Below, piece after piece: positions 1 through 64,000 of a DNA stretch of 64,000 nt. The position numbers and the translations under genes were made by a program. Numbering within the stretch: the stretch's first letter is position 1; every line of letters begins with the position of its first letter. Below the pieces are notes generated by a model. The model worked only from the letters and a program-made list of their open reading frames with translations. It was not told the origin of the DNA and did not search any database. The stretch is from Rhodocytophaga rosea (GTDB lineage: Bacteria; Bacteroidota; Bacteroidia; Cytophagales; 172606-1). The stretch lies in the NCBI RefSeq assembly GCF_010119975.1, contig NZ_CP048222.1, positions 6,548,501 to 6,612,500 on the forward strand. The letters run 5' to 3'.

Positions 1-1166
1 CATCTGACTATGTTTCTGATACAGATGACATTATCCTGCAATTGAATTTCCTGGAAGACCAGTTGAAGAACCATGAGGTGGGAATACAAATGCAACAGTT
101 GTTTCCGGAAGGATTTGTTTTTGTCTATGCCTTATATGGCTTATCCTGGTGTGAGCTGGCCATAGCAAATGCACATTCAAACGATTCTTTGCATACAAGA
201 GCTATTCAGGAAGCATTATATGCCTTTGACCAGATTTCCAGTAAGCAGGCGCAGGAAAGGTTTGACCCCCATTTGTTTCCCGAAAATGGCATTTTCTACA
301 GCGGATGGAATAATTATCTTTTATCGAAGATCTTACTGGCAGATACAAGCTTTGCTAATTACCCTTCTTACAGAAACCGGTTTAAGCAGCAATGCAAGTA
401 TATTGAAGAGGCCATGAATAGCACTGAAAGTCCATTTCTGGAGTCGTATCAGGATCAGGCATGGCCGGCAGACATGTTTGTAGCAGTAGCCTCTTTGCGA
501 AATCATGACCGGGTTTTTACACCTGCATATAAAGTACTCCTACAGAACTGGTCAGAAAAAGTACAGGAAGCCTTAGATTCTCAAAGCCCTATGATTCCCC
601 ATAAAGTGGATGCCATAACTGGTACATCCATAGAATCGCCAAGGGGAGGTTCCATGGCCTTGATGCTTCGGATGCTGGTAGAAATTGATCCGGCCTTTGC
701 ATCCAGGCAGTATGCACTATTTAAAAGTAGTTTTATATCCACCGCCTTAACACTTCCTTGTGTAAGAGAATATCCCAATGGTAGTTTTGGCATAGGAGAT
801 GTAGATTCAGGTCCTGTGATCTTGGGCGTTGGTTTTCCAGCTACACTCGTTTCCATTGGTTGTATGCCTATGTTTGGGGACCAGGATTTATCAGCTAAAC
901 TATATGCTGCCGTACATGCGTTTGGGTTTGAAAGGATTACCAGAAATCAGAAAAGTTATTTGCTGGGTAGCCTGCCTATGGCCGATGCCTTTATTGCCTG
1001 GTCGAGAACATCAGCTTTGACTCATTTTACTGAAGGTACAAGCAACTATACGCAAATCTGGGCATGGCCCTTTCATCTACTTTCTTTTGTTTGCCTGCTA
1101 ATAGTATGGCTCTTTTATTTTAGAAAATCTTTAGTCCGGCAGTTTTATAAAAATAAAGCGGATTAG
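1..1166 (+). CDS. C-terminally membrane-anchored protein of unknown function (5' truncated)
   Basis: The reading frame is open to the left edge, so the gene begins outside the window; a TTG at 42 is in frame but is probably internal. About 387 residues are visible. The body is helix-rich and has an aromatic/Gly pattern like alpha/alpha-barrel proteins: a PENGIFYSGW stretch, a DQAWPADMFVAVASL segment, SPRGGSMALMLRM and GDVDSGPVILGVG. This loosely recalls linalool dehydratase/isomerase-type domains, but I cannot assign it. One hydrophobic helix (about nt 1070-1125) followed by Arg/Lys-rich residues ends the protein, so the globular part is probably on the periplasmic side. No neighbour hints at function. 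The gene call is firm and the function open. Confidence 0.8.
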   Translation, partial: SDYVSDTDDIILQLNFLEDQLKNHEVGIQMQQLFPEGFVFVYALYGLSWCELAIANAHSNDSLHTRAIQEALYAFDQISSKQAQERFDPHLFPENGIFYSGWNNYLLSKILLADTSFANYPSYRNRFKQQCKYIEEAMNSTESPFLESYQDQAWPADMFVAVASLRNHDRVFTPAYKVLLQNWSEKVQEALDSQSPMIPHKVDAITGTSIESPRGGSMALMLRMLVEIDPAFASRQYALFKSSFISTALTLPCVREYPNGSFGIGDVDSGPVILGVGFPATLVSIGCMPMFGDQDLSAKLYAAVHAFGFERITRNQKSYLLGSLPMADAFIAWSRTSALTHFTEGTSNYTQIWAWPFHLLSFVCLLIVWLFYFRKSLVRQFYKNKAD

Positions 1167-1537
1167 GTGTCATAAGAATATCCTCTGCCAGACTATGATG
1201 CTATATGGATAAATAGTTTTCCGGAAACGTCAATTATATTTTATCCTCCTCTGCATCCATAATCAAAGTTTACAGCGAAAGTGTACATAAGCGGACAGTA
1301 CCTGTTCTGAATGCGGACACTTGTGGGGAATTATAGCACATTTCCTGGGAAGGATACTTATCTTCTGTACGGATAAGCATGTTCTTTTTTTACCGTCCAT
1401 TGATTCTGGTTGCCATTCATTGATTTATTGCCTGCCTGAAGCAACCTTCAGGGCCATTTCTCTATCAAATGGTACAAAATTCACATATACACAATCACAC
1501 ACACATTAGTAATCAAACAAAAAAACAACATACACTC
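1167..1537. other. Intergenic region without recognisable gene
   Basis: 371 bases between the truncated gene and the small secreted protein. A 62-codon open frame at 1321-1509 has no protein-like composition and no homologue I recognise. The last 60 bases before 1538 are very A/C-rich, as is common for Bacteroidota leaders. No clear TAnnTTTG box was found. Confidence 0.5.
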
Positions 1538-1960
1538 ATGAAAACTACATTCACTTCCACTTCTGTAATGCGTAATTTAGTAGCCGCTTTTGCTTTGGCT
1601 TTCACCCTTTTTGCTGGCAATGCTTCTGCCCAAAGTGTACAGTTTGCTGATAATGCGGCCATCCACACCCAGACTTCAGATCAATTTAAAGTAGCTGTAT
1701 TTCCGGTAGAAAATTCTCTGCTGATGAAAGTATTATTTGAGAATCCTGCCAAAGAGAGAGTAACTGTGCTGATTAAAAACAGCAATAATGAAGTAGTATA
1801 TAAGAAAGCAGTAGGCAATGCGCCTATCTTTATTGGTAAATTTGATGTGTCCAAAATGACAGATGGAAACTATACCATGGTGATCGAAAGCAAAAATCAG
1901 AGTTATTCTAATCCTTTTTCTGTGCAGACCTACCAGGAGCGGATTGCCAGAGCCTTGTAA
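1538..1960 (+). CDS. Small secreted protein, unknown function
   Basis: 140 residues. I chose the ATG at 1538 because the 23 upstream in-frame codons (from 1469) are low-complexity His/Thr/Asn and the signal peptide starts right after 1538. A signal peptide spans residues 1-32, with the hydrophobic core LVAAFALAFTLFAG and an ASAQ cleavage site. The mature part of about 108 residues looks like one beta-sandwich: alternating hydrophobic strands with KVAVFPVENS, VTVLIKNSNNEVVYKKAV and a DGNYTMVIESKNQSY strand. It resembles the short secreted Bacteroidota proteins whose fold imitates a C-terminal sorting domain. It is followed by a strong hairpin terminator and stands alone. Function not known. 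Confidence 0.85.
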   Translation: MKTTFTSTSVMRNLVAAFALAFTLFAGNASAQSVQFADNAAIHTQTSDQFKVAVFPVENSLLMKVLFENPAKERVTVLIKNSNNEVVYKKAVGNAPIFIGKFDVSKMTDGNYTMVIESKNQSYSNPFSVQTYQERIARAL

Positions 1961-1995
1961 GAAACATTTTTTCCATAGTCTATATTCTTATTTTT

Positions 1996-2031
1996 CAAAC
2001 AAGCGTGTGTATCATACATACGCTTGTTTTG
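1996..2031 (+). terminator. Intrinsic terminator of the small secreted protein gene
   Basis: A 15-bp stem (1997-2011 against 2015-2029) with one G-U pair and a TCA loop, followed by TTTTGTT. It lies 36 bases after the stop at 1960. The AAAC flank would let it serve the convergent gene weakly. Confidence 0.8.
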
Positions 2032-2083
2032 TTATCATGCCATCAACTAAATATTTATCAGCCAGATTTTCCGGCAATTTACA

Positions 2084-3106
2084 TCAAGACTCTTTCTCTG
2101 TGTTGGTGGGTTCCTTCGGATTGCCAGCAAGTTTTTGTGCTACTACATCAGCCGGATATTTCAGGGCCAGGCGGCGTATCTCATAACTGAATTCTTCATA
2201 GGTTTGCTTCCAGAGCTGGGCTTCTTCCGGAGTATAGTTATAAAAACCTTTGCCATTCAAAATTCCCTTTCCGTCATCCTGTACAATTTCATCGATCAAC
2301 CTGGGTACTTCGGTCTGGTTATTCAGGGTCGGAAATAAATCCTGCATAACCGTGCGATATGCAGGCAAGCCAGTCAGATCCATCCAGCGGAATACGCCCA
2401 CCAGCGTCATCCAGTAACCCGGACTATTGCGGCAAGCCCGGTCCACATCTTCAACTGTAGCATATCCGTTTTCTACCAGGTAAAACGCTTCCCGGTACAT
2501 AGCATACATGAGCCGGTTGGTAATAAATCCCCGGATGTCCTTCCTGACCAGCGTAGGCTCTTTTTGCCACAGGCTCGAAAGCGAATAGACCCATTCAGCC
2601 AGTTGCATATCGGTAAGATCGCCGCAAATAATCTCCAGGAAACGGTTGGTATAGGCAGGTTCCATCCAGTGCAAACCCATAAAACGGCCGGGAATACGGA
2701 ACGCTAGTTGCAAGGTACTGATGGGAATCGCCGAGGTATTGCTTCCGATAATGGCATCTTCATTTACCACAGATTCGATCTTCGCAAAAACTGACTGTTT
2801 CACCTGTAGGTCTTCGATTACAGATTCGATTACGATTCTACAATCTTTTAACTGGCTATATTCACTTGTAATGGTAAGCTGAGAAAGATAATAAGCAGGC
2901 TCCTGTGTAATTAAACGTTCCTGGTAGGCTTTGTCCAGGTGCTCTCTGATTCGGGGTAAAGCGTTTTGCTGATCAGAAGGCATAGGCGCGATAGCTATCA
3001 CCGGATGACCGGCCACTAACATACAGGTAGTAATGCTGCTGCCCATCAGGCCCAGGCCCACAACGCCAAGTGGAATAAGCTGTGTATTGAAAGAAGATTG
3101 AGTCAT
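2084..3106 (-). CDS. 3-hydroxyacyl-CoA dehydrogenase-like NAD-binding protein
   Basis: 340 residues from the ATG at 3106; an upstream in-frame start at 3175 would add 23 residues that do not belong to the family. The N-terminus has the Rossmann fingerprint GVVGLGLMGSSI, then SNTSAIPIS and GLHWMEPA (the family norm is GMHFFNPA), matching the NAD-binding domain of 3-hydroxyacyl/3-hydroxybutyryl-CoA dehydrogenases. The C-terminal helical domain carries VRKDIRGFITNRLMYAMYREAF and ends with the typical GKGFYNY motif. The likely reaction is NAD-dependent oxidation of a 3-hydroxyacyl-CoA or a related 3-hydroxy acid. The W-M-E substitutions in the HFFNP loop suggest a substrate other than plain 3-hydroxybutyryl-CoA. 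It is a single gene, 117 bases downstream of the glycoside hydrolase on the same strand. Confidence 0.85.
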   Translation of the reverse strand: MTQSSFNTQLIPLGVVGLGLMGSSITTCMLVAGHPVIAIAPMPSDQQNALPRIREHLDKAYQERLITQEPAYYLSQLTITSEYSQLKDCRIVIESVIEDLQVKQSVFAKIESVVNEDAIIGSNTSAIPISTLQLAFRIPGRFMGLHWMEPAYTNRFLEIICGDLTDMQLAEWVYSLSSLWQKEPTLVRKDIRGFITNRLMYAMYREAFYLVENGYATVEDVDRACRNSPGYWMTLVGVFRWMDLTGLPAYRTVMQDLFPTLNNQTEVPRLIDEIVQDDGKGILNGKGFYNYTPEEAQLWKQTYEEFSYEIRRLALKYPADVVAQKLAGNPKEPTNTEKES

Positions 3107-3222
3107 AGAAATAAAATTCACTGTGCCCGTTTTTGCGCCTTTCCATTGAACCTCGCAAGTCAAGTAATTTAACAACCCCTATTGAGAAAGTGCACAGTAG
3201 TATGTTTTGTGCTAAAATTAAT

Positions 3223-5265
3223 TCAATAATATTCAATTTCGGAAATAGCTACTTGTTTTAGTTCATGTTTAAAGGTTATTCTCATGGCAGTGGCTGTTAT
3301 TTTTTTAAACCCGATGGTATTACCTGTATTTCCTATGAGCTTAACCGGTTTGTCCGGTGTTAGTTTTACCGGAATCCATTGTTCACCCTTTTGATATTCT
3401 ATCGTAAAATCATCAGGCGCAGCAAATGTATTTCCATCTGCAAAAGGATAAATTTTTGCAGATGAAATTTCAAAGGGTTTTCCAAAGTCTATGGCCAGCC
3501 AGTCGGTATGCGAAGTGGAGCCTACGGTTGTCCACCGGTTCGTAATCTCAGGAAAATACCAGATTTTCCCATCAATGGCCTGGTAAATGGAAGTATCCGC
3601 TAAGGCATTTACAGATGCTGTGGGAAGCGGATAACCTTTTCTGTGCACATTTAACGCAACATTACTGGCTTGTTTGACTGGAGGGATAAGTACCGGAGCA
3701 CCTACAAATACCTTGTATGTACCCTGGCTATGTGTTACGTCCGCTTTTTTATTGTCGATAAAAACGGTAAGCCCTTTTCCTGCCTTATACCTGTTTCCAT
3801 CCTTATCATAGATCAATGTTAGTGTATGGCCATGATATCGGATGTCAGAAAGGTAAAAATAATCAATGGATTCATCGATCAATGGATTGATTTCGAGCGT
3901 ATCCCCAGTGGACGGACGTAGGCCACAAAGTCCGCTGATGATCAGATTATTGTAGGAAGAATGATTATAATGATTGCTCCAGTAATAATACACAATAGGC
4001 CCTCCCAGATTCGGGTCGTAGTTTTCAACCAGATTCAGGTTGCCATTGGGAAGAAAATGCTGCTTTGTATACTGTCTCAGTAAGTGAAGATAGTCAGTAT
4101 TGGTAACGACATCCTGCTTATAATGATTGAGCAGGTTAGCCATTGCTGTTATCACCTGACTGGTCTGGTAGGGCCAGCTCGGACCATTCCACTGGCTTCC
4201 CCGCTGGCCTTCGAAATATACAAATTGCTTAAAATAATATTCGTAGGCTGGTTCATTGGTTCGCAGGCCATATTTTCCTAACAGATAAGTGGTATCAATC
4301 ACATGTTTCCAGGCCGCATTAAACTTTTTTGTATCGGCTGGCAGACTAAAATACCAGGGAGCCATGCCGGCCAGTTCCCGGCCTCTGATAAAATCCCAGT
4401 AGCGTACATATTGATTGTTCACTTTAAAACGATCTGTAAAATGCCCCAGCGAATCGTTCCATAAACTTTTCTCAATGGTGTTTTTTAATGCTACCGCTTT
4501 TTGCAAATAATCATTACTCACAGATTTATCACCTTTTAAGGCGGCTATATGTGAAATAGCCATAGCATTGCCATACATATAACTGTTAATGGTGGGCCGG
4601 AATGCTTCTCCGCCCTCAAACCCATCTTTCCCACCGGAAGCATCTATAGAAGCGATTGTATATTCAGTGGCATCTGGCATAGCTGGTATATAATACAGAT
4701 TTTTAGTGCTGTCCCAGTGATCATTCCAATGCTCGTATGAGTATTTCATGCTGTCCAAGTGCTTTGTAACAAACGTAGCATCGGCATTTACCAGGTAACG
4801 GGCATAAGCGGCATCGGCCACACTTTCGCTATACTTCCGGTCGTTGCCGCCATCTTGAAACAGGTAGTTGGTATACCCATCCATATACCGGTTGTCTTTG
4901 AGCCACCTGCCTTCGTAAATATGATGCATGGAGGCGGCATTAATGGTACAGAAGGGTTCTCTGTCCCAGGGCATATGATTGATGAATTCGGTAATTACAT
5001 ACCTGCTGTCGCCAACATTCCGGATATGGGCTTTGTATAATTTCCAGCGGTAATAATAAGTCTGTTCTATCTGCTTATCCGAACATTCAAAAAATGGAAT
5101 GTTATCCAGATACCATTGCCGGTCTTCCTGGTAATAGGCAGTAGCCAGTTTGTTGTGATCGGGGAGGGTATAGGGATGGGTAGTATTGCAGCTGATAATG
5201 AAAAAGGAAAATACAGAAAGCAGCAATTGTTTCAGAATAAGGTGATAGTTTGTTTGCCTTATCAT
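3223..5265 (-). CDS. Lipoprotein glycoside hydrolase (MGH1/GH63-like) with C-terminal discoidin-type domain
   Basis: 680 residues. The N-terminus LLLSVFSFFIISC is a lipoprotein signal, with Cys about residue 26 as the lipidation site, so the enzyme is probably surface-anchored. The central domain (about 60-520) is an (alpha/alpha)6 barrel of the mannosylglycerate-hydrolase (MGH1-like)/GH63 type, with DGYTNYLFQDGGNDRKYSES, SIDASGGKDGFEGGEAFRP and the characteristic GSQWNGPSWPYQTSQ loop. Residues about 550-680 form a beta-sandwich like F5/8 type C (discoidin) modules: WTTVGSTSHTDWLAIDFGKP near 610. It probably trims alpha-linked sugars from glycans or plant-derived oligosaccharides. It is transcribed with the dehydrogenase downstream or alone. 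The family is fairly sure and the substrate is not. Confidence 0.85.
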   Translation of the reverse strand: MIRQTNYHLILKQLLLSVFSFFIISCNTTHPYTLPDHNKLATAYYQEDRQWYLDNIPFFECSDKQIEQTYYYRWKLYKAHIRNVGDSRYVITEFINHMPWDREPFCTINAASMHHIYEGRWLKDNRYMDGYTNYLFQDGGNDRKYSESVADAAYARYLVNADATFVTKHLDSMKYSYEHWNDHWDSTKNLYYIPAMPDATEYTIASIDASGGKDGFEGGEAFRPTINSYMYGNAMAISHIAALKGDKSVSNDYLQKAVALKNTIEKSLWNDSLGHFTDRFKVNNQYVRYWDFIRGRELAGMAPWYFSLPADTKKFNAAWKHVIDTTYLLGKYGLRTNEPAYEYYFKQFVYFEGQRGSQWNGPSWPYQTSQVITAMANLLNHYKQDVVTNTDYLHLLRQYTKQHFLPNGNLNLVENYDPNLGGPIVYYYWSNHYNHSSYNNLIISGLCGLRPSTGDTLEINPLIDESIDYFYLSDIRYHGHTLTLIYDKDGNRYKAGKGLTVFIDNKKADVTHSQGTYKVFVGAPVLIPPVKQASNVALNVHRKGYPLPTASVNALADTSIYQAIDGKIWYFPEITNRWTTVGSTSHTDWLAIDFGKPFEISSAKIYPFADGNTFAAPDDFTIEYQKGEQWIPVKLTPDKPVKLIGNTGNTIGFKKITATAMRITFKHELKQVAISEIEYY

Positions 5266-5699
5266 AGTTGTATTTTTTTACATAGGTAACTACCGGAAAA
5301 TAGATTGTTTTAATGGATAATGGTCTATTGTATAGGATTTTATCCTAATATATTCAATTGCCTGATACAGTATTCCTAAATTCTAAAAAGTTTTAATGTA
5401 AATCTTCAGCCCCTACTTGTGCCGCCTGGAAGGGAAGCAGTGTACCTGTGAATTTATTGCAAAATGTTGGTATACAAAATTTTATAAATGAATAACAGCC
5501 GATACAAATGATGAGTTAGTATTACTATTCTGGATTTTATTAATAAGGATTGCGCTTACATCCAGGAATCAAAATATCACTACTTCTGGGTATTTTTGTG
5601 AAATTTTTATAATTCAATGATAACCTTTTTTTCCGGCGTACACAAAGGATAAAGTAAATGCTACAACTTGTTTAGCTGCTACTTATTAATCCTTCAACC
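5266..5699. other. Divergent intergenic region ahead of the RiPP locus
   Basis: 434 AT-rich bases between the glycoside hydrolase (minus) and the radical SAM gene (plus). The only element I can point to is TATTTTTG at 5591-5598, a match to the Bacteroidota -7 consensus TAnnTTTG on the plus strand. It has no TTTG at the expected -33 position and would give a leader of about 95 bases. No open frame of note. Confidence 0.4.
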
Positions 5700-7049
5700 A
5701 TGCACTGGAAATTATCACATTATCTCATTGTTAGTGATCCTATTATCAATGACCGTTTTCAAATCCTTTATTCAACCAGAACTGCCCAGCGACTTTTGCT
5801 ATCCACTACAGTAGTCGAAAACATTCTAAAGAATAATTTAACGGCTGTCTCTGAAGAAATTATCGCAAAACTGGTTTCCTTCGAAATTCTGGTACCATCA
5901 GAGGAGGATGAACTGAACACGGTTATTAACCGCAATACCACAGCTATAGCCCAGGATGATACTTTATACTATGTAATTCAACCTACTGCCCAATGCCAGT
6001 TAGGCTGTAATTATTGCGGACAAAAACATACCAGTACCTATCTGCAGGAAGAGCTTGATATACGTATTCTGCAACGCATAGAGCAAAAACTGCAAAACCA
6101 GGTTTATACACATCTGGCTATCGGATGGTTTGGGGCAGAACCTTTGCTGGGTGCCAAACAAATTGAAAGATTATCAGCCTCTTTGTATACCCTTGCACAA
6201 ACATATGGTTGTACCTATGGCGCAAAGGTCGTTACCAATGGTTTGAACTTAAAGTTGCCCCTTTTCCGCAAGCTGCTGGAATGCCATATTCAAACCATTG
6301 AAATCACCCTGGATGGTTCTGCGAGGTTTCATGACCAGCGAAGACATACCAAAAGCGGACATAGCACATTCGATATTATTTTTAACAACCTGCAGCGGGT
6401 GCTGGCTCTGGAAGATTTTGAATCCCTGGGCATACAAATAAATATCCGCTGCAATGTAGATGTGAATAATTATGAGGGCGTTCCTGAACTGATAGAATTA
6501 GTAAGCAGCCATAAGTTACTTTCCAGAATCAATAAGTTTTACTTTGCCCCCATTCATGACTGGGGTAATGATGCACATTTGCTCGCACTGAGTAAAGATG
6601 AATTTGCAAAAATGGAAACAGGCTGGCTTATTGCCCTTCATCAAAAAGGCTTTATCCGAAACCAGGTGCCAACCGAGACGCATCCGATTGTGTGTTTGTC
6701 GTTGCAGCGGGAGGCTGAAGTAATTGATGCCAAGGGTAATGTGTATAATTGTACAGAAGTGCCTTACGTGCCTGCGTATGAAAACAGTGAATATTTGATT
6801 GAGAACCTCACCCAACCAGATATAAAAGCGGCTTCACCGAGGTCTTTCAGCCAGTGGAACCAGGAAATCTTAGCGGGCCAGTTTCCTTGTCATGGATGTA
6901 AAATACTGCCTATCTGCGGAGGTGCCTGCCCTAAATCATGGCATGAACAGGTTTCTCCATGCCCTTCCATCAAATTTAATATTAAAGACCGGCTTGTGTT
7001 GGATGCATACGCCGCATTGAAAAAGCCTGCTGCACAACCTGTGCCATAG
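5700..7049 (+). CDS. Radical SAM/SPASM peptide-modifying enzyme
   Basis: 449 residues. The first about 85 residues look like a PqqD-type peptide-binding domain (SHYLIVSD, QILYSTRTAQRLLLS, then a helix and EEIIAKLVSFEILVP). The radical SAM core follows, with C99-x3-C103-x2-C106 for the 4Fe-4S cluster that cleaves S-adenosylmethionine and GWFGAEPLLG as the SAM-binding GGEP-like motif. The C-terminus is a SPASM domain with C332, C351, C397, C400, C406, C410 and C421, which should bind two auxiliary clusters. The layout matches sactipeptide/ranthipeptide maturases and related enzymes that crosslink or epimerise ribosomal peptides. A Cys-rich precursor peptide is encoded 140 bases downstream and is the obvious substrate. 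An anaerobic sulfatase maturase is less likely because no sulfatase is nearby. Confidence 0.9.
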   Translation: MHWKLSHYLIVSDPIINDRFQILYSTRTAQRLLLSTTVVENILKNNLTAVSEEIIAKLVSFEILVPSEEDELNTVINRNTTAIAQDDTLYYVIQPTAQCQLGCNYCGQKHTSTYLQEELDIRILQRIEQKLQNQVYTHLAIGWFGAEPLLGAKQIERLSASLYTLAQTYGCTYGAKVVTNGLNLKLPLFRKLLECHIQTIEITLDGSARFHDQRRHTKSGHSTFDIIFNNLQRVLALEDFESLGIQINIRCNVDVNNYEGVPELIELVSSHKLLSRINKFYFAPIHDWGNDAHLLALSKDEFAKMETGWLIALHQKGFIRNQVPTETHPIVCLSLQREAEVIDAKGNVYNCTEVPYVPAYENSEYLIENLTQPDIKAASPRSFSQWNQEILAGQFPCHGCKILPICGGACPKSWHEQVSPCPSIKFNIKDRLVLDAYAALKKPAAQPVP

Positions 7050-7189
7050 TAGAAGCCGGAAATCTCTTGATCCTATTCCCCTTTCAGGTGCTCATAAACT
7101 GCCTGTAAGCCAACAATATTTTGAGCTCGAAATAAGCGGTCGCCGAAAAGCTTTGATAGAGTAGGCATTCAACCAAAACAAACAAAACA

Positions 7190-7357
7190 ATGAAAACTCA
7201 AGAAGTAAAATCCCAGGAAGTAAACAAAATGGATGAATTGAAAAAAGAACTCGACTTTCTACAGTTAGAAGAACGCCTGGAAATGGTGTATGTAGCTGCT
7301 GCTGCTGCGTGTTGTGGTGGTTGCGGTAATGGTTCTTGCGATAACAAACTTAAATAA
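7190..7357 (+). CDS. Cys/Gly-rich RiPP precursor peptide
   Basis: 55 residues, ATG at 7190, stop at 7355-7357. The first about 34 residues are a charged, helix-prone leader (MKTQEVKSQEVNKMDELKKE, then LDFLQLEERLEMVYV). A run of five Ala (36-40) leads into the core CCGGCGNGSCDNKLK, with Cys 41, 42, 45 and 50. A charged leader, small residues at a cleavage point and a short Cys/Gly core are the hallmarks of ribosomally made, post-translationally modified peptides. It sits between the radical SAM/SPASM gene and an M50 protease gene. A hairpin 14 bases after the stop may raise its transcript level relative to downstream genes. The exact cleavage point and the modification are inference: thioethers on Cys are the first guess and epimerisation the second. 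Confidence 0.85.
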   Translation: MKTQEVKSQEVNKMDELKKELDFLQLEERLEMVYVAAAAACCGGCGNGSCDNKLK

Positions 7358-7370
7358 CAATTATCCAGGT

Positions 7371-7403
7371 AGAGATGTGTTTATTTATCATAAGCACATC
7401 TCT
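7371..7403 (+). terminator. Hairpin after the precursor gene (attenuator or RNA-stabilising)
   Basis: A perfect 9-bp stem, AGAGATGTG (7371-7379) against CACATCTCT (7395-7403), with a 15-base A/T loop and only a short T stretch afterwards. It lies between the precursor stop and the protease start. Such a leaky hairpin would let the peptide be made in excess over its processing enzymes. Confidence 0.55.
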
Positions 7404-7470
7404 TTACCCTTAATGGGTTCATTCTGTCTTTACATACCAGCTTAATTGTCCACAACAAATCTAATTGATT

Positions 7471-8685
7471 ATGTATCCTCTTCCCGGCAAACATATACTA
7501 GACGCTGTGAAACTCATTCATAATGGAGAGCAGTATCTGCTTGTATGTGAAGGAGCTATTTTTTCCACCAGTAAACTGGTGTATGAAATACTCAGCCATC
7601 TGAAAGAGGCGCATTCAATAGAGGTCGTTAGTGCTTATTTGAAGCAGAACTATCAACTTAATGCGGAAGAAGCCAGTCAGCTTTTTCAGGCAAGTATCAT
7701 TCCATTGCTTCAAAAGCTGGAGACTATCGCTGGAAACCAGAAACCTGCTGCTTCATATATATATTTTCGCCGGACCTTATTGCAAGCAAGTACGGTTCAG
7801 GCGGTATCCGGCTTTTTGAAAGTCTTGTTTAATACACCATGGTTTATACTGCTGGGTAGTTTATCCATTCTGTTAAATATGATATATGCCTTTCATTTTA
7901 GCCTGACACTGGCCGCGGTTGATTCTTTTTCCCTTCAGGAATCTTGCTTTTTGTGCGTAATACTCTTGTTGATACTCCTTTTTCATGAAATGGGACATGC
8001 AGCCGCAGCATCCAAACTGGGGGCAGCACCGAAAGAAATCGGATTTGGTTTTTATTTCCTGTTCCCGGTTTTATTTGCTGATGTAAGCGACATATGGTCT
8101 TATCCCAAATACAAGCGTATTCTGGTCAATACCGGAGGAATATACTTTCAATTGCTGGCAAATATTCCGCTGATCCTTGCTTTTTTGTACCTCGAGGATG
8201 ATGCTTCCCGAAGAATGCTATCCTATATTATTACCACAAATCTGCTGGTGATGTTCTATTCCCTGCTTCCTTTCTTACGAAACGACGGCTACTGGATCTA
8301 CAGTGATTTTTTTAACCTGCCGAATCTGATGAACCGTGCAAAAGAATATCCACGTAACCTATACAAAAGTGTGAGGGAGCATTCAGCTAAATCTAAGTAC
8401 CAGGCAAGCAGCATTACTAAAGACCTACCCTTGTTTGTGTTTACAATTGGCAATTATGCTTTTATCCTGTTTGTTCTGTATGCCTTCTGGATGTTACTGT
8501 TTACAACAATTTCAGACCTGCAGGCTTTTCTGTTGAAAGCATCCTCTTCAACGATGGCTTTCCATGAATATGCCAGAATGGGCTTCAGAGTAGCCATAAC
8601 GCTAGGTATACTCATTATTGTGATACGGCAGAAAATAGGGCAATTAAAAAAGCTATACCATTCCTATCTCATTGCTTCAAAATAG
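7471..8685 (+). CDS. M50-type membrane zinc metallopeptidase with N-terminal PqqD-like domain
   Basis: 404 residues from ATG 7471; a TTG two codons upstream is less likely. Residues about 10-85 resemble a PqqD/RiPP-recognition fold (EQYLLVCEGAIFSTSKLVYEIL, then two helices ending in LLQKLE). After a hydrophobic segment comes HEMGH (H172, E173, H176), the zinc site of site-2-type intramembrane proteases, and a downstream NDG (271-273) whose Asp is the usual third ligand. About six hydrophobic segments place it in the inner membrane. M50 enzymes of this kind occur with radical SAM-modified peptides (for example YydH with the YydF epipeptide), where they release the mature peptide from its leader. 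Here it probably cuts the 55-residue precursor. No ABC exporter gene is directly attached. Confidence 0.85.
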   Translation: MYPLPGKHILDAVKLIHNGEQYLLVCEGAIFSTSKLVYEILSHLKEAHSIEVVSAYLKQNYQLNAEEASQLFQASIIPLLQKLETIAGNQKPAASYIYFRRTLLQASTVQAVSGFLKVLFNTPWFILLGSLSILLNMIYAFHFSLTLAAVDSFSLQESCFLCVILLLILLFHEMGHAAAASKLGAAPKEIGFGFYFLFPVLFADVSDIWSYPKYKRILVNTGGIYFQLLANIPLILAFLYLEDDASRRMLSYIITTNLLVMFYSLLPFLRNDGYWIYSDFFNLPNLMNRAKEYPRNLYKSVREHSAKSKYQASSITKDLPLFVFTIGNYAFILFVLYAFWMLLFTTISDLQAFLLKASSSTMAFHEYARMGFRVAITLGILIIVIRQKIGQLKKLYHSYLIASK

Positions 8686-8851
8686 ATTTAACCGTCAACC
8701 TCACTTCATTTTCTTCCCCTAACCGGGCGAATAGTGCCTTTTAAATACCCATAATTCCAAAATTAGTACACACTTAACCGCTCAATATGAATGAGCAGTT
8801 AGTTATCCATTTTCAAATTCAGATTATTCATTCACCTAACACATACAAACC

Positions 8852-10000
8852 ATGAACAGACATACTTATTTGAAAGAAGCGGATAAAATCAGAGCCCATG
8901 CAGATAATGAATGTACAGATCTGCATGAAATTAGCTCTCCGCAGCGCTACCATTTTTTGCAGAGCAAAAGCACCAGAAATATTTTTCTGCCGGATCTGCA
9001 GACAGACGATGACATTTTCTTCCGGGAGCTGATGTTCCATACAGAACTGGCCATTAAAGACCAGGAACTTCCCTATGCCTACGAAAATCTGACAGTAAAA
9101 GGGAATACCTCTTTTTTAGAGGAAAACAAACCTGTTATCTATTGTACCTTTCACCTGGGTTCTTACCGCCTGATCAATTTCTTCCTGTACAAACACAAAA
9201 TCGATTATGCCTTAATGATCAGCCAGAAAACATTTGAAGCTGAAGAGCAACGCATTCATAGTATACACAAGAAGATAGAAGAAAAATATGCGCATTCTAT
9301 TCAATTCAAAGTGCTCAATGCCGAATCAGAAACGGTGGCCATGCAGATGATCAGGGAAGTAAGGAAAGGAAACAGTTTATTATTTTATATTGATGGCAAT
9401 ACCGGTGTAGGAGGCACAGACCGGAAAGACGATAAACTGGTCGCTATTGATTTTCTGGGCCAGACCCTGCTGGCACGCAAAGGAATTGCATTTTTGTCGC
9501 ATTACCTCAATATTCCGGTTATACCGGTTCTTTCCTACCGCAGAACAGTGGCCGAGCCTATCCTGGAATTCTTTGATCCCATTTATCCCACTCCGGAAAC
9601 AGACCGGGAAGCCTATTGTAAACAAACGACCCAGGAGATATGGAATATATTTGCTCGGTATCTGAAAAAATATCCTGAGCAATGGGAGGGATGGTTGTAT
9701 GCCAATCACTTTTTAAGCACTCCCGAACAAGGTACGTCCTATGCTGCTCCCATACCTATCGAAGACAATTCCTATTATACATTTGCCAGGAATAACTACA
9801 GCCTGTTTGCTAACCACCAGGGGCACTATCTGTATCACAACCAGACTACACATTGTATTAAAGTATCGGATTCTCTGTTTAAGTTTCTCAATAAAATTGA
9901 TCAGGATCATATTGATATTGAAGGGAAAAGCCTGAAAGGCTTGATCAGTGAAAGCCTGTTGAACAACCTGATTCAAACCAGTATTTTTGCCAAAGTATAA
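8852..10000 (+). CDS. Lysophospholipid-acyltransferase-like protein with C-terminal PqqD-like domain
   Basis: 382 residues. Residues about 90-295 match the LpxL/HtrB-like acyltransferase layout: VIYCTFHLGSYRLINFF, GNSLLFYIDGNTGVGG, an FLGQTLLARKGIAFLSHYLNIPVIPV segment ahead of YRR, and a PEQWEGWLYANHFL end. The catalytic box reads H101-LGSY-R106, where the family has H-x4-D/E, so the acidic partner is replaced by Arg. No membrane anchor is obvious. Residues about 305-382 form a second small domain (YYTFARNNYSLFANHQGHYL, CIKVSDSLFKFLNKID) that looks PqqD-like and may hold the leader peptide. Placed after the precursor and protease, it may acylate the peptide, or it may have lost acyl transfer and act otherwise. 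The family call is fairly sure and the substrate is inference. Confidence 0.75.
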   Translation: MNRHTYLKEADKIRAHADNECTDLHEISSPQRYHFLQSKSTRNIFLPDLQTDDDIFFRELMFHTELAIKDQELPYAYENLTVKGNTSFLEENKPVIYCTFHLGSYRLINFFLYKHKIDYALMISQKTFEAEEQRIHSIHKKIEEKYAHSIQFKVLNAESETVAMQMIREVRKGNSLLFYIDGNTGVGGTDRKDDKLVAIDFLGQTLLARKGIAFLSHYLNIPVIPVLSYRRTVAEPILEFFDPIYPTPETDREAYCKQTTQEIWNIFARYLKKYPEQWEGWLYANHFLSTPEQGTSYAAPIPIEDNSYYTFARNNYSLFANHQGHYLYHNQTTHCIKVSDSLFKFLNKIDQDHIDIEGKSLKGLISESLLNNLIQTSIFAKV

Positions 10001-10108
10001 GTTAGATCGAAAATTCCTCACCTGTTCATTCTTGTAAAATGAAAGGGCTTCAAGCGCAATTTTAGCAGACTCCCCTGAAGTCACTGATATTTTGGCTTGG
10101 ATCAGGTT

Positions 10109-11282
10109 CTACACTTTTATACCTTCTATCTTCACCCTCTTAACATTATCCTCCATATCCAGATCAATCAGCAGGTGATTGGGATCAATACCAGCACGGG
10201 CAAGCTGTTCTGGCACATGGAGGATGATTATTTGTTTGCCATAATTAATGCGGTGCTTTTGGAGATAGAGTACTTTTGCGGATGATCCGCGTTCTGCACG
10301 AGGCGCATATACTCCGATATCTATCCAGTCATGCATAGGTAGGTTCGTCTCTATACCGATGCTATCGACTGTCACTTTGCGTGTTTCCACTTCCAGGGTT
10401 ACTTGCCAGGTATCCTTTTCAGATTGCTTTGCAACTGCCTGTTTTGTCTCCAGTTCCCAGAAAGTGTTTGCTGCAAAAAGATCATGTACCAGATAGTGCA
10501 GCGAATCTGGCGTTACCGCCTGAATCTCTCTGTACAAATCAAGTGTCGTGGGCAGGGGAAGACTTGCAGCGCTGTATTTGGAAAGCATTTTCCGCAGTGC
10601 CTCATTCACCCGATCTTTGCCAATGTAATTCCTTAGCGCAAATAGCGCAAAAGGCCCCTTGCGGTAATTCATGAACGCATTATTTGCCCGGAGCAATGGA
10701 GGAGCCGCACGGGAACGGGGAATTTCATATTCCTGCCGCATCTGGAACAAATAACGGAGCAAATGCTGATTACCCAGGGTTTTCTCCACTACTTGCATGG
10801 CTGAGTACGTTGCTAGGCTTTCGACAAGTAAACCTGCTCCTTCAACCGAAGCGGGTGCAGGGAAAAGCCCCACCACTGGTACGCTACCTCATGTGCCATA
10901 ATATGGTGGGGGAGGTCAAGCCCATCCGGTTTTGGATTCATCAGTGAATATCCTTCCTGATAATCAATCGTCATAGCCTCAGCATGCATGGCACGGCCAG
11001 GACCGGGGTGCTCCAGAACTCGAAAGTGACTATATGGATAAGAACCAAATTCTTGGTCGCAGTATCGCCAGCAACAACTCCACTGATAATAAGCCATATG
11101 GTACTGCCGAAAATAGTAAAGAAGGCAATGGTGTCAGGTGCATTCAGGTACGTTCCATCTGGAAGGGTAACCATTCTCAGGATTGTAAACCCAAATAGAA
11201 AGAATACAACGAATAGCATCCAGGTAGAAACATAACGCAGCTGATACCTGACCTCAAACCTACATATCTCCTGAAACTTCAT
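10109..11282 (-). pseudogene. Decayed tandem copy of the ABC permease-M1 aminopeptidase gene
   Basis: Three open pieces in different frames line up with the intact neighbour at 11260-14880. 10971-11282 matches only its first about 95 residues (MKFQEICRFEVRYQLRY, then FAIL-type membrane segments). 10813-11097 picks up directly at the aminopeptidase active-site region, and 10109-10876 gives the C-terminal about 250 residues. So roughly 800 internal codons (most of the permease and the front of the peptidase) are deleted and two frameshifts follow. The zinc motif reads HEVAYQWW where the intact copy has HEMGHQWW, so the second His ligand is gone. Its start overlaps the stop of the intact gene by 23 bases, showing it was once the next cistron of the operon. 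Confidence 0.85.
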
Positions 11283-14200
11283 AGCTTATTTCTTCAATGT
11301 TATCGCCTTCTTCCCAGTCGAGCAGGTTGTACGGATCAATTCCGCCACGCGCCGGCTTGTGCGGCAATTGTACGGTGATCGTTTGAGTACCAGAGCGGAT
11401 AAAGTGCTTCTGTACGTAGAGCGGCTTTCCCAGCATTTCGCCTGGCTCCGCAGGAGCGAAGATTCCGATTTCTACCCACTCATTCACCGGCATTTTGGTT
11501 TCTACGCCAGCGCTATCAGTTATAGTCTTATGTGCTTCCACTTCGAAAGTTACTTGCCAGGTACCTGCTGCCGTTTGCTTTGCGGAGGCTTTTTTTGTGT
11601 CAAATTTCCAGAAGGTGTTCTTCTCAAAGAGGTCGCTCAGCAGGGGTTTGAGTGAGTCCGGACTAACCACCTGTAACTCGTGGTATAGGTCGTTTGTCGT
11701 GGCCGGAGCAAATGCTTTTTTCTCTAGTAGGATACGCAGTGCTTTGTTCACCTTAGCCTCACCTACATACTCACTGAGCGCGTGCATAGCATAAGGGCCT
11801 TTTCGGTAGTTGGTCCAGGGGTCCATGGCACGGAGTAGCGGAAGTCCAGTGTGGATAGGTGGCCAAGGGTTCGGTTCCCGCATGAAACTCATGAACCGCC
11901 GTAGCGCTTCCCGGCCCTTTACATTCTTCACGAGCTGCATCGCCGAATACCAGGCGAGGCTTTCAGAGAGTACACCTCCTCCTTCAGCAAAAGCCGGCTT
12001 AAGCTGCCCACCCCACCACTGATGTCCCATCTCGTGCGCCACAATCTCAAATATCGCGTCGAAACCATCGCCTTGTGGATCAAGCAGAAAGAAGCCTTCT
12101 CCGCCGGTAATAACACCACTTCCATCAACGCCCATACCAAAAAAATTGCCGGGTTGCTCAACAATTTGCAGGAATTGAAACGGATAGGGACCAAACTGTG
12201 CTGAATAGTATTCTAAAGACTTTCGTATGCCTCGCAGCAAGCGTTCAAGATGCTGCTTGTGGCCTGGGTAAACAAATACCTGAATATCGACATGTTCCCA
12301 TCTTTCCCGGTGAACCGCGTAATTGGCAGAGAAGAAGACATCCATTCCGCTGATGGGTACGTTGCTGGCATAATGAAAGTAGCTACGATCAGCTTCGCTC
12401 CACGTGCGGCGCAGCTCACCCGGAGCAACTCCTACCTGACCGGCGCTGGTTCCAACAATTGCTTCGAATGTAGCAGGAGCACTCATCGCCAGATGTGGAT
12501 CGATGTCGCCAGGAGGAGGGAGGGTGACCTGCCTTGGCAGGCCGTGCTTGCGACGGTCTTCTGCACTCCACAGTTCGCGCATCGGCTGGTATCCAATAAC
12601 CGGCAGTGCGCTGCCAGTGAAGTAAGTGCCATTTTCTACAATCGCCTGGCCCGCTCCGTTGCTGCGAAGACCCGTGTTTCGAAAACCACGTGGCTCGAAC
12701 TGTACATCAAAGTCCAGTCTCAGTGAGTCTCCAGGCTGGAGTGGCTCTTCCAGTGCATAGATGTGGTGGCCCAGCTTTTCATCAGCTATCACCAGTCTGG
12801 CGGGCCGATCAAACTTTATGCGTGTTTCCACATAGAATGCAGGCTCCAGATGCACAGAATCGATAGGCATATTGCTTCGGTTAACAAGGTGATAGCTTCC
12901 GCGTATCGTTGCTGCACTGCGCTCAGGATAGATCTCAATCTGAAGATTCGTGTGCAAACGCACTGGCTGCGGCTTATCCTCGTATTTCCCGTATTGCTGC
13001 TCATAGTCTGCCCTGTGTTGCACCAGTTCATTATCGGTGATGTACTCGTTCAGTACATTTGTGTTGTAGAAGATGAAACCGCCGAGGCTGAGTATGAGGC
13101 CGACTGTGAGAATGGTGAACACGGCAGTTGAGCGGTTAAAGCGATTCTGTGCAACGTGAAGCCGTATACCGAAACCGGACTCCTTACCCCGCATCCATAG
13201 CAGCTTCGTCAGGAGGGCCAACAGCAGCGCCCATGCTACCCAATAGAGTTTAAACCACAGCCACGGACCAATAGATCCACCGAAGCCACGCATGTCTGTA
13301 AATGACCATGCCGGACCTGCGCTGTAGACGAGAAGGTGATGGTGAATGCCAAGGTATCCCGAGAAAATCATGAGGAGATACACGATTAGGGAGGCTAGCT
13401 GCCCAAGGTATTTTTGGTTCACAAGTACCTGAATTGCAAATGCAAGCATGGCAAAGAGTAGATACTCTGGAAGCTGAAAACCGAACAGGAGCACCATGTA
13501 CTGTGGAATCTTGAAGTCGTAATATCCTTTACTCACCTGAGTAATTATTCCTGCAGCCGTCAGCATTGCCATCAATGCTGCCAGCACAAGGCACAGCCCA
13601 AAGTATTTGCCAAAGAAAAGCACCCACTCGGGTACTGGTGTTGCATCTACGTTTTCATGCAGCTGCGCATCACGTTCACGCCAGAGGAGTTCTCCGGTTA
13701 AAAAAATGATGATCAGTGGCACCATCACCCAATAGTTAAGCGGATCTGTGATCGGGAATGTGAGATACCTTGAGATAATTTCAACCGTTCGTGGCAATAG
13801 CGGTACGCCCCATTGCTGCAACTCGATCTGCATCATCAGGATGAGCATCACCGGGAATGCTACGAGCAGGAACAGTCCGGGCAGGCTTGTTGCGATCATC
13901 CGGAAAGATGACCATGTAATAGCCAGCATTTGCTGCAGATGTGCCTTGAAGTTGAATGACTGACGCGCCATTGGGATAGTCATTCTGATTCGTGCAGCCG
14001 AATCAGAATCGGCTGTTGGTGCTATTCTGTTGAACCGCAGCCGCAGCCTGCTCACCAGATCCGTTGCTGTGCGATGTTCAAAGCGAAAACGCAAATAAAT
14101 AAATGTGAGTATGAGCAGCGAGATACTGATCCATAGAATGCGGTTGAACAGCATAGATCCTTCGAGCGTAAACATGCGGACGTTTTTCTCAACGATTGTC

Positions 14201-14880
14201 CAGTTTGACATCATTTCATTCATGATGGCGAATACACCGATGGGGTCTGTTAACAGAGCAATTTCAGGTTTTGCTAATTTCGATAGCCACAAAAAGAGCG
14301 TTACCGGATAAGAAAGGAAGAATAGGCCGAAACTGCCCACATACGCCGCCATCGGTCGACCGGTCAGCAGCGATGCCGAGAACTGCACCGTTGTGGCGAT
14401 GAGCACGTTTGGCAGCGCAATGAAGCTGTATGCAGCCAGGTAAGCAGCTGGCCGGAACGGACCGACAATATCTGGATTAGCGCCAGGGCCATAAACAGCT
14501 AGAAGGCTCCCTATCTGTACACAGAGAAGGATCAAGGCATGGAGGGTCAGGGCTGCCAGGAACCGCCCGCCCAGATAGATGGCTTTGTTGACTGGGGTGG
14601 TATAGGTAAGCGGATAAATGCTTGTATACACATCCCGTGCCGCTGCTTCGCCTGCGATTGGTGGTGCCAGCAAAAGCCAGATCTGACAGCTGAATACCGT
14701 CACTGTGGTAATAATGAATGGAGAATTCAGAATGAAGTCCTGGGGAAGCGTCACGGGTACTATTGCCACTCTCGTGCTCATCAATGCGAATAAGAGCAGC
14801 CCAGCCATGCAGAGCCACGGCCAGGGACAGCGTATCTGGTAGGCAAACTCAAAGCGAAAAATTTCCCTTAAATTCATCAT
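11260..14880 (-). CDS. ABC-2-type permease fused to M1 family aminopeptidase
   Basis: 1206 residues. Residues 1 to about 590 hold many hydrophobic helices in two ABC-2-like blocks (EIFRFEFAYQIR at the start, then a second set near 330-590). Residues about 640-1200 are a gluzincin peptidase of family M1: HEMGHQWW near 945 binds zinc with HExxH, and the Glu of LSESLAWYSA downstream is the third ligand. This fused family occurs in Bacteroidota beside a dedicated ATPase. It probably exports or processes peptides across the inner membrane, with the peptidase domain outside; the substrate is unknown. Its ATG overlaps the ATPase stop (ATGA), a sign of translational coupling. By eye the GC content is clearly higher than in neighbouring genes, which suggests transfer. 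Confidence 0.9.
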   Translation of the reverse strand: MMNLREIFRFEFAYQIRCPWPWLCMAGLLLFALMSTRVAIVPVTLPQDFILNSPFIITTVTVFSCQIWLLLAPPIAGEAAARDVYTSIYPLTYTTPVNKAIYLGGRFLAALTLHALILLCVQIGSLLAVYGPGANPDIVGPFRPAAYLAAYSFIALPNVLIATTVQFSASLLTGRPMAAYVGSFGLFFLSYPVTLFLWLSKLAKPEIALLTDPIGVFAIMNEMMSNWTIVEKNVRMFTLEGSMLFNRILWISISLLILTFIYLRFRFEHRTATDLVSRLRLRFNRIAPTADSDSAARIRMTIPMARQSFNFKAHLQQMLAITWSSFRMIATSLPGLFLLVAFPVMLILMMQIELQQWGVPLLPRTVEIISRYLTFPITDPLNYWVMVPLIIIFLTGELLWRERDAQLHENVDATPVPEWVLFFGKYFGLCLVLAALMAMLTAAGIITQVSKGYYDFKIPQYMVLLFGFQLPEYLLFAMLAFAIQVLVNQKYLGQLASLIVYLLMIFSGYLGIHHHLLVYSAGPAWSFTDMRGFGGSIGPWLWFKLYWVAWALLLALLTKLLWMRGKESGFGIRLHVAQNRFNRSTAVFTILTVGLILSLGGFIFYNTNVLNEYITDNELVQHRADYEQQYGKYEDKPQPVRLHTNLQIEIYPERSAATIRGSYHLVNRSNMPIDSVHLEPAFYVETRIKFDRPARLVIADEKLGHHIYALEEPLQPGDSLRLDFDVQFEPRGFRNTGLRSNGAGQAIVENGTYFTGSALPVIGYQPMRELWSAEDRRKHGLPRQVTLPPPGDIDPHLAMSAPATFEAIVGTSAGQVGVAPGELRRTWSEADRSYFHYASNVPISGMDVFFSANYAVHRERWEHVDIQVFVYPGHKQHLERLLRGIRKSLEYYSAQFGPYPFQFLQIVEQPGNFFGMGVDGSGVITGGEGFFLLDPQGDGFDAIFEIVAHEMGHQWWGGQLKPAFAEGGGVLSESLAWYSAMQLVKNVKGREALRRFMSFMREPNPWPPIHTGLPLLRAMDPWTNYRKGPYAMHALSEYVGEAKVNKALRILLEKKAFAPATTNDLYHELQVVSPDSLKPLLSDLFEKNTFWKFDTKKASAKQTAAGTWQVTFEVEAHKTITDSAGVETKMPVNEWVEIGIFAPAEPGEMLGKPLYVQKHFIRSGTQTITVQLPHKPARGGIDPYNLLDWEEGDNIEEISYEVSGDM

Positions 14881-15770
14881 GCGACCGCTGTTTTCCGGTT
14901 TCCAATATGGCCTGCCATGGTACTGAAGTAAACATCTTCCAGGTCAGGCTGCACCAGGTCAAAATCACCGGGTACTTCTTCGCTGTATACATGCACGACT
15001 GTGCGTCCGCTCAGCAGTTTGGTAGAAATGATCGTATACTCATGCTCCATCTGGGGTAAAGCACTTTTCTCTATAATTTTCTGCCAGATCTTCCCTTTCA
15101 GCCTCTGCATTGCCTTCAATGGTTCAACCTCGTGCAAGATCTCGCCTTTGTTGATGATGGCCATCCGCGTGCAGAGCTCACTTACATCTTCTACAATATG
15201 GGTGGAAAGGATTACAACACTGTTCTCGCCCAGTTCACTTAATAGATTCAGAAAGCGTACACGCTCAGCAGGATCAAGACCGGCCGTTGGTTCATCCACA
15301 ATCATTAGTTTTGGATTTCCCAGCAATGCTACTGCGACACCGAATCGCTGACGCATACCACCGGAATATCCTCCCAGCTTTTGTTTGCGTACATCCCAAA
15401 GATTGGTTTGACGGAGGAGCGCCTCAACAACTTCCTTACGTGCGCTGCGTGAGATAATTCCCTTGAGTATGGCGAAATGATCTAAAAGATTTTCGGCACT
15501 CACTTTCGGATAGACACCGAATTCCTGTGGCAGATAGCCCAGTGTTTTGCGTACCTCCTCTTTCTGTTTTACTACATCTATTGTATCGAGATGGACTTCG
15601 CCCTGATCAGGTTCCTGTAAGGTAGCAAGTATGCGCATCAATGTGGATTTACCAGCTCCATTAGGCCCCAGAAGGCCATACATGCCATTGGGAATAAAGA
15701 GCGATACGTTTTTTAGTGCCTGAACACCATTAGGATAGGTTTTTGAGAGATTAGTAATTTGTAGTTTCAT
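14877..15770 (-). CDS. ABC transporter ATP-binding protein
   Basis: 297 residues from the ATG at 15770 (MKLQITNLSKTYPNG). ATGs at 15791 and 15890 are in frame but would put non-family residues ahead of the first strand. Walker A is GPNGAGKST, the Q-loop lies in YLPQEFGVYP, the ABC signature is YSGGMRQRFGVA, Walker B is LMIVDEPTAGLDP and the switch His is in STHIVED. A C-terminal extension of about 80 residues is typical of ATPases paired with ABC-2 permeases. It energises the permease-peptidase encoded immediately downstream with a 4-base overlap. A 17-bp palindrome at 15832-15848 lies about 60 bases before the start and is a likely operator. Confidence 0.93.
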   Translation of the reverse strand: MKLQITNLSKTYPNGVQALKNVSLFIPNGMYGLLGPNGAGKSTLMRILATLQEPDQGEVHLDTIDVVKQKEEVRKTLGYLPQEFGVYPKVSAENLLDHFAILKGIISRSARKEVVEALLRQTNLWDVRKQKLGGYSGGMRQRFGVAVALLGNPKLMIVDEPTAGLDPAERVRFLNLLSELGENSVVILSTHIVEDVSELCTRMAIINKGEILHEVEPLKAMQRLKGKIWQKIIEKSALPQMEHEYTIISTKLLSGRTVVHVYSEEVPGDFDLVQPDLEDVYFSTMAGHIGNRKTAVA

Positions 15771-15831
15771 TTGCGCGGCATTAGTAAGCATAGCTCTGGT
15801 GTTATGAACTTTATTTGTTTTGATTGAAAGA

Positions 15832-15848
15832 ACTTTGAAATTCAAAGT
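15832..15848 (-). promoter_or_regulatory. 17-bp palindrome, probable operator of the ABC operon
   Basis: ACTTTGAAATTCAAAGT is a perfect inverted repeat around a central base. On the minus strand it overlaps TTACTTTG, a 7-of-8 match to the TAnnTTTG -7 box, about 60 bases upstream of the ATPase start. A near-identical copy sits at 17567-17583 in the same relation to a -7 box. Confidence 0.6.
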
Positions 15849-15941
15849 AATTATGTAAAAAGATAGGCTAATTCTACTGTCCTCTGGCATCGGTAATGAA
15901 TGCCAAAAAAAGCGAATACCCTTTCTTATAGCTCTGTTTCT

Positions 15942-17183
15942 TTATTTAAATCCGAATAAAAATGGAAATAGAAATGTCACGATAATTGTCCATAGGAAGT
16001 AAACAGGCAGGTAGAAGGCAATGGCTCTTCCGACATCAGTTATGTCACCTTTCCTAGAAGGTATCCTGAAAAGTTGTATTGTTACCAACAAAAGGTTTAT
16101 TAAAATTAACACATTGCCACCAAGAACCGCAGCTCTATTGGGTGTAATTCCCCACTCTGAAATCCGGAACAAGATTGCAGACAGTGCAATACCATTCACA
16201 GTTATAGTTACAACAGATAGTAGAAAAAGTACCCAGATTTCTGCACGGCTTTTCGTCTTGGATGTTCCGGCAACAGAAAAGAAAATGATAGCCATCACAC
16301 CAATTAATAAGGCATTAAAAATCAGTAAAAACTCCCGGTCATTATAGGGGTCTTTTCCCGAATAAACGATGGCTATGAGATAAATGATGAGCATTACTAC
16401 TACCAGTGGGCTGAAGATTCTGGCAATTACCGGCGAAACTTTACCCACTAACTGTGGATTAGTCTGGGTAAGATAGGTACCAACAATGGGTGCTGCAGGA
16501 AGACCGAAAACGACAATATTTTCGAAATAAAACTTTTCAATATGAAAGCCAATCAGCGAGAAAAGACCAATCGTTACGCCGGTCATAATTCCGCCCGCTA
16601 TCCCGATAAGAGTGGTCATAACCACCAGATCCCCGTTATACTTTAAAAAGCCAAGACGCTTCTCCTCGCTGTTTTTTACATCACCAACAAAAGCAAATCC
16701 TAAGACCGACCATAGAAATAAGACTAAATGAATACAAGATAAAATTAAAGTATCACTATTCTGATTAGCCGGGAGGAAATTGATAAATAGCAGACCAATG
16801 AGGGTTAGACCCATTATGAAAGCGATTTTACTTATTGATAATTGGTTCTTCCAGGCAAAGTAAGCTGATAGTGCCGGGAAAATAATAAAACCGATATTTC
16901 TGGGATAAAAAAAATCTTCGGCAATACCAAAAAATGCCGGCAGTTTTGCGATAAGACCTGCCATTAGCGAAACAATGATTATAAATACCAGGTCGTTGCG
17001 GGTACCCCAGGAAATTTCTTCGCTGGTGTAATTTAGCCGTTCATACCAAAAGCTAACAAGGGTATTGTTATTAAGCTCAGGATACAAAGCTTTAAAGGTG
17101 CGCTTAAAAGTTGGTTTATCTGTTCGATACAACCTTTCAAGCTGACCGGGATTGTCGAGATTTGATAGAATTTCTTCTTTCAT
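15942..17183 (-). CDS. Polytopic membrane protein, DUF4153-like
   Basis: 413 residues. A soluble N-terminal stretch of about 60 residues (LDNPGQLERLYRTDKPTFKR, a PELNNNTLVSFWYERLNY segment) is followed by about ten to eleven hydrophobic helices. The segment RISEWGITPNRAAVLGGNVLILINLL near 345-370 is the signature region of DUF4153 membrane proteins. Function is unknown in the family. It lies 172 bases upstream of the ABC operon on the same strand, but the palindromic operator lies between them, so it is probably a separate transcript. No catalytic motif is visible. Confidence 0.8.
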   Translation of the reverse strand: MKEEILSNLDNPGQLERLYRTDKPTFKRTFKALYPELNNNTLVSFWYERLNYTSEEISWGTRNDLVFIIIVSLMAGLIAKLPAFFGIAEDFFYPRNIGFIIFPALSAYFAWKNQLSISKIAFIMGLTLIGLLFINFLPANQNSDTLILSCIHLVLFLWSVLGFAFVGDVKNSEEKRLGFLKYNGDLVVMTTLIGIAGGIMTGVTIGLFSLIGFHIEKFYFENIVVFGLPAAPIVGTYLTQTNPQLVGKVSPVIARIFSPLVVVMLIIYLIAIVYSGKDPYNDREFLLIFNALLIGVMAIIFFSVAGTSKTKSRAEIWVLFLLSVVTITVNGIALSAILFRISEWGITPNRAAVLGGNVLILINLLLVTIQLFRIPSRKGDITDVGRAIAFYLPVYFLWTIIVTFLFPFLFGFK

Positions 17184-17380
17184 AAAACAGTGTAATTAAA
17201 TAGCATTTATTTTGCTAATATTTAAGATCTATTGATTTTAAGTATAATTTCTAACTACATCCGTGTTACTAATCTGAACACAGGAGGTAAGAGAATATTC
17301 AGGTTGCATGTAATCTGTTTTTTAATGCAATTAGATGGCTTAACCTGACTGCCATCTGTTGCATCCGAACATTGCTTCCT

Positions 17381-17575
17381 TCATTGTATTAAAATCGAGC
17401 CTATCGTTATCACCAGCGCCGACATACATATTGCCAAGCTGATCTTGTTTTTCAAATTCTTTATGCAAACCACTCCGGACAATCCATAAAAGTGACAGAT
17501 TTTTAAAGAACCATTCATTATAGAAAGTATATCAGCTTTATTAAAATGTATAATGTTATAAAAAGTACTTTGCAT
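17381..17575 (-). pseudogene. Possible truncated FtsX/MacB-type ABC permease remnant
   Basis: A short open frame downstream of a good promoter. Its last about 40 residues (VVCIKNLKNKISLAICMSAL, then VITIGSILIQ) resemble the beginning of FtsX-like permeases, which typically read xFRNLxKNKxxSxINIxGLAIGI. The frame stops immediately afterwards and nothing permease-like continues. I read it as the start of a deleted ABC permease gene; this rests on one short stretch and is weak. Confidence 0.3.
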
Positions 17576-17608
17576 TTCAAAGTTAAAATAAATAATATAT
17601 TTATGCAA
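17567..17608 (-). promoter_or_regulatory. Promoter with overlapping palindromic operator
   Basis: On the minus strand a TTG (17608-17606) is followed after 20 bases by TAACTTTG (17585-17578), a full match to the Bacteroidota TTG/TAnnTTTG promoter. The palindrome ACTTTGCATTTCAAAGT (17567-17583) overlaps the -7 box and start site. It shares both 6-bp arms with the copy at 15832-15848, so one repressor could serve both. Confidence 0.55.
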
Positions 17609-17829
17609 GCGTTGCCGGAATTATCGGTGTATGATATAGAGACTTTTTAGGAGAGTTTACACAACAAAGATGGTAATTAAATAAAGTCATTAAAATAACT
17701 GAGGCCCTCTCAAATTTAGGACAGCGCTAGAGTGGGGAAACCGGATGCCATGTGATAAATGGCATTTCCTCAAATACATTATTTCAAAAATACTTTAAGT
17801 CCACTGATAGTAGTATCCACTATTATTGT

Positions 17830-18170
17830 AGAATGATCGTTTCATAACCCAGAAAATCAACAAAATGCTAATTGACTTCAAGCGCAATGTTTTTCTAAAT
17901 CCAGTGGAGAGTTCCGGAACTTTTAAAAACCAGGCGCTGAGTGTTTTGTAATTTGCCATCCTGGAAGTCTGCCGGGCTTTTAGCCGCTTCTTTTAGGAAA
18001 TGGCCCAAATTTCATGAAAACTTCTTTAGGTGTGGCTACTGCTGGTAACTTATTACTTTTAACATGGCAGGCGTGGGCAGGATACCTTTATTAAGATACT
18101 CCCGATAAGACTTCTTTACTTTCTCCTCCGGGCTATCCAGGTAGGCATTTTAATACTGATAGTCGGGAAA
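17830..18170 (-). pseudogene. Degenerate coding remnant, unidentified
   Basis: Protein-like segments appear in successive frames on the minus strand: NAYLDSPEEK, then VKKSYREYLNKGILPTPAML, then NKLPAVATPKEVFMKFGPFP, then EAAKSPADFQDGKLQNTQRL, joined by at least two frameshifts and interrupted by several stops. The order and composition suggest a former gene. I cannot name the family. The rest of the 1.3-kb gap (17184-17380, 17610-17830, 18171-18471) shows nothing I can support. Confidence 0.4.
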
Positions 18171-18471
18171 AGAACATTTGAATTTATGTTTTCTGCATCT
18201 CAGTGTATAACCTCACATTATACTTTTGTAAAATAAATAAACTTATAATCTCTAAATATAGGAACTGTAGGGAAACCGAGATCTTTCCATCATCCGTTTT
18301 TTATCTGTAAGAAGTTTAGATTGTGTATTCCTAGGATAAATCAAGTTCAGGTACAGGTTAATAAATGCATAAATGCTTCCGCATAAAAAACAAAAAATGG
18401 GCTCTACTTAGCGTAAAACCCACTTTCCCACAAATGCAGTCATAGAATTTAAAGATATACATATATACTCA

Positions 18472-20000
18472 TCATTCCCACTCAATGGTGGCTGGTGGCT
18501 TGGAACTAATGTCATATACTACCCGGTTTACCCCTTTCACTTTGTTAATAATATCGTTGGAAACTTCAGCCAAAAACTCATGGGGTAAATGCGCCCAGTC
18601 GGCAGTCATGCCATCTACACTGGTAACCGCCCGGAGTGCTACTACATTCTCATAGGTACGTTCATCGCCCATTACACCTACCGATTGCACTGGTAACAGG
18701 ATAGCGCCGGCCTGCCATACTTCATGATAAAATCCTCTTTTTTTCAGAGAAGAAATAAATATATCATCTACGGCCTGCAAAATTTGTACTTTTTCAGCTG
18801 TTAAATCTCCCAGTATACGTATAGCCAGACCTGGCCCTGGAAAAGGATGGCGGCTGATGATGTTATCTGGGATAGCCAGTGTTTTTCCTACCAGACGAAC
18901 TTCATCTTTGAATAAAGTATTGAGCGGTTCTACCACTTTTAGCTGCATTTTCTCAGGCAGCCCACCTACATTGTGGTGCGATTTAATCGTAACAGAAGGC
19001 CCTTTTACTGATACCGATTCAATTACATCCGGGTAAATGGTGCCTTGCGCAAGCCATTTCACACCTTGTATTTTATGGGCTTCCGCATCGAACACCTGTA
19101 TAAATGTTTTACCAATGGCTTTACGTTTCAATTCCGGATCGGTAATACCGGCTAATGCTTCATAAAAACGGCTTTTAGCATTTACTCCTCTTACATTCAG
19201 CCCTAGGTCTTTATAAGAATGCAGTACATCATCAAATTCATTCTTTCTGAGCAAACCGCTGTCTACAAAAATGCAATACAGATTTTCGCCAATTGCCTCG
19301 TGAATAAGCATAGCCGCCACACTGGAATCTACCCCACCGGAAAGCCCCAATACTACCCGGTCGTTGCCTAATTTTTTACGCAATTCTGCAATGGTACTTT
19401 CAATAAAGGTAGCAGGCGTCCAGTTCTGCGAGCATTTACAAATATCTACGACAAAATTTTTCAGCAATACTTTTCCTTCCAGCGTATGGGTAACTTCCGG
19501 ATGAAACTGAATACCATAGGTCGATTGCCCAGGAATCTGGAATGCAGCCACCTTCACTGTATCTGTACTGGCAATAATTTCATATGCTTCAGGCAGCGTT
19601 GTAATGGTATCGGCATGTGACATCCATACCTGCGTGAAAATGCTTAAGCCCCGCAACAAAGGACTTTCGTTTTGAATATACTGTAAGCGGGCACGTCCAT
19701 ATTCGCGGCTGCTGGAAGGTAGTACTTCACCTCCATTTTGAAAAGCCATTAACTGAGCACCATAACAAACACCTAATACCGGTACTTTGCTAGTGAGTGG
19801 ACCAAGTTCTGGCCGGGGGAATGTTTATCGCGTACGGAACAAGGGCTGCCAGAAAGTATAACTCCCTTTACAGATTCATCTACAGGTGGAATATGATTAA
19901 AAGGATGGATTTCGCAATATACATTTAACTCTCGTACCCGACGGGCTATCAACTGTGTATACTGGGAACCAAAGTCTAGGATGATGATTTTTTCTGTCAT
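18472..20000 (-). CDS. guaA: GMP synthase (glutamine-hydrolysing), frameshifted in this sequence
   Basis: The enzyme converts XMP, ATP and glutamine to GMP. The N-terminal part (ATG at 20000, [20 protein letters not shown]) and the rest (glutaminase Cys in GVCYGAQ, ATP-pyrophosphatase P-loop [12 protein letters not shown], the dimerisation domain ending in [10 protein letters not shown]) are all present but in two frames. The break is at 19815-19819, a run of five G on the plus strand. With six, the text reads [20 protein letters not shown] and the protein is 509 residues, the normal length. No other lesion is visible. A sequencing error is the likeliest reason, because guaA loss would make the cell dependent on guanine salvage. 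An extended in-frame start at 20045 adds residues foreign to the family. Confidence 0.95.
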
Positions 20001-20003
20001 GCC

Positions 20004-20011
20004 GCAAAGGT
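20004..20011 (-). promoter_or_regulatory. Possible -7 box of the guaA promoter
   Basis: TACCTTTG on the minus strand matches TAnnTTTG and ends four bases before the guaA ATG, which would give an almost leaderless transcript. The -33 position holds TTTTC rather than TTTG, so the assignment is tentative. Confidence 0.35.
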
Positions 20012-20100
20012 AATCGGATTTTTGTGTGTAGAAAAATCCTGGCAATTAATTGGTTAAAATGGTGGCTTCAGGCAGTTTCGAAAACGATAGCAGCCTATAA

Positions 20101-20129
20101 ATAAAAAAGCGGAAAATTTTTTCCGCTCT
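20101..20129 (-). terminator. Terminator of the gene at 20190-21263
   Basis: AGCGGAAAA / TTTTCCGCT inverted repeat (20108-20127), followed on the minus strand by TTTTTTAT. It lies 60 bases after the end of the upstream minus-strand gene and before guaA. Confidence 0.8.
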
Positions 20130-20189
20130 TGTACTTAAAAATGAATTAGTTTCTGTGGATTATAGATTGCTGCCTATGAACTATGTCTA

Positions 20190-21263
20190 TTACTTTTCAG
20201 CTTTTTCAACCTGATACGATTGCCGCTGTTGTTGCAGGCGGGAGGCAAAAGCGAAACCTACTTTTACCATGGCATAAAATCCACGGGTTTGAATAGAAGG
20301 CTTATATCCGATTTCTGCGCCATACGACCAGGAGAATTCCCGGTTATACATGCCTTCAAAACCTGCCCTGATTCCTATTTTCCTGGTCTTAATCGGAGAA
20401 GCACTGTATGTCAACCGGTTTTGCATAATATCTTCTACCTGTAGCATAGGTGCAAAAAGTATATCGCCATAGGCGGTGAAAATTACATCATTTACAGCTA
20501 CATCGTATTTTTTTGGCTTAACGATCACATTCCGGATGCGGCTGATCGAACCACCCAGATATATGCCTGCTGAGCGCACATTGCCATATATTTTTTCGGA
20601 ATTAGATAAGGTATCGCCTTGTGTATCCAGCAAATACACTTTCTGTTTGTTTAATACTTCATTGAGATTGGTTGCACTTGCCCAGTAAAAACCTCCGGCT
20701 CTTACGCCTGCAATTTTTCTGACTTTAGAAGGCACTGCAATGTGCTCTGGAACAGTAGAAGCCCACTTATTGGCTTTGTACCGTTTGGTATACACCACAA
20801 TTTTAGATTCTCCGGCATCTCCTTTATCGATAATATGATACGTAGCACCTCCTTCAAAATGCTTATATACATTCAGAGAATTATCTACGGTACTGTTTTT
20901 GTCACCGTTTATCCTGGAAAAGTCGGAGCCTTTCGTGTATGTTTTCCTTATATGCAGCCTGAAATCAAACTTATCTTTCAGGTAATAATTCGCTTGACCG
21001 CCATATCCTACATTAAAATTGGTTACAAAACCATCGGCATACATCGGGTAAAAATGCAGCCATAATTTGTTTATATCATACGGATCGTCGTAAATGGCAT
21101 CATATTCTATATCGCTTTTGCTAGTGGTAGTGCTGTTCTGAGCCATTACAGGCGAATATTGCAGAAATATAGTGCCTGTCAGTAGCCAATAGAGTAATTT
21201 CTTTTTCACGGTAAACGCTGTTTTTAGAGAAATTTTCAATAGTTCATCTGTTACAAGGTACAT
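20190..21263 (-). CDS. Secreted/outer-membrane protein, probable beta-barrel, unknown function
   Basis: 357 residues from the ATG at 21263. A GTG at 21209 would begin right at the Lys-rich start of the signal peptide (KKKLLYWLLTG, cleavage after VMAQ) and is a credible alternative. The mature protein has many alternating aromatic strands (NYYLKDKFDFRLHIRKTYTK, FEGGATYHI, AGFEGMYNREFSWSYGAEIG, GFYAMVKVGFAFA) as in porin-like barrels. I recognise no family. It ends in a basic Gln-rich tail. A strong terminator separates it from guaA downstream, so it is a single-gene unit. Confidence 0.8.
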   Translation of the reverse strand: MYLVTDELLKISLKTAFTVKKKLLYWLLTGTIFLQYSPVMAQNSTTTSKSDIEYDAIYDDPYDINKLWLHFYPMYADGFVTNFNVGYGGQANYYLKDKFDFRLHIRKTYTKGSDFSRINGDKNSTVDNSLNVYKHFEGGATYHIIDKGDAGESKIVVYTKRYKANKWASTVPEHIAVPSKVRKIAGVRAGGFYWASATNLNEVLNKQKVYLLDTQGDTLSNSEKIYGNVRSAGIYLGGSISRIRNVIVKPKKYDVAVNDVIFTAYGDILFAPMLQVEDIMQNRLTYSASPIKTRKIGIRAGFEGMYNREFSWSYGAEIGYKPSIQTRGFYAMVKVGFAFASRLQQQRQSYQVEKAEK

Positions 21264-21438
21264 ACATCTGATTCGCTGCTCTGATGGAAATATTTGAAAA
21301 CATTACCCGGCTATCTTTTTATAAAATTTTGAAGCCTATTGCTGTATTTGTATTGAGTAAATAACAAAACCAGGTGATTTGCCCCCGGTGATTTTTATGT
21401 GTAATATTAGGATGTGAACGTATGTTCGTGCTATACAC

Positions 21439-22512
21439 ATGCTTCTTGCCCGGAGAAAGAAATCAAATTGCCAGAATTGCCATTATCCTTTGCTGGAGAA
21501 TTATAGTTATTGCCCCAATTGCGGACAGGAAAACTCAGACAAACTGGTTTCTTTCACGACTTTAGCTGCTGAAGTAGTGAACAATTACATCGCCTATGAT
21601 TCCAGGCTGGGCAGAACCATTATCCCTTTTCTGTTTAAACCTGGTTTGCTTACCAATGAATTTATTGCCGGAAAACGGATAAAATACATGCATCCCTTGC
21701 GGCTCTACTTTATTGTGAGCTTTTTCTATTTCCTGATTTTTTCTATAGTTGTTTCCAGCCAGATCAATGTGAATGAGCCTGCTTTCAGGTTTGGCGGCGA
21801 TGTAAAGGTACCTTCTGCCGATTCTCTGAACCGGGAAATCGGAAACGAAATCAGTACGGGATTACTGGAAAGTGAAGCATTGTCTGGGGAGGAAAAGCAC
21901 ATAGCAGACTCAATAGTAAAAAATCTTCCAAAAAGTCAGGTAGTTGTACCTGAAAAAACAGATACCGGCGCGGTTATTCGTTCGGGAGAAAAGGATGTGA
22001 ATCTAGATAAATTGGTAAAAACGCCCGGTATTACGCCTGAGCAGATACTGGATTCGTTAGATCAGGAAAAAAGCTGGCTTAATCTACTGCTTGCCAAACA
22101 GGGAATAAAACTTGCCAATGAAAAAGGAAATACGATTGTAAACTATCTCATCAGTAAAGCTTCGCTGATGATGTTTTTACTCCTCCCTTTTTTTGCGCTG
22201 ATTTTGAAATTATTTTATATCCGCACCAAAAGATTATATATTGAGCATATTATTTTTACCCTGCACATCCACACATTTTTGTTTTTTATATTATCGGTAG
22301 CCTTATTAATAGATTACTTCTGGCCAAACGGGTTGATTTTTACGCTGTCCGGTATTTTAGTGTTTGTGTATTTTCTGCTTTCTTTCAGAAGCGTATATCA
22401 TCAGGGCTGGTTTAAAACCCTGCTCAAAATGTTTATTCTCTTCATCAGTTATGCGTTTAGCTTTAGTGTATTTATGGTGATTACTATCATTTTAAGCTTG
22501 CTGCTGTTCTAG
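21439..22512 (+). CDS. DUF3667 membrane protein with N-terminal zinc ribbon
   Basis: 357 residues. A zinc ribbon is formed by C11-x2-C14 and C25-x2-C28 (CQNCHYPLLENYSYCPNCGQ). The conserved DUF3667 block follows (about 35-85: TIIPFLFKPGLLTNEFIAGK and RIKYMHPLRLYFIVSFFYF), then a long soluble, charged insert (about 110-225) and four hydrophobic helices at the C-terminus. The family is common in Bacteroidota and has no established function; the ribbon suggests metal or nucleic-acid contact at the membrane. It converges with clpX, and the two share a bidirectional terminator. Confidence 0.88.
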   Translation: MLLARRKKSNCQNCHYPLLENYSYCPNCGQENSDKLVSFTTLAAEVVNNYIAYDSRLGRTIIPFLFKPGLLTNEFIAGKRIKYMHPLRLYFIVSFFYFLIFSIVVSSQINVNEPAFRFGGDVKVPSADSLNREIGNEISTGLLESEALSGEEKHIADSIVKNLPKSQVVVPEKTDTGAVIRSGEKDVNLDKLVKTPGITPEQILDSLDQEKSWLNLLLAKQGIKLANEKGNTIVNYLISKASLMMFLLLPFFALILKLFYIRTKRLYIEHIIFTLHIHTFLFFILSVALLIDYFWPNGLIFTLSGILVFVYFLLSFRSVYHQGWFKTLLKMFILFISYAFSFSVFMVITIILSLLLF

Positions 22513-22527
22513 CATTATACCGACCAG

Positions 22528-22577
22528 TACCCATTAAAAAGCCCGTAAATTACAATTTACGGGCTTTTTAATGGGTA
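22528..22577. terminator. Bidirectional terminator with perfect 23-bp stem
   Basis: 22528-22550 and 22555-22577 are exact reverse complements around a 4-base loop (TACA). The inner stem CCCGTAAAT/ATTTACGGG is flanked by A5 and T5 on both strands. It separates the convergent DUF3667 gene and clpX. Confidence 0.92.
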
Positions 22578-22586
22578 TGCTTACTG

Positions 22587-23816
22587 TTACGCTACGGCTT
22601 TCAGTTTGCTGAATTTAGATTTTTCAAATTCAGACCTGGCGTAATCCAGCGTAATCGTATATTCTTTAATATCTGTTCTGGAAGGCAACTCAAACATAAT
22701 GTTGGTCATGATGGCTTCGCAGATGGACCGCAAACCACGGGCACCCAGCTTGAACACCATCGACTGGTCTACAATATATTCAAGGGCATCCTTATCAAAA
22801 TCAAGTTGTATGCCTTCCATCTGGAATAGTTTTTTGTACTGCTTGGTAATGGCATTCTTAGGCTCGGTCAGAATCAAACGCAAGGTATCCCGGCTTAAGG
22901 GTTCCAGGTAAGTCAGTACTGGTAAACGTCCGATAAGTTCGGGAATCAGGCCGAAGGATTTCAGATCCTGGGCGGTGATATATTTAAGCAGATTATCGCT
23001 GTCTTGCGAAAAGTCGTATTTGGTTTTGTCGGCAAAGCCTATCGGACGGGTATTTACCCGTTTGGCAATGTGCCGGTGAATGCCATCGAAAGCACCTCCG
23101 CAGATAAACAGGATATTTTCTGTATTAACGGCAATCATTTTCTGGTCAGGATGTTTGCGGCCGCCTTGTGGGGGAACATTTACAATCGTTCCTTCGAGTA
23201 ATTTTAGTAAAGCCTGCTGTACACCTTCGCCACTTACATCCCGGGTAATACTTGGGTTATCAGATTTACGGGCGATCTTATCAATTTCATCAATATATAC
23301 AATGCCCTTTTCAGCTTTCTCCACATCATAATCAGCCGCCTGAAGTAGTCTGGTTAATATGGTTTCTACATCTTCGCCTACATATCCGGCTTCAGTAATT
23401 ACAGTAGCATCGGCAATACAGAAAGGAACTTGCAGAATTTTAGCCATGGTACGGGCCAGATAGGTTTTACCCGTTCCGGTTTCGCCCACCATAATAATAT
23501 TTGATTTTTCAATAGTTACATCGTCATCCGAGCGGGCCTGCATCAACCGTTTGTAATGATTGTATACGGCTACGGCCATTATTTTTTTCGCTTCATCCTG
23601 CCCAACTACGAATTGCTCCATAAAATTTTTCATTTCAATGGGTTTCATCAGATTAAAGCTGGCAGGGGAAGTTTTATCTTTGGGTCTGGTTTCTTCTAAA
23701 AGAATCTGATGGCCTTGCATAATGCATCGGTCGCAGATATGTGCGTTTATGCCGGAAAGCATGAGGGTAACTTCTTTTTTGCTTCTGCCGCAAAACGAAC
23801 AGTTGGTTTGAGCCAT
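22587..23816 (-). CDS. clpX: ATP-dependent Clp protease ATP-binding subunit ClpX
   Basis: 409 residues from the ATG at 23816 ([16 protein letters not shown]). The longer frame to 23945 adds 43 residues that cross a hairpin and do not belong to the family. The N-terminal zinc-binding domain has C6, C9 and C30, C33-type cysteines (CSFCG, HICDRC). The AAA+ module has Walker A GETGTGKT, Walker [10 protein letters not shown], the IGF-type loop that docks on ClpP (RPIGFADK region) and sensor 2 GARGLRS. It unfolds substrates and feeds them to ClpP. clpP lies 160 bases upstream on the same strand, in the usual tig-clpP-clpX order. A 14-bp inverted repeat lies in the 5' region. Confidence 0.97.
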
Positions 23817-23840
23817 GAGCTTGAGTAGATTAATTGTTGT

Positions 23841-23882
23841 ATATACCGGAGTGCAAGGTATATATCTGGCACTCCGGTATAT
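23841..23882 (-). repeat. Perfect 14-bp inverted repeat in the clpP-clpX gap
   Basis: ATATACCGGAGTGC (23841-23854) is the exact reverse complement of GCACTCCGGTATAT (23869-23882), with a 14-base loop. No T tract follows on the minus strand, so it is unlike a plain terminator. It would sit in the clpX leader or in the clpPX transcript. Confidence 0.7.
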
Positions 23883-23976
23883 GTAAAAATAAAAATTATA
23901 AGTATTTCTTATTAAACAGATATGCTTCCAGACGTAGAAAAGCATATCCGCACAAGCAACAAATTATGACACGGAA

Positions 23977-24645
23977 TTAGTTTCTTACCAGCACTTCATC
24001 AATTAATCCATAAGCTTTTGCTTCTTCGGCTTTCATCCAGTAATCCCGGTCAGAATCTTTTTCTACCTGCTCAAAAGGCTTGCCACTATGGTGGGAAATA
24101 ATATCATATAATTCTTTTTTCAGAATTAAAATCTGCTTGGCTGTAATCTCAATATCAGAAGACTGGCCTTGTGCCCCACCTGAAGGCTGGTGAATCATTA
24201 CCCTGGCATGTACCAGTGCCGAACGTTTGCCTGCGGCTCCGCCACACAACAATACAGCCCCCATAGAAGCAGCCAGACCCGTACAAATAGTGGCTACATC
24301 CGGCTTGATATACTGCATGGTATCGTAAATGCCCAGACCAGCATATACACTGCCACCGGGACTATTGATGTATAACAGAATGTCTTTTTTAGCATCTACA
24401 CTCTCCAGGAACAGCAATTGTGCGGTAATAATGTTAGCAATGTTGTCGTCTACACCCATTCCCAGGAAAATGATCCGGTCCATCATCAATCTGGAAAAAA
24501 CATCAATCTCCCGGAAGTTGGTAGGTCTTTCTTCAATTACAGAACGGGTCATGTTTTCCACACGCTGGATGTATTGGTCTACATTAGAGCCATTTATGTT
24601 CTGCCCTTTTACGGCATATTTTCTGAATTCATCTTTGTTCATCAT
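23977..24645 (-). CDS. clpP: ATP-dependent Clp protease proteolytic subunit ClpP
   Basis: 222 residues; the second Met (24642) is an equally good start. The catalytic Ser lies in [11 protein letters not shown], the His in [12 protein letters not shown] and the Asp in KDSDRDYWM, giving the Ser-His-Asp triad of the tetradecameric protease. It degrades proteins delivered by ClpX, encoded downstream. The N-terminus is slightly longer than in enterobacterial ClpP and may include a processed propeptide. It is preceded by a TAGTTTTG -7 box directly after the terminator of tig, so clpP has its own promoter. Confidence 0.97.
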
Positions 24646-24667
24646 AGATAAGTATATTTAATATGTA

Positions 24668-24675
24668 CAAAACTA
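24668..24675 (-). promoter_or_regulatory. -7 box of a probable clpP promoter
   Basis: TAGTTTTG on the minus strand, an exact TAnnTTTG match about 23 bases before the clpP start. The -33 region lies inside the tig terminator hairpin and lacks TTTG. Confidence 0.45.
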
Positions 24676-24678
24676 AAA

Positions 24679-24706
24679 AAAAAGCCCTTTGTTAAAAGGA
24701 CTTTTT
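24679..24706 (-). terminator. Terminator of the trigger factor gene
   Basis: Minus-strand AAAAAGTCCTTT (24706-24695) pairs with AAAGGGCTTTTT (24690-24679), with one G-U pair and a 4-base loop. The T tract continues to nine Ts. It lies 32 bases after the tig stop. Confidence 0.8.
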
Positions 24707-24738
24707 AAAAACATTTCATTTAAAAATTCTGAAAAGTA

Positions 24739-26079
24739 TTATTCAACTCCGTCTTTTGTAATCTTTTTGAACTCGTCGGGAGAAACCGTCTGGCTGGCAA
24801 CGGTAGCTTTGGTTTTTACCAGTTCTACTACTTTATCATTGAAAGCCTGCTCGAAAATATTCATATAGTTTTTGCCTTTTTCAGCTTGCAGGAAGTTGTT
24901 GGCATAGGTATTCAGCATGTCATCTGCCTGCTCGCCCATTCCCATACTGCCAAACTGCTGTTTAATAAGGTCTTTGGTTTTATTTAACACTTCCTCATGT
25001 TCTACCTTAATTTCATTAGTTTCTGCAATCTTATTTTTAATCAGGCTCCACTTCAGATCCTTCACATACAGGTCATATTCTTTGGCAAGCACTTCTTCCG
25101 TTACTTTATCATTGGTAGCTTTCAGCCATCTTTTCAGAAAATCGTCCGGTAGTGTAATATCTGTATTTGCCAGCAGTTGATCTTTGATCTGAGTGGTGAG
25201 CAGATTTCCGGTTTGCTGGTTATAATTTTCCTGTAAGAGTGTACGCAGTTTTGCTTTGAATTCTTCTTCGTTTTGCACGGCATCTTTACCCAATACTTTA
25301 TCGAAGAATTCCTGGTTTAATTCAGCAGGTTCGCTGCGGTCGATTTCAGTAACAGTGAATTCAAAATTTCCGGTCAGGGCAGCGGCTTCTTCAGGAGTGG
25401 TGCCGGTGAACAGGCGGATGGTTTCGTCATTCTCAAATACATTCTGAATGTCAAAAGTGATAGCCTGATCTTTGGCTACACCGGTAAACTGGGGCAATGC
25501 TTCTTTTTTAAGGCTGCTCAGCGAAAGGAATGCATTTTCTTTATTGATACTGCCATCTACTTGTTTGAGGGTGCCATATACAAAATCACCTTCAGCCGTA
25601 GTGTCCGGATGGGTATATTCTCCATATCGCCTGGTTAAGCTGGTTACCATTTCTTCCAGTTCGGTATCGTTTGGTTCTACCTGGTAAGCAGAGAGAGCTA
25701 AATTCTCCACATCTACACTAAAATCAGGAACCAGACCTACATTATAGCTGAATTCGAATTCTTTCTGGGTATCCCAGTCGATTTCTTCGGCCTTCTCAGT
25801 ATCTGGCAAAGGTTCGCCCACGATAGAAAGCTTGTTTTCTTTGATATAATTATTTACTGCATCAATCAGCAGGTGGTTAATTTCATCAACCATGACGCCT
25901 TTGCCATACATTTTCTTGATTAAAGAAGGCGGAACTTTGCCGGGCCGGAAGCCTTTGATCTGGGCTTTCTGGGTATATTCTTTCAGCTTTTTGTCTACTT
26001 TCGGCTGGTAATCTGCTTCCTGCAACTTAATCCGGATGGAAGCATCAGTGTCGGTTTGTTTGTCAAGTGTAATATCCAA
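24739..26079 (-). CDS. tig: Trigger factor (ribosome-associated chaperone, prolyl isomerase)
   Basis: 446 residues. The N-terminal ribosome-binding domain carries the signature GFRPGKVP near 43. The middle FKBP-like domain (about 155-240) is degenerate, as in many Bacteroidota trigger factors. The C-terminal arms are helical and charged (about 250-446). It binds nascent chains at the ribosome exit tunnel. Gene order tig-clpP-clpX is the classic arrangement. It starts 78 bases downstream of the tRNA-Leu gene, after that gene's terminator. The FKBP loop is weak, so isomerase activity is not certain. Confidence 0.95.
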   Translation of the reverse strand: MDITLDKQTDTDASIRIKLQEADYQPKVDKKLKEYTQKAQIKGFRPGKVPPSLIKKMYGKGVMVDEINHLLIDAVNNYIKENKLSIVGEPLPDTEKAEEIDWDTQKEFEFSYNVGLVPDFSVDVENLALSAYQVEPNDTELEEMVTSLTRRYGEYTHPDTTAEGDFVYGTLKQVDGSINKENAFLSLSSLKKEALPQFTGVAKDQAITFDIQNVFENDETIRLFTGTTPEEAAALTGNFEFTVTEIDRSEPAELNQEFFDKVLGKDAVQNEEEFKAKLRTLLQENYNQQTGNLLTTQIKDQLLANTDITLPDDFLKRWLKATNDKVTEEVLAKEYDLYVKDLKWSLIKNKIAETNEIKVEHEEVLNKTKDLIKQQFGSMGMGEQADDMLNTYANNFLQAEKGKNYMNIFEQAFNDKVVELVKTKATVASQTVSPDEFKKITKDGVE

Positions 26080-26115
26080 AGCAGTACTGTTTTAGTTTGA
26101 TGGATGTAGAAATGG

Positions 26116-26146
26116 AAACCCGCAAGGCTCAGCGCCCTGCGGGTTT
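26116..26146 (-). terminator. Terminator of tRNA-Leu
   Basis: AAACCCGC (26116-26123) pairs with GCGGGTTT (26139-26146), with further pairing inside (GCAAGG/CCCTGC, partly). It lies just downstream of the tRNA on the minus strand and ahead of tig. Confidence 0.65.
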
Positions 26147-26156
26147 GTACTATTTG

Positions 26157-26241
26157 TGGTGCGGGTGGAGGGACTCGAACCCCCATGCCGTGAAGCGCTA
26201 GATCCTAAGTCTAGTGCGTCTACCAATTTCGCCACACCCGC
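26157..26241 (-). tRNA. tRNA-Leu (anticodon UAG)
   Basis: The minus strand reads GCGGGTG at the 5' end pairing with CACCCGC, then discriminator A and an encoded CCA (26157-26159). The D arm is TGGCGAAATTGGTAGACGCA. The anticodon stem CTAGA/TCTAG encloses the loop CTTAGGA, so the anticodon is TAG, reading CUA/CUN leucine codons. A long variable arm (class II) and the T arm GGGGGTTCGAGTCCCTCC are present. All parts are intact. Confidence 0.96.
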
Positions 26242-26387
26242 GCTACTTTTTAAAATTGAGTCGCAAATGTAAGAAGAATAAATATATCTTCAAGGATAGA
26301 GAAATATTTTTTTGTTAGCATTTAAAATCCCCTCAGCAATTCTAATGATGAATACGTCATTTCCTATTCTCTAGAATCTGTATTTTT

Positions 26388-26891
26388 CTATCGGATAACA
26401 AATGTCTTGATCTCCTGTAGATTCTCAACAGGAATAAATGGTGTAACACCTTGCAATTCGATACTATACTGCTCACCTGGCCAGGTCAAGTAAGGGGTAT
26501 TTCTCAGAAGTTCCATATCAAATATCCGCTCCCAGCTTTCCTGCAGATCAATTTTTTCACCTTCATATACTTCCAGAGGAGAGTTATTCAACACACTATG
26601 CCAGGCATGATAGTCGGAGAGGAGCACTCTCTTTTCCTCAATTTCCGCTTGTAACAATATAAATACTTTCCCTTTTTCACTGTCCCAGCGTCTTCTCAGA
26701 TCCGGCCTCTCTGTCCATACCCACACTGGAAAACACCATTCACAAGCCAGCCTTTTTACCATTTGTCCGATCATCCATTGATAGGCCTTTTCATACCCTT
26801 CTATGGCCCATGCGGCATTCCCGGTTAAGATGCCTTTGTGTTTTGCCTGTTCCCAGGCTTCTTTGTACTGAATGGTCCAATAGGTTCTCAT
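26388..26891 (-). CDS. DUF3841 family protein
   Basis: 167 residues. It matches DUF3841: MRTYWTIQYKEAWEQAKHKG at the start, then YQWMIGQMVKRL, PVWVWTERPDLR, VLLSDYHAWHSVLNN and a C-terminal ESWERIFDMELL segment. It is small, cytoplasmic and Trp-rich, with no signal peptide or membrane segment. The family is uncharacterised and is often found as a solitary gene in accessory regions. It stands alone between the tRNA and relA/spoT. Confidence 0.85.
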   Translation of the reverse strand: MRTYWTIQYKEAWEQAKHKGILTGNAAWAIEGYEKAYQWMIGQMVKRLACEWCFPVWVWTERPDLRRRWDSEKGKVFILLQAEIEEKRVLLSDYHAWHSVLNNSPLEVYEGEKIDLQESWERIFDMELLRNTPYLTWPGEQYSIELQGVTPFIPVENLQEIKTFVIR

Positions 26892-27172
26892 CTGGCAATA
26901 AATAGCTGATTAAGAATGTTAAATTATGTAATGCCCATATATCTTCACCTATGCTTACCAAAGTATTTGGCACTGGTAATTTTTAAAATGTTAATATGCA
27001 TATCATTCTTTTGGTTAATTTAAAATTTTTGGAGAAACCTTTAAATGAATTATTCATAAAAAGTGTTTTGAAATGGCAGGGAATTACGTTAAATTAACCA
27101 TATTCATTGTATAATTAGCGAAGTAAACTGGCCTTTAGCCATCACATAACCTTTCATCCCGACAGACTTTAC

Positions 27173-29380
27173 ATGGAAACGCTGGACCTCGAATTAGAAA
27201 GAAAGGAAATTCTGAGGAGATATAGAATTTTACTCAAACATGCCAAACCTTTTTTAAAAGATAATGATGCCAAGCTGATAAAAAAAGCTTTTTACACCTC
27301 AATGGAGGCTCATAAAGAAATGCGCCGCCAGTCTGGTGAGCCGTATATTTACCATCCGCTGGCTGTTGCCCAGATTTGTGTAGAAGAAATTGGTTTAGGA
27401 ACTACTTCCATTGTGTCGGCACTGCTGCATGATGTGGTGGAAGATACCGAACTGGAAATTGAAGATATTGACCGGGATTTTGGCCCCAAGGTGGCAAAGA
27501 TCATTGACGGGCTTACCAAAATATCCGGCGTATTTGAGTATGGCACTTCCCAGCAGGCAGAGAATTTCCGCAAAATGCTGCTTACCCTTTCCGATGATGT
27601 GCGGGTGATTCTGATCAAAATTGCCGACAGGCTGCACAACATGCGTACGCTGGAAAGCATGGCCAGAAATAAGCAGTTAAAGATTGCCTCTGAAACTATT
27701 TATATCTATGCACCTCTGGCCCACCGTCTGGGTTTATATGCGATTAAATCGGAGCTGGAAGATTTGTACCTCAAGTATACCGAAGCTGATATATATAAGC
27801 AGATCGCCGAAAAACTCCGGGAAACTAAAGCCGCCAGAGAGAAGTTCATTAAAGATTTTATTGCACCCCTCCAGAAAGAATTAACCGATCACGGTTTTGA
27901 CTTTGTCATCAAAGGCAGGCCCAAATCCATTTATTCGATCTGGAATAAGATGAAAAAGCAAAAGATTCCTTTCGAGGAAGTATACGACTTGTTTGCCATC
28001 CGCATTATTCTTAAAACCAAACTGGAACAGGAAAAAGCGGCTTGCTGGCAGGTGTATTCCATCGTTACCGATTTTTACAAACCTAATCCCGATCGTCTCA
28101 GGGATTGGATCAGTACGCCCAGGGCCAATGGCTATGAATCTTTGCATACGACAGCGATGAGTAAAACCGGGCAGTGGGTAGAAGTGCAGATCCGTACGGA
28201 GCGTATGGATGAAATTGCGGAAAAAGGCTATGCGGCTCATTGGAAATACAAAGAAAGCGGACAGGTAAATGAATCCGGGCTGGAAGTGTGGATCAGCCGC
28301 GTACGGGAAATGCTTGAGCAGGATGACTCTTCGGCGATTGAGTTTGTGGATGAATTCCGGAATAATCTCTTCAATGAAGAAGTATTTGTATTTACTCCAA
28401 AAGGCGACCTGAAGATTTTGCCGCATGGCGCTACTGCCTTAGATTTTGCCTTTGATATTCATACCGAAATTGGCTCACACTGTCTGGGAGCTAAGGTGAA
28501 TAATAAACTAGTACCACTCAGTTATATTCTCAGCAATGGCGACCAGGTGGAAATTCTCACCTCCAGCAAACAAAAACCCAGTGAAGACTGGCTGCGTTTT
28601 GTGGTCAGTTCTAAGGCCAGGGCTAAAATCAAGGAATACTTAAGGGAGGATAAGAAACGACTCACGGCCCAGGGCAAAGACATGGTAGACCGGAAATTGC
28701 GGCAAATCAAACTCGACCTGAACAATATAACCTCCAATCAGCTTAGGGCTTATTTCAATTGTAAAACGGCTACTGACTTTTTCTATAAAGTAGGTAAAGG
28801 ATTCATAGATGTACATGAACTGAATAAGTTCAAAACAGTCAGGCAGGAAAAATCCAACGGAAAGCAGGAGGAGATATCAGATGCCAAAACCTTTGAAAGC
28901 CAGATCAAGAAAGTCCGTGGGGTAGAATCAGATATGCTGCTGATCGGGGAGGATATGGATAAAATTGACTATATCCTGGCCAAATGTTGCAATCCTATTC
29001 CCGGCGATGAGGTTTTTGGCTTTGTTACCGTAAATGAAGGGATTAAAATCCATCGTACCAGTTGTCCGAATGCGGTTGAACTGATGTCTAATTATGGCTA
29101 CCGGATTATCAAAGCCAAATGGACTTCTCAGAAAGAAATTGCTTTTCTGGCCGGCCTGAGGGTAACAGGTACCGATCGGGTAGGGCTGGTGAATGATGTA
29201 ACCAAGATCATTTCCAACGAACTCAAAGTGAATATGCGTTCCATTACAATGGATACCAATGATGGCATTTTTGAGGGAAACATTATGCTGTTTGTACATG
29301 ATACCAAACACCTGGATATCCTGATGAAAAAGCTCAGCAAAGTTTCAGGTATTGTGAATGTAACCCGTTTTGATTCCTAA
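27173..29380 (+). CDS. RelA/SpoT family (p)ppGpp synthetase/hydrolase
   Basis: 735 residues, full length for a long RSH protein. The N-terminal HD hydrolase domain includes H86-D87 in ALLHDVVEDTE, and all HD residues expected for hydrolysis seem present (YHPLAVAQ, KIADRLHNMRTLE). The synthetase domain (about 245-365) has the RPKSIYSIWNKM and YESLHTT motifs. It is followed by TGS (about 400-460, VFTPKGDLKILPHGATALDF), a Zn-finger-like CC segment (AKCCNPIPGDE) and a C-terminal ACT domain. It makes and degrades the stringent-response alarmone. Bifunctional is likely, as in other Bacteroidota. Confidence 0.95.
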   Translation: METLDLELERKEILRRYRILLKHAKPFLKDNDAKLIKKAFYTSMEAHKEMRRQSGEPYIYHPLAVAQICVEEIGLGTTSIVSALLHDVVEDTELEIEDIDRDFGPKVAKIIDGLTKISGVFEYGTSQQAENFRKMLLTLSDDVRVILIKIADRLHNMRTLESMARNKQLKIASETIYIYAPLAHRLGLYAIKSELEDLYLKYTEADIYKQIAEKLRETKAAREKFIKDFIAPLQKELTDHGFDFVIKGRPKSIYSIWNKMKKQKIPFEEVYDLFAIRIILKTKLEQEKAACWQVYSIVTDFYKPNPDRLRDWISTPRANGYESLHTTAMSKTGQWVEVQIRTERMDEIAEKGYAAHWKYKESGQVNESGLEVWISRVREMLEQDDSSAIEFVDEFRNNLFNEEVFVFTPKGDLKILPHGATALDFAFDIHTEIGSHCLGAKVNNKLVPLSYILSNGDQVEILTSSKQKPSEDWLRFVVSSKARAKIKEYLREDKKRLTAQGKDMVDRKLRQIKLDLNNITSNQLRAYFNCKTATDFFYKVGKGFIDVHELNKFKTVRQEKSNGKQEEISDAKTFESQIKKVRGVESDMLLIGEDMDKIDYILAKCCNPIPGDEVFGFVTVNEGIKIHRTSCPNAVELMSNYGYRIIKAKWTSQKEIAFLAGLRVTGTDRVGLVNDVTKIISNELKVNMRSITMDTNDGIFEGNIMLFVHDTKHLDILMKKLSKVSGIVNVTRFDS

Positions 29381-29462
29381 AATAGGATAGTTTACTGATT
29401 TTATTGTATATTGGAAGGGAATAGCTATGTCTGAAATAACATGGTACAAACCCTTCTAACCT

Positions 29463-32345
29463 ATGCGATACCTGTTTCTGGTTAGCCTCTTAACCCTGCC
29501 TTTTGTTCCTGCAAATTTTTCCCGGAAAACGGATCTTATCTGGTCTTTTTCAGCGCCGGTTCCGCCAGATTCTCTGGAATTGATTTTACCAGATGACCTG
29601 CAAGCTACCCTTTGGGCAGAATCTCCCCTGTTCTATAATCCGACCAATATGGATGTAGATAGTAAAGGCCGAATATGGGTGACTGAAGCGGTAAACTACC
29701 GGGATTTTAATAATAAGCCTGCTGAGCATTTATCGCATCCACAAGGCGATCGGGTAATGATTCTGGAAGATACGGATGGGGATGGCAAAGCCGATAAATC
29801 CAAAATGTTTGTACAGGATAAAGACCTAGTAGCGCCCCTGGGCATTGCTGTGATCGGTAATCAGGTAATTGTGTCCTGTGCGCCTTCCCTCATTATTTAT
29901 ACCGATACCAATGGCGACGATACGCCAGATAAAAAAGAAGTATTCCTAACCGGCTTTGGCGGCTTCGACCATGACCATAGCTTACATTCCGTAATTGCCG
30001 GCCCGGATGGCAACTGGTATTTCAATACTGGTAATGCCGGTCCGCATCTGGTGACCGACAAAGCAGGATGGAACCTACGGTCCGGAAGTATTTATACTGG
30101 GGGCACACCTTATAATACCAAAAATCAGGGTAACCAGAAAAGTGATGATGGCAAAACATGGGTGGGTGGACTGGCCTTACGGGTGGGTAAAGATGGTAAA
30201 GGTTTACAGGTGCTGGCACATAATTTCAGGAATGCCTATGAACTGGCTGTTGATTCTTATGGCAATATGTGGCAAAATGACAACGATGATCAGGTGGTGA
30301 CCTGCCGGGTTACCTGGCTGATGGAAGGAGGAAACGCCGGATACTTCAGTGCCGATGGCACCCGTTTCTGGCAAGCTGACAAACGTCCGGGACAGGATAT
30401 TTTTACGGCACACTGGCACCAGGAAGACCCAGGGGTAATTCCAGCCGGAGATAACAGTGGCGCTGGTTCTCCTACGGGAGTAGCCGTGTACGAAGGAGAT
30501 GCCTTAGGAGCCCAATACCGGGGAATGCTGCTCAGCGCCGATGCCGGCCGTAATGTGATATTTGGCTATAAGCCGGAGGCGAAGGGAGCCGGGTATCAAC
30601 TTAACCGGACTAATTTTATCACCTCACTCAAAGAATCTACTGAAAATTATGTGTGGAATGACAAAGTAACCGATATGCGCAAATGGTTCCGTCCCAGTGA
30701 TGTAGCTGTTGGTGCGGATGGAGCTATTTATGTAGCCGACTGGTATGATGCGGTGGTGGGTGGCCACCAGATGCATGACAAAGAAGGATATGGCCGTATA
30801 TTTAGAATTACGCCTAAGAACCAGGTTTTACAAACACCTAAGATAGACCTAAGCACTACTAAAGGACAAATAGATGCACTAAAGAATCCAGCCATTAACG
30901 TGCGCAATGCCGGGTTTGTAATGCTTCAGGCAAAAGGAGCGAAAGCAGTAAAACCTGTCAAAAAACTTCTTGAGTCCGAAAATCCATATTACCAGGCCAG
31001 AGCTGTATGGCTGCTGTCGAAATTGGGAGACAAAGGTGTAAAAGAAGTAGAAAAGTTATTAACGCATCCTACAGCAGACATCCGAATTACGGCTTTCCGG
31101 GCTTTGCGGCAAGCCCGACCTGAGCAAATGCTTAGCTATTCAAGTACGTTGGCAACAGATGTATCCGCAGCTGTTAGGAGGGAAGTGGCGGTTGCTTTGC
31201 GGGATGTTCCGCTTGAAAAAAAACAGGCTATTGTTGCAGAACTTGTGAAAGGCTACGATGGCGAAGACCGCTGGTATCTGGAAGCACTGGGCATTACCCT
31301 GCAAGATCAGGAGTCAGCTTATTATCCGGAACTACTAAAAAATGCAGATACTGATCCGGTAAAATGGGATAAGAAAACAACGAATCTGGTGTGGCGCTTA
31401 CATCCAGTGGCTTCTGTGGATGCCTGGAAAAAAAGGGCTAACGCAACTGAATTAAGTCCTGAGCAGCGAAAGCAAGCGCTGGTTTCGCTTGGCTTTATCA
31501 AAGACAAAAGCTCGGCAGAAGTTATGGTCGAACTAACCAAAAGTGAACTGTCCGATGTTTCCGAACAGGCATACTGGTGGGTGAAATTCCGCAAATCCAA
31601 CGACTGGCTTGATCTGGTAAACTGGGAGGAGACCTTGCCGGATGAACTGCTGGCTACCAGAGAAATGATGCAACTCCAGGCACAAGCCGTAGACCTATCC
31701 AAACCAAAAACGAGCCGGGAAGAGGCAGCCGCACAAATGGCTAAAGATAAAACCGGCGGACAAATGCTGATTAGCCTGGCGGCCGAGAAAAAGCTGCCGG
31801 ATGATCTGAAAGAAATAATAAGCAACGCTATTTTTTCTAACCCCGACCAGACGGTACGGGTATTGGCTGGTGATTATTTTACAAAACCTGGGGCAGCTAA
31901 AACATTATCTATTAAACAGATCAGCAGCTTACAGCCGGATATAACAAAAGGTAAACTGCTATTTCAGAATAACTGCGCTTCCTGCCACAAACGCGGAAAA
32001 ACCGGTGGGGAAATTGGTCCGGATCTGAGTCAGATTCACAAAAAATTCGACAAAACAGCCTTGCTGGATGCCATTATCAACCCCAGTGCCGGTCTTGCTT
32101 TTGGCTATGAACCCTGGCTGATTAAAACAAAGAAAGGTTCCTCCTTCTATGGCTTCCTGATCGCCGATGATGCAACAGTAGTGTTGAGGGATGTTTCCGG
32201 GCAGCAACATGTAATTAAAGCCGCTGATGTAGAAAGCCGCAAGCAATTCAGCACCAGCCTGATGCCTGATCCGCTTGCCATGGGGCTTACCGAAAAAGAC
32301 CTGGCTGACCTTGCCCAATTCCTACTTAGTATGCCACAAGAATAG
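29463..32345 (+). CDS. Secreted membrane-bound-dehydrogenase-type protein with HEAT repeats and cytochrome c
   Basis: 960 residues with an N-terminal signal peptide (YLFLVSLLTLPFVPANF). Residues about 35-460 form a beta-propeller like the PVC-type membrane-bound dehydrogenase family (WVTEAVNYRDF, DTDGDGKADKSKMF, FDHDHSLHSVIAGPDGNWYF). Residues about 470-800 contain HEAT-like helical repeats (VRNAGFVMLQAKG, ARAVWLLSKLGDKG). The C-terminal domain has one haem c site, C838-ASC-H842, with a distal PDL and Met-rich end. Such proteins oxidise sugars or similar substrates in the periplasm and pass electrons to the haem; the substrate is not known. It is convergent with the large repeat protein gene and shares a terminator with it. 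Confidence 0.85.
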   Translation: MRYLFLVSLLTLPFVPANFSRKTDLIWSFSAPVPPDSLELILPDDLQATLWAESPLFYNPTNMDVDSKGRIWVTEAVNYRDFNNKPAEHLSHPQGDRVMILEDTDGDGKADKSKMFVQDKDLVAPLGIAVIGNQVIVSCAPSLIIYTDTNGDDTPDKKEVFLTGFGGFDHDHSLHSVIAGPDGNWYFNTGNAGPHLVTDKAGWNLRSGSIYTGGTPYNTKNQGNQKSDDGKTWVGGLALRVGKDGKGLQVLAHNFRNAYELAVDSYGNMWQNDNDDQVVTCRVTWLMEGGNAGYFSADGTRFWQADKRPGQDIFTAHWHQEDPGVIPAGDNSGAGSPTGVAVYEGDALGAQYRGMLLSADAGRNVIFGYKPEAKGAGYQLNRTNFITSLKESTENYVWNDKVTDMRKWFRPSDVAVGADGAIYVADWYDAVVGGHQMHDKEGYGRIFRITPKNQVLQTPKIDLSTTKGQIDALKNPAINVRNAGFVMLQAKGAKAVKPVKKLLESENPYYQARAVWLLSKLGDKGVKEVEKLLTHPTADIRITAFRALRQARPEQMLSYSSTLATDVSAAVRREVAVALRDVPLEKKQAIVAELVKGYDGEDRWYLEALGITLQDQESAYYPELLKNADTDPVKWDKKTTNLVWRLHPVASVDAWKKRANATELSPEQRKQALVSLGFIKDKSSAEVMVELTKSELSDVSEQAYWWVKFRKSNDWLDLVNWEETLPDELLATREMMQLQAQAVDLSKPKTSREEAAAQMAKDKTGGQMLISLAAEKKLPDDLKEIISNAIFSNPDQTVRVLAGDYFTKPGAAKTLSIKQISSLQPDITKGKLLFQNNCASCHKRGKTGGEIGPDLSQIHKKFDKTALLDAIINPSAGLAFGYEPWLIKTKKGSSFYGFLIADDATVVLRDVSGQQHVIKAADVESRKQFSTSLMPDPLAMGLTEKDLADLAQFLLSMPQE

Positions 32346-32355
32346 ATCAAATAAC

Positions 32356-32401
32356 AAAACAAAAGTCCGGCAATACATGTGTGTTACCGGACTTTTGTTT
32401 T
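32356..32401. terminator. Bidirectional terminator
   Basis: AAAACAAAAGTCCGG (32356-32370) is the exact complement of CCGGACTTTTGTTTT (32387-32401). A and T runs flank the GC core on both strands, and it lies between two convergent genes. Confidence 0.88.
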
Positions 32402-32415
32402 GTAGACTAATGATT

Positions 32416-35400
32416 TTACCTGGCTATGATCAGTTTTTTAGATACCTGTTGGTTTCCTGCTTGTAAGACCACCGTATAGACACCTGGTGCCAACTTATTA
32501 GCAAATACTAGTTCTTTTGTAAAGAAACCATTATTATCCGCCTTATACACTGTTTTAGTAATTACCTGGCCTACGGCATTGTATAATGTTATCACTACTT
32601 CTGTTTCTGATATTACATTTTCCAATGCCAATCCGATTCTTTCGCCCTGCGATGGATTGGGATAGAGCTGCAAGGATATTATATTTTCTTCTGTATCTTC
32701 TGCGCTCATACGTGCATTAGGTACGACAAAAGGAGACAGCCGGGAAACAGGTATCAGATCAATCGTAGTAGCTGTAGGTAACTGCCAGCCTACGGCTAAG
32801 TTATCTCCACCACTGTTTTCTTTGTGCAGCGCCTCTATATAATAGCGTTTCCCTGCCTGTAAAGAGATAGATACTGATTTTTGAGTCGTGTATTTAGTCC
32901 ATTGTCTGATACCTGCATAAGCACTGCCACCACTGATGTGGGCAATTCGCACTTTGTTTACAGGCTGGTCTGTAGTAGAAAGCCACAGTTCGCAATTATT
33001 ATCCCCTGCAATGTAGAAAGTATAATTTCCTGTAAGTGGCACGCAGATGTATCCTCTGATTCGTTGCCCATAGTTGGTGCCAGCATTGGAAGGGGCTTCA
33101 AAAGAAGTAAGTTGACTCGTAGTGCTTGGAGCAGTGCTTACAGGAATACTGCTAACGGCCGAACCTGTGATATTATTCCATACTTCTCTGAGAATTGCGC
33201 CAGAAGCAGTACAGGTAACGGGAGGTTGTGTGGATAGCTTGGTTTTCAATACCCAGAAATCTGCTTTTCCCCGGCTTAGCTCTGTTTTATCGCCATCTAA
33301 AGCTGAAGTAGTATTGCCTGCCAGCAATACACTGCCATCCGGATTATATAAAGCAGTAGCCAGGTTATCTTCACCAAACCCACCAAAGGTTTTATCCCAC
33401 TGTCTTTCTCCGGTAGCATTAACTTTAATTACCCAGTAATCAAAGCTGTAATCAGTTCTGTAATCCCAGGAAACATAATCATATATGGGGGAAAGTATAC
33501 CACGGCTTCCTTCAGATTTATCTGTACTTTTATCAGATTGAGAACTTCCGCCGATTAAATAGCCTCCATCCGGCGTTTGTACCAAGTTACTCAAATAGCT
33601 AAATGTTTCTCCGGTATAATATCTTCCATCACCCACACTTTTGTAGGCTTTGTCCCACTGCAGAGTACCTGTACTGTTTACCTTTATTATCCAGTAGCAA
33701 TAATTAAGGCCCGTATTATCAGTCCAACTACCCTTAGATTTAGAACTTCCTCCGAGCAAATATCCACCATCTGTGGTTGGAATAACTGTTTTCAGTAAGT
33801 CGCCTGCTTCTCCGCCAAAACGTTTGTCCCACAATTTAACTCCGGTACTGCTGATCTTAACTATCCAGTAATCCCCATAGCCTAAAAACTCATCTTCTTC
33901 ATAAGCTCTGGCTTGAGAAACATCGCCACTTAGGGTAGAACGGGTAGTACCTCCCATCATATAATTGCCATCCTGGGTTTTAATTATACTGCTGAGTTCA
34001 TCTGCCAGACTGCCGCCAAACCGCTTATCCCATTGTTTTACGCCACTTGCTGTCACTTTTACCACCCAAAAATCTGATCCTCCCCGGCTGCCCTCTGTTT
34101 TGTCTCCGCCAATACCCGATGAAGAATAGCCCCCAGCAGATAACCCCCATCCGAAGTTTGTATGACTGACCTGAGTTCATCCAAAGCACTCCCTCCAAAG
34201 GTTTTGTCCCATTCTTTTACGCCACTGCTGGAGATTTTTACAATCCAGTAATCACCGGCTCCTTTGTTGCCTTCACTTTTATCGCCGCCAACTATCGAAG
34301 AAGAGGTACCTCCTAATATAAAGCCGCCATCTGAGGTTTGTATAGCGGTATGCAGGCCATCGTAGCTGGTTCCTCCATAGCGTTTATCCCATTGCTTGAT
34401 ACCATTGGCAGCTAATTTTACGATCCAGAAATCTAAGCCGCCTCTGCTGGTTTCACTTCTGTCGGCATCCAGTCCGGAACGGGAACTACCGGCTAGCAGA
34501 TAACCTCCATCGGAAGTGCGTAAGGCAGTTTGCATTGTTTCATCTTGTGTGCCTCCGAAACGCTTGTTCCACTCAGCCATAGCATTCACAGGAGAGGTAA
34601 CATCAGACATGGTTTTTGTACTTACAGTTGAGGAATAAGGAGAGGCCGTTCTACCTACTAATGCTTTTACCCGGTAGTAATAGGTAGTATTAGGAAGCAG
34701 GTAATTATCTCCATACAAGGTAGTGCTTTCATAACAGGTTGTACTTAAAGTATCTTTCACCGAAAAAGGCCCATTTGCATTTGAGCTTTTTTCAATAATA
34801 TATTTGGGAAGATATTCTTCATAAAAACAATCATAATTAGTAGACCCATAAGCTTTAATATCAACTGCAGTCCGGGAAACTGCCTGTGCAGTCAGCGCAG
34901 GTGCTTTTGGAAGGACAGGATTTAGTTTAACAACCCAGTAATCCGCAGAACCTTTATTGGCAGTTGTTTTATCGCCGCTAATACCTGATTTAGACATTCC
35001 GGCTAAGATCAAACCTGCATCCTGGGCCTGAATGGAGGAATAAGCATAGTCATCGTTAGTGCCTCCAAAGGTTTTGTCCCATAGTTTGTTGCCGTCAAAA
35101 TCTGATTTTACTACCCAGAAATCATTTAATCCACGGCTTGATTCGGTTTTGTCACCACTAATGCCTGAATTGGAATATCCAATAAATAAGTAGCCATCAT
35201 AAAATTCGACCATACTACTGTTACCATCACTGCCACTTCCGCCATAGGTTTTATCCCACCATTTGTCACCATATATATTTGTTTTCACAATCCAGAAGTC
35301 CTGCGCACCTCTGTTTGGCTCTGATCTGTCCACAGATATTCCTGACGTGGAGGTTCCACTGAGCATATACCCATAAAGTGTTTCAATCAGTTGCGAAGAT

Positions 35401-36284
35401 TCATCATTGCCGCTTCCTCCAAAGGTTTTGTCCCATTCCTTGGCACCACTATCAGATAATTTAACCAGCCAGTAATCTCTCAAACCCCTGCTCGCCTCAC
35501 TCTTTTCCCCACTAATTCCTGACTCTGACCATCCGGCCACGGCATATCCTCCAAACGAACTCTGTATAATAGAAGACGCCTGTTCTTCCCCGTTTCCTCC
35601 AAAGGTTTTATCCCATTGTTTTACACCAGTGCTGGTGATTTTTACAATCCAGAAATCTGCTTTTCCCCGGCTGGGTTCGCTCTTATCTCCGGACTGGCCT
35701 GAATTAGAAAATCCTGACAGGATATAACCCCCGTCGGAGGTTTGTTTGGCTGAAGTAATATAGTCGCTTTGGTTCCCGCCATAGCGCTTATCCCATTGTT
35801 TTACCCCGGTACCTGAAATTTTTACCACCCAGTAATCAGAACCAGCCCCTTTATTTGGCGCACTCACATCTCCCAAGGCATCTGAGGAAGTAGAGCCTGC
35901 AACCAGGAAGCCGCCATCTGAGGTTTGGATCACTGAAGTAAAAGTATCTTCCCCATTGCTGCCTAAGGTCTTATCCCATAGTTTGTTTCCATTGGCATCG
36001 GTTTTAACCAGCCAGCCATCTTTATCTCCTCTATATACTTCGGTTTTATCTCCACTGATACCGGAGAGAGAAAAGCCTGCAAACAAAAAGCCGCCGTCGC
36101 TGCACTGGAGTACTGTTTTTGCTTCGTCATTGGCACTCCCTCCAAAAGTTTTATCCCATTGCTTGGCAGGTGCCTGAGCCAAAAGTGCGGTAGTGGTGAA
36201 AAGAATTAGCAGGAACAGAAAGCTGGTGTAACGAAGTTTCCTGCTGCCCCAGGAGAAGGGCAAAGAGTGTAAAGATGGATACAT
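32416..36284 (-). CDS. Large type IX-secreted repeat protein (two 7-repeat blocks, FN3, PA14, sorting domain), frameshifted
   Basis: About 1289 residues once the two frames (34059-36284, 32416-34065) are joined. A signal peptide (SFLFLLILFTTTALLAQ) is followed by seven repeats of about 55 residues with the core WDKTFGG, SDGGYLLAG, SGDKSE and FWxVK. A fibronectin-III-like segment follows, then seven more repeats, a PA14-like domain (YICVPLTGNYTFYIAGDNNC) and a C-terminal type IX sorting domain (LQLYPNPSQGE to KKLIIAR). Two groups of seven fit two seven-bladed propellers. The frame changes in the run of five C at 34130-34134; a sixth restores GGYSSSGIGGDKTEGSRGG. It is probably a surface or released adhesin-like protein. 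Promoter and AraC-type sites lie upstream at 36456-36519. Confidence 0.88.
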
Positions 36285-36455
36285 GTAATTGAGTTTTAAT
36301 AGACGTGATTGGTAATACTAAGGATTGAGAAATAACAATATTGTAGAGAGAACTATAAAGGCTCTCCAGACAATAGAATTATGAAGTAAGTAATACTTAA
36401 AAGAATGAATCCGAAAGGTGGATTTTTACTAAATGGGCAGGTGGTGTTACAGGAG

Positions 36456-36463
36456 CAAAGCTA
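36456..36463 (-). promoter_or_regulatory. -7 box of the repeat-protein promoter
   Basis: TAGCTTTG on the minus strand is an exact TAnnTTTG match about 170 bases before the start at 36284. No TTTG is found 17-23 bases upstream; instead the first of two direct repeats ends 20 bases upstream, as expected for an activator-dependent promoter. Confidence 0.55.
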
Positions 36464-36483
36464 TACTGGAATTTACAATTCTA

Positions 36484-36519
36484 TTAACACATTTAGACTT
36501 TTTTTTAACACATTTAGAC
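36484..36519 (-). repeat. 15-bp direct repeat with 21-bp period, probable AraC-type activator site
   Basis: TTAACACATTTAGAC occurs at 36484-36498 and again at 36505-36519, exactly 21 bases apart (two helical turns). The pair abuts the -33 position of the promoter at 36456-36463. Tandem sites of this spacing are typical of AraC-family activators, and such a gene starts at 36740. Confidence 0.65.
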
Positions 36520-36739
36520 CATCCGGCAGAAAAATGAATTAATTCGGGCAAAATTTGCCGGAAGATGATTCTGTTTCAGCCCTTATGGCGGAGACTGATA
36601 TAGTTTTATCATTCTGTTGTTTTCTGCCAATATTCAATTGCTATGTATTAAATGCGCATGTAATTTGTAGAATAATTCTTCATTCAATATTCGCCTGCAC
36701 TTGTCATAAGCGGGTGCCTATACAATTGATTGCTTCACT

Positions 36740-37828
36740 ATGGAAAACTGGAAAGCGGTTGTTTATTTATTAGCATCCGGACAAGGGATTTTATTAAGTC
36801 TGGCACTTTTGCCAGTAAGAAAACAGCATCCGTCCAATACCTTCTTAGGATTGATTTTGCTGGTTATTTCCCTCGAACTGCTCAATGCCTGGGGCATGCA
36901 GGTAAAATACCATAGTTCTCCGGATGTATTTCCTTTCTGGCTGTTACAATCCTACCTGATGTTGCCGCCCTCTGTATGGTTATTTGCGCAGATGACTACT
37001 TATGCTGATTTTGTATTCCACAGGAAACACCTTCTTTTTTATATACCTGCCGGAGTGGATATAGCTGTGCAGATGGGCTGGTATTTGCACTTTCGTTTCG
37101 TTGGCCACAGTATACACTTATTAGATATTAAAGCCTGGTTCTTATTTGCCGAAATTCTTCCGATCCTCTGGATGGGAGTGGTGCTGGCGGTTTATGCCCA
37201 AAGGCTTCTGGTGATATCTGGCCAGTTGAAAAAGGAAGCCATTCATGTCTCAGTCATCCATCTGGTTAAAATTTATGGCGTGTTCGTTTTTTTACTGCTG
37301 CTTACTATCTTATGGATTGCGGCTGTACTGATGTATATGCGTGTATTCAGCCTGATTGAATTGATTATAACATTGTTTTTATTTGCGCTCGGTTATATAG
37401 GCTATTTTAACCCGGCTTTTTTTGAAGTGCCTAAACTTTTGAAAAAGAAAACGGCCGGAACTGAGCCGCCGCTTTTCCCTAATTATAATGACCAGGTAGA
37501 ATTAGAGCGGTTAACCCACGCCTTCGAACAGCATTCCCTGCACATGAGGTCTAAGTTGTCTCTGGAAGAACTGGCAGGCGAACTGAATGTTCCATCTCGC
37601 TATGTATCGTATCTGATTAACCGGTATCATGCCACTAATTTTCACTCTTTCGTCAACACGTACCGGGTGAAAGAAGTGATCCGGAAAATCAATGACCCGG
37701 CTCAGCAACATAAAACCTTATTGGCGCTTGCCCTGGAATCTGGCTTTAATTCCAAATCTGCCTTTAACCAGGTTTTCAAAACCCATACCGGCCAGTCTCC
37801 TTCCGAATACCTGCTGGTAAAGCGGTAA
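36740..37828 (+). CDS. Membrane-anchored AraC-family transcriptional regulator
   Basis: 362 residues. About seven hydrophobic helices fill residues 1-225 (VVYLLASGQGILLSLALLPV at the start, later IELIITLFLFALGYIGYF). A short linker leads to a C-terminal AraC-type double helix-turn-helix (about 260-362): KLSLEELAGELNVPSRYVSY and LALALESGFNSKSAFNQVF, ending in TGQSPSEYLLVKR. The N-terminal 7TM sensor with AraC output is a common Bacteroidota one-protein signalling design. It reads a membrane or periplasmic cue and acts on nearby promoters. Its neighbour across the shared intergenic region is the large secreted repeat protein, whose promoter has matching tandem sites. Confidence 0.9.
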   Translation: MENWKAVVYLLASGQGILLSLALLPVRKQHPSNTFLGLILLVISLELLNAWGMQVKYHSSPDVFPFWLLQSYLMLPPSVWLFAQMTTYADFVFHRKHLLFYIPAGVDIAVQMGWYLHFRFVGHSIHLLDIKAWFLFAEILPILWMGVVLAVYAQRLLVISGQLKKEAIHVSVIHLVKIYGVFVFLLLLTILWIAAVLMYMRVFSLIELIITLFLFALGYIGYFNPAFFEVPKLLKKKTAGTEPPLFPNYNDQVELERLTHAFEQHSLHMRSKLSLEELAGELNVPSRYVSYLINRYHATNFHSFVNTYRVKEVIRKINDPAQQHKTLLALALESGFNSKSAFNQVFKTHTGQSPSEYLLVKR

Positions 37829-37930
37829 AAACTTAGTCCAATAACATGTTTCAGGACGTCCAGAGTTTGTTTTGGTGCGATAGGAAATGATTTAAAGACT
37901 TGTTTTGGAATAAAAACCATACACAGTTTT

Positions 37931-39079
37931 ATGAAACAAATTATCTTATGGTGCTTCATGCTTTCTTTTTACGTTTCAGGGAATGCACACATACAAACCA
38001 ATGCTGATAGTAAAGGTATTCGTGTGGAATATAACAAGAATGTAGAATTACTGGGCTTTGTCTATTTTGTAGGCTATGAAGGCAAAGAACTGGAAAATGA
38101 AAGTGATCCTGCCAAACGGGAAAAACACATCAAGCAATACGCCTACGGATATCACCTGTATCAGCAGTATAAAAAGTATGAAAACAGTGAGCACGTAAAA
38201 TCAGCTATCAATGCGGCCTTAAAATACGATTTGTGGCTCGACTACATGATTAATCTGCTGATCCAGCTGGATAATTTTCCGAATGCAGCTTTGAGAGAAG
38301 ATATAGTAGTAAATGACTATCTAAAATTTTCGTTGACTAAAGACCCGGTAGATGCCAGAAAGAATGTGACACAGTTTATTGAAGCGCTGAATAAGCTGTA
38401 TATTGAAGTACAGTTTGATGCTTATCTAACCCAAAACATCCAAAAGTACGACAATGCCTTGCAACAAGTCAAAAGCAGGCTTCCTCCAAAAGAATTTATT
38501 CCGGCCATGGAGAAATTTTATGGCAAACAGTTCGATGCCTATACCCTGGTGCCCAGCCTTACGATCCCAGCCAGTATGGGATTTGGGGTAAAATATACCA
38601 GGCAGGGCAAGACCAGTATTTTTAATGTATTCGGCGCTTTTGATCAACAGCAGTTCAACGATGAAACCAATCTGGACATGGGTTTTGGCAACGAACAGCA
38701 AATTATAGAACTCAGCACCCATGAGTTCGGGCATTCCTTTGTAAACCCGGTGATTGCTCAGATCCCAGATACATTCATGACCCAGACCCAAACGCTTTTC
38801 GAACCGATCAAAAACGACATGACCAGACAAGGGTATCCGCAGTGGAAAACCAGTTTGAATGAGCATTTTGTGCGGGCCGGCGAAATCATGATTGCCAGAA
38901 ATATGGGAAATCCCAAAGCGGCTGAGGCTTTACAAAAGCACTATATAGAGAGCCGGAAATTTATCTACCTGCCTGAAATTCTAACCATACTGGAGCCATA
39001 TAACCACCGTAAACATATTTCTTACCAGCAAGCCGTGGGGCAGGCGATGGAGAAACTAAAAAGTAAAGTGAGTAACTGA
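37931..39079 (+). CDS. DUF4932 secreted zinc metallopeptidase-like protein
   Basis: 382 residues. The signal peptide is IILWCFMLSFYVSGNAHIQ. Residues 264-268 (HEFGH in ELSTHEFGHSFVNPV) form a zincin HExxH site; the segment HSFVNP is characteristic of DUF4932. An NEHFVRAGEIMIAR helix downstream probably gives a further Glu ligand. The N-terminal half is helical (KYENSEHVKSAINAALKYDL). It is likely a periplasmic or secreted peptidase of unknown substrate. It lies 102 bases after the AraC gene and 72 before the isomerase, all on the plus strand, so co-transcription is possible. Confidence 0.88.
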   Translation: MKQIILWCFMLSFYVSGNAHIQTNADSKGIRVEYNKNVELLGFVYFVGYEGKELENESDPAKREKHIKQYAYGYHLYQQYKKYENSEHVKSAINAALKYDLWLDYMINLLIQLDNFPNAALREDIVVNDYLKFSLTKDPVDARKNVTQFIEALNKLYIEVQFDAYLTQNIQKYDNALQQVKSRLPPKEFIPAMEKFYGKQFDAYTLVPSLTIPASMGFGVKYTRQGKTSIFNVFGAFDQQQFNDETNLDMGFGNEQQIIELSTHEFGHSFVNPVIAQIPDTFMTQTQTLFEPIKNDMTRQGYPQWKTSLNEHFVRAGEIMIARNMGNPKAAEALQKHYIESRKFIYLPEILTILEPYNHRKHISYQQAVGQAMEKLKSKVSN

Positions 39080-39151
39080 TTTTCTGATTTATAAGCGTAT
39101 TTTGCACCCAAAAATGCACTTGCCACTTCATATTAAACATTTCTCAGACAT

Positions 39152-39967
39152 ATGAATATCCTATTTTTCTGTCCGCATTGGGGGCTGGAACAACTATCCT
39201 TGGAAGATGCTTTCCGGAAGATAAAAGATGCAGGCTATGATGGCGTAGAAATGGCTGTTCCATTTGATGAGCAGAAAAAAGAGGAATTCCTGAAATTATT
39301 AGATACCTATCAACTCTTACTGATTGCCCAGCAATGGTCGGCTGCCGGTGGTACTTTTGCAGAATATAAAGCCTCTTTTGAAAAGCACTTGTATCATTTT
39401 GCAGAAGTAAAACCTTTATTTATTAATTCGCAAACTGGGAAAGATTATTACCCTTTTGAGCAAAACAAGGCGTTGATTGAGCGGGCAGAACAAATTTCTA
39501 AAGAGACAGGTATAAAAATAGTCCATGAAACTCACCGGGGTAAATTCAGTTTTTGTGCGGCCATTACCAGGAAATTTTTAGAAAATATCCCCAGTTTTAC
39601 TCTTGCTGCTGATTTCTCGCACTGGTGCAATGTATCAGAATCTTTTCTGCAAGACCAGAAAGAGACTGTACAAGTTGCCATTGGCCGGTCAGCGCATATT
39701 CATAGTAGGGTGGGGCATACGCAGGCTGCCCAGGTAAGCGACCCCAGAGCACCTGAGTGGCAGGAAGCCGTAGAACATCATTTAGTATGGTGGGATGCTA
39801 TTATAGAGCACCAAAAAAAATCACACAATGCCACTTTTACCATTACGCCGGAATTTGGGCCCTGGCCATATATGCCTGCCTTGCCTTTTACCAGACAACC
39901 CATTACCAGTCAGTGGGAGGTGAACCTGTATATGCGCGATCTGCTAAAAAAGCGGTATGCCAATTAA
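39152..39967 (+). CDS. TIM-barrel sugar isomerase/epimerase family protein
   Basis: 271 residues, no signal peptide. It is a xylose-isomerase-like (AP endonuclease family 2) barrel: AFRKIKDAGYDGVEMAVPFD at strand 2, HETHRGKFSF with a metal-binding Glu/His, LAADFSHWCNV (Asp/His ligands), AHIHSRVGHT and a late Glu in TITPEFGPWPYMP. The ligand set Glu-Asp-His-Glu is complete, so it is probably active on a sugar or hydroxypyruvate-like substrate in the cytoplasm. No neighbour identifies the substrate. A weak hairpin follows. Confidence 0.85.
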   Translation: MNILFFCPHWGLEQLSLEDAFRKIKDAGYDGVEMAVPFDEQKKEEFLKLLDTYQLLLIAQQWSAAGGTFAEYKASFEKHLYHFAEVKPLFINSQTGKDYYPFEQNKALIERAEQISKETGIKIVHETHRGKFSFCAAITRKFLENIPSFTLAADFSHWCNVSESFLQDQKETVQVAIGRSAHIHSRVGHTQAAQVSDPRAPEWQEAVEHHLVWWDAIIEHQKKSHNATFTITPEFGPWPYMPALPFTRQPITSQWEVNLYMRDLLKKRYAN

Positions 39968-39999
39968 GTATAAATATTATTTAAGCTAAACTGATTGCT

Positions 40000-40021
40000 A
40001 AAAATTCCGTACAGAATTTTT
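40000..40021 (+). terminator. Weak hairpin terminator
   Basis: AAAAATTC (40000-40007) and GAATTTTT (40014-40021) with a 6-base loop, 33 bases after the isomerase stop. The stem is AT-rich, so strength is doubtful. Confidence 0.4.
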
Positions 40022-40044
40022 GATTTATTAATTCAGATCTAACT

Positions 40045-40227
40045 ATGACAATCACTACAGATTTTGATATTGGAGATGAAGTGAGAGTAAATAACGGGGA
40101 AAAGGGTAAAATTACTTCTATCCGAATTGTAATACGGGAAGGAAAAACCGGTGGAGATTATAAAATAGAGTATGAAGTAGATCATACTTATATCCGCTAT
40201 AGTTACCAGCTTAACAAAATATATTGA
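40045..40227 (+). CDS. Small beta-rich cytoplasmic protein, unknown function
   Basis: 60 residues. The pattern DIGDEVRVNNGEKGKITSIR followed by YKIEYEVDHTYIRYSYQLNK looks like a single small SH3/KOW-like barrel: Gly-rich turn, short strands, mixed charge. It has coding-type composition and an ATG preceded by an A/T-rich leader. It converges with ackA, the stop codons being only 8 bases apart, with no terminator between. No family recognised. Confidence 0.65.
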   Translation: MTITTDFDIGDEVRVNNGEKGKITSIRIVIREGKTGGDYKIEYEVDHTYIRYSYQLNKIY

Positions 40228-40235
40228 ATAACGCA

Positions 40236-41447
40236 TTAAATAGGCTGGGGATTACTCACCAGATCAAAGCATTGCCGGGCAATTTCCAGTTCTTCATTGG
40301 TAGGAATCACCAGTACTTTTACTCTGGCTTCGGCTGTATTGATTTCACGCATATCCTTGTCTGATGAATTATTTCTGGCTACATCAATAGTAATACCCAG
40401 ATATTCCATCTCCCGGCAGATCAGTTCCCGAATTTTTTTATCGTTTTCTCCTACACCAGCCGTAAATACAATGGCATCCAGGCCGTTGAGTACGGCTGCA
40501 TACGCACCCATGTATTTTTTGATCCGGTAGGCATACATGTCATAGGCTAGCTGGGCATGCATATCACCCAACTCTATGGCTTTCGTAATATCCCGCATAT
40601 CACTGAAACCGGTCAATCCCAGCATACCGCTTTTTTTATTGAGAATGGTATTCACCTCTTTGAGGTCATAGCCAAGCTGGTTTACCAGATAAAAGATCAC
40701 CGACTGGTCTATATCGCCGGAACGGGTACCCATAATGAGGCCATTCATCGGACCTAAACCCATGCTGGTATCCACACATATGCCATTTTTTACAGCCGAC
40801 ATACTGCACCCATTTCCCAGATGAATGGTGATGAGATTTGTATCCTTTTTACTCAGATATGCAATTGCTCTGTCAGCTACATATTTATGACTGGTTCCAT
40901 GAAAACCATAAGCACGGATTCCCAGTTTGGTATAAAATTCTTCGGGAATCGCATATCTGAAAGCTTTGGCAGGCATCGTCTGGTGGAAAGCGGTATCAAA
41001 CACCGCAATCTGGGTAGCCTTTGGGAATATTTGTTCAGCTACTTCAATGCCTAAAAAATTAGATGGATTATGCAGCGGTGCCAGCGGAAATAGTTTTTTA
41101 ATTTCTGCTTTGGTAGCTTCGGTGATTATGGCTGTTTGGGCAAAACTTTCACCTCCATGTACCACTCTATGTCCGACTACCTGAATTTCCTGCGGATTTT
41201 GAATGACACCAATTTTATCATCTGTCAGCAGTTTTACTACCTCTGCCAGGCCAATGCCATGGTCGGGAATAGGTAAGGTAAGCGGAATGACTTCCTGCTG
41301 GTCATCTTTATAAACTTTATGAGTAATCACAGCATCCTCTAGCCCGATTCGTTCTACCAGGCCACTGCACACTACTTTTTCTGCGGGCATGTGAAAAAGC
41401 TGGTATTTAATAGAACTGCTGCCGGAGTTAATTACAAATAGATTCAT
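40236..41447 (-). CDS. ackA: Acetate kinase
   Basis: 403 residues. It starts with MNLFVINSGSSSIKYQLF (the family's N-terminal phosphate motif) and has GHRVVHGGESF, FDTAFHQTMP, AYGFHGTSHKYV (catalytic His/Arg region), LGNGCSMSAV and FTAGVGENDKKIR. It interconverts acetyl phosphate + ADP and acetate + ATP. It is cotranscribed with pta, which ends 23 bases upstream. Confidence 0.97.
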   Translation of the reverse strand: MNLFVINSGSSSIKYQLFHMPAEKVVCSGLVERIGLEDAVITHKVYKDDQQEVIPLTLPIPDHGIGLAEVVKLLTDDKIGVIQNPQEIQVVGHRVVHGGESFAQTAIITEATKAEIKKLFPLAPLHNPSNFLGIEVAEQIFPKATQIAVFDTAFHQTMPAKAFRYAIPEEFYTKLGIRAYGFHGTSHKYVADRAIAYLSKKDTNLITIHLGNGCSMSAVKNGICVDTSMGLGPMNGLIMGTRSGDIDQSVIFYLVNQLGYDLKEVNTILNKKSGMLGLTGFSDMRDITKAIELGDMHAQLAYDMYAYRIKKYMGAYAAVLNGLDAIVFTAGVGENDKKIRELICREMEYLGITIDVARNNSSDKDMREINTAEARVKVLVIPTNEELEIARQCFDLVSNPQPI

Positions 41448-41470
41448 GAATTTTGGTCAATAATTTTAAT

Positions 41471-43561
41471 TTACCCTTGTGCCTGAATAGCTGTAATGAT
41501 TACGGTATTGAAAATGTCGGCTACAGTGCAACCCCGACTCAAGTCATTTACCGGTTTGTTTAACCCTTGTAACATAGGGCCAATGGCTAAAGCGCCAGTT
41601 TCCCGCTGTACCGCTTTATAGGTATTATTTCCAGTATTCAAATCCGGGAAGATGAGTACACTGGCTTGTCCGGCAACTTCGGAACCAGGCAATTTTTGCT
41701 GGCCAACTTCCGGATCAACGGCGGCATCATACTGGATAGGTCCTTCAATCTTTAAATCCGGGCGCTTCTCTTTTACGATCAGGGTCGCCTGGCGCACTTT
41801 CTCTACATCTTCTCCTTGTCCGGAAGTGCCGGAGGAATACGAAAGCATGGCAATACGGGGTTCTATACCAAAACTCAAGCTGCTTTCGGCAGAAGAAATA
41901 GCAATCTCTGCCAGTTCCGAAGCTGTAGGATTAGGATTTACGGCGCAATCACCGAATACCGAAACCCGGTCGGGCAGGCACATAAAGAAAACAGAAGAAA
42001 CGACAGAAATTCCCGGCTTGGTTTTCACAAACTGCAAGGCTGGCCGGATGGTGTGCTGAGTGGTGTGAATGGCACCCGATACCATGCCATCTGCCTGGTT
42101 TTTGTACACCATCATCGTTCCGAAATAGGAAACATCCGTCATCAGGTCACGGGCCATTTCCATGTTTACATTTTTATTCTTCCGCAGCTCATATAAGGTA
42201 TGGACATAATCATCATAACGGTCCGAAGTGGCCGGGTTGATAATCGTAATCTTTGACAAATCGAGGTTCAGGCCCAGGCGGTTTACACTGGCTGTAATTT
42301 CATTTACATCGCCCAGCAGCGTTAAATCAACAATATCCTGGCTCACCAGCCTGGCAGTAGCTTTCAGGATACGGTCTTCGTTGCCTTCAGGTAATACGAT
42401 ATGTTTCCGCTGCCTTCTGGCCCGTTTCACCAGCTGGTACTGAAACATGTGTGGAGTGATTCCCTCTGGTTTGAACGTGATGATTTTTTCATCCAGCGCT
42501 TTTACATCCACGTATTTCTCGAAGGTATTTATGGCAAGCTCTACCTTTTTGGGATTATCCGGAGAAATCCTGGATTGAATAGAACCTATCTGGTTAGTGG
42601 TTAAAAAAGTGCCTACTTCTACGGCAACAATAGGAAGCTGTGTTTGTAAGCCATTGATAAGCCGCATCACCGGTTCTTCAGGCACTAGTCCACCAGTAAG
42701 CACAATGCCAGCAACTTTGGGATAGGAGTTGGAAAGATTAGCTTGCAGGGCAGCAATCACAATGTCTGCCCGGTCGCCTGGGGTAACAATTAAAGTGTTT
42801 TCTTTGATGCGAACCAGAAAATTAGGTACCTGCATGGCTCCGGTTATAAAATTATCTACCTGCCTGGATAGCTGGTCTTCCCCAAATAATAGTTTTCCAC
42901 CTACCCGTTCATAAATTTCCCGCATGGTTGGGCTTTTCAAATCCTGCTGGTCAGGAATGACGGCTGTAATGATCTTTTCGGGCAACTGGGACTGGATCAG
43001 TTGCTTTACATCGTCTGTTTGCTCGGCCTGTACTTTATTGGCAATGGCAATGAGTACCTGAATTTCCTGTGCTTCAAAGTTCTGATAAGCTGTAATAACT
43101 CCATTCACAATCTGCGAAGTCGTTTTACCTTCTCCGGAAATCACAATAGCCACCGGTGCCCCCAGGTTTTTGGCAAAAGAAGCGTTCGCATTAAACTCAT
43201 AGGCTACACCCCCTCCCAGAAAATCACTTCCTTCCACGACAATAAAATCATAGTTCTCTTCAATCTTTTTGTATTTGCTAATGATCGTATCAATGATTTC
43301 GTCTGTATTTCCCTGTTCAGACAGCTTCATTACTTCTTCTCTGGTAAAAGCATATGTGTCAGAGTAGGGAACAGGTAATTCAAAATAATTGAGTACAGTA
43401 TCAATGTGGGAGTCTTTTTTCAGGTGAGGTTCATCGGAAATGATGGGTTTGAAATACCCGATTTTTTGCGCTTTACTCAGCAACATGTTCATCAAACCTA
43501 AAGAAATTAATGATTTTCCAGTATACGGTTCGGTTGCGGCAATGAAAATAGATTTAGTCAT
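41471..43561 (-). CDS. pta: Phosphate acetyltransferase (long form)
   Basis: 696 residues, the long three-domain type. An N-terminal BioD-like P-loop domain (AATEPYTGKSLISLGL, with the Lys-Ser of a P-loop) is followed by a DRTGG domain (about 215-335) and the C-terminal catalytic PTA domain (about 375-696) with ILPEGNEDRILKA, DGMVSGAIHTT, VNPNPTASELAEIAI and SYSSGTSGQGEDVEKV. It converts acetyl-CoA and phosphate to acetyl phosphate, which AckA turns into ATP. With ackA it gives the overflow acetate pathway. The N-terminal domain is thought to be regulatory. Confidence 0.97.
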   Translation of the reverse strand: MTKSIFIAATEPYTGKSLISLGLMNMLLSKAQKIGYFKPIISDEPHLKKDSHIDTVLNYFELPVPYSDTYAFTREEVMKLSEQGNTDEIIDTIISKYKKIEENYDFIVVEGSDFLGGGVAYEFNANASFAKNLGAPVAIVISGEGKTTSQIVNGVITAYQNFEAQEIQVLIAIANKVQAEQTDDVKQLIQSQLPEKIITAVIPDQQDLKSPTMREIYERVGGKLLFGEDQLSRQVDNFITGAMQVPNFLVRIKENTLIVTPGDRADIVIAALQANLSNSYPKVAGIVLTGGLVPEEPVMRLINGLQTQLPIVAVEVGTFLTTNQIGSIQSRISPDNPKKVELAINTFEKYVDVKALDEKIITFKPEGITPHMFQYQLVKRARRQRKHIVLPEGNEDRILKATARLVSQDIVDLTLLGDVNEITASVNRLGLNLDLSKITIINPATSDRYDDYVHTLYELRKNKNVNMEMARDLMTDVSYFGTMMVYKNQADGMVSGAIHTTQHTIRPALQFVKTKPGISVVSSVFFMCLPDRVSVFGDCAVNPNPTASELAEIAISSAESSLSFGIEPRIAMLSYSSGTSGQGEDVEKVRQATLIVKEKRPDLKIEGPIQYDAAVDPEVGQQKLPGSEVAGQASVLIFPDLNTGNNTYKAVQRETGALAIGPMLQGLNKPVNDLSRGCTVADIFNTVIITAIQAQG

Positions 43562-43711
43562 ATAGGTTGGTCAGAGGTCAATAGTTAGTAGTCATGGGTT
43601 AGCAGTTCGCAGCATGATTGGGCAGATGAATAGAAAATTTATACATAATTCCGGAAATCGGTTACAAGTTAACTTCCCAGGGTATGCGGACTGTCGATGA
43701 TGAAGTAATCA

Positions 43712-44644
43712 TCAGTTCCACTTTTCCATTCCTTCTGCTGGTGACCATTTAGATTTTGGCTCAAAATATTGCCAGAGTAAACGGGAAACATTCCGGAGCA
43801 AAACATACCCTTCATTGGTTAATTCCCAGCTTTCATCCTGCTGATTTTTTGTAATGACACAAAATACATAATCTCCCGAAGGTGCATTCACCAGTACTAC
43901 CTCCGACCTGGACTGATTCACTGCGCCTTGTTTGGAGGCAGCTTGTACCGAAGGTGGGATTTGTGAAAGTGCTTCTCCATCCCAGTAAATTCTTGTCAGG
44001 TTGCGGTGCATACGTTCGCTGGCATCCGGGCTCACTGCTTTCCCTTCACGAATGCGTACCAGTAACTCACCCATTTCCCTTGGTGTAGTTTGCCCCCAGC
44101 CATATAGTTGTTGATTCGCCTGCCTGCCGGGTGTACGGGAATTTACCCTGGTATGTTGGAATCCATTGGTTTCAAGCCAGGTATTGATGGCCGTTCCTGT
44201 ACCTGCCAGATACTGGCACCATAAACTTGCTGTATTGTCACTCGTAGTAATCATCAGCATGACAATTTTGCTGAGCGAAATAGATGCACTGTCTTTAAAC
44301 GATCCTAAGATATCTTCCCCGGGATATAATAAAGAATCACGATATACCAATTTTGCATGATAATCCAGCTCTCCTGTTTTGATCTTATTAAATAAGCCGA
44401 TCATAATGGGGATTTTAATCATACTGGCGGTAGGAAACAATGAATCTGCCTGGATAGCAGCTGTTTTTCCGCTTTTGAGGTGACGCACATATATACCAAC
44501 CTCTCCTTTAAAATCTTTCACTATACTATTAAGCTTTTCCTGAAGCTGCCTGTCAGTGCGGCTACCAGGCAGGTTTGGCTGGGCATTGGTTATGGTAAGA
44601 ATATAAAGAAACAGGTTTATAAACAGGAGAACGCTTTTTTTCAT
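43712..44644 (-). CDS. Class A beta-lactamase-like serine hydrolase
   Basis: 310 residues from ATG 44644; a start at 44695 would add 17 residues before the signal peptide (SVLLFINLFLYILTITNAQ). The active-site Ser-Lys is S74-x2-K77 (PTASMIKIP), followed by S136-D137-N138 (the SDN box). The third box is KQG in ASKQGAVNQ rather than KTG. The deacylating Glu usually 30 residues after SDN is not obvious, so beta-lactamase activity is uncertain; a peptidoglycan- or peptide-acting relative is equally possible. It is periplasmic and stands alone. Confidence 0.85.
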   Translation of the reverse strand: MKKSVLLFINLFLYILTITNAQPNLPGSRTDRQLQEKLNSIVKDFKGEVGIYVRHLKSGKTAAIQADSLFPTASMIKIPIMIGLFNKIKTGELDYHAKLVYRDSLLYPGEDILGSFKDSASISLSKIVMLMITTSDNTASLWCQYLAGTGTAINTWLETNGFQHTRVNSRTPGRQANQQLYGWGQTTPREMGELLVRIREGKAVSPDASERMHRNLTRIYWDGEALSQIPPSVQAASKQGAVNQSRSEVVLVNAPSGDYVFCVITKNQQDESWELTNEGYVLLRNVSRLLWQYFEPKSKWSPAEGMEKWN

Positions 44645-44998
44645 GGAAGAAGAATATGCCGGAAAGCTAAAAAAAGATACCTGCCCATTCAACAAATGAG
44701 TATAAAAATTGAAAAGTTCTCACAAGTAGCTTTAATGTATGATAGCGGGGGTAGAAGAATAGTGCAAAAAAAATATTGTATCGATAAGTGATTTTTTATT
44801 TTTTTTAATTTTGGTAAATCTGATATAACGTTTGAATCGTAGGTATTAGTATGATATATATTATAAATTTATTCATGCTAAACAGCAAAAAATAAAACTA
44901 ATTCATTTAAAAAACAGTTAAAATGTTAGTAATAACTCAATAAAGTGTGGTATAATATTTGACAATATGCTACATGGATAAATACAATAATAACTTAT
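44645..44998. other. AT-rich divergent intergenic region
   Basis: 354 bases between the serine hydrolase (minus) and the DUF4136 gene (plus), extremely A/T-rich from 44765 onward. AATATTTG (just before 44965) resembles a -7 box for the plus gene but lacks the initial T and a -33 partner. No gene seen. Confidence 0.45.
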
Positions 44999-45562
44999 AT
45001 GCGAATATTTAAAAATCTTATATTATTGCTGTCAGTGGTCTGGTTAGGCGCCTGTACAGCTTCTTCGGTAGCGGTTCGCTCTGATTACGACCGTTCTGCT
45101 AATTTCAGAGAATATGCTACGTATGCTATTGTTGCTGATAAAGCAAGAAGCAACGATCCGGTACTGGGTAGCCAGTTGAATCAAAAACGCATGGCGCAGG
45201 CATTAGATATAGAAATGAAAGCCCGTGGATATGCATCAGTTTCTGCTGACGAAAATCCTGACTTGTTACTGAGCTTCCAAACAGATGCCAAAGACAAGCA
45301 GTATACAGTGAATAATAATACCTGGGGATACTGGCGCTGGTATGGTACTGGTCCACAAACCCGTCAATATGAAGAAAGCCGTATTATTCTGAATATGGTA
45401 GATGCCAGAACCAAAGAACTGGTTTGGCAAGGATGGGCTGTGGGTCAGTTAAATGAACGTAAAAAAGACCGTGATGCTATCTTTCGTGAGGCTGTATACA
45501 AAATTATGCAGGAATATCCTCACCGGGCGGGCGGTCAAGTAAGTAGAGAAGGTAATCGGTAA
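44999..45562 (+). CDS. DUF4136 lipoprotein
   Basis: 187 residues. It has a lipoprotein signal with the lipobox LGAC (Cys 19). The mature part matches DUF4136: SVAVRSDYDRSANFREYATYAI, then a PDLLLSFQTDAKDKQ strand, an aromatic loop WGYWRWYGTG, and EELVWQGW-type KELVWQGWAVG followed by AIFREAVYKIMQEYP. The family is found at the envelope of many Gram-negative bacteria and has no assigned function. A strong terminator follows directly, so it is a single gene. Confidence 0.9.
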   Translation: MRIFKNLILLLSVVWLGACTASSVAVRSDYDRSANFREYATYAIVADKARSNDPVLGSQLNQKRMAQALDIEMKARGYASVSADENPDLLLSFQTDAKDKQYTVNNNTWGYWRWYGTGPQTRQYEESRIILNMVDARTKELVWQGWAVGQLNERKKDRDAIFREAVYKIMQEYPHRAGGQVSREGNR

Positions 45563-45580
45563 TTTGGAATATACTTAATA

Positions 45581-45607
45581 AAAAAGCAGGCTATTAGCCT
45601 GCTTTTT
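45581..45607 (+). terminator. Intrinsic terminator of the DUF4136 gene
   Basis: AGCAGGCT (45584-45591), loop ATT, AGCCTGCT (45595-45602), then TTTTT. It starts about 20 bases after the stop. Confidence 0.9.
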
Positions 45608-45688
45608 TGTTTTGTGGTCTGTAAGTATGTCGTTGGTTATAAATAATCCTTAAGTGAACCCCATGCATTAAGGTTCTGCCAACTGTCT

Positions 45689-46129
45689 TTATGGCGTATT
45701 CTTTTTAATAAAATATTCTTGTCCATTGTGATATTTCTCACTTAATCTGGGTTCAAGCTTTTGCCAAACTGTGAGGATATTACCATCTTTATTTTTTTGT
45801 AAGCTAAACAAGTTTTCCCCTACCTTGAATTGATCACGTCCAGATTCATCCAGGCTTTGCACAAATTTTACCTGTATCTGATCTTGATCCCCCTCAATTC
45901 GAGTTTTTATTTTTAGTGCCGTTTGTTGCCCGTTTACCTCTAGATTACCCACAAACCCACCTTCTTCCTGAAAAACCTCTAAGCTCCATGTCATACCCAT
46001 CGAATAGCCAGCAATAGCTTTTACAGGTTCTTCTTCATATACATAATTCCCTTCCCAATCTTTTAAGGAAGAACTGCTCTTACAACTTACTAATAGAATA
46101 AGGAGGATGAAGTGGCTTAATATTCTCAT
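45689..46129 (-). CDS. Small lipoprotein, possibly DUF5991
   Basis: 146 residues from the ATG at 46129 (MRILSHFILLILLVSC); eight more in-frame codons to 46153 are probably not used. The lipobox Cys is residue 16. The mature part is a beta-sandwich-like domain (DWEGNYVYEEE, GMTWSLEVFQEEGGFVGNLE, QIQVKFVQSLDESGRDQFKV) that resembles DUF5991, a Bacteroidota lipoprotein family of unknown role. It lies 32 bases downstream of the VWA gene and is probably cotranscribed. Confidence 0.78.
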   Translation of the reverse strand: MRILSHFILLILLVSCKSSSSLKDWEGNYVYEEEPVKAIAGYSMGMTWSLEVFQEEGGFVGNLEVNGQQTALKIKTRIEGDQDQIQVKFVQSLDESGRDQFKVGENLFSLQKNKDGNILTVWQKLEPRLSEKYHNGQEYFIKKNTP

Positions 46130-46161
46130 TTTAAGGGCTGGCAATGATCCCAATATATAAA

Positions 46162-48924
46162 TTATTGCTTCTTTTTTGCTTTTGCCTGCCGGACCAGACT
46201 CACATTGGCATTTTCCAGGGTAATGTGTTCGTATTGTCCTTTGCCTTTTGTCGATAGTGATTGCAGAGAAGAGGCAGCCATTTTGTTGTTACCAAAGTTA
46301 AATACACTTAAGTATATATCTTTTTCAGCCTCCCGGGTAGCCAGTTCATAAACTTCTCCACTAATGGGAAACTCACCGTCACTGGCCAGAATAATGCGGT
46401 TGTTGCCCCCTTTTTTGTAGTTTTTACCGGCTACCTTATAGGCCATTTTTATTCCCTCATTCCCGTTTGTAGCCCCATCTGAGCGGAGTTTATCAATCAC
46501 TTTAATGATTTTGTCGATGTCCTTGGCTGAAGTAGGTTGTAAGGCTACTTTTGCTTCGCCAGAATATACCACAATCCCAATTTCGTCCTCCGGACGCAGC
46601 ATTTGCAGCAATAAACGGATGGATTGTTTGAGCAAAGGCAGTTTTTGAGGGGCAGCCATAGAACTGGATACATCCAGCAGCAATATCATATTATTGGTAG
46701 CATACCCTTTCATAGAGAAGAAATCTTTTTCGGTCTCTGTAATAAAAACGGTATCGACTTTAGCCCGTTCGATAAACACCGTATCCGTAACCAGTGTCTC
46801 AATGCGCTGCACATCGGTAACCTTTACGGTATCATGAATAATAATATTTTTATTGGTTTCAGGTTTGTCTTCTGGCTTGGGAGCAGGCTTTGTTTCTTCA
46901 GGTATTTTTTCACTAATTAACGGTTCTGCAGGGCTGCGGTAGGGCTGTTTAAATACAAATACATCCGGCTGCATAATGTTTTTGAGAATAGGTGTTTTTG
47001 CAAGCTCAGCGAACTTGTTGTATTCATACACTATATCATTATAGCGGTACATAAACCCATCGTATGGCCGGCGGCTATAGGAAGAAGCAGGTTTAGTTAT
47101 TTTCTTAGCATCTTCGACCAGTGCGGCTGAAGCATCCGGGATGTCTTCATACGGATTATATGGGCATAGGCCATTATTGCGTCCAATCCGCTGAATGCCT
47201 TTCATATTGGTGTATTCGTTGGCAATAACAGAGCGGATGCTGGCTTCCAGTTTTTCGGTTTTGGGAATTACCTGGTTATTTCCCTTAATATAATCCCTTA
47301 CTCCAAACAATATTTCTTTATCCAGATCAACGGTCTGTCGGAGGGCTTTTCCTGAAACATACCAGGAACCAGTAGGCTGTGTTGCCGGATAAGCTTCAAA
47401 TATCTTTTGTACATCTGTATATAATTTTTCCTTGCGTTCGTCGAAGGTATTAAACAGCACCTGGTAGCGGTCACGGATCTGGCTTACTCTGAAAAAATCA
47501 TCTCTTTGGTAATCTCCTTTCTGTGCATGCGTAGCCAGTTCTATGCCCAGTTGGTCCATTTCTTTGAGAATATTCAGCAGTACTTCTGCCTGTGTATTTA
47601 TGGTTTTGCGGGTGCCTTCTGGAAAATCTCCGCCTGCATTGATAGCTGATTGATAAAAAGACAAGGGAATACTGAATTTTTCATGCAAATAATTAAGCTT
47701 CTTGCGGCCTTTAAAATCAGATTCGTGGATGTCGTAAAAGCGTAACTGGTTGATCAGATTGTTTACTGAGCGTACCGATTCGTTGATAAAATCAACATAC
47801 AGATTCAAAGTAGAAAAGCTTTTCTGAATAATGGGAGCACTTTGTTTCTTAATAGCTAAACTTGCTTCCTGCTTATCGTCGAAAGGTTGTACTGTAACAG
47901 CTTCCTGCTGTTCTTGCTTTTGAATACGGAAAACCGGCAATAATTCAGGGTAAAGTAATAAGCGCTGTCCACTTTGACGGCTGTAATTCACAAATGAATT
48001 ATAACTGGCGACCATATCATTGTTGTAATAATTAAACAGGTCGGCATATACCTGGTTGCTGTACTTATCCGATTGCCGGGCATCAAAACTATATTTATCA
48101 ATCGCATCTTTTTTTACCTGCTGAATAGACTGGATGGCATTATCGAACGAACCGGCCGCACTGGAAGCCGGATACTGAATGCCTTTTTCTGCCGCTTTCT
48201 GGAAAGAATAATTCTTTTTATCAATGTCATTGATGCTTTGTACGAGGGTTTCCATAGGAAAACCAGTAGCTATTTTATCAGTAAAATGATACGTCCAGGG
48301 CTGTAATAGATTCCGGTCATTAGCTAATACAACCAGCATCTCTTTTTCCAGCCGGTGATAGGCATTATTGGCATTATAGGGTTGTAGTTGCCGGTATTGC
48401 CGGGTTACTTCATCTGTTAAGGCTTGCTGTTTCTCGCGGATGGTATCAAAATCCTTTTCCATTTGCCGGAGCAGTTCATCAAACTTAGCATAAGAATCTG
48501 ATTTATAATCACCCAGGCGGATGTATACTTCCAGAGCTTTACAATGCTCATCCAGTTGCTGAAGGGCTTTCCATACTTCTCCGGATTTTGCCTCCAGCGT
48601 TTTCCCTTTCATCGCCCCTAACCCTGCACTTTTCTGTTGTATCTGTCCAAACTCATATTCCGGCAAATCACTCACACAGCGGTAAGGCCGCATATAATCC
48701 TTATTATTCTGCCGTATATACTGCACCTGTTCATAAAAATCTTTCAGTCCTTCCATCACCTTTTCAGACTGCCCGACAGAAGCGTTCATGAATATAATTG
48801 GGCTATTTAAGGCTTGTAACTGGGCATCTGTAAGGGTTTGGGCAGATAAAGAAACGCTAGCCAGCCAGGTAAATAGTATAACCAGCAGGTAGGGAAACGG
48901 AAGTAAACAGAAAGGTTTTTTCAT
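46162..48924 (-). CDS. Secreted von Willebrand factor A domain protein
   Basis: 920 residues. The signal peptide is LVILFTWLASVSLSAQ. Residues about 30-690 are helical and charged, with long coiled-coil-like stretches and no recognised domain. A low-complexity Pro/Glu linker (about 690-715) leads to a repeated VTDxVFIERAKVDTVFI strand region and a C-terminal VWA domain. Its metal site is D751-V-S-S-S, with a Thr in GATNGNEG and an Asp in ILASDGEFP, so the MIDAS motif is complete. It probably binds a partner or matrix through a divalent metal ion, in the periplasm or at the surface. The lipoprotein gene follows at 32 bases. Confidence 0.85.
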   Translation of the reverse strand: MKKPFCLLPFPYLLVILFTWLASVSLSAQTLTDAQLQALNSPIIFMNASVGQSEKVMEGLKDFYEQVQYIRQNNKDYMRPYRCVSDLPEYEFGQIQQKSAGLGAMKGKTLEAKSGEVWKALQQLDEHCKALEVYIRLGDYKSDSYAKFDELLRQMEKDFDTIREKQQALTDEVTRQYRQLQPYNANNAYHRLEKEMLVVLANDRNLLQPWTYHFTDKIATGFPMETLVQSINDIDKKNYSFQKAAEKGIQYPASSAAGSFDNAIQSIQQVKKDAIDKYSFDARQSDKYSNQVYADLFNYYNNDMVASYNSFVNYSRQSGQRLLLYPELLPVFRIQKQEQQEAVTVQPFDDKQEASLAIKKQSAPIIQKSFSTLNLYVDFINESVRSVNNLINQLRFYDIHESDFKGRKKLNYLHEKFSIPLSFYQSAINAGGDFPEGTRKTINTQAEVLLNILKEMDQLGIELATHAQKGDYQRDDFFRVSQIRDRYQVLFNTFDERKEKLYTDVQKIFEAYPATQPTGSWYVSGKALRQTVDLDKEILFGVRDYIKGNNQVIPKTEKLEASIRSVIANEYTNMKGIQRIGRNNGLCPYNPYEDIPDASAALVEDAKKITKPASSYSRRPYDGFMYRYNDIVYEYNKFAELAKTPILKNIMQPDVFVFKQPYRSPAEPLISEKIPEETKPAPKPEDKPETNKNIIIHDTVKVTDVQRIETLVTDTVFIERAKVDTVFITETEKDFFSMKGYATNNMILLLDVSSSMAAPQKLPLLKQSIRLLLQMLRPEDEIGIVVYSGEAKVALQPTSAKDIDKIIKVIDKLRSDGATNGNEGIKMAYKVAGKNYKKGGNNRIILASDGEFPISGEVYELATREAEKDIYLSVFNFGNNKMAASSLQSLSTKGKGQYEHITLENANVSLVRQAKAKKKQ

Positions 48925-49157
48925 TGCACTTATTCAACAAATATTTTCACTACAAAAAGAATAATAAATGTATACAAACTACTGGAGAAAAGTAATAACC
49001 AGCAGTGTATAAATGTTTTTTTGCAAAAATATGGCTTTATACTTTAATAAGTAAGGGAGGCATTTAAACGTTTCAGAGGGCTTAAACTACCGTTCAACCT
49101 CATCATTTGCCGCTATATGAAAATAACCTATAAATTGCAGCATTCAATTCTATTACA

Positions 49158-51404
49158 ATGCGGATTCAGTTAAGCAGAATAATTATCTGTATTCTTTTTT
49201 GTTTAACAGGCACTTGTCCCTATCTGAAAGCTCAGATAGAGAAGCCAGAAACGGATACCTTATCACTGTCGGACTTTTACGACATGACCTTACAGCAACT
49301 GGATTCTGTAAAAGCTTCTGGTGTATCCAGCGAACTGGAAAAGTTTATCAACAGCCTTATATCTGTTGCCACGCAGAAGTCACTTTCTACCCGCAATACG
49401 CCTGGCATTATTACCCTCATTACCGAAGAAGAAATTAAAACCTCCGGAGCCAGAGATCTGATAGATGTACTGCGCCAAGTGCCCGGATTCGATTTCGCCT
49501 TAGATGGTGAAGGAAGGGTAGGAATAGGCATTCGTGGGAACTGGGCCAATGAGGGCAAAGTACTTCTGCTCATCGATGGACAGGAAATGAATGAAATCTA
49601 TACAGCCAACCTGTTTTTTGGCAACCATTATCCGGTGGAGTTTATCAAACGTATTGAAATCATCCGGGGACCAGGTTCTGCCATTTATGGTGGTTTTGCT
49701 GAATTCGGGGTGATTAATATTATAACCAAAGGGGTAGAGGATTTAAACGGTATTTCGGTGAGCGCTGTGTATGGGCAGATGCAGAAAACCTACGGACGGC
49801 ATAACCTGTATTTGTATGGAGGAAAAAAATGGAAGAACGCTGCTCTAAGTCTTTCCCTGTTTAATGGGGGAGGCCAGCGAAGTGACAGAGATCATTATGG
49901 ATTTTACAATGATGAATGGGCAGATTCTTTAGGAGCAGGTGCCTATGCCTCCCTGGCTGGAAATTCAGAACTAAACCCTTCCTATTCTAATCTTTTATTT
50001 ACCTGGAAAAAATTGAGTTTCCGTTCGGTGGGTGATTTTTATGATGTAACCGACATTACCCTGATTGATAATAACAAAAAAAGAAGATCACAATATGGCA
50101 TCAACAATACGTATCATGAGCTGAAATATGACTTTAAAGTAAGTGAAAAGCTGAAGATCACACCCAAGCTCAACTTCATTCTGCAATTTCCTGTACGCAA
50201 TAATGTGCCGGACTCTATTACCAGATATGATCAGAAAAACTTCATCAGCCGGTCGAAAGCCAATATTACAGCCTCCTATGATGCTTCTCACCGGACAAAT
50301 TTTATCGGAGGTGTTGAATATTTCAATGACTTTGCCCGTGCCAGTTCTAATGGTGTTTTCCGGGTAGGAGACAAAAATGTTTCTTACCATAACATTGCTG
50401 CTTTCGGACAGGGGATATTCAATTTACCCTTTGTCAATATTACAGCCGGTATCCGCTATGACTGGAACTCTTCCTTTGGTTCTGCTTTTGTGCCCCGGCT
50501 GGGTTTAACCAAAAGATTGCCAGGCAATAAATGGCATTTTAAACTGTTGTTGAGCGATGTTTTCCGGGCACCCTCCATTGGTAATGTGGTAAATTCATTT
50601 AATGGCAATTACACCATTGTCAATCCGGGAAGGCCCGATCGCTATATACTTCCTGAGAAAGGAATTAAACCTGAGCGCACCTTTGTAGCAGAAGCAGAAG
50701 TAGGGTATCAGATCAATAGCCGCATGATCCTGACTGCTAATGTGTTTGATATGACGATACGTAATCCCATTGTATATTATTTTTACCAGGATGATGCCAT
50801 CCGGGATGCATTCTATGAGAATGCGGGCATTAATGTCTTTAGTAATTTCAAACGTACCGGCACCAGAGGATATGAATTAGATTATCGCTTTAAGACCAAA
50901 TGGGGCTCTGTTTCTGCTAATTATTCATTTTATTCCCTGGAATCTAAACCCAGGATCGCCGCTTATTCGGTGAGTACCTTCAACCGTAATCCAGAAAAAA
51001 GAGCAGAGGTGAACAATAATCAGGTTCTGGGTCTGGCCAATCATAAATTGAATGTAAATGCTACTTATTTTATCACCCAAAACTTTTCGGCCAATGTAAC
51101 GGCAACGTTTTATGGCAAACGCTATGGCTACGATGTGCTGTTTACTGGTCCGGGTAAATTCGATGTAGATGGTCAACTCATCCGGCGTTCGCCAGTAGGC
51201 CTTGCTAACCTGTATTTCCATTATCAGAATTTATTTACCAAAGGTTTGGATGTTGGCATTGGGGCTTACAACCTATTTAACAGTAAATACGATTTTCTGC
51301 AGCCCAACTTTGCACTAAATACACCTGTTCCGGGTCCTTCGAGAGAAATTATAGTGAAAGCCGGTTACAGTTTTGAATTCAGGAAGAAGAAAAAGAAAGT
51401 GTAA
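49158..51404 (+). CDS. TonB-dependent outer-membrane receptor
   Basis: 748 residues. The signal peptide ends in LKAQ. The plug domain (about 70-190) has LSTRNTPGIITLITEEEI, IRGNWANEGKVLLLIDGQ and VEFIKRIEIIRGPGSAIYGG. The beta-barrel fills about 200-748 and ends in VKAGYSFEF followed by a basic tail. It has no N-terminal carboxypeptidase-like repeat and no SusD partner, so it is unlikely to be a polysaccharide (Sus) transporter. It is followed after 2 bases by a YfiR-like gene and then a histidine kinase, so it may import a signal or a metal complex for that module. Confidence 0.92.
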   Translation: MRIQLSRIIICILFCLTGTCPYLKAQIEKPETDTLSLSDFYDMTLQQLDSVKASGVSSELEKFINSLISVATQKSLSTRNTPGIITLITEEEIKTSGARDLIDVLRQVPGFDFALDGEGRVGIGIRGNWANEGKVLLLIDGQEMNEIYTANLFFGNHYPVEFIKRIEIIRGPGSAIYGGFAEFGVINIITKGVEDLNGISVSAVYGQMQKTYGRHNLYLYGGKKWKNAALSLSLFNGGGQRSDRDHYGFYNDEWADSLGAGAYASLAGNSELNPSYSNLLFTWKKLSFRSVGDFYDVTDITLIDNNKKRRSQYGINNTYHELKYDFKVSEKLKITPKLNFILQFPVRNNVPDSITRYDQKNFISRSKANITASYDASHRTNFIGGVEYFNDFARASSNGVFRVGDKNVSYHNIAAFGQGIFNLPFVNITAGIRYDWNSSFGSAFVPRLGLTKRLPGNKWHFKLLLSDVFRAPSIGNVVNSFNGNYTIVNPGRPDRYILPEKGIKPERTFVAEAEVGYQINSRMILTANVFDMTIRNPIVYYFYQDDAIRDAFYENAGINVFSNFKRTGTRGYELDYRFKTKWGSVSANYSFYSLESKPRIAAYSVSTFNRNPEKRAEVNNNQVLGLANHKLNVNATYFITQNFSANVTATFYGKRYGYDVLFTGPGKFDVDGQLIRRSPVGLANLYFHYQNLFTKGLDVGIGAYNLFNSKYDFLQPNFALNTPVPGPSREIIVKAGYSFEFRKKKKKV

Positions 51405-51406
51405 AA

Positions 51407-51958
51407 GTGAAGAAAGGAAAGAAAATAATAGGCACCTCTGTTTTAAAATTGCTGCTGATAGCGGCAGGTGTCTGGCTATTTTCTCTTCCGGCGGTTGCAC
51501 AGGATATTGATTATAAAACGCAGTCTTTGTTTATTTATAAGTTTACCAAATACATTACCTGGCCTCAGGCACTCAGCAGAAATGATTTTGTGATAGGCGT
51601 ATATGGCAATTCACCCATTTCTGAAGAATTGCAGGTAATGGCATCGCTGAAAAAGGCTGGCGAAGGGCAAAGAATAGTTATAAAAAGAATAAACTCGGTA
51701 GATGAAATTGAAAACCTGCATATTTTGTATGTGGCTTCTTCCAAGAGCCGGGAATTGAGAAGCATATTAGATAAGATTGGAAAAAAACCTACTTTAGTGG
51801 TAGCAGAAAGAGATGGGCTGGCGAAAAAAGGAGCGTCTATTAACTTTCTGATTATGGAAAATAATACCCTGAAATTTGAAGTGAACCGTAGTGAACTGCA
51901 AAGCCGGGGCCTTTCCATCTCTGATGAATTGCTGAAGGTAGGCTTTATTGTAGGGTGA
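51407..51958 (+). CDS. YfiR-like periplasmic protein (DUF4154)
   Basis: 183 residues with a GTG start 2 bases after the receptor stop, so the two are translationally coupled. The signal peptide is IAAGVWLFSLPAVAQ. The mature protein follows the YfiR/DUF4154 pattern: KTQSLFIYKFTKYITWPQ, FVIGVYGNSPISEELQ, ILYVASSKSRELRSIL, VVAERDGLAKKGASINFLI and FEVNRSELQSRGLSISDELL. In other bacteria YfiR is a periplasmic regulator of membrane signalling enzymes. Here it lies between a TonB receptor and a sensor kinase, and probably links the two. Confidence 0.9.
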   Translation: MKKGKKIIGTSVLKLLLIAAGVWLFSLPAVAQDIDYKTQSLFIYKFTKYITWPQALSRNDFVIGVYGNSPISEELQVMASLKKAGEGQRIVIKRINSVDEIENLHILYVASSKSRELRSILDKIGKKPTLVVAERDGLAKKGASINFLIMENNTLKFEVNRSELQSRGLSISDELLKVGFIVG

Positions 51959-52042
51959 TTTGCTAGTATAACTATGCTAATAATTCAGCCTTAACCTTCC
52001 TGTAATTTTTAATTCGTAATATTTAATTCATAATTCCCTTCC

Positions 52043-55000
52043 ATGTTACTGGTTCGGTGGTTTTGTCTGGTGAATATCCTGTGGAGCGTAATAGCTATGC
52101 CTGCGTATGCCCAGGTAGCCAGGCAAACTTTCAAACATATTACCTCAGAACAAGGCTTACCACAAAGCGCCATCAATACTTTATTTCAGGACAGCCGGGG
52201 ATTTATCTGGATTGGAACCCAGCAAGGATTGTTCAGATACGATGGATATACCTTTCTGGCATATCTGCATGAGGCGTCTAATACTAAGTCTCTTTCGGGA
52301 AACGCCATCCGTAGCTTATATGAGGATACAGAGGGGAATTTATGGATAGGCACAGAAGGTTATGGATTGAATCGGTTCAACCGGCAGTCGGAAAATTTTG
52401 TAAGAGTTGATGGAAAAAACAAACAGCTCTCAGGGATTGCTGAAAATACAGTTACAGCCATTTTAAAAGATAAACAAGGCGTATTGTGGATAGGCACACA
52501 AAGTGGCTTGCAAATGCTGGAAAAAGGTTCATTGCTGCCATTCCCTATATCAGCAGGTGCCCAAACGCAGGCTGTTCAGCACTTGCTGGAAGATAAGAAA
52601 GGGAATCTTTGGATAGGCACCGACCAGGGGCTTTTCCAGGTCAGTCAAAACCGCCAGCACCGGACACACTTTACCCATCAAGCGGCTGATTCTGCTAGCC
52701 TAAGCAGCAACCGGGTTCAATGCTTGTTTGAAGATAAACAAGGTACGCTGTGGATTGGTACTCATGCCGGCCTTAACCGTTTTAATCCGGTTAAGCAGAA
52801 TTTTTCAAAAGTTGGTTTTCAGGCATCCAAAAATAATGAAGCCGGAGATACTGAAATTTACTCTCTTGCTCAGGATAAGGAAGGTAATATATGGATGGGT
52901 ACTTTCGGGAACGGACTTGTGAAACTGAATCCCAAAACTCTGGCTACAACCGTACATAATCATATTCCGGAAGATAAAAGCAGCATCAGCAGCGATGTGA
53001 TTTTATCTCTCCTGATCGACCGTTCTGGCTTGCTATGGGCGGGCACTTATGAAGGTATTCTGGATCAGTTAAACCTGCTGAAAACAGAATTCGGTAAACT
53101 TACCTATCAGCCAGTTGATACTAACTCTTTAGCCAGCAACGAAGTATATGCCATTCTCGAAGATCATAAAAAAAGGCTTTGGATAGGTACCGATAATGGG
53201 TTAAGTGTATACAACCAACAAACAAGTTCATTTACAAATCTGCATGCTTCTGCTGGCACTACCGGAAGCATGAGCAGCAATATTGTGTACAGCCTTTTAC
53301 AGGATAAACAAAAAAATATGTGGATTGGCACTGCAGATGGCGGTCTGCTTAAATTATCTGCTCCGGATATAAACAAGGGTGTATTTAATTTTGAGCCATT
53401 TTTGCCAGCTCCAGGTAGTAACAATAAACTTGCCGATGATGAAATACTATCCTTGCTGGAAGATAAATCTGGATATATCTGGGTAGGTACAGCCAAAGGA
53501 TTAAGCGTGATTGACAGTAAGAACAGAGTAGTAACTTATACGCATAGCTCTAACCGTAAACATTCCCTAAGCGATAACCAGGTGCTTTGTTTGTATGAAG
53601 ATAGGTCTGGTAAAGTATGGGTAGGTACAAACAAAGGCTTGAATCAGTTTAATTCTAAAAAACGCAATTTTACCAGATTCGAAAAAGAAAAGAATGCGTT
53701 AAAAAGCCTGCCTTATAGCGCCATTTATGCTATACATGAAGATGCCATAGGTAACTTATGGCTTGGAACAGATGATGGCTTGTGCCGTTTGAATACCCGG
53801 CGGGATACAGCTACTTTATATACGGTGGAAAATGGCCTGCCAGATAATGTAGTGTATGGCATTATGGAAGATTCAGCCAAAAATCTTTGGGTGAGTACCA
53901 ATAAGGGTATCAGCAAAATGAAAAAAAATGAAACTGGCAAACCTGCTTTTATTCAGTATAATTCTTCCAACTGGCTGCACTGCAATTCCTTTAACATTGG
54001 CGCTTACCACAAAAGTAAATCCGGAATGATGTATTTTGGATGTAATGAGGGATTAACCTATTTCAATCCGGCTGCAATTACTGGCAATACTTATGCGCCA
54101 CTGGTTGTAATTACAGATTTCCAGTTATTCTTTGAGCCTGTAACAATTTCCAATAAAAAAGAGTCTCCTTTATCTAAAGCAATTACCGAAACTGAAAAAT
54201 TGCTTCTCAAGTATAATCAGAATGTATTGTACTTTGAATTTGCGGCGCTCAACTTTATCGACCATGATAAAAATGAGTACGCTTTTTTTATGCAGGGTTT
54301 TGATAAAGACTGGAATTATGTAAAAAACAAACACAATGCTACCTATACCAATCTTGACCCAGGAACCTATGTGTTTAAGGTGAAAGCCTCAAATAATGAT
54401 GGCGTATGGAATGAGGCAGGTGCTTCTATTGAGATTGTGATTAAACCTCCGTTTTACCGCGAAACCTGGTTTTATGTATTGTGTACCGCTGGATTAATTT
54501 TTAGTGTGGTGGGTTATGTACACATGCAAATGCGGGAAATGCAGGAAAATGAACGTTTGCTGGTACAAAAAGTAAAAGAGCGCACTGAAGAAGTAACTAA
54601 GCAGAAAGAAGAACTGGAAACAACCATTGAAAATCTGAAAGCGACCCAGGCTCAGTTAGTACAGGCCGAAAAAATGGCTTCGTTGGGTATTCTTACTGCA
54701 GGTGTAGCCCATGAGATTAATAATCCTATTAATTTTGTAAGTGCCAATGTAGAACCATTGAAAAGGGATATTGACGACATGCTGCAGGTGTTGGCAGGCT
54801 ATGAAAACACCGTGAAGAAATATACCCTCTCCGAGGAGTTCAAAGAAGTAGAGAATTTAAAAAAAGAGTTAGATTTTGAAGTTCTTATCCGCGAAATCAA
54901 CGATCTTCTGAAAGGGATTAAGGAAGGAGCCAGCCGTACTTCTGAAATTGTAAAAGGCCTGCGTAATTTCTCCAGGCTGGATGAAAATGAAATGAAGCCG

Positions 55001-55435
55001 GTACAGGTGAATGAAGGCATTGAATCTACCTTACTGGTGCTTTCCAACCAGTTGAAAAACAAGATAATTGTACATAAGGAATACGGCAAACTGGAAAACC
55101 TCGTTGGCTATCCAGGGAAACTGAACCAGGTATTTATGAACATCATTTCCAATGCCTGCCAGGCTATTCCGGAGAAAGGGGAAATTTATATCAAAACCTT
55201 TATGGACAAAAGAGAAGTTGTGATTCGGATTACAGATACTGGTATAGGCATGACGGAGGAAGTAAAAAAACGGATATTTGAGCCCTTTTTCACTACTAAA
55301 AAAGTAGGAGCTGGTACAGGACTGGGCTTGTTTATTGCCTACGGCATCATTAAAGACCATAATGGCAAAGTGTTCGTGGAAAGCACACCAGGAAAAGGCA
55401 CTACCTTTACCATACGCTTGCCGGTCAATGCTTAG
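52043..55435 (+). CDS. Hybrid-less two-component propeller sensor histidine kinase
   Basis: 1130 residues. The signal peptide ends in AYAQ. About 14 Reg_prop repeats (each with IWIGTxxGL) form two seven-bladed propellers (about 30-680). A Y_Y_Y domain follows (about 710-800), then one membrane helix (WFYVLCTAGLIFSVVGYVHM), a coiled coil and a HisKA-like helix with H890 in AGVAHEINNPINF. The ATPase domain has the N box NQVFMNIISNACQA, G1 ITDTGIGM and G2 GAGTGLGLFIAYG. No receiver or HTH is attached, unlike typical HTCS proteins. It senses a periplasmic ligand and phosphorylates an unknown response regulator elsewhere. It lies 84 bases after the YfiR gene. Confidence 0.93.
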   Translation: MLLVRWFCLVNILWSVIAMPAYAQVARQTFKHITSEQGLPQSAINTLFQDSRGFIWIGTQQGLFRYDGYTFLAYLHEASNTKSLSGNAIRSLYEDTEGNLWIGTEGYGLNRFNRQSENFVRVDGKNKQLSGIAENTVTAILKDKQGVLWIGTQSGLQMLEKGSLLPFPISAGAQTQAVQHLLEDKKGNLWIGTDQGLFQVSQNRQHRTHFTHQAADSASLSSNRVQCLFEDKQGTLWIGTHAGLNRFNPVKQNFSKVGFQASKNNEAGDTEIYSLAQDKEGNIWMGTFGNGLVKLNPKTLATTVHNHIPEDKSSISSDVILSLLIDRSGLLWAGTYEGILDQLNLLKTEFGKLTYQPVDTNSLASNEVYAILEDHKKRLWIGTDNGLSVYNQQTSSFTNLHASAGTTGSMSSNIVYSLLQDKQKNMWIGTADGGLLKLSAPDINKGVFNFEPFLPAPGSNNKLADDEILSLLEDKSGYIWVGTAKGLSVIDSKNRVVTYTHSSNRKHSLSDNQVLCLYEDRSGKVWVGTNKGLNQFNSKKRNFTRFEKEKNALKSLPYSAIYAIHEDAIGNLWLGTDDGLCRLNTRRDTATLYTVENGLPDNVVYGIMEDSAKNLWVSTNKGISKMKKNETGKPAFIQYNSSNWLHCNSFNIGAYHKSKSGMMYFGCNEGLTYFNPAAITGNTYAPLVVITDFQLFFEPVTISNKKESPLSKAITETEKLLLKYNQNVLYFEFAALNFIDHDKNEYAFFMQGFDKDWNYVKNKHNATYTNLDPGTYVFKVKASNNDGVWNEAGASIEIVIKPPFYRETWFYVLCTAGLIFSVVGYVHMQMREMQENERLLVQKVKERTEEVTKQKEELETTIENLKATQAQLVQAEKMASLGILTAGVAHEINNPINFVSANVEPLKRDIDDMLQVLAGYENTVKKYTLSEEFKEVENLKKELDFEVLIREINDLLKGIKEGASRTSEIVKGLRNFSRLDENEMKPVQVNEGIESTLLVLSNQLKNKIIVHKEYGKLENLVGYPGKLNQVFMNIISNACQAIPEKGEIYIKTFMDKREVVIRITDTGIGMTEEVKKRIFEPFFTTKKVGAGTGLGLFIAYGIIKDHNGKVFVESTPGKGTTFTIRLPVNA

Positions 55436-55594
55436 AAATTTGTCTGAAGACTGGATCATTAAGGATGATAATAGTTGTGTTGAACAGATATAATAACAAC
55501 ATTTGATATACAATTATCCTCAATCGTTGAAGTGCAGGTTAGCAAACAAGGAAAATGTTAAACAATTTTACTCTGATCTAAAGAGTGAGTTTTC

Positions 55595-55985
55595 TCAGAT
55601 AAAAGATTTAAAATCGAGTTGTTTAAACATTATGTTTTCGCTCTCGCAAGAAAAATAACAGAGAAAGCAATACAATGCAAACTCATCCAATTTCTCACTA
55701 AGCATTCGCATATTCGATGGCAGAACGATCTCTATAAAGCAGCTCATCAAAGATTTGGCTTTCCGATAGATAGTGAGCTTATGAGTCTCTATGGTTAAGT
55801 TTGACACAAGCTATAATTTCCTCTTTTGCACACACCTGACGAAAGTGGACTGAGTCAACATGGGAATAAGCATTTTAAAATTAAGCCTTTCAGGTTAATA
55901 CCGGCTTGTTTCAATATACGACAGAACTGCTCAAAAAGCACCTGAATGTCAACTAGGTCGTGATGCTGTCCAGCTTGAACAATTC
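55595..55985 (-). mobile_element. Degenerate IS4/IS5-type DDE transposase remnant
   Basis: Protein pieces appear in three frames on the minus strand: GQHHDLVDIQVLFEQFCRIL and KQAGINLKGLILKC, then DSVHFRQVCAKEEIIACVKL, then DELLYRDRSAIEYANA, then DEFALYCFLCYF. In order they match the C-terminal half of IS4/IS5-type transposases. The YRDRSAIE piece fits the Y-(2)-R-(3)-E signature that holds the catalytic Glu. Stops and frameshifts mean it is dead. I could not define terminal inverted repeats or an intact N-terminal part. Confidence 0.7.
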
Positions 55986-56467
55986 TGGTGAACTGTTATC
56001 TTACTAATAGAGAGTTGAGTAATGACTTAGGCTGTCTTTACTTTTATTTTGCATGCCCAATATAGGGCAATGTGAGAGCTTGGAGACAGCTTTGTGTGCC
56101 AGGAACAAAACATTTATGAGGCGAGATCCGATGCAAAACAACGAAGTTGTGGCAAAATGAAAAGCGCTTCCTCGCTCATAGCCTTACACTCACCCCGCTT
56201 TACTTTTATCTCCTCGCATTGAATCTTGTTTAATTTATTGTTCAAGTTCCCCGCCTATCTTGCTGTATCTACAACCTCGCAAACTGATACAAATAAAAGC
56301 TAAACCAAAGAAATAAGGTTTATTAGTATAGTTCTGCTGGGATCCGAAGCCAGTCTCTCTGCCCAGACAAGGCTGCGCTCCAAACCAATTGAGTTAATAA
56401 AAAAACATGCTCTATTTAGAGCCATTTTTCCGGTTTTGAAAGCAGGGCAATAAGTTAATCTCAAAAA
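55986..56467. other. Intergenic region next to the IS remnant
   Basis: 482 bases with no gene I can support. It may include the decayed front part of the same transposase on the minus strand (a LSPSSHIALYWACK-like piece near 56070), but this is too short to claim. It precedes the ThuA-like gene's end. Confidence 0.4.
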
Positions 56468-57307
56468 TTATAATCGGCCTGACCAGGCTATGCCTTCCAG
56501 AATATGATTCCAGGAGGGCGCATCTGTAAATGTTTCCGGGGTATGACCTAAGGCAGTGTAAAACATTCTGCCTTTACCTGGCTGGTTAGTCCAGGAGATG
56601 GGATGGTCGCCACCCATGGCTTTCGGCATGCTGGCTTTGTAGGTAGATTCATTTACCGACAACAATACCTGAAACCCTTCTTTTCCCCGGATACTTTCGT
56701 TAAAATTATACCACTCCTCGCTTTTTTGCCAGCGTTCGGGCAAGTGTCTGGTAGTGGCATGATCCCGGACTTCTGTTACCAGTTCTGCTTCCGGCGTATG
56801 ATCCGGATAAAGGGTATGATCCCGGAAATGAGTTCCCAGTAACTGATCGTACCATTGCCACTCATATTCGGTATCGCAGGCAGAATGAACGCCTACATAT
56901 CCACCTCCGTTTTCAACAAATTTTTCAAAGCTTTTCTCCTGCTCCGGTGTCAGAATATCGCCGGTTGTAGACATAAATACTACTACTTTAAACCGATTCA
57001 GGTAGTCGTCATTAAAAAACGCCCCGTTTTCAGTCGCCGCCACCTTCCAGCCTCTTTCCTGTCCGGCTTTCTGAATGGCGGCAATACCCGGCTCAATAGA
57101 CTCATGGCGGAATCCATTGGTTTTGGAAAAAACAAGCACCCCTTTTTCTCCGATAGTTCCCGGATCAGGTGGCCTTACGGTTTCAAATACCGGCTTTTGC
57201 CAGGGAAGTTTTTTCACCAGAGACATAGCGAATACAAAGAAACCGCCTGCAATTAACAGCAGTACCAGTACAATGCCCAGAAGGATTTTGCCGATTTTAC
57301 GAAGCAT
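56468..57307 (-). CDS. ThuA-like domain protein, membrane-anchored
   Basis: 279 residues. One N-terminal membrane anchor (ILLGIVLVLLLIAGGFFVFA) is followed by a ThuA/glutamine-amidotransferase-like fold: KGVLVFSKTNGFRHESIEPG, GVHSACDTEYEWQWYDQLLG, HPISWTNQPGKGRMFYTALGH and HILEGIAWS. The cysteine in HSACD sits where class-I amidotransferases have their nucleophile. ThuA-like proteins are linked to sugar utilisation, including 3-keto-sugar metabolism. It is the last gene of a minus-strand operon with a TIM-barrel isomerase and a PQQ-type sugar dehydrogenase, which supports such a role. Confidence 0.9.
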   Translation of the reverse strand: MLRKIGKILLGIVLVLLLIAGGFFVFAMSLVKKLPWQKPVFETVRPPDPGTIGEKGVLVFSKTNGFRHESIEPGIAAIQKAGQERGWKVAATENGAFFNDDYLNRFKVVVFMSTTGDILTPEQEKSFEKFVENGGGYVGVHSACDTEYEWQWYDQLLGTHFRDHTLYPDHTPEAELVTEVRDHATTRHLPERWQKSEEWYNFNESIRGKEGFQVLLSVNESTYKASMPKAMGGDHPISWTNQPGKGRMFYTALGHTPETFTDAPSWNHILEGIAWSGRL

Positions 57308-57388
57308 GAAACAAGAGAGTATTAAGTATTGAGTAGTTAGTAAGAAGTTGTTTGAGTACCTGTTTTCTTAATATTTATCTCAGCAATA

Positions 57389-58390
57389 CTACACAAGACT
57401 TGCCCCAACTTTTTCCAGCAGGCGTTTGGTGGCCATAATCCCTTCATACTCGTTTAAATAATTTCCTTTGCCGCCAGACATTTGCTTGATAAAAGCGCCT
57501 TCATATTCTATACCTATATAGCCCTTAAACCCAGATTCCTTAATGATTTTTAACATTCTGGTGAAATCGGTTTCCACATCATTACCTTTGTCGTCGAATA
57601 CATGGGTTTTGGCACTGATTCCTTTGGTATAGGGCAGCAATTTTTCCACACCTTCATATTTATCATATTCGGCAATCACTTTGGTTTTCATAAAAGCTTC
57701 CATCGTTTGTGCTTCCGGCTCGGTTCTTCTGATGAAATTGCCAAAGTCTGGCAGTACGCCAGCATAGGAGTTTTTTACTTTTTTCATCACACCCACCAGC
57801 CAGTCGGGGTTGGTAGATGGGCCAAAGTGATTTTCGACGATAATGGCCATCTTATTCTTTTTGCCATAGTCTACCAGTTGTCCGTATCCTTCTATGGCGG
57901 CTTTGGCTACTTCTTCATCACTTCCTTTTCCATTCAGGTTCACCCGGATGGCATAACAGCCCAGGAATTTGGCAGCATCCACCCATTTGTAATGATTTTC
58001 AACCGCTTTTTTACGTTCGGCAGCATCCGGGCTGCCCAGGTCCCCTTCACTATCTACCATAATCAGCACATTCTTAACGCCCAGGTCATCGGTGCGTTGC
58101 TTGAGTTCTTTCAGATACGCCTGGTCTTTGGCTTTGTCCTGAAAAAACATGGATACATATTCCACATTGCTGATCTCGAAGTCATTTTTGGCCATAGCCG
58201 GAAACTCCATATTGGTCATTTTGCCGCCCATCAGCAAACCTGCCAGCGAAAACTCAGCCAGGGATATATCAAAAAACAGTTTCTTATCGGCACGCTGGGC
58301 ATTCAGTAGTTCGGGCCAAAGGGCTGTAAGACTCAGGCTGGCTGCACCAACACCTACTTTTTGTAAAAATTCACGACGGGATGATTGCAT
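57389..58390 (-). CDS. Secreted sugar phosphate isomerase/epimerase-like protein (Tat signal)
   Basis: 333 residues. A twin-arginine signal (SSRREFLQKVGVGAASLSLT) shows export through Tat, in a folded state. The rest is an AP-endonuclease-2/xylose-isomerase-like TIM barrel: FEISNVEYVSMFF, KNVLIMVDSEGD, AIRVNLNGKG, AIIVENHFGPSTN, GVLPDFGNF, KTHVFDDKG and IGIEYEGA. Metal ligands Glu, Asp, His and Glu are present. Many such proteins lie beside oxidoreductases and ThuA proteins. Its location outside the cytoplasm argues against a phosphosugar and for a free or keto sugar substrate. A hairpin separates it from the dehydrogenase gene upstream. Confidence 0.9.
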   Translation of the reverse strand: MQSSRREFLQKVGVGAASLSLTALWPELLNAQRADKKLFFDISLAEFSLAGLLMGGKMTNMEFPAMAKNDFEISNVEYVSMFFQDKAKDQAYLKELKQRTDDLGVKNVLIMVDSEGDLGSPDAAERKKAVENHYKWVDAAKFLGCYAIRVNLNGKGSDEEVAKAAIEGYGQLVDYGKKNKMAIIVENHFGPSTNPDWLVGVMKKVKNSYAGVLPDFGNFIRRTEPEAQTMEAFMKTKVIAEYDKYEGVEKLLPYTKGISAKTHVFDDKGNDVETDFTRMLKIIKESGFKGYIGIEYEGAFIKQMSGGKGNYLNEYEGIMATKRLLEKVGASLV

Positions 58391-58431
58391 GGTATACTAA
58401 GTTTAAAGATTAGGAAGAAGACAGAAAATTA

Positions 58432-58467
58432 GCCCTATTCCTGCTCCGGATGAAGCAGAAATAGGGC
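58432..58467 (-). terminator. Intercistronic hairpin in the sugar-oxidation operon
   Basis: GCCCTATT-c-CTGCT (58432-58445) pairs with AGCAG-a-AATAGGGC (58454-58467), with one mismatch and an 8-base loop. It lies between the dehydrogenase and isomerase genes. The T tract after it on the minus strand is short (AATTTTC), so it may attenuate rather than stop transcription. Confidence 0.6.
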
Positions 58468-58480
58468 AGAGGATAAGCCT

Positions 58481-61291
58481 TTATTCACCTGCAGCAGCAG
58501 AGCCGTTAGGATTGTTATGATATTGAACCGTGTAGAGCACAAACAAAGGCTGATTTTTTACCTTATCGTTTTTGAATACATAGTATACATCATGTATGCC
58601 GCTAACATTATTTAATTTTGCTTTTACCTGTTGAGGCGGTGTACTCATGACTGGTGTATCGGTGGTAACAATCTGGGAGGTTTCCCCGATCAGCTGGCCG
58701 GTTGGGGAATCCAAGCGGATTTCTATGGTTCCACCGGCAGAATTAAGCTGGTCTTTCGGCGCTGCTACGGTAAACTCAATCTGATTGATATTCGTCAGGT
58801 CAGTTTTAGAGAAGCCAACATGTCCGCCTGCACCCATCACAATGACCATCTCGACAGGGAAACCAGGGATCTTAAATTTCTGAATGCCTTGTGTTTTATC
58901 TGCCGTAGCGGCTGTAACTTTCGGATTACGCAATACCAGTACTTCTTCCGCTTTGGCTGGTGGTACGCCATTGGCACCTTTATCAGTATAGGCGGCTCTT
59001 ACAATAAATACACCCTGGTCACCGGAATTTTCAGGTACTTTGGTTGTATACGTGCCTTTCAAGGGCAGATTCACTACTGGTTTTTTCTCTGCATCCAGGC
59101 TCAGTACATATTGAATAATATCTTTGGCATCGCTGAGAGAAAGTTGCGGATGGGCTGTCATCACGGCATCGCCCCACACACCACCGCCGCCTTGTATTAC
59201 CTTAGTAGCTAGTTTATTTACTGCCTCCGGATCATTTTTGTATTTTTTTGCCACCGATATATAGCTGGGTCCGGCAGATTTTTTATCCAGCATGTGGCAG
59301 GATTTACAATCGCTGGCATCCATGAGTTTTTTGCCAGAAGCAAAGGTTACAGAAGCATCTGCCGTGCGGTGTCCCTGGGCAATTTCTGCCTGATCGAAAC
59401 CTTCTTTCAGGTAATCTATGGTGAGCACTACCTGTGATGGAGAGATTTTGCCATTTTCCAAGCTGCCATCTTCTTTGTCGTTCACCTTTACTGCATAGGT
59501 AAAAGATTGGTTGGGGAAGTAAAAGGTTTTATTACCCTTTCCCATTTCAAAAGATAAAGTAGGCGCTTCGTTTCCGGCTTTGATCTCAGTCTGAGCAGTC
59601 GTTTTTTCTCCCTGTGCATCTGTTACCGAGAGTGCCGTTTGGTAAACGCCTGGTTTATCGAAAGTAAAGGCAGGGCTAGCCTCCGTGAAAGTTTTAACCA
59701 CCGCTCCACTCTTGTCTGTAATTTTCCATTCGTATGTAAGGGCATCTTTGTCAAAATCCTGGGTACCTTCGGAAGAGAACTGAACGGATAGTGGGGTAGC
59801 TCCTAAGTTTTTGTCTACAGACATCTGCACAATGGGTTTGCGGTTTCCGCCATTGTATTCAATCTGTACGAGCCTGGCATCATCATTTTCCTGGAACCAG
59901 CCGGTGCCATATTCCAGCATGTACATATCTCCTTCCGGGCCAAACTCCAGTTCAATAGGGTTACTAAACTTGTAGCTGGGCATAAAACGCTCCATGCGCA
60001 GATAATTGCCATCTGCATCCAGCGTAACAGCCATAATCCATCCTCTCATCCATTCATAAATGAATAATTTTCCATTGTAATAATCCGGGAAAGGACGTTT
60101 CGCATTCTTAAAATCTTCTTTATAATACACAGGTCCGGCCATGGCACTTCTGCCACCGGTTCCCAGCATTGGAAAAAGAATAGATTCAGTAGCCGGATAC
60201 CATACCATCGCTCTCTGGGCCGGAGGCAGTTCATTTAGTCCGGTATTATTAGGGGAGTTATTGACTGGTTTGGCCGGATCGAACTGCGTACCTGGTTTGC
60301 CGGTAGCAAAATCAAAATCCCAGTAGGCTTTGTTATTTCCCACAAAATACGGCCAGCCAAAGTTACCAGCTTTTTTAGCCTGGTTAAATTCATCCACCGC
60401 CTGGGGTCCTCTGTTCAAAGAATCTACACCAGAATCCGGACCTACATCGCCCCAGTATACAAATCCTGTTTTTTTGTCTACAGAAATTCGGTAAGGGTTC
60501 CGGTGACCCATAGTAAATATTTCAGGACGGGTTTTAGGCGTGCCTTTCGGGAAAAGATTTCCTTCTGGAATGGTATAGGTGCCATCTGCTTCCGGATGAA
60601 TACGGATAATTTTGCCTCTCAGGTCATTCGTATTTCCGGAAGATTTTTGTGCATCCCAGGGTCCTCTTTCCGGACGTTCATCCAAAGGGGCATAGCCAGT
60701 TGATCGGGGGCTGGTATTATCGCCGGTAGAAACATATAGATTTCCTTTGCCATCAAACGCAATAGATCCGCCGGTATGGCAGCATTGTTCCCGCTGCACA
60801 GGCACTTCTAAGATCACCTTTTTAGAATCCATTACCAGTTCATCGCCCCGGAATTCGTAGCGGGTGAGAATATTTTTAGGCTCATCTCCGGCAGGCGAAT
60901 AATACAGGTAGATCCAGTTGTTTTTCTCATACTGAGGGTCTAAAGCCATTCCCAGTAAGCCATCTTCTGCTTCAGACTGGTTGCCATCTTTGAAAATGTA
61001 TTTGGTGCTAACCGGAATTTTGGCAATCACTTTTACCTGCTCCGTTGTAGGGTTGTATAGTTTTACATTGCCTTTGCGCTCGATAAACAGCACCCGTCCA
61101 TCTTTAAAAACAGCCAGTTCCATGGGTTCATCCAGTTTTTGGGCCAGTACTACTTTGGTAAACCGGTTTTCTTCCGGAACCTGTGGCGGTGTATCTGCCC
61201 GTTTGTACATGTACGACCACAGACCGAATGCTACAGTTAAGCAAAGCAGAAGCAAGACAGTCCTACGGAAATAATAAAAAGAATTACGCAT
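58481..61291 (-). CDS. PQQ-type sugar dehydrogenase with PKD domain and cytochrome c
   Basis: 936 residues. An N-terminal hydrophobic segment (VLLLLCLTVAFGLWSYMY) serves as signal/anchor. Residues about 40-470 form a glucose/sorbosone-dehydrogenase propeller (LDEPMELAVFKDGRVLFIER, GLLGMALDPQY, CCHTGGSIAFDGKGNLYVST, GHRNPYRISVD, FGWPYFVGNN, EYGTGW). A PKD-like domain follows (about 480-570), then a haem c domain (C662-KS-C665-H666 with a distal Met) and a C-terminal carbohydrate-binding-like beta-sandwich. It oxidises a sugar in the periplasm and passes electrons to its own haem. It is the first gene of the operon and has a promoter at 61379-61386 with an operator beside it. Confidence 0.92.
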   Translation of the reverse strand: MRNSFYYFRRTVLLLLCLTVAFGLWSYMYKRADTPPQVPEENRFTKVVLAQKLDEPMELAVFKDGRVLFIERKGNVKLYNPTTEQVKVIAKIPVSTKYIFKDGNQSEAEDGLLGMALDPQYEKNNWIYLYYSPAGDEPKNILTRYEFRGDELVMDSKKVILEVPVQREQCCHTGGSIAFDGKGNLYVSTGDNTSPRSTGYAPLDERPERGPWDAQKSSGNTNDLRGKIIRIHPEADGTYTIPEGNLFPKGTPKTRPEIFTMGHRNPYRISVDKKTGFVYWGDVGPDSGVDSLNRGPQAVDEFNQAKKAGNFGWPYFVGNNKAYWDFDFATGKPGTQFDPAKPVNNSPNNTGLNELPPAQRAMVWYPATESILFPMLGTGGRSAMAGPVYYKEDFKNAKRPFPDYYNGKLFIYEWMRGWIMAVTLDADGNYLRMERFMPSYKFSNPIELEFGPEGDMYMLEYGTGWFQENDDARLVQIEYNGGNRKPIVQMSVDKNLGATPLSVQFSSEGTQDFDKDALTYEWKITDKSGAVVKTFTEASPAFTFDKPGVYQTALSVTDAQGEKTTAQTEIKAGNEAPTLSFEMGKGNKTFYFPNQSFTYAVKVNDKEDGSLENGKISPSQVVLTIDYLKEGFDQAEIAQGHRTADASVTFASGKKLMDASDCKSCHMLDKKSAGPSYISVAKKYKNDPEAVNKLATKVIQGGGGVWGDAVMTAHPQLSLSDAKDIIQYVLSLDAEKKPVVNLPLKGTYTTKVPENSGDQGVFIVRAAYTDKGANGVPPAKAEEVLVLRNPKVTAATADKTQGIQKFKIPGFPVEMVIVMGAGGHVGFSKTDLTNINQIEFTVAAPKDQLNSAGGTIEIRLDSPTGQLIGETSQIVTTDTPVMSTPPQQVKAKLNNVSGIHDVYYVFKNDKVKNQPLFVLYTVQYHNNPNGSAAAGE

Positions 61292-61378
61292 GTTAATATA
61301 TAATTATGAGATAAATTTTAGGAGTGCTGGTATAACCGGAAGCAGATAATAATGCATGAAAAAAGCGTATGGCAGATA

Positions 61379-61386
61379 CAAAATTA
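61379..61386 (-). promoter_or_regulatory. -7 box of the sugar-oxidation operon promoter
   Basis: TAATTTTG on the minus strand, an exact TAnnTTTG match. A TTG (61411-61409) lies 21-22 bases upstream at the -33 position, inside the palindrome at 61403-61417. The leader would be about 80 bases. Confidence 0.5.
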
Positions 61387-61402
61387 AGAAAAATTTCTAA
61401 TG

Positions 61403-61417
61403 TGTGTCAAGTACACA
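61403..61417. promoter_or_regulatory. Probable NrtR-type operator between divergent promoters
   Basis: TGTGT-CAAGT-ACACA is a 15-base interrupted palindrome. It covers the -33 position of the minus-strand promoter and lies just upstream of the plus-strand -7 box at 61430-61437, so one bound regulator could control both the operon and its own gene. Confidence 0.5.
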
Positions 61418-61429
61418 ATAGATTATATT

Positions 61430-61437
61430 TATATTTG
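61430..61437 (+). promoter_or_regulatory. -7 box of the NrtR-like regulator gene
   Basis: TATATTTG, an exact TAnnTTTG match ending 4 bases before the ATG at 61442, which implies an almost leaderless message. No separate -33 TTTG is seen; the shared palindrome lies there. Confidence 0.45.
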
Positions 61438-61441
61438 ATCT

Positions 61442-62215
61442 ATGAATGCTCCAACATCTATAAAAGAGTTTTTCGAGAGTGGCTACCGGCAGTTCCTGCC
61501 ACATGTTTCCATTGATTGCGCCATTTTTGGTTTTCATGACAACCAGCTGAAAGTATTGTTATTAAAGATGAAAAATGTAGCAGGCTGGTGTTTACCCGGA
61601 GGTTTTATTCATTGGACAGAACCGGCCAATGAAGCTGCCCAGCGGATCCTGCAGGAACGGACTGGCATTAGCCAGGTATTTTTGCAGCAGTTCTACACGT
61701 TTGGTGAACCTGAGCGGAATAAAGAACCTAATTTAAAAGATTTAATAGATAGTCTTAACATTGAACATACTGAAGATAACTGGTTATTTCACAGAACCAT
61801 ATCCATAGGATATTATGCCCTGGTTGAGTTTTCAAAGGTGATTCCAACGGTTGACCTGCTTTCAGACGAGTGTTGCTGGTGGGATATGCATGAACTTCCA
61901 AAACTGCTGTTTGACCATAGCCTAATGATCGGACAAGCACTTCAGACACTTCGCATGCAGCTGAATTTCCACCCGGTAGGCTATAACCTGTTGCCGGAAA
62001 AATTTACAATGCCTGAGCTGCAGAAACTCTACGAAACCATTCTCGACCGCCCCTTAGACCGGCGCAACTTCCAGAAGAAGATGCTGTCTCTGGGTATTCT
62101 GGAACGTCTGGAAGAACGCAAGAGTGTAGGTCCGCACAAATCTCCCTACTACTACCGCTTCGATAAACAAAAATATGATCAGGCTTTACAGGCCGGAATT
62201 TCCTTCGGATTTTAG
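61442..62215 (+). CDS. NrtR-type regulator (Nudix domain plus winged helix)
   Basis: 257 residues. The N-terminal Nudix domain is recognisable (ISIDCAIFGFHDNQLKVLLL, then WCLPGGFIHWTEPANEAAQR). The Nudix box is eroded: where the active family has REUxEExGU, this has RILQERTGI, so the catalytic Glu pattern is lost and the domain likely only senses a ligand. The C-terminal about 80 residues form a winged helix (TMPELQKLYETILDRPLDRR, NFQKKMLSLGILERLEER). This is the architecture of NrtR/AraR-type repressors that respond to ADP-ribose or sugar-related effectors. It is transcribed away from the sugar-oxidation operon and is probably its regulator. Confidence 0.9.
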   Translation: MNAPTSIKEFFESGYRQFLPHVSIDCAIFGFHDNQLKVLLLKMKNVAGWCLPGGFIHWTEPANEAAQRILQERTGISQVFLQQFYTFGEPERNKEPNLKDLIDSLNIEHTEDNWLFHRTISIGYYALVEFSKVIPTVDLLSDECCWWDMHELPKLLFDHSLMIGQALQTLRMQLNFHPVGYNLLPEKFTMPELQKLYETILDRPLDRRNFQKKMLSLGILERLEERKSVGPHKSPYYYRFDKQKYDQALQAGISFGF

Positions 62216-62261
62216 GACTATCATCTGTTGCAATTGGCAGGTATGGAATAGTGTTAAATTA

Positions 62262-62747
62262 TTAGTTATGTTGAGCTTTTTTTGCTAGCCAGGCATGATC
62301 CGGATTGATAGACAATTTCATTTTTTGCATTACTATCCGATCAGAAGAATCGCTTAGATTGATAATTTTGCTATCAATAATCTTGTAGCTTAATGGATCA
62401 ATTGGATAAGAGCCAGGTAGGTTTAGGTAGCCGACAGGAAGTGGCTTAAAGACCGTTAATATCTGGTTCTGATATTGATATTTTCCCCAACAGTACCGGC
62501 ATTGATATAGATTGTCTCCTGTAAATTGCTTTTCATTTTCAATCAAATTTCTTCCAGCGAATAGGATAAGTCCATTACTGAATAATATTGTTAATCTGCC
62601 CATTCTGTCTTCTAAAACCAAACTTGAATCACCAGAGAGAAGACTGTTTGGCGTGGATTGGATTCTATTGATAGGATGTTTCAAGCAGCTTGTTAATAGG
62701 AGAGTAAATGTTAAAGCAAGTGAGCAGAGTGAACTTATTTTTAGCAT
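62262..62747 (-). CDS. Small lipoprotein, unknown function
   Basis: 161 residues from the ATG at 62747; a TTG two codons upstream is in frame but unlikely. The lipobox is LTSC (ALTFTLLLTSC). The mature part has mixed strands, a short CRYCWGKYQYQNQ segment with two Cys, and the stretch YLNLPGSYPIDPLSYKIIDS. No family recognised. It converges with the NrtR-like gene and is a single gene with a possible promoter at 62784-62791. Confidence 0.75.
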   Translation of the reverse strand: MLKISSLCSLALTFTLLLTSCLKHPINRIQSTPNSLLSGDSSLVLEDRMGRLTILFSNGLILFAGRNLIENEKQFTGDNLYQCRYCWGKYQYQNQILTVFKPLPVGYLNLPGSYPIDPLSYKIIDSKIINLSDSSDRIVMQKMKLSINPDHAWLAKKAQHN

Positions 62748-62783
62748 GTGCAATATTGAAACAATTTGATTAAACTGAATTTA

Positions 62784-62791
62784 CAAAAATA
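62784..62791 (-). promoter_or_regulatory. Possible -7 box of the small lipoprotein gene
   Basis: TATTTTTG on the minus strand matches TAnnTTTG and lies 37 bases before the ATG at 62747. No clear -33 element, so confidence is low. Confidence 0.35.
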
Positions 62792-62932
62792 TCAATCCAT
62801 CTTCAATCTAATGTGCATTCATAAAGGTTGTGACACTTTATACTTAGATATAGTTGAAAGAAATTAAGAAGAATTTATAAAAAACCGGTTTTTTACTACC
62901 TTGTGGACTGTAATCACCTATGAGCCCGCATT

Positions 62933-64000
62933 ATGAAATCTCTATCAATACTCATTATTTGCCTGTTTCTTACCTGCCAGACTTTCGCACAATTCTCAGC
63001 GGCACAGCTGCCAAAGAAACTCACAGATGAGGAATTACTGGAACTGGTACAAAAGCAAACCTTCCGGTATTTCTGGGAGTTTGGCCATCCGGTAAGTGGT
63101 ATGGCCAGAGAGCGCAGCAATGAGTCCTTCGATTATGGCGGAGAAGTGGTAACCACTGGCGGAACTGGCTTTGGCCTGATGGCGATTATAGTAGCGGCTG
63201 AACGCAAATGGATTACCAGAGAGCAAGCTTCCGAACGGGTATTAAAGATTGTCAATTTCCTCTGGAAAGCAGACTTGTTTCATGGTGTATTTCCGCACTG
63301 GCTCAATGGGGAAACTGGTAAAGTGATCCGTTTCAGCTTGAAAGATGATGGGGGAGACCTGGTGGAAACTTCTTTTTTGTTTCAGGGACTCATTTGCGCC
63401 AGGCAGTATTTCACTGGGGATTCGCCCGCAGAAAAAGAATTACGTAATAAAATACTCTGGCTCTGGGAAGCTGTAGAATGGAACTGGCATACGCAAAACA
63501 ACCAGAATGTACTCTACTGGCACTGGAGCCCGAATAATGGCTGGAGCATGAACCACCAGATCCGTGGCTGGAATGAATGTTTGATCACCTATGTGCTGGC
63601 GGCTTCTTCCCCCAGGTTTGCCATTGAACCCAATGTCTATCACCAGGGCTGGACAGCCAGTACACACTTTAAAAATGAAAAAGAATACCTCGGCATTAAA
63701 CTTCCTTTGGGTTTTGAATACGGCGGCCCCCTGTTTTTTACGCACTACTCTTTCCTCGGACTGGACCCCAGAGGATTGAAAGACAACTATGCTGATTACT
63801 GGCAACAGAACCTGAATCACACCCTGATCAACCGGCAATATTGTATCACGAATCCTAAAAAATATAAGGGCTATGGCAAAAACAACTGGGGGCTTACGGC
63901 CAGCGACAGCCATGTGGGATATGCAGCGCACTCACCTTCTGAAGACCTGGGTGTGATTACGCCTACTGCCGCATTATCTGCTTTTCCGTATACGCCGGAA
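62933..64000 (+). CDS. Glucoamylase-family secreted glycoside hydrolase (GH144-like), 3' truncated
   Basis: 356 residues are visible before the window edge; the frame stays open. The signal peptide is SILIICLFLTCQTFAQ. The mature start LPKKLTDEELLELVQKQTFR and YFWEFGHPVSGMARERSN, then GGTGFGLMAIIVAAERKWI, SLKDDGGDLVETSFLFQGL, NHQIRGWNECLITYVLAASS and GGPLFFTHYSFLGLDPRGL are the typical blocks of the Bacteroidota glucoamylase (PF10091) family, whose characterised members are GH144 endo-beta-1,2-glucanases. It probably cuts glucans in the periplasm or outside the cell. An ATG at 62920 is out of frame, so 62933 is the start. Confidence 0.92.
   Translation, partial: MKSLSILIICLFLTCQTFAQFSAAQLPKKLTDEELLELVQKQTFRYFWEFGHPVSGMARERSNESFDYGGEVVTTGGTGFGLMAIIVAAERKWITREQASERVLKIVNFLWKADLFHGVFPHWLNGETGKVIRFSLKDDGGDLVETSFLFQGLICARQYFTGDSPAEKELRNKILWLWEAVEWNWHTQNNQNVLYWHWSPNNGWSMNHQIRGWNECLITYVLAASSPRFAIEPNVYHQGWTASTHFKNEKEYLGIKLPLGFEYGGPLFFTHYSFLGLDPRGLKDNYADYWQQNLNHTLINRQYCITNPKKYKGYGKNNWGLTASDSHVGYAAHSPSEDLGVITPTAALSAFPYTPE

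Follow-up and report, generated by a model that had tools for sequence, protein, structure and literature searches.

Closest described systems

The YydFGH/LiaK epipeptide systems comprise a precursor, a radical SAM enzyme and an M50 protease, as does the locus described here, which lies in a stretch of 64,000 nucleotides of the Rhodocytophaga rosea genome (hereafter, the window). They differ in that the enzyme of the window has a SPASM domain, to our knowledge missing from YydG, and in that its locus includes an acyltransferase. Ranthipeptides (PapB) share the radical SAM/SPASM enzyme with the window, and we know of no acyltransferase or M50 protease among them. Selidamides, lipolanthines and nostolysamides also pair a ribosomal peptide with an acyltransferase; these systems use GNAT-type enzymes, whereas the fold in the window is of the LpxL/PatA type. 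We know of few routes for attaching lipids to ribosomal peptides, and of none in which an LpxL/PatA-fold enzyme attaches the lipid of a RiPP.

Daptide clusters, which also include a methyltransferase, offer another comparison. Daptides are reported to have an intramembrane site-2 protease with an RRE at its N-terminus, as appears to be the case in the window, and several short precursors, as in the group analyzed here, with a leader sequence ELExMEAP that resembles ELEERLEM; an oxidative decarboxylase and an aminotransferase stand where the window has the radical SAM enzyme and the acyltransferase instead (PMC10036551). DAG-RiPPs are reported to carry a lipid linked at a Cys, as may the product proposed below, but their lipidation relies on the lipoprotein enzymes Lgt, LspA and Lnt, and MNIO enzymes take part (PMC12636315).

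Gene organization of the locus

The four plus-strand ORFs are present and uninterrupted (Table 1). The protease ORF, ending at 8685, has an ATG start at 7471 and a TTG at 7465. Family assignments agreed with the sequence-only reading, which had proposed a set of substrate, radical SAM/SPASM modifier, membrane protease and acyltransferase-like protein. Together, the four genes resemble a full pathway, hitherto undescribed, for a short Cys-rich peptide. The same reading could not match the combination of radical SAM/SPASM enzyme and LpxL-type acyltransferase to a described class, and neither could we: no title or abstract listed from the open-licence PMC literature concerned a RiPP with an LpxL/PatA-type acyltransferase, where 'RiPP + lauroyl acyltransferase' and TIGR04463 gave 0 papers each, although absence from print is not proven by this.

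Table 1. Features of the locus, with positions counted from the first nucleotide of the window
Feature	Position	Strand	Remark
Radical SAM/SPASM peptide maturase, 449 aa	5700..7049	+	Relative of NCBIfam TIGR04463
Radical SAM N-terminus, putative RRE-like	5700..5939	+	Profile match to acyltransferase C-terminal domain
Radical SAM cluster motif C99-x3-C103-x2-C106	5994..6017	+	Invariant in 5/5 aligned
SPASM domain, Cys 332, 351, 397, 400, 406, 410, 421	6693..6962	+	TIGR04085 42.8 bits (cut-off 27)
Precursor peptide, 55 aa	7190..7357	+	
Leader motif LEERLEMV	7265..7288	+	R29, E31 invariant in 16/16 aligned precursors
Putative core CCGGCGNGSCDNKLK (C-terminal)	7310..7354	+	C42 is the invariant Cys, 16/16 aligned precursors
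M50 (site-2) membrane protease, N-terminal RRE-like domain, 404 aa	7471..8685	+	
Protease N-terminal RRE-like domain, residues 2-84	7474..7722	+	Structure model
HEMGH zinc-binding motif	7984..7998	+	H172, E173, H176 invariant in 16/16
LpxL/PatA-fold acyltransferase, C-terminal RRE-like domain, 382 aa	8852..10000	+	
Putative catalytic His101	9152..9154	+	Invariant in 11/11
Asp181, putative charge-relay acid	9392..9394	+	Invariant in 11/11
Acyltransferase C-terminal RRE-like domain, residues 292-382	9725..9997	+	

Conservation of the gene set

Scanning with the radical SAM enzyme yielded 359 loci, of which 80 were kept, and in 10 of these both an M50 and an acyltransferase gene adjoin the radical SAM gene. 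Complete sets were found in Bacteroidota and Sphaerotilaceae. The peptides of all ten complete loci share the same leader motif (ELEERLEMV-like) upstream of Cys, and a further set (genome G392), in which the radical SAM gene is divergent, has a LEERLEM-type Cys peptide too. The RiPP trait of a short precursor gene beside modifying enzymes is met at the ten loci, in the window and in G392, which bears out the earlier interpretation of the locus as a RiPP cluster. Neither of the two outcomes that the sequence-only reading had given as refuting was obtained: the short gene was present at all ten homologous complete loci, and the radical SAM enzyme scored far better with RiPP maturases than with sulfatase maturases. 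Phylogenetic analysis placed nine of the ten complete-locus radical SAM enzymes in one clade with that of the window (support 100/97). Since most radical SAM homologues (63 of the 74 tree rows) are without the acyltransferase, the whole set marks a subgroup.

Radical SAM/SPASM enzyme

The Radical_SAM model PF04055 matched the enzyme with 35.1 bits (cut-off 29.5), and all seven SPASM Cys are kept in 5/5 aligned sequences. TIGR04463, which describes 'rSAM vs C-rich' maturases, was the best NCBIfam model, matching nearly the full length at 211.5 bits, yet the equivalog cut-off of 525 was not met. Half of the relatives in the tree sit beside C39 transporters (37/74 rows), unlike the enzyme of the window. 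Membership in the PapB (ranthipeptide) model was not met either (70.3 bits, cut-off 340).

Given its SPASM family and a score of 62.7 bits with the model TIGR03942, the enzyme could instead be an anaerobic sulfatase maturase or another non-RiPP enzyme. That score falls far short of the TIGR03942 cut-off (349.45), however, while RiPP maturase models score far higher; no sulfatase was found among nine neighbouring window proteins scanned for families (three of the nine matched no family), and the peptide is co-conserved. On model scores and on the nine neighbouring proteins scanned we rejected a sulfatase maturase identity, and the non-RiPP alternative as a whole retains a negligible probability.

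A profile comparison linked the N-terminus of the radical SAM enzyme to the C-terminal domain of the acyltransferase (P 2e-6, probability 89.5%), and three control pairs in the same comparison reached only 0.1-0.5%. Judged by these profiles, the radical SAM enzyme may also bear an RRE-like leader-binding N-terminus, although its RRE identity is inferred and there are no binding data.

Precursor peptide

That the short ORF is no chance reading frame is shown by a peptide HMM made from 19 peptides of other loci, with the window peptide excluded: of the 705 ORFs of the window it hit the precursor alone (E 2.3e-12, at a threshold of E 0.05). The leader motif reads QLEERLEMV in the window peptide and ELEERLEMV in relatives. 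With R29 and E31 kept in 16/16 precursors and differing cores, the RiPP trait of a motif-bearing leader and variable core is met. What stays constant across relatives is the leader motif together with one Cys; the initial description of the precursor as Cys/Gly-rich holds for the window peptide, to which this richness is peculiar, and not for its relatives. Directly observed are the genes and their joint conservation, as well as the common leader motif and the invariant Cys.

Ranthipeptides contain Cys-x3-Asp/Glu motifs (PMC9413430). The pattern C-x3-[D/E] occurs in 17 of 22 peptides of our group, many of them near-copies, against 5.4 expected, and 0/2000 shuffles gave as high a count; the core of the window peptide itself has C-x4-N and lacks the pattern. 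Arg lies at most two residues ahead of Cys in 4/4 loci with arginase and in 1/14 without. The three Sphaerotilaceae peptides have one Cys each, and one Cys therefore cannot carry both a thioether and an S-acyl group.

The window peptide contains the sequence VAAAAAC, which might be taken for a lipobox. Lgt and LspA of the ordinary lipoprotein pathway would then process the peptide, as happens with DAG-RiPPs, which have been reported from MNIO clusters of the Bacteroidota type (PMC12636315). Inspected by eye, without a signal-peptide program, the stretch ahead of VAAAAAC is acidic and short, and the equivalent residues of relatives (NTVC, DNGC, DNYC and NFIC) are unlike lipoboxes. We consider this origin of a lipid very unlikely.

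M50 protease

Peptidase_M50 (PF02163) scored 22.2 bits, under its cut-off of 27.2. Nevertheless, HExxH and the D-x-Y-W of a second motif are invariant across 16 aligned sequences, and the structure model (pLDDT 85.4) matches SpoIVFB and RseP, with Z 10.5 for the core against SpoIVFB. The N-terminal part of the model resembles leader-bound lasso B1 proteins (Z 8.6-8.7), the sactipeptide-maturase entry 5why (Z 7.3) and PqqD (Z 7.2); DNA-binding winged helices also match it (Z 5.4), and sequence profiles did not link it to the other two putative RRE domains (probability 4.6% and 0.4%). An RRE-like domain appears from the model to be present on the protease N-terminus, without binding data.

Both folds in the M50 model fit the daptide trait of an RRE-site-2-protease fusion. 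The daptide protease model NF041824 gave 104.5 bits, below its cut-off of 300, and the YydH/LiaK model NF058609 was not met at 52.4 bits (cut-off 225). By these scores the daptide protease is the nearest known one, ahead of YydH/LiaK; YydFGH had been named in the sequence-only reading as the nearest parallel. The window peptide ends in Lys and does not meet the daptide trait of a C-terminal Thr and ELExMEAP leader.

Acyltransferase

The Lip_A_acyltrans model PF03279 matched with 27.5 bits (cut-off 22.3), and the structure model (pLDDT 85.5) resembles LpxM (Z 20.4) and PatA (Z 20.0); by fold and PF03279, membership in the lipid A/PIM acyltransferase superfamily is met. PatA is reported to use H126-E200 (PMC4792965). 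The window enzyme likewise has a His plus a later acid, in common with LpxM/LpxL and PatA, and differs from them in lacking the HX4D/E acid, in its extra C-terminal RRE-like domain and in its peptide neighbours. The His motif is present in 43 distinct family ORFs and 12 more, and the HX4D/E acid is missing in all of these (43/43 and 12/12), so that the full motif is not met; the His and the later Asp are kept, as PatA needs. The folds of the models and the motifs are observed.

In a model comparison, residues 292-382 matched residues 100-200 of ThcOx, which we take to be an RRE, with Z 6.4, in the range where the common winged-helix arrangement can score. This match emerged only in a second look: Foldseek with the whole acyltransferase named no RRE among the 50 matches listed, a search of PDB sequences with the C-terminal domain profile gave no RRE, and the whole-acyltransferase profile gave only weak unrelated hits there. 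From model and profile comparisons, and in the absence of binding data, the acyltransferase appears to bear a C-terminal RRE-like leader-binding domain.

We examined 42 acyltransferase matches outside the window in the same order, and a Cys peptide shares the cluster with 33 of them. Twenty-seven acyltransferases immediately follow a CC or SC peptide; five share their own stretch or an adjacent one with leader-motif peptides, and one (L174) has two other Cys peptides in its cluster. The 33 include two-gene units made up of a peptide and an acyltransferase gene. Within the fetched stretches, no Cys peptide was found near the other nine, namely all seven of family f57 (L173, L175-L180; L176 and L180 were examined in one of two looks only) and two in ketosynthase clusters (L170, L171). 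The f57 enzymes retain the C-terminal domain although no Cys peptide is nearby. We therefore dropped the statement that the acyltransferase is always accompanied by a Cys peptide (9/42 without); the association is strong, not universal.

The seven f57 relatives, with the same domains and no peptide found nearby, lend some support to the view that the RiPP is only crosslinked and that the acyltransferase is a mere neighbour modifying a lipid or sugar, for example in self-protection. Known LpxL/PatA enzymes acylate hydroxyls of glycolipids, and the Pfam label is that of a lipid A acyltransferase. For PatA, glycolipid hydroxyls are reported as the acceptors (PMC4792965). The RRE-like domain of the acyltransferase and the Cys peptide in the cluster of 33/42 matches, two-gene units among them, speak against such a role, which we judge improbable.

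Proposed pathway

From sequences and models, the likely product of the locus is a lipidated RiPP, probably with a thioether bridge, formed by a leader-guided pathway that would end in release by the M50 enzyme; there is no biochemistry behind this proposal. The peptide would be made with an LEERLEMV-containing leader, to be recognised by the RRE-like domains of the protease, the acyltransferase and probably the radical SAM enzyme. The radical SAM/SPASM enzyme would join a Cys sulfur to a residue close by, the best candidate being a side-chain carbon of Asp, Glu or Asn, as in ranthipeptides. The acyltransferase would acylate the core with a fatty acyl chain taken from acyl-CoA or acyl-ACP, via His101-Asp181 in the manner of PatA His126-Glu200, most likely at the invariant Cys or an amine beside it, and the membrane M50 enzyme would remove the leader. 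That the domains bind the leader is inferred, as are the kinds of bond, the site of acylation, the sequence of steps, export, biological role and release of the modified peptide.

It is possible, although we think it rather unlikely, that in the same pathway the acyl group is placed on the new N-terminus (or on Orn/Lys) after leader cleavage, and that the Cys is conserved solely for crosslinking or metal binding. Lipidated RiPPs bearing an N-acyl group are reported to be growing in number (PMC12636315), and arginase-bearing relatives would form ornithine adjacent to Cys. The RRE-like domain, however, suggests that the acyltransferase acts on the peptide before leader removal, when there is no new N-terminus yet. 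In addition, 27 f4 loci with a CC/SC peptide keep the Cys though M50 was unmatched in the stretches fetched around them (4 kb at every locus and about 18 kb at 13 of them).

With confidence barely above even, we propose that the LpxL/PatA-type acyltransferase with a gained leader-binding domain is a dedicated RiPP lipid transferase acting at or near the invariant Cys, and that lipidated RiPPs made with it constitute a superclass spanning Bacteroidota and some Pseudomonadota. Under this same joint judgement, the core of the superclass would be the Cys precursor and the acyltransferase, often with an RRE-site-2 protease, and the exchangeable partners would be radical SAM/SPASM, as at the present locus, grasp-with-SPASM, peptide arginase, and ketosynthase/ACP/AMP-ligase/LanB clusters; the last may be the source of a special fatty acyl chain or of a polyene. 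If true, a leader-guided acyltransferase with varied partners would be a portable tool for genetically encoded lipopeptides. From the loci one would expect a family of short lipopeptides containing Cys, and in some cases ornithine, in Bacteroidota and in bacteria of the Burkholderiales type.

Genomic surroundings

No dedicated exporter is part of the four-gene set. In one other genome of the same genus, the radical SAM enzyme was unmatched at E 1e-20, the acyltransferase at E 1e-15 and the peptide at E 1. A synteny check found no match for the flanking glycoside hydrolase in the genomes of three relatives, an absence uninformative by itself, and no empty site could therefore be demonstrated. 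The precursor peptide occurs once in the source genome. The neighbouring ABC transporter/M1 peptidase genes (11260-15890) were set aside as members of the set because they lie on the minus strand and their 1206-aa family is multi-copy in relatives, with nine matching stretches in genome G004.

Conservation of the four-gene set

The sequence-only reading had proposed four genes on the plus strand at 5700-10000, and all four were recovered there intact. The window occupies positions 6548501-6612500 of one 8.98 Mb contig. The CxxxCxxC motif and the full set of seven SPASM cysteines are present in the window's radical SAM enzyme and do not vary among the five sequences aligned. Its top NCBIfam model was TIGR04463, with 211.5 bits (cut-off 525), followed by CefB (139.7), Clo7bot (139.1) and geopeptide (137.8); the sulfatase maturase model scored 62.7. 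The window also contains, on the minus strand, an apparent broken partial copy of the adjacent ABC-2/M1-peptidase gene, recognized by eye from the translations.

Coordinates of the window genes and of clusters in related loci (L) and genomes (G)
Feature	Locus	Coordinates	Strand	Length
Radical SAM/SPASM enzyme	window		+	449 aa
Peptide	window	7190-7357	+	55 aa
M50 protease	window	from ATG at 7471	+	404 aa from that ATG
Acyltransferase	window		+	382 aa
Partial ABC-2/M1-peptidase copy	window	10109-11097	-	
ABC-2/M1-peptidase gene	window	11260-14880		
Sister-group set	L107	6781-13256		
Sister-group set	L041	7453-13932		
Divergent radical SAM gene, RRE-acyltransferase, UPF0489 protein, JmjC-type protein, two Cys peptides	L174 (G614)	3828-12733		
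Grasp-with-spasm cluster	L148 (G634)	7704-13078		
Arginase with N-terminal extension	L158 (G583)	13763-15004		
Arginase with N-terminal extension	L159 (G708)	6999-8243		

At E 1e-30 or better, the radical SAM enzyme is present in 6 of 395 genomes of the phylum, the window's own included; another of the six (G024) has all four gene types in a different order, with the precursor in three copies. A search of named genome contigs, with five aligned radical SAM enzymes as query, yielded 359 relatives, and only the best 80 were carried forward. In 10 of these best 80 loci, a profile search found an M50 protease as well as an acyltransferase next to the radical SAM gene. On the Bacteroidota side these are Tenacibaculum, Arcticiflavibacter, a Flavobacteriaceae MAG, Chryseobacterium, two Edaphocola and Marinifilum; the remainder are Roseateles, Pelomonas and Paucibacter. 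Five more have the M50 without the acyltransferase (L059, L066, L099, L105, L107). The radical SAM tree comprised 74 rows, i.e., the window and 73 of the best 80, seven with less than 250 bits being excluded; the earlier loci L038-L041 were also left out, L038 and L039 being copies of L069 and L088. Within 5 kb, 37 rows have C39 transporters, 21 none of these genes, 5 only an M50 and 11 both M50 and acyltransferase. The window enzyme and nine others of these 11 form a clade (support 100/97), and the Marinifilum enzyme lies outside it on a long branch.

A sister group (L107, L041, L059, L066, L099) combines the radical SAM gene with an RRE-type M50 (RRE, a putative leader-binding domain) and a 662-704 aa squalene-hopene-cyclase-like protein (Pfam test for L107 only). 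L107 has a P450-like gene by Pfam and L041 one recognized by eye, and the precursors of both carry ICW at or near the end.

Precursor peptides

A short Cys gene had been expected in homologous loci, and it was seen in all ten that have both M50 and acyltransferase; each of these ten encodes between one and six peptides whose leader is ELEERLEMV or a near variant. A profile built from 19 peptides of other loci, excluding that of the window, matched a single one of 705 window ORFs, the peptide gene (E 2.3e-12). Against 12386 short ORFs of other loci, strong matches fall in acyltransferase loci; most are training peptides or near-copies and thus match by construction. The L075 peptide, outside the training set, matches at E 8e-15, and weaker matches (E 6e-9 to 4e-3) occur in L041, L046, L099, L105 and L107.

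Sixteen aligned precursors share only R29, E31 and C42 (window numbering) as invariant positions. We counted Cys-x3-Asp/Glu in the cores of 22 precursors from radical SAM, M50 and acyltransferase loci, omitting L088, a near-copy of L078. The motif is present in 17, compared with 5.4 (sd 1.9) expected by shuffling, and at least 17 was reached in 0 of 2000 shuffles. The precursors are not independent, because many are near-copies (20 distinct cores, 10 loci). The window peptide is among the five that lack the motif.

M50 protease and acyltransferase

All 16 aligned M50 proteases retain HExxH as well as the D-x-Y-W of the second motif. The M50 model (pLDDT 85.4) resembles SpoIVFB (Z 10.5) and RseP (Z 10.1). 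Residues 2-84 match lasso-peptide B1 proteins in complex with leader peptides, at Z 8.6-8.7 and rmsd 2.2-2.5. They also match a sactipeptide-maturase entry (Z 7.3) and PqqD (Z 7.2); DNA-binding winged helices fit less closely (Z 5.4).

The acyltransferase model (pLDDT 85.5) has the LpxM/PatA fold (LpxM: Z 20.4, rmsd 3.1, 240 residues; PatA: Z 20.0, rmsd 3.2, 232 residues). Its residues 292-382 form an extra domain, modelled as beta strands followed by three helices and found in 18 of 18 aligned acyltransferases. In a profile comparison, this domain matched the radical SAM N-terminus with a probability of 89.5% (P 2e-6); the three pairs compared as controls gave 0.1 to 0.5%. Structurally it matches residues 100-200 of ThcOx, which we take to be the site of RRE domains (Z 6.4, rmsd 3.1, 89 residues). 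The HX4D/E motif lacks its acid in all 43 distinct family ORFs and in 12 of 12 further ones; in the alignment, L060 reads HLGPLI at the His motif. Since His101 and Asp181 are invariant (11/11), the window-type acyltransferase is probably active despite the missing acid, a prediction from sequence for which there are no activity data. Catalysis by PatA uses His126 and Glu200, and 37% of activity is retained when the HX4D Asp is changed to Ala (PMC4792965).

Proposed pathway

We have little doubt that the locus is a RiPP pathway, which is an already known kind of system. The leader would be recognized by domains carried on the enzymes, the radical SAM enzyme would crosslink the peptide, acylation would take place at the conserved Cys or beside it, and the M50 protease would remove the leader in the membrane. 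Acylation of the peptide is probable, and a thioether as the radical SAM product is moderately favored; that the Cys itself carries the acyl group is an even chance. Precursors of Roseateles, Pelomonas and Paucibacter contain a single Cys, which does not fit a model with both a thioether and a thioester on Cys. Next to the set, L067, L078, L131 and L159 encode a TonB-type protein or an outer membrane beta-barrel, a hint of traffic across the outer membrane; a search of the window with the barrels of L078 and L131 gave no counterpart.

By membership tests the window system belongs to neither the daptides, the epipeptides, the PapB-type ranthipeptides nor the TIGR04463 equivalogs, although, by analogy, it appears to work like a mixture of these systems. 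Daptides have a similar RRE-site-2-protease fusion and an ELExMEAP leader motif (PMC10036551), and M50 enzymes participate in the release of epipeptides and pearlins (PMC10885120). No class with an LpxL/PatA-type acyltransferase was found in the open-access literature, subscription papers not being covered, or in two family libraries.

Acyltransferase relatives with other partners

Acyltransferase relatives at E 1e-15 or better occur in 40 of 390 genomes of the order, the window's included (43 matches). All 42 non-window matches were inspected; 33 of them (27, five and one) lie in clusters that include a Cys peptide, and for the other nine none was seen. The 27 all belong to family f4, which we guess to be Spirosomaceae, and encode, directly upstream of the acyltransferase, a peptide starting MKKxF or nearly so with a CC or SC pair. 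Among 22 different f4 peptides aligned, the second Cys never varies, and the first position holds Cys in 19. The fetched stretches around these units (4 kb for all 27; about 18 kb for 13) gave no M50 match. The f4 units (L009-L011, L013-L036) consist of two genes, the MKKxF peptide and an RRE-acyltransferase. RNase E/G and LytTR genes flank an f4-type unit in L045, and ORFs of the same length flank several others.

Five further matches are accompanied by leader-motif Cys peptides. G583 and G634 have these and an M50 in the acyltransferase's cluster, and G693 (L172) has an M50 as well; the second G708 locus has an M50, with the peptides about 12 kb from the acyltransferase, and G736 (L181) has one peptide 7.5 kb off and no M50 in the fetched stretch. 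The single remaining match with Cys peptides is L174, whose two peptides are of another kind, near-identical, 68-69 aa, with RRPRGCNAESST. No Cys peptide was seen in the fetched stretch of nine matches, namely L170 and L171, ketosynthase clusters whose stretch may be too short to show one, and seven of family f57 (L173, L175-L180). Beside the f57 acyltransferases, which have a DUF2807 gene on one side and a signalling gene on the other (Pfam test for L175 only), a peptide was found in 0 of 7, yet the C-terminal domain is kept; their substrate is unexplained. Beyond the order, G392 combines a divergent radical SAM gene with an LEERLELA peptide, an acyltransferase and an M50, and in G1048 the acyltransferase adjoins an arginase gene and an AVRCNNRC peptide without leader motif. 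For the distant LpxL-like matches L143-L145, the ORFs listed up to about 350 bases upstream include no such peptide.

In L046, L158 (G583), L055, L149, L159 (G708), L170 and L171, the RRE-acyltransferase is accompanied by two ketosynthase genes and by reductase and dehydratase-like genes. The G583 and G708 clusters add AMP-ligase, arginase and M50 genes and nine and five RC-motif precursors, respectively; ACP-like and phosphopantetheinyl transferase genes are present in G583, and a LanB-like gene in its G708 counterpart. These clusters possibly make polyene or special fatty acyl RiPPs. In L148, grasp-with-spasm genes (TIGR04193, 128 bits; TIGR04192, 202 bits; each below cut-off) adjoin an RRE-acyltransferase, an M50 and two precursors ending VISCCLDG, with the flexirubin ligase FlxY nearby.

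Arginase and the residue before the Cys

An arginase-family protein is encoded in four acyltransferase loci (L131, G583, G708, G1048), and the arginase profile had no match in the remaining loci searched. In all four, the Cys is preceded by an Arg at a distance of one or two residues, compared with one of 14 precursor loci without an arginase match (window, L058, L060, L064, L065, L067, L074, L075, L078, L147, L148, L172, L174, L181; f4 pairs excluded, Edaphocola counted once). The exception, L174 (RGC), encodes the UPF0489 protein, presumably arginase-like. The count sampled 3 of 9 peptides of L158 and 2 of 5 of L159, and the remaining ones also have Arg directly before Cys. The f4 pair L033 has PRCC without an arginase in its 4 kb stretch, which counts against a strict rule. 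In our reading of the pattern, this Arg becomes ornithine and the pathway enzymes act around the Cys. The L158 and L159 arginases have about 110 additional N-terminal residues; that of L158 gave a weak winged-helix match (HTH_45, E 6.6e-4), and the extension is possibly another RRE.
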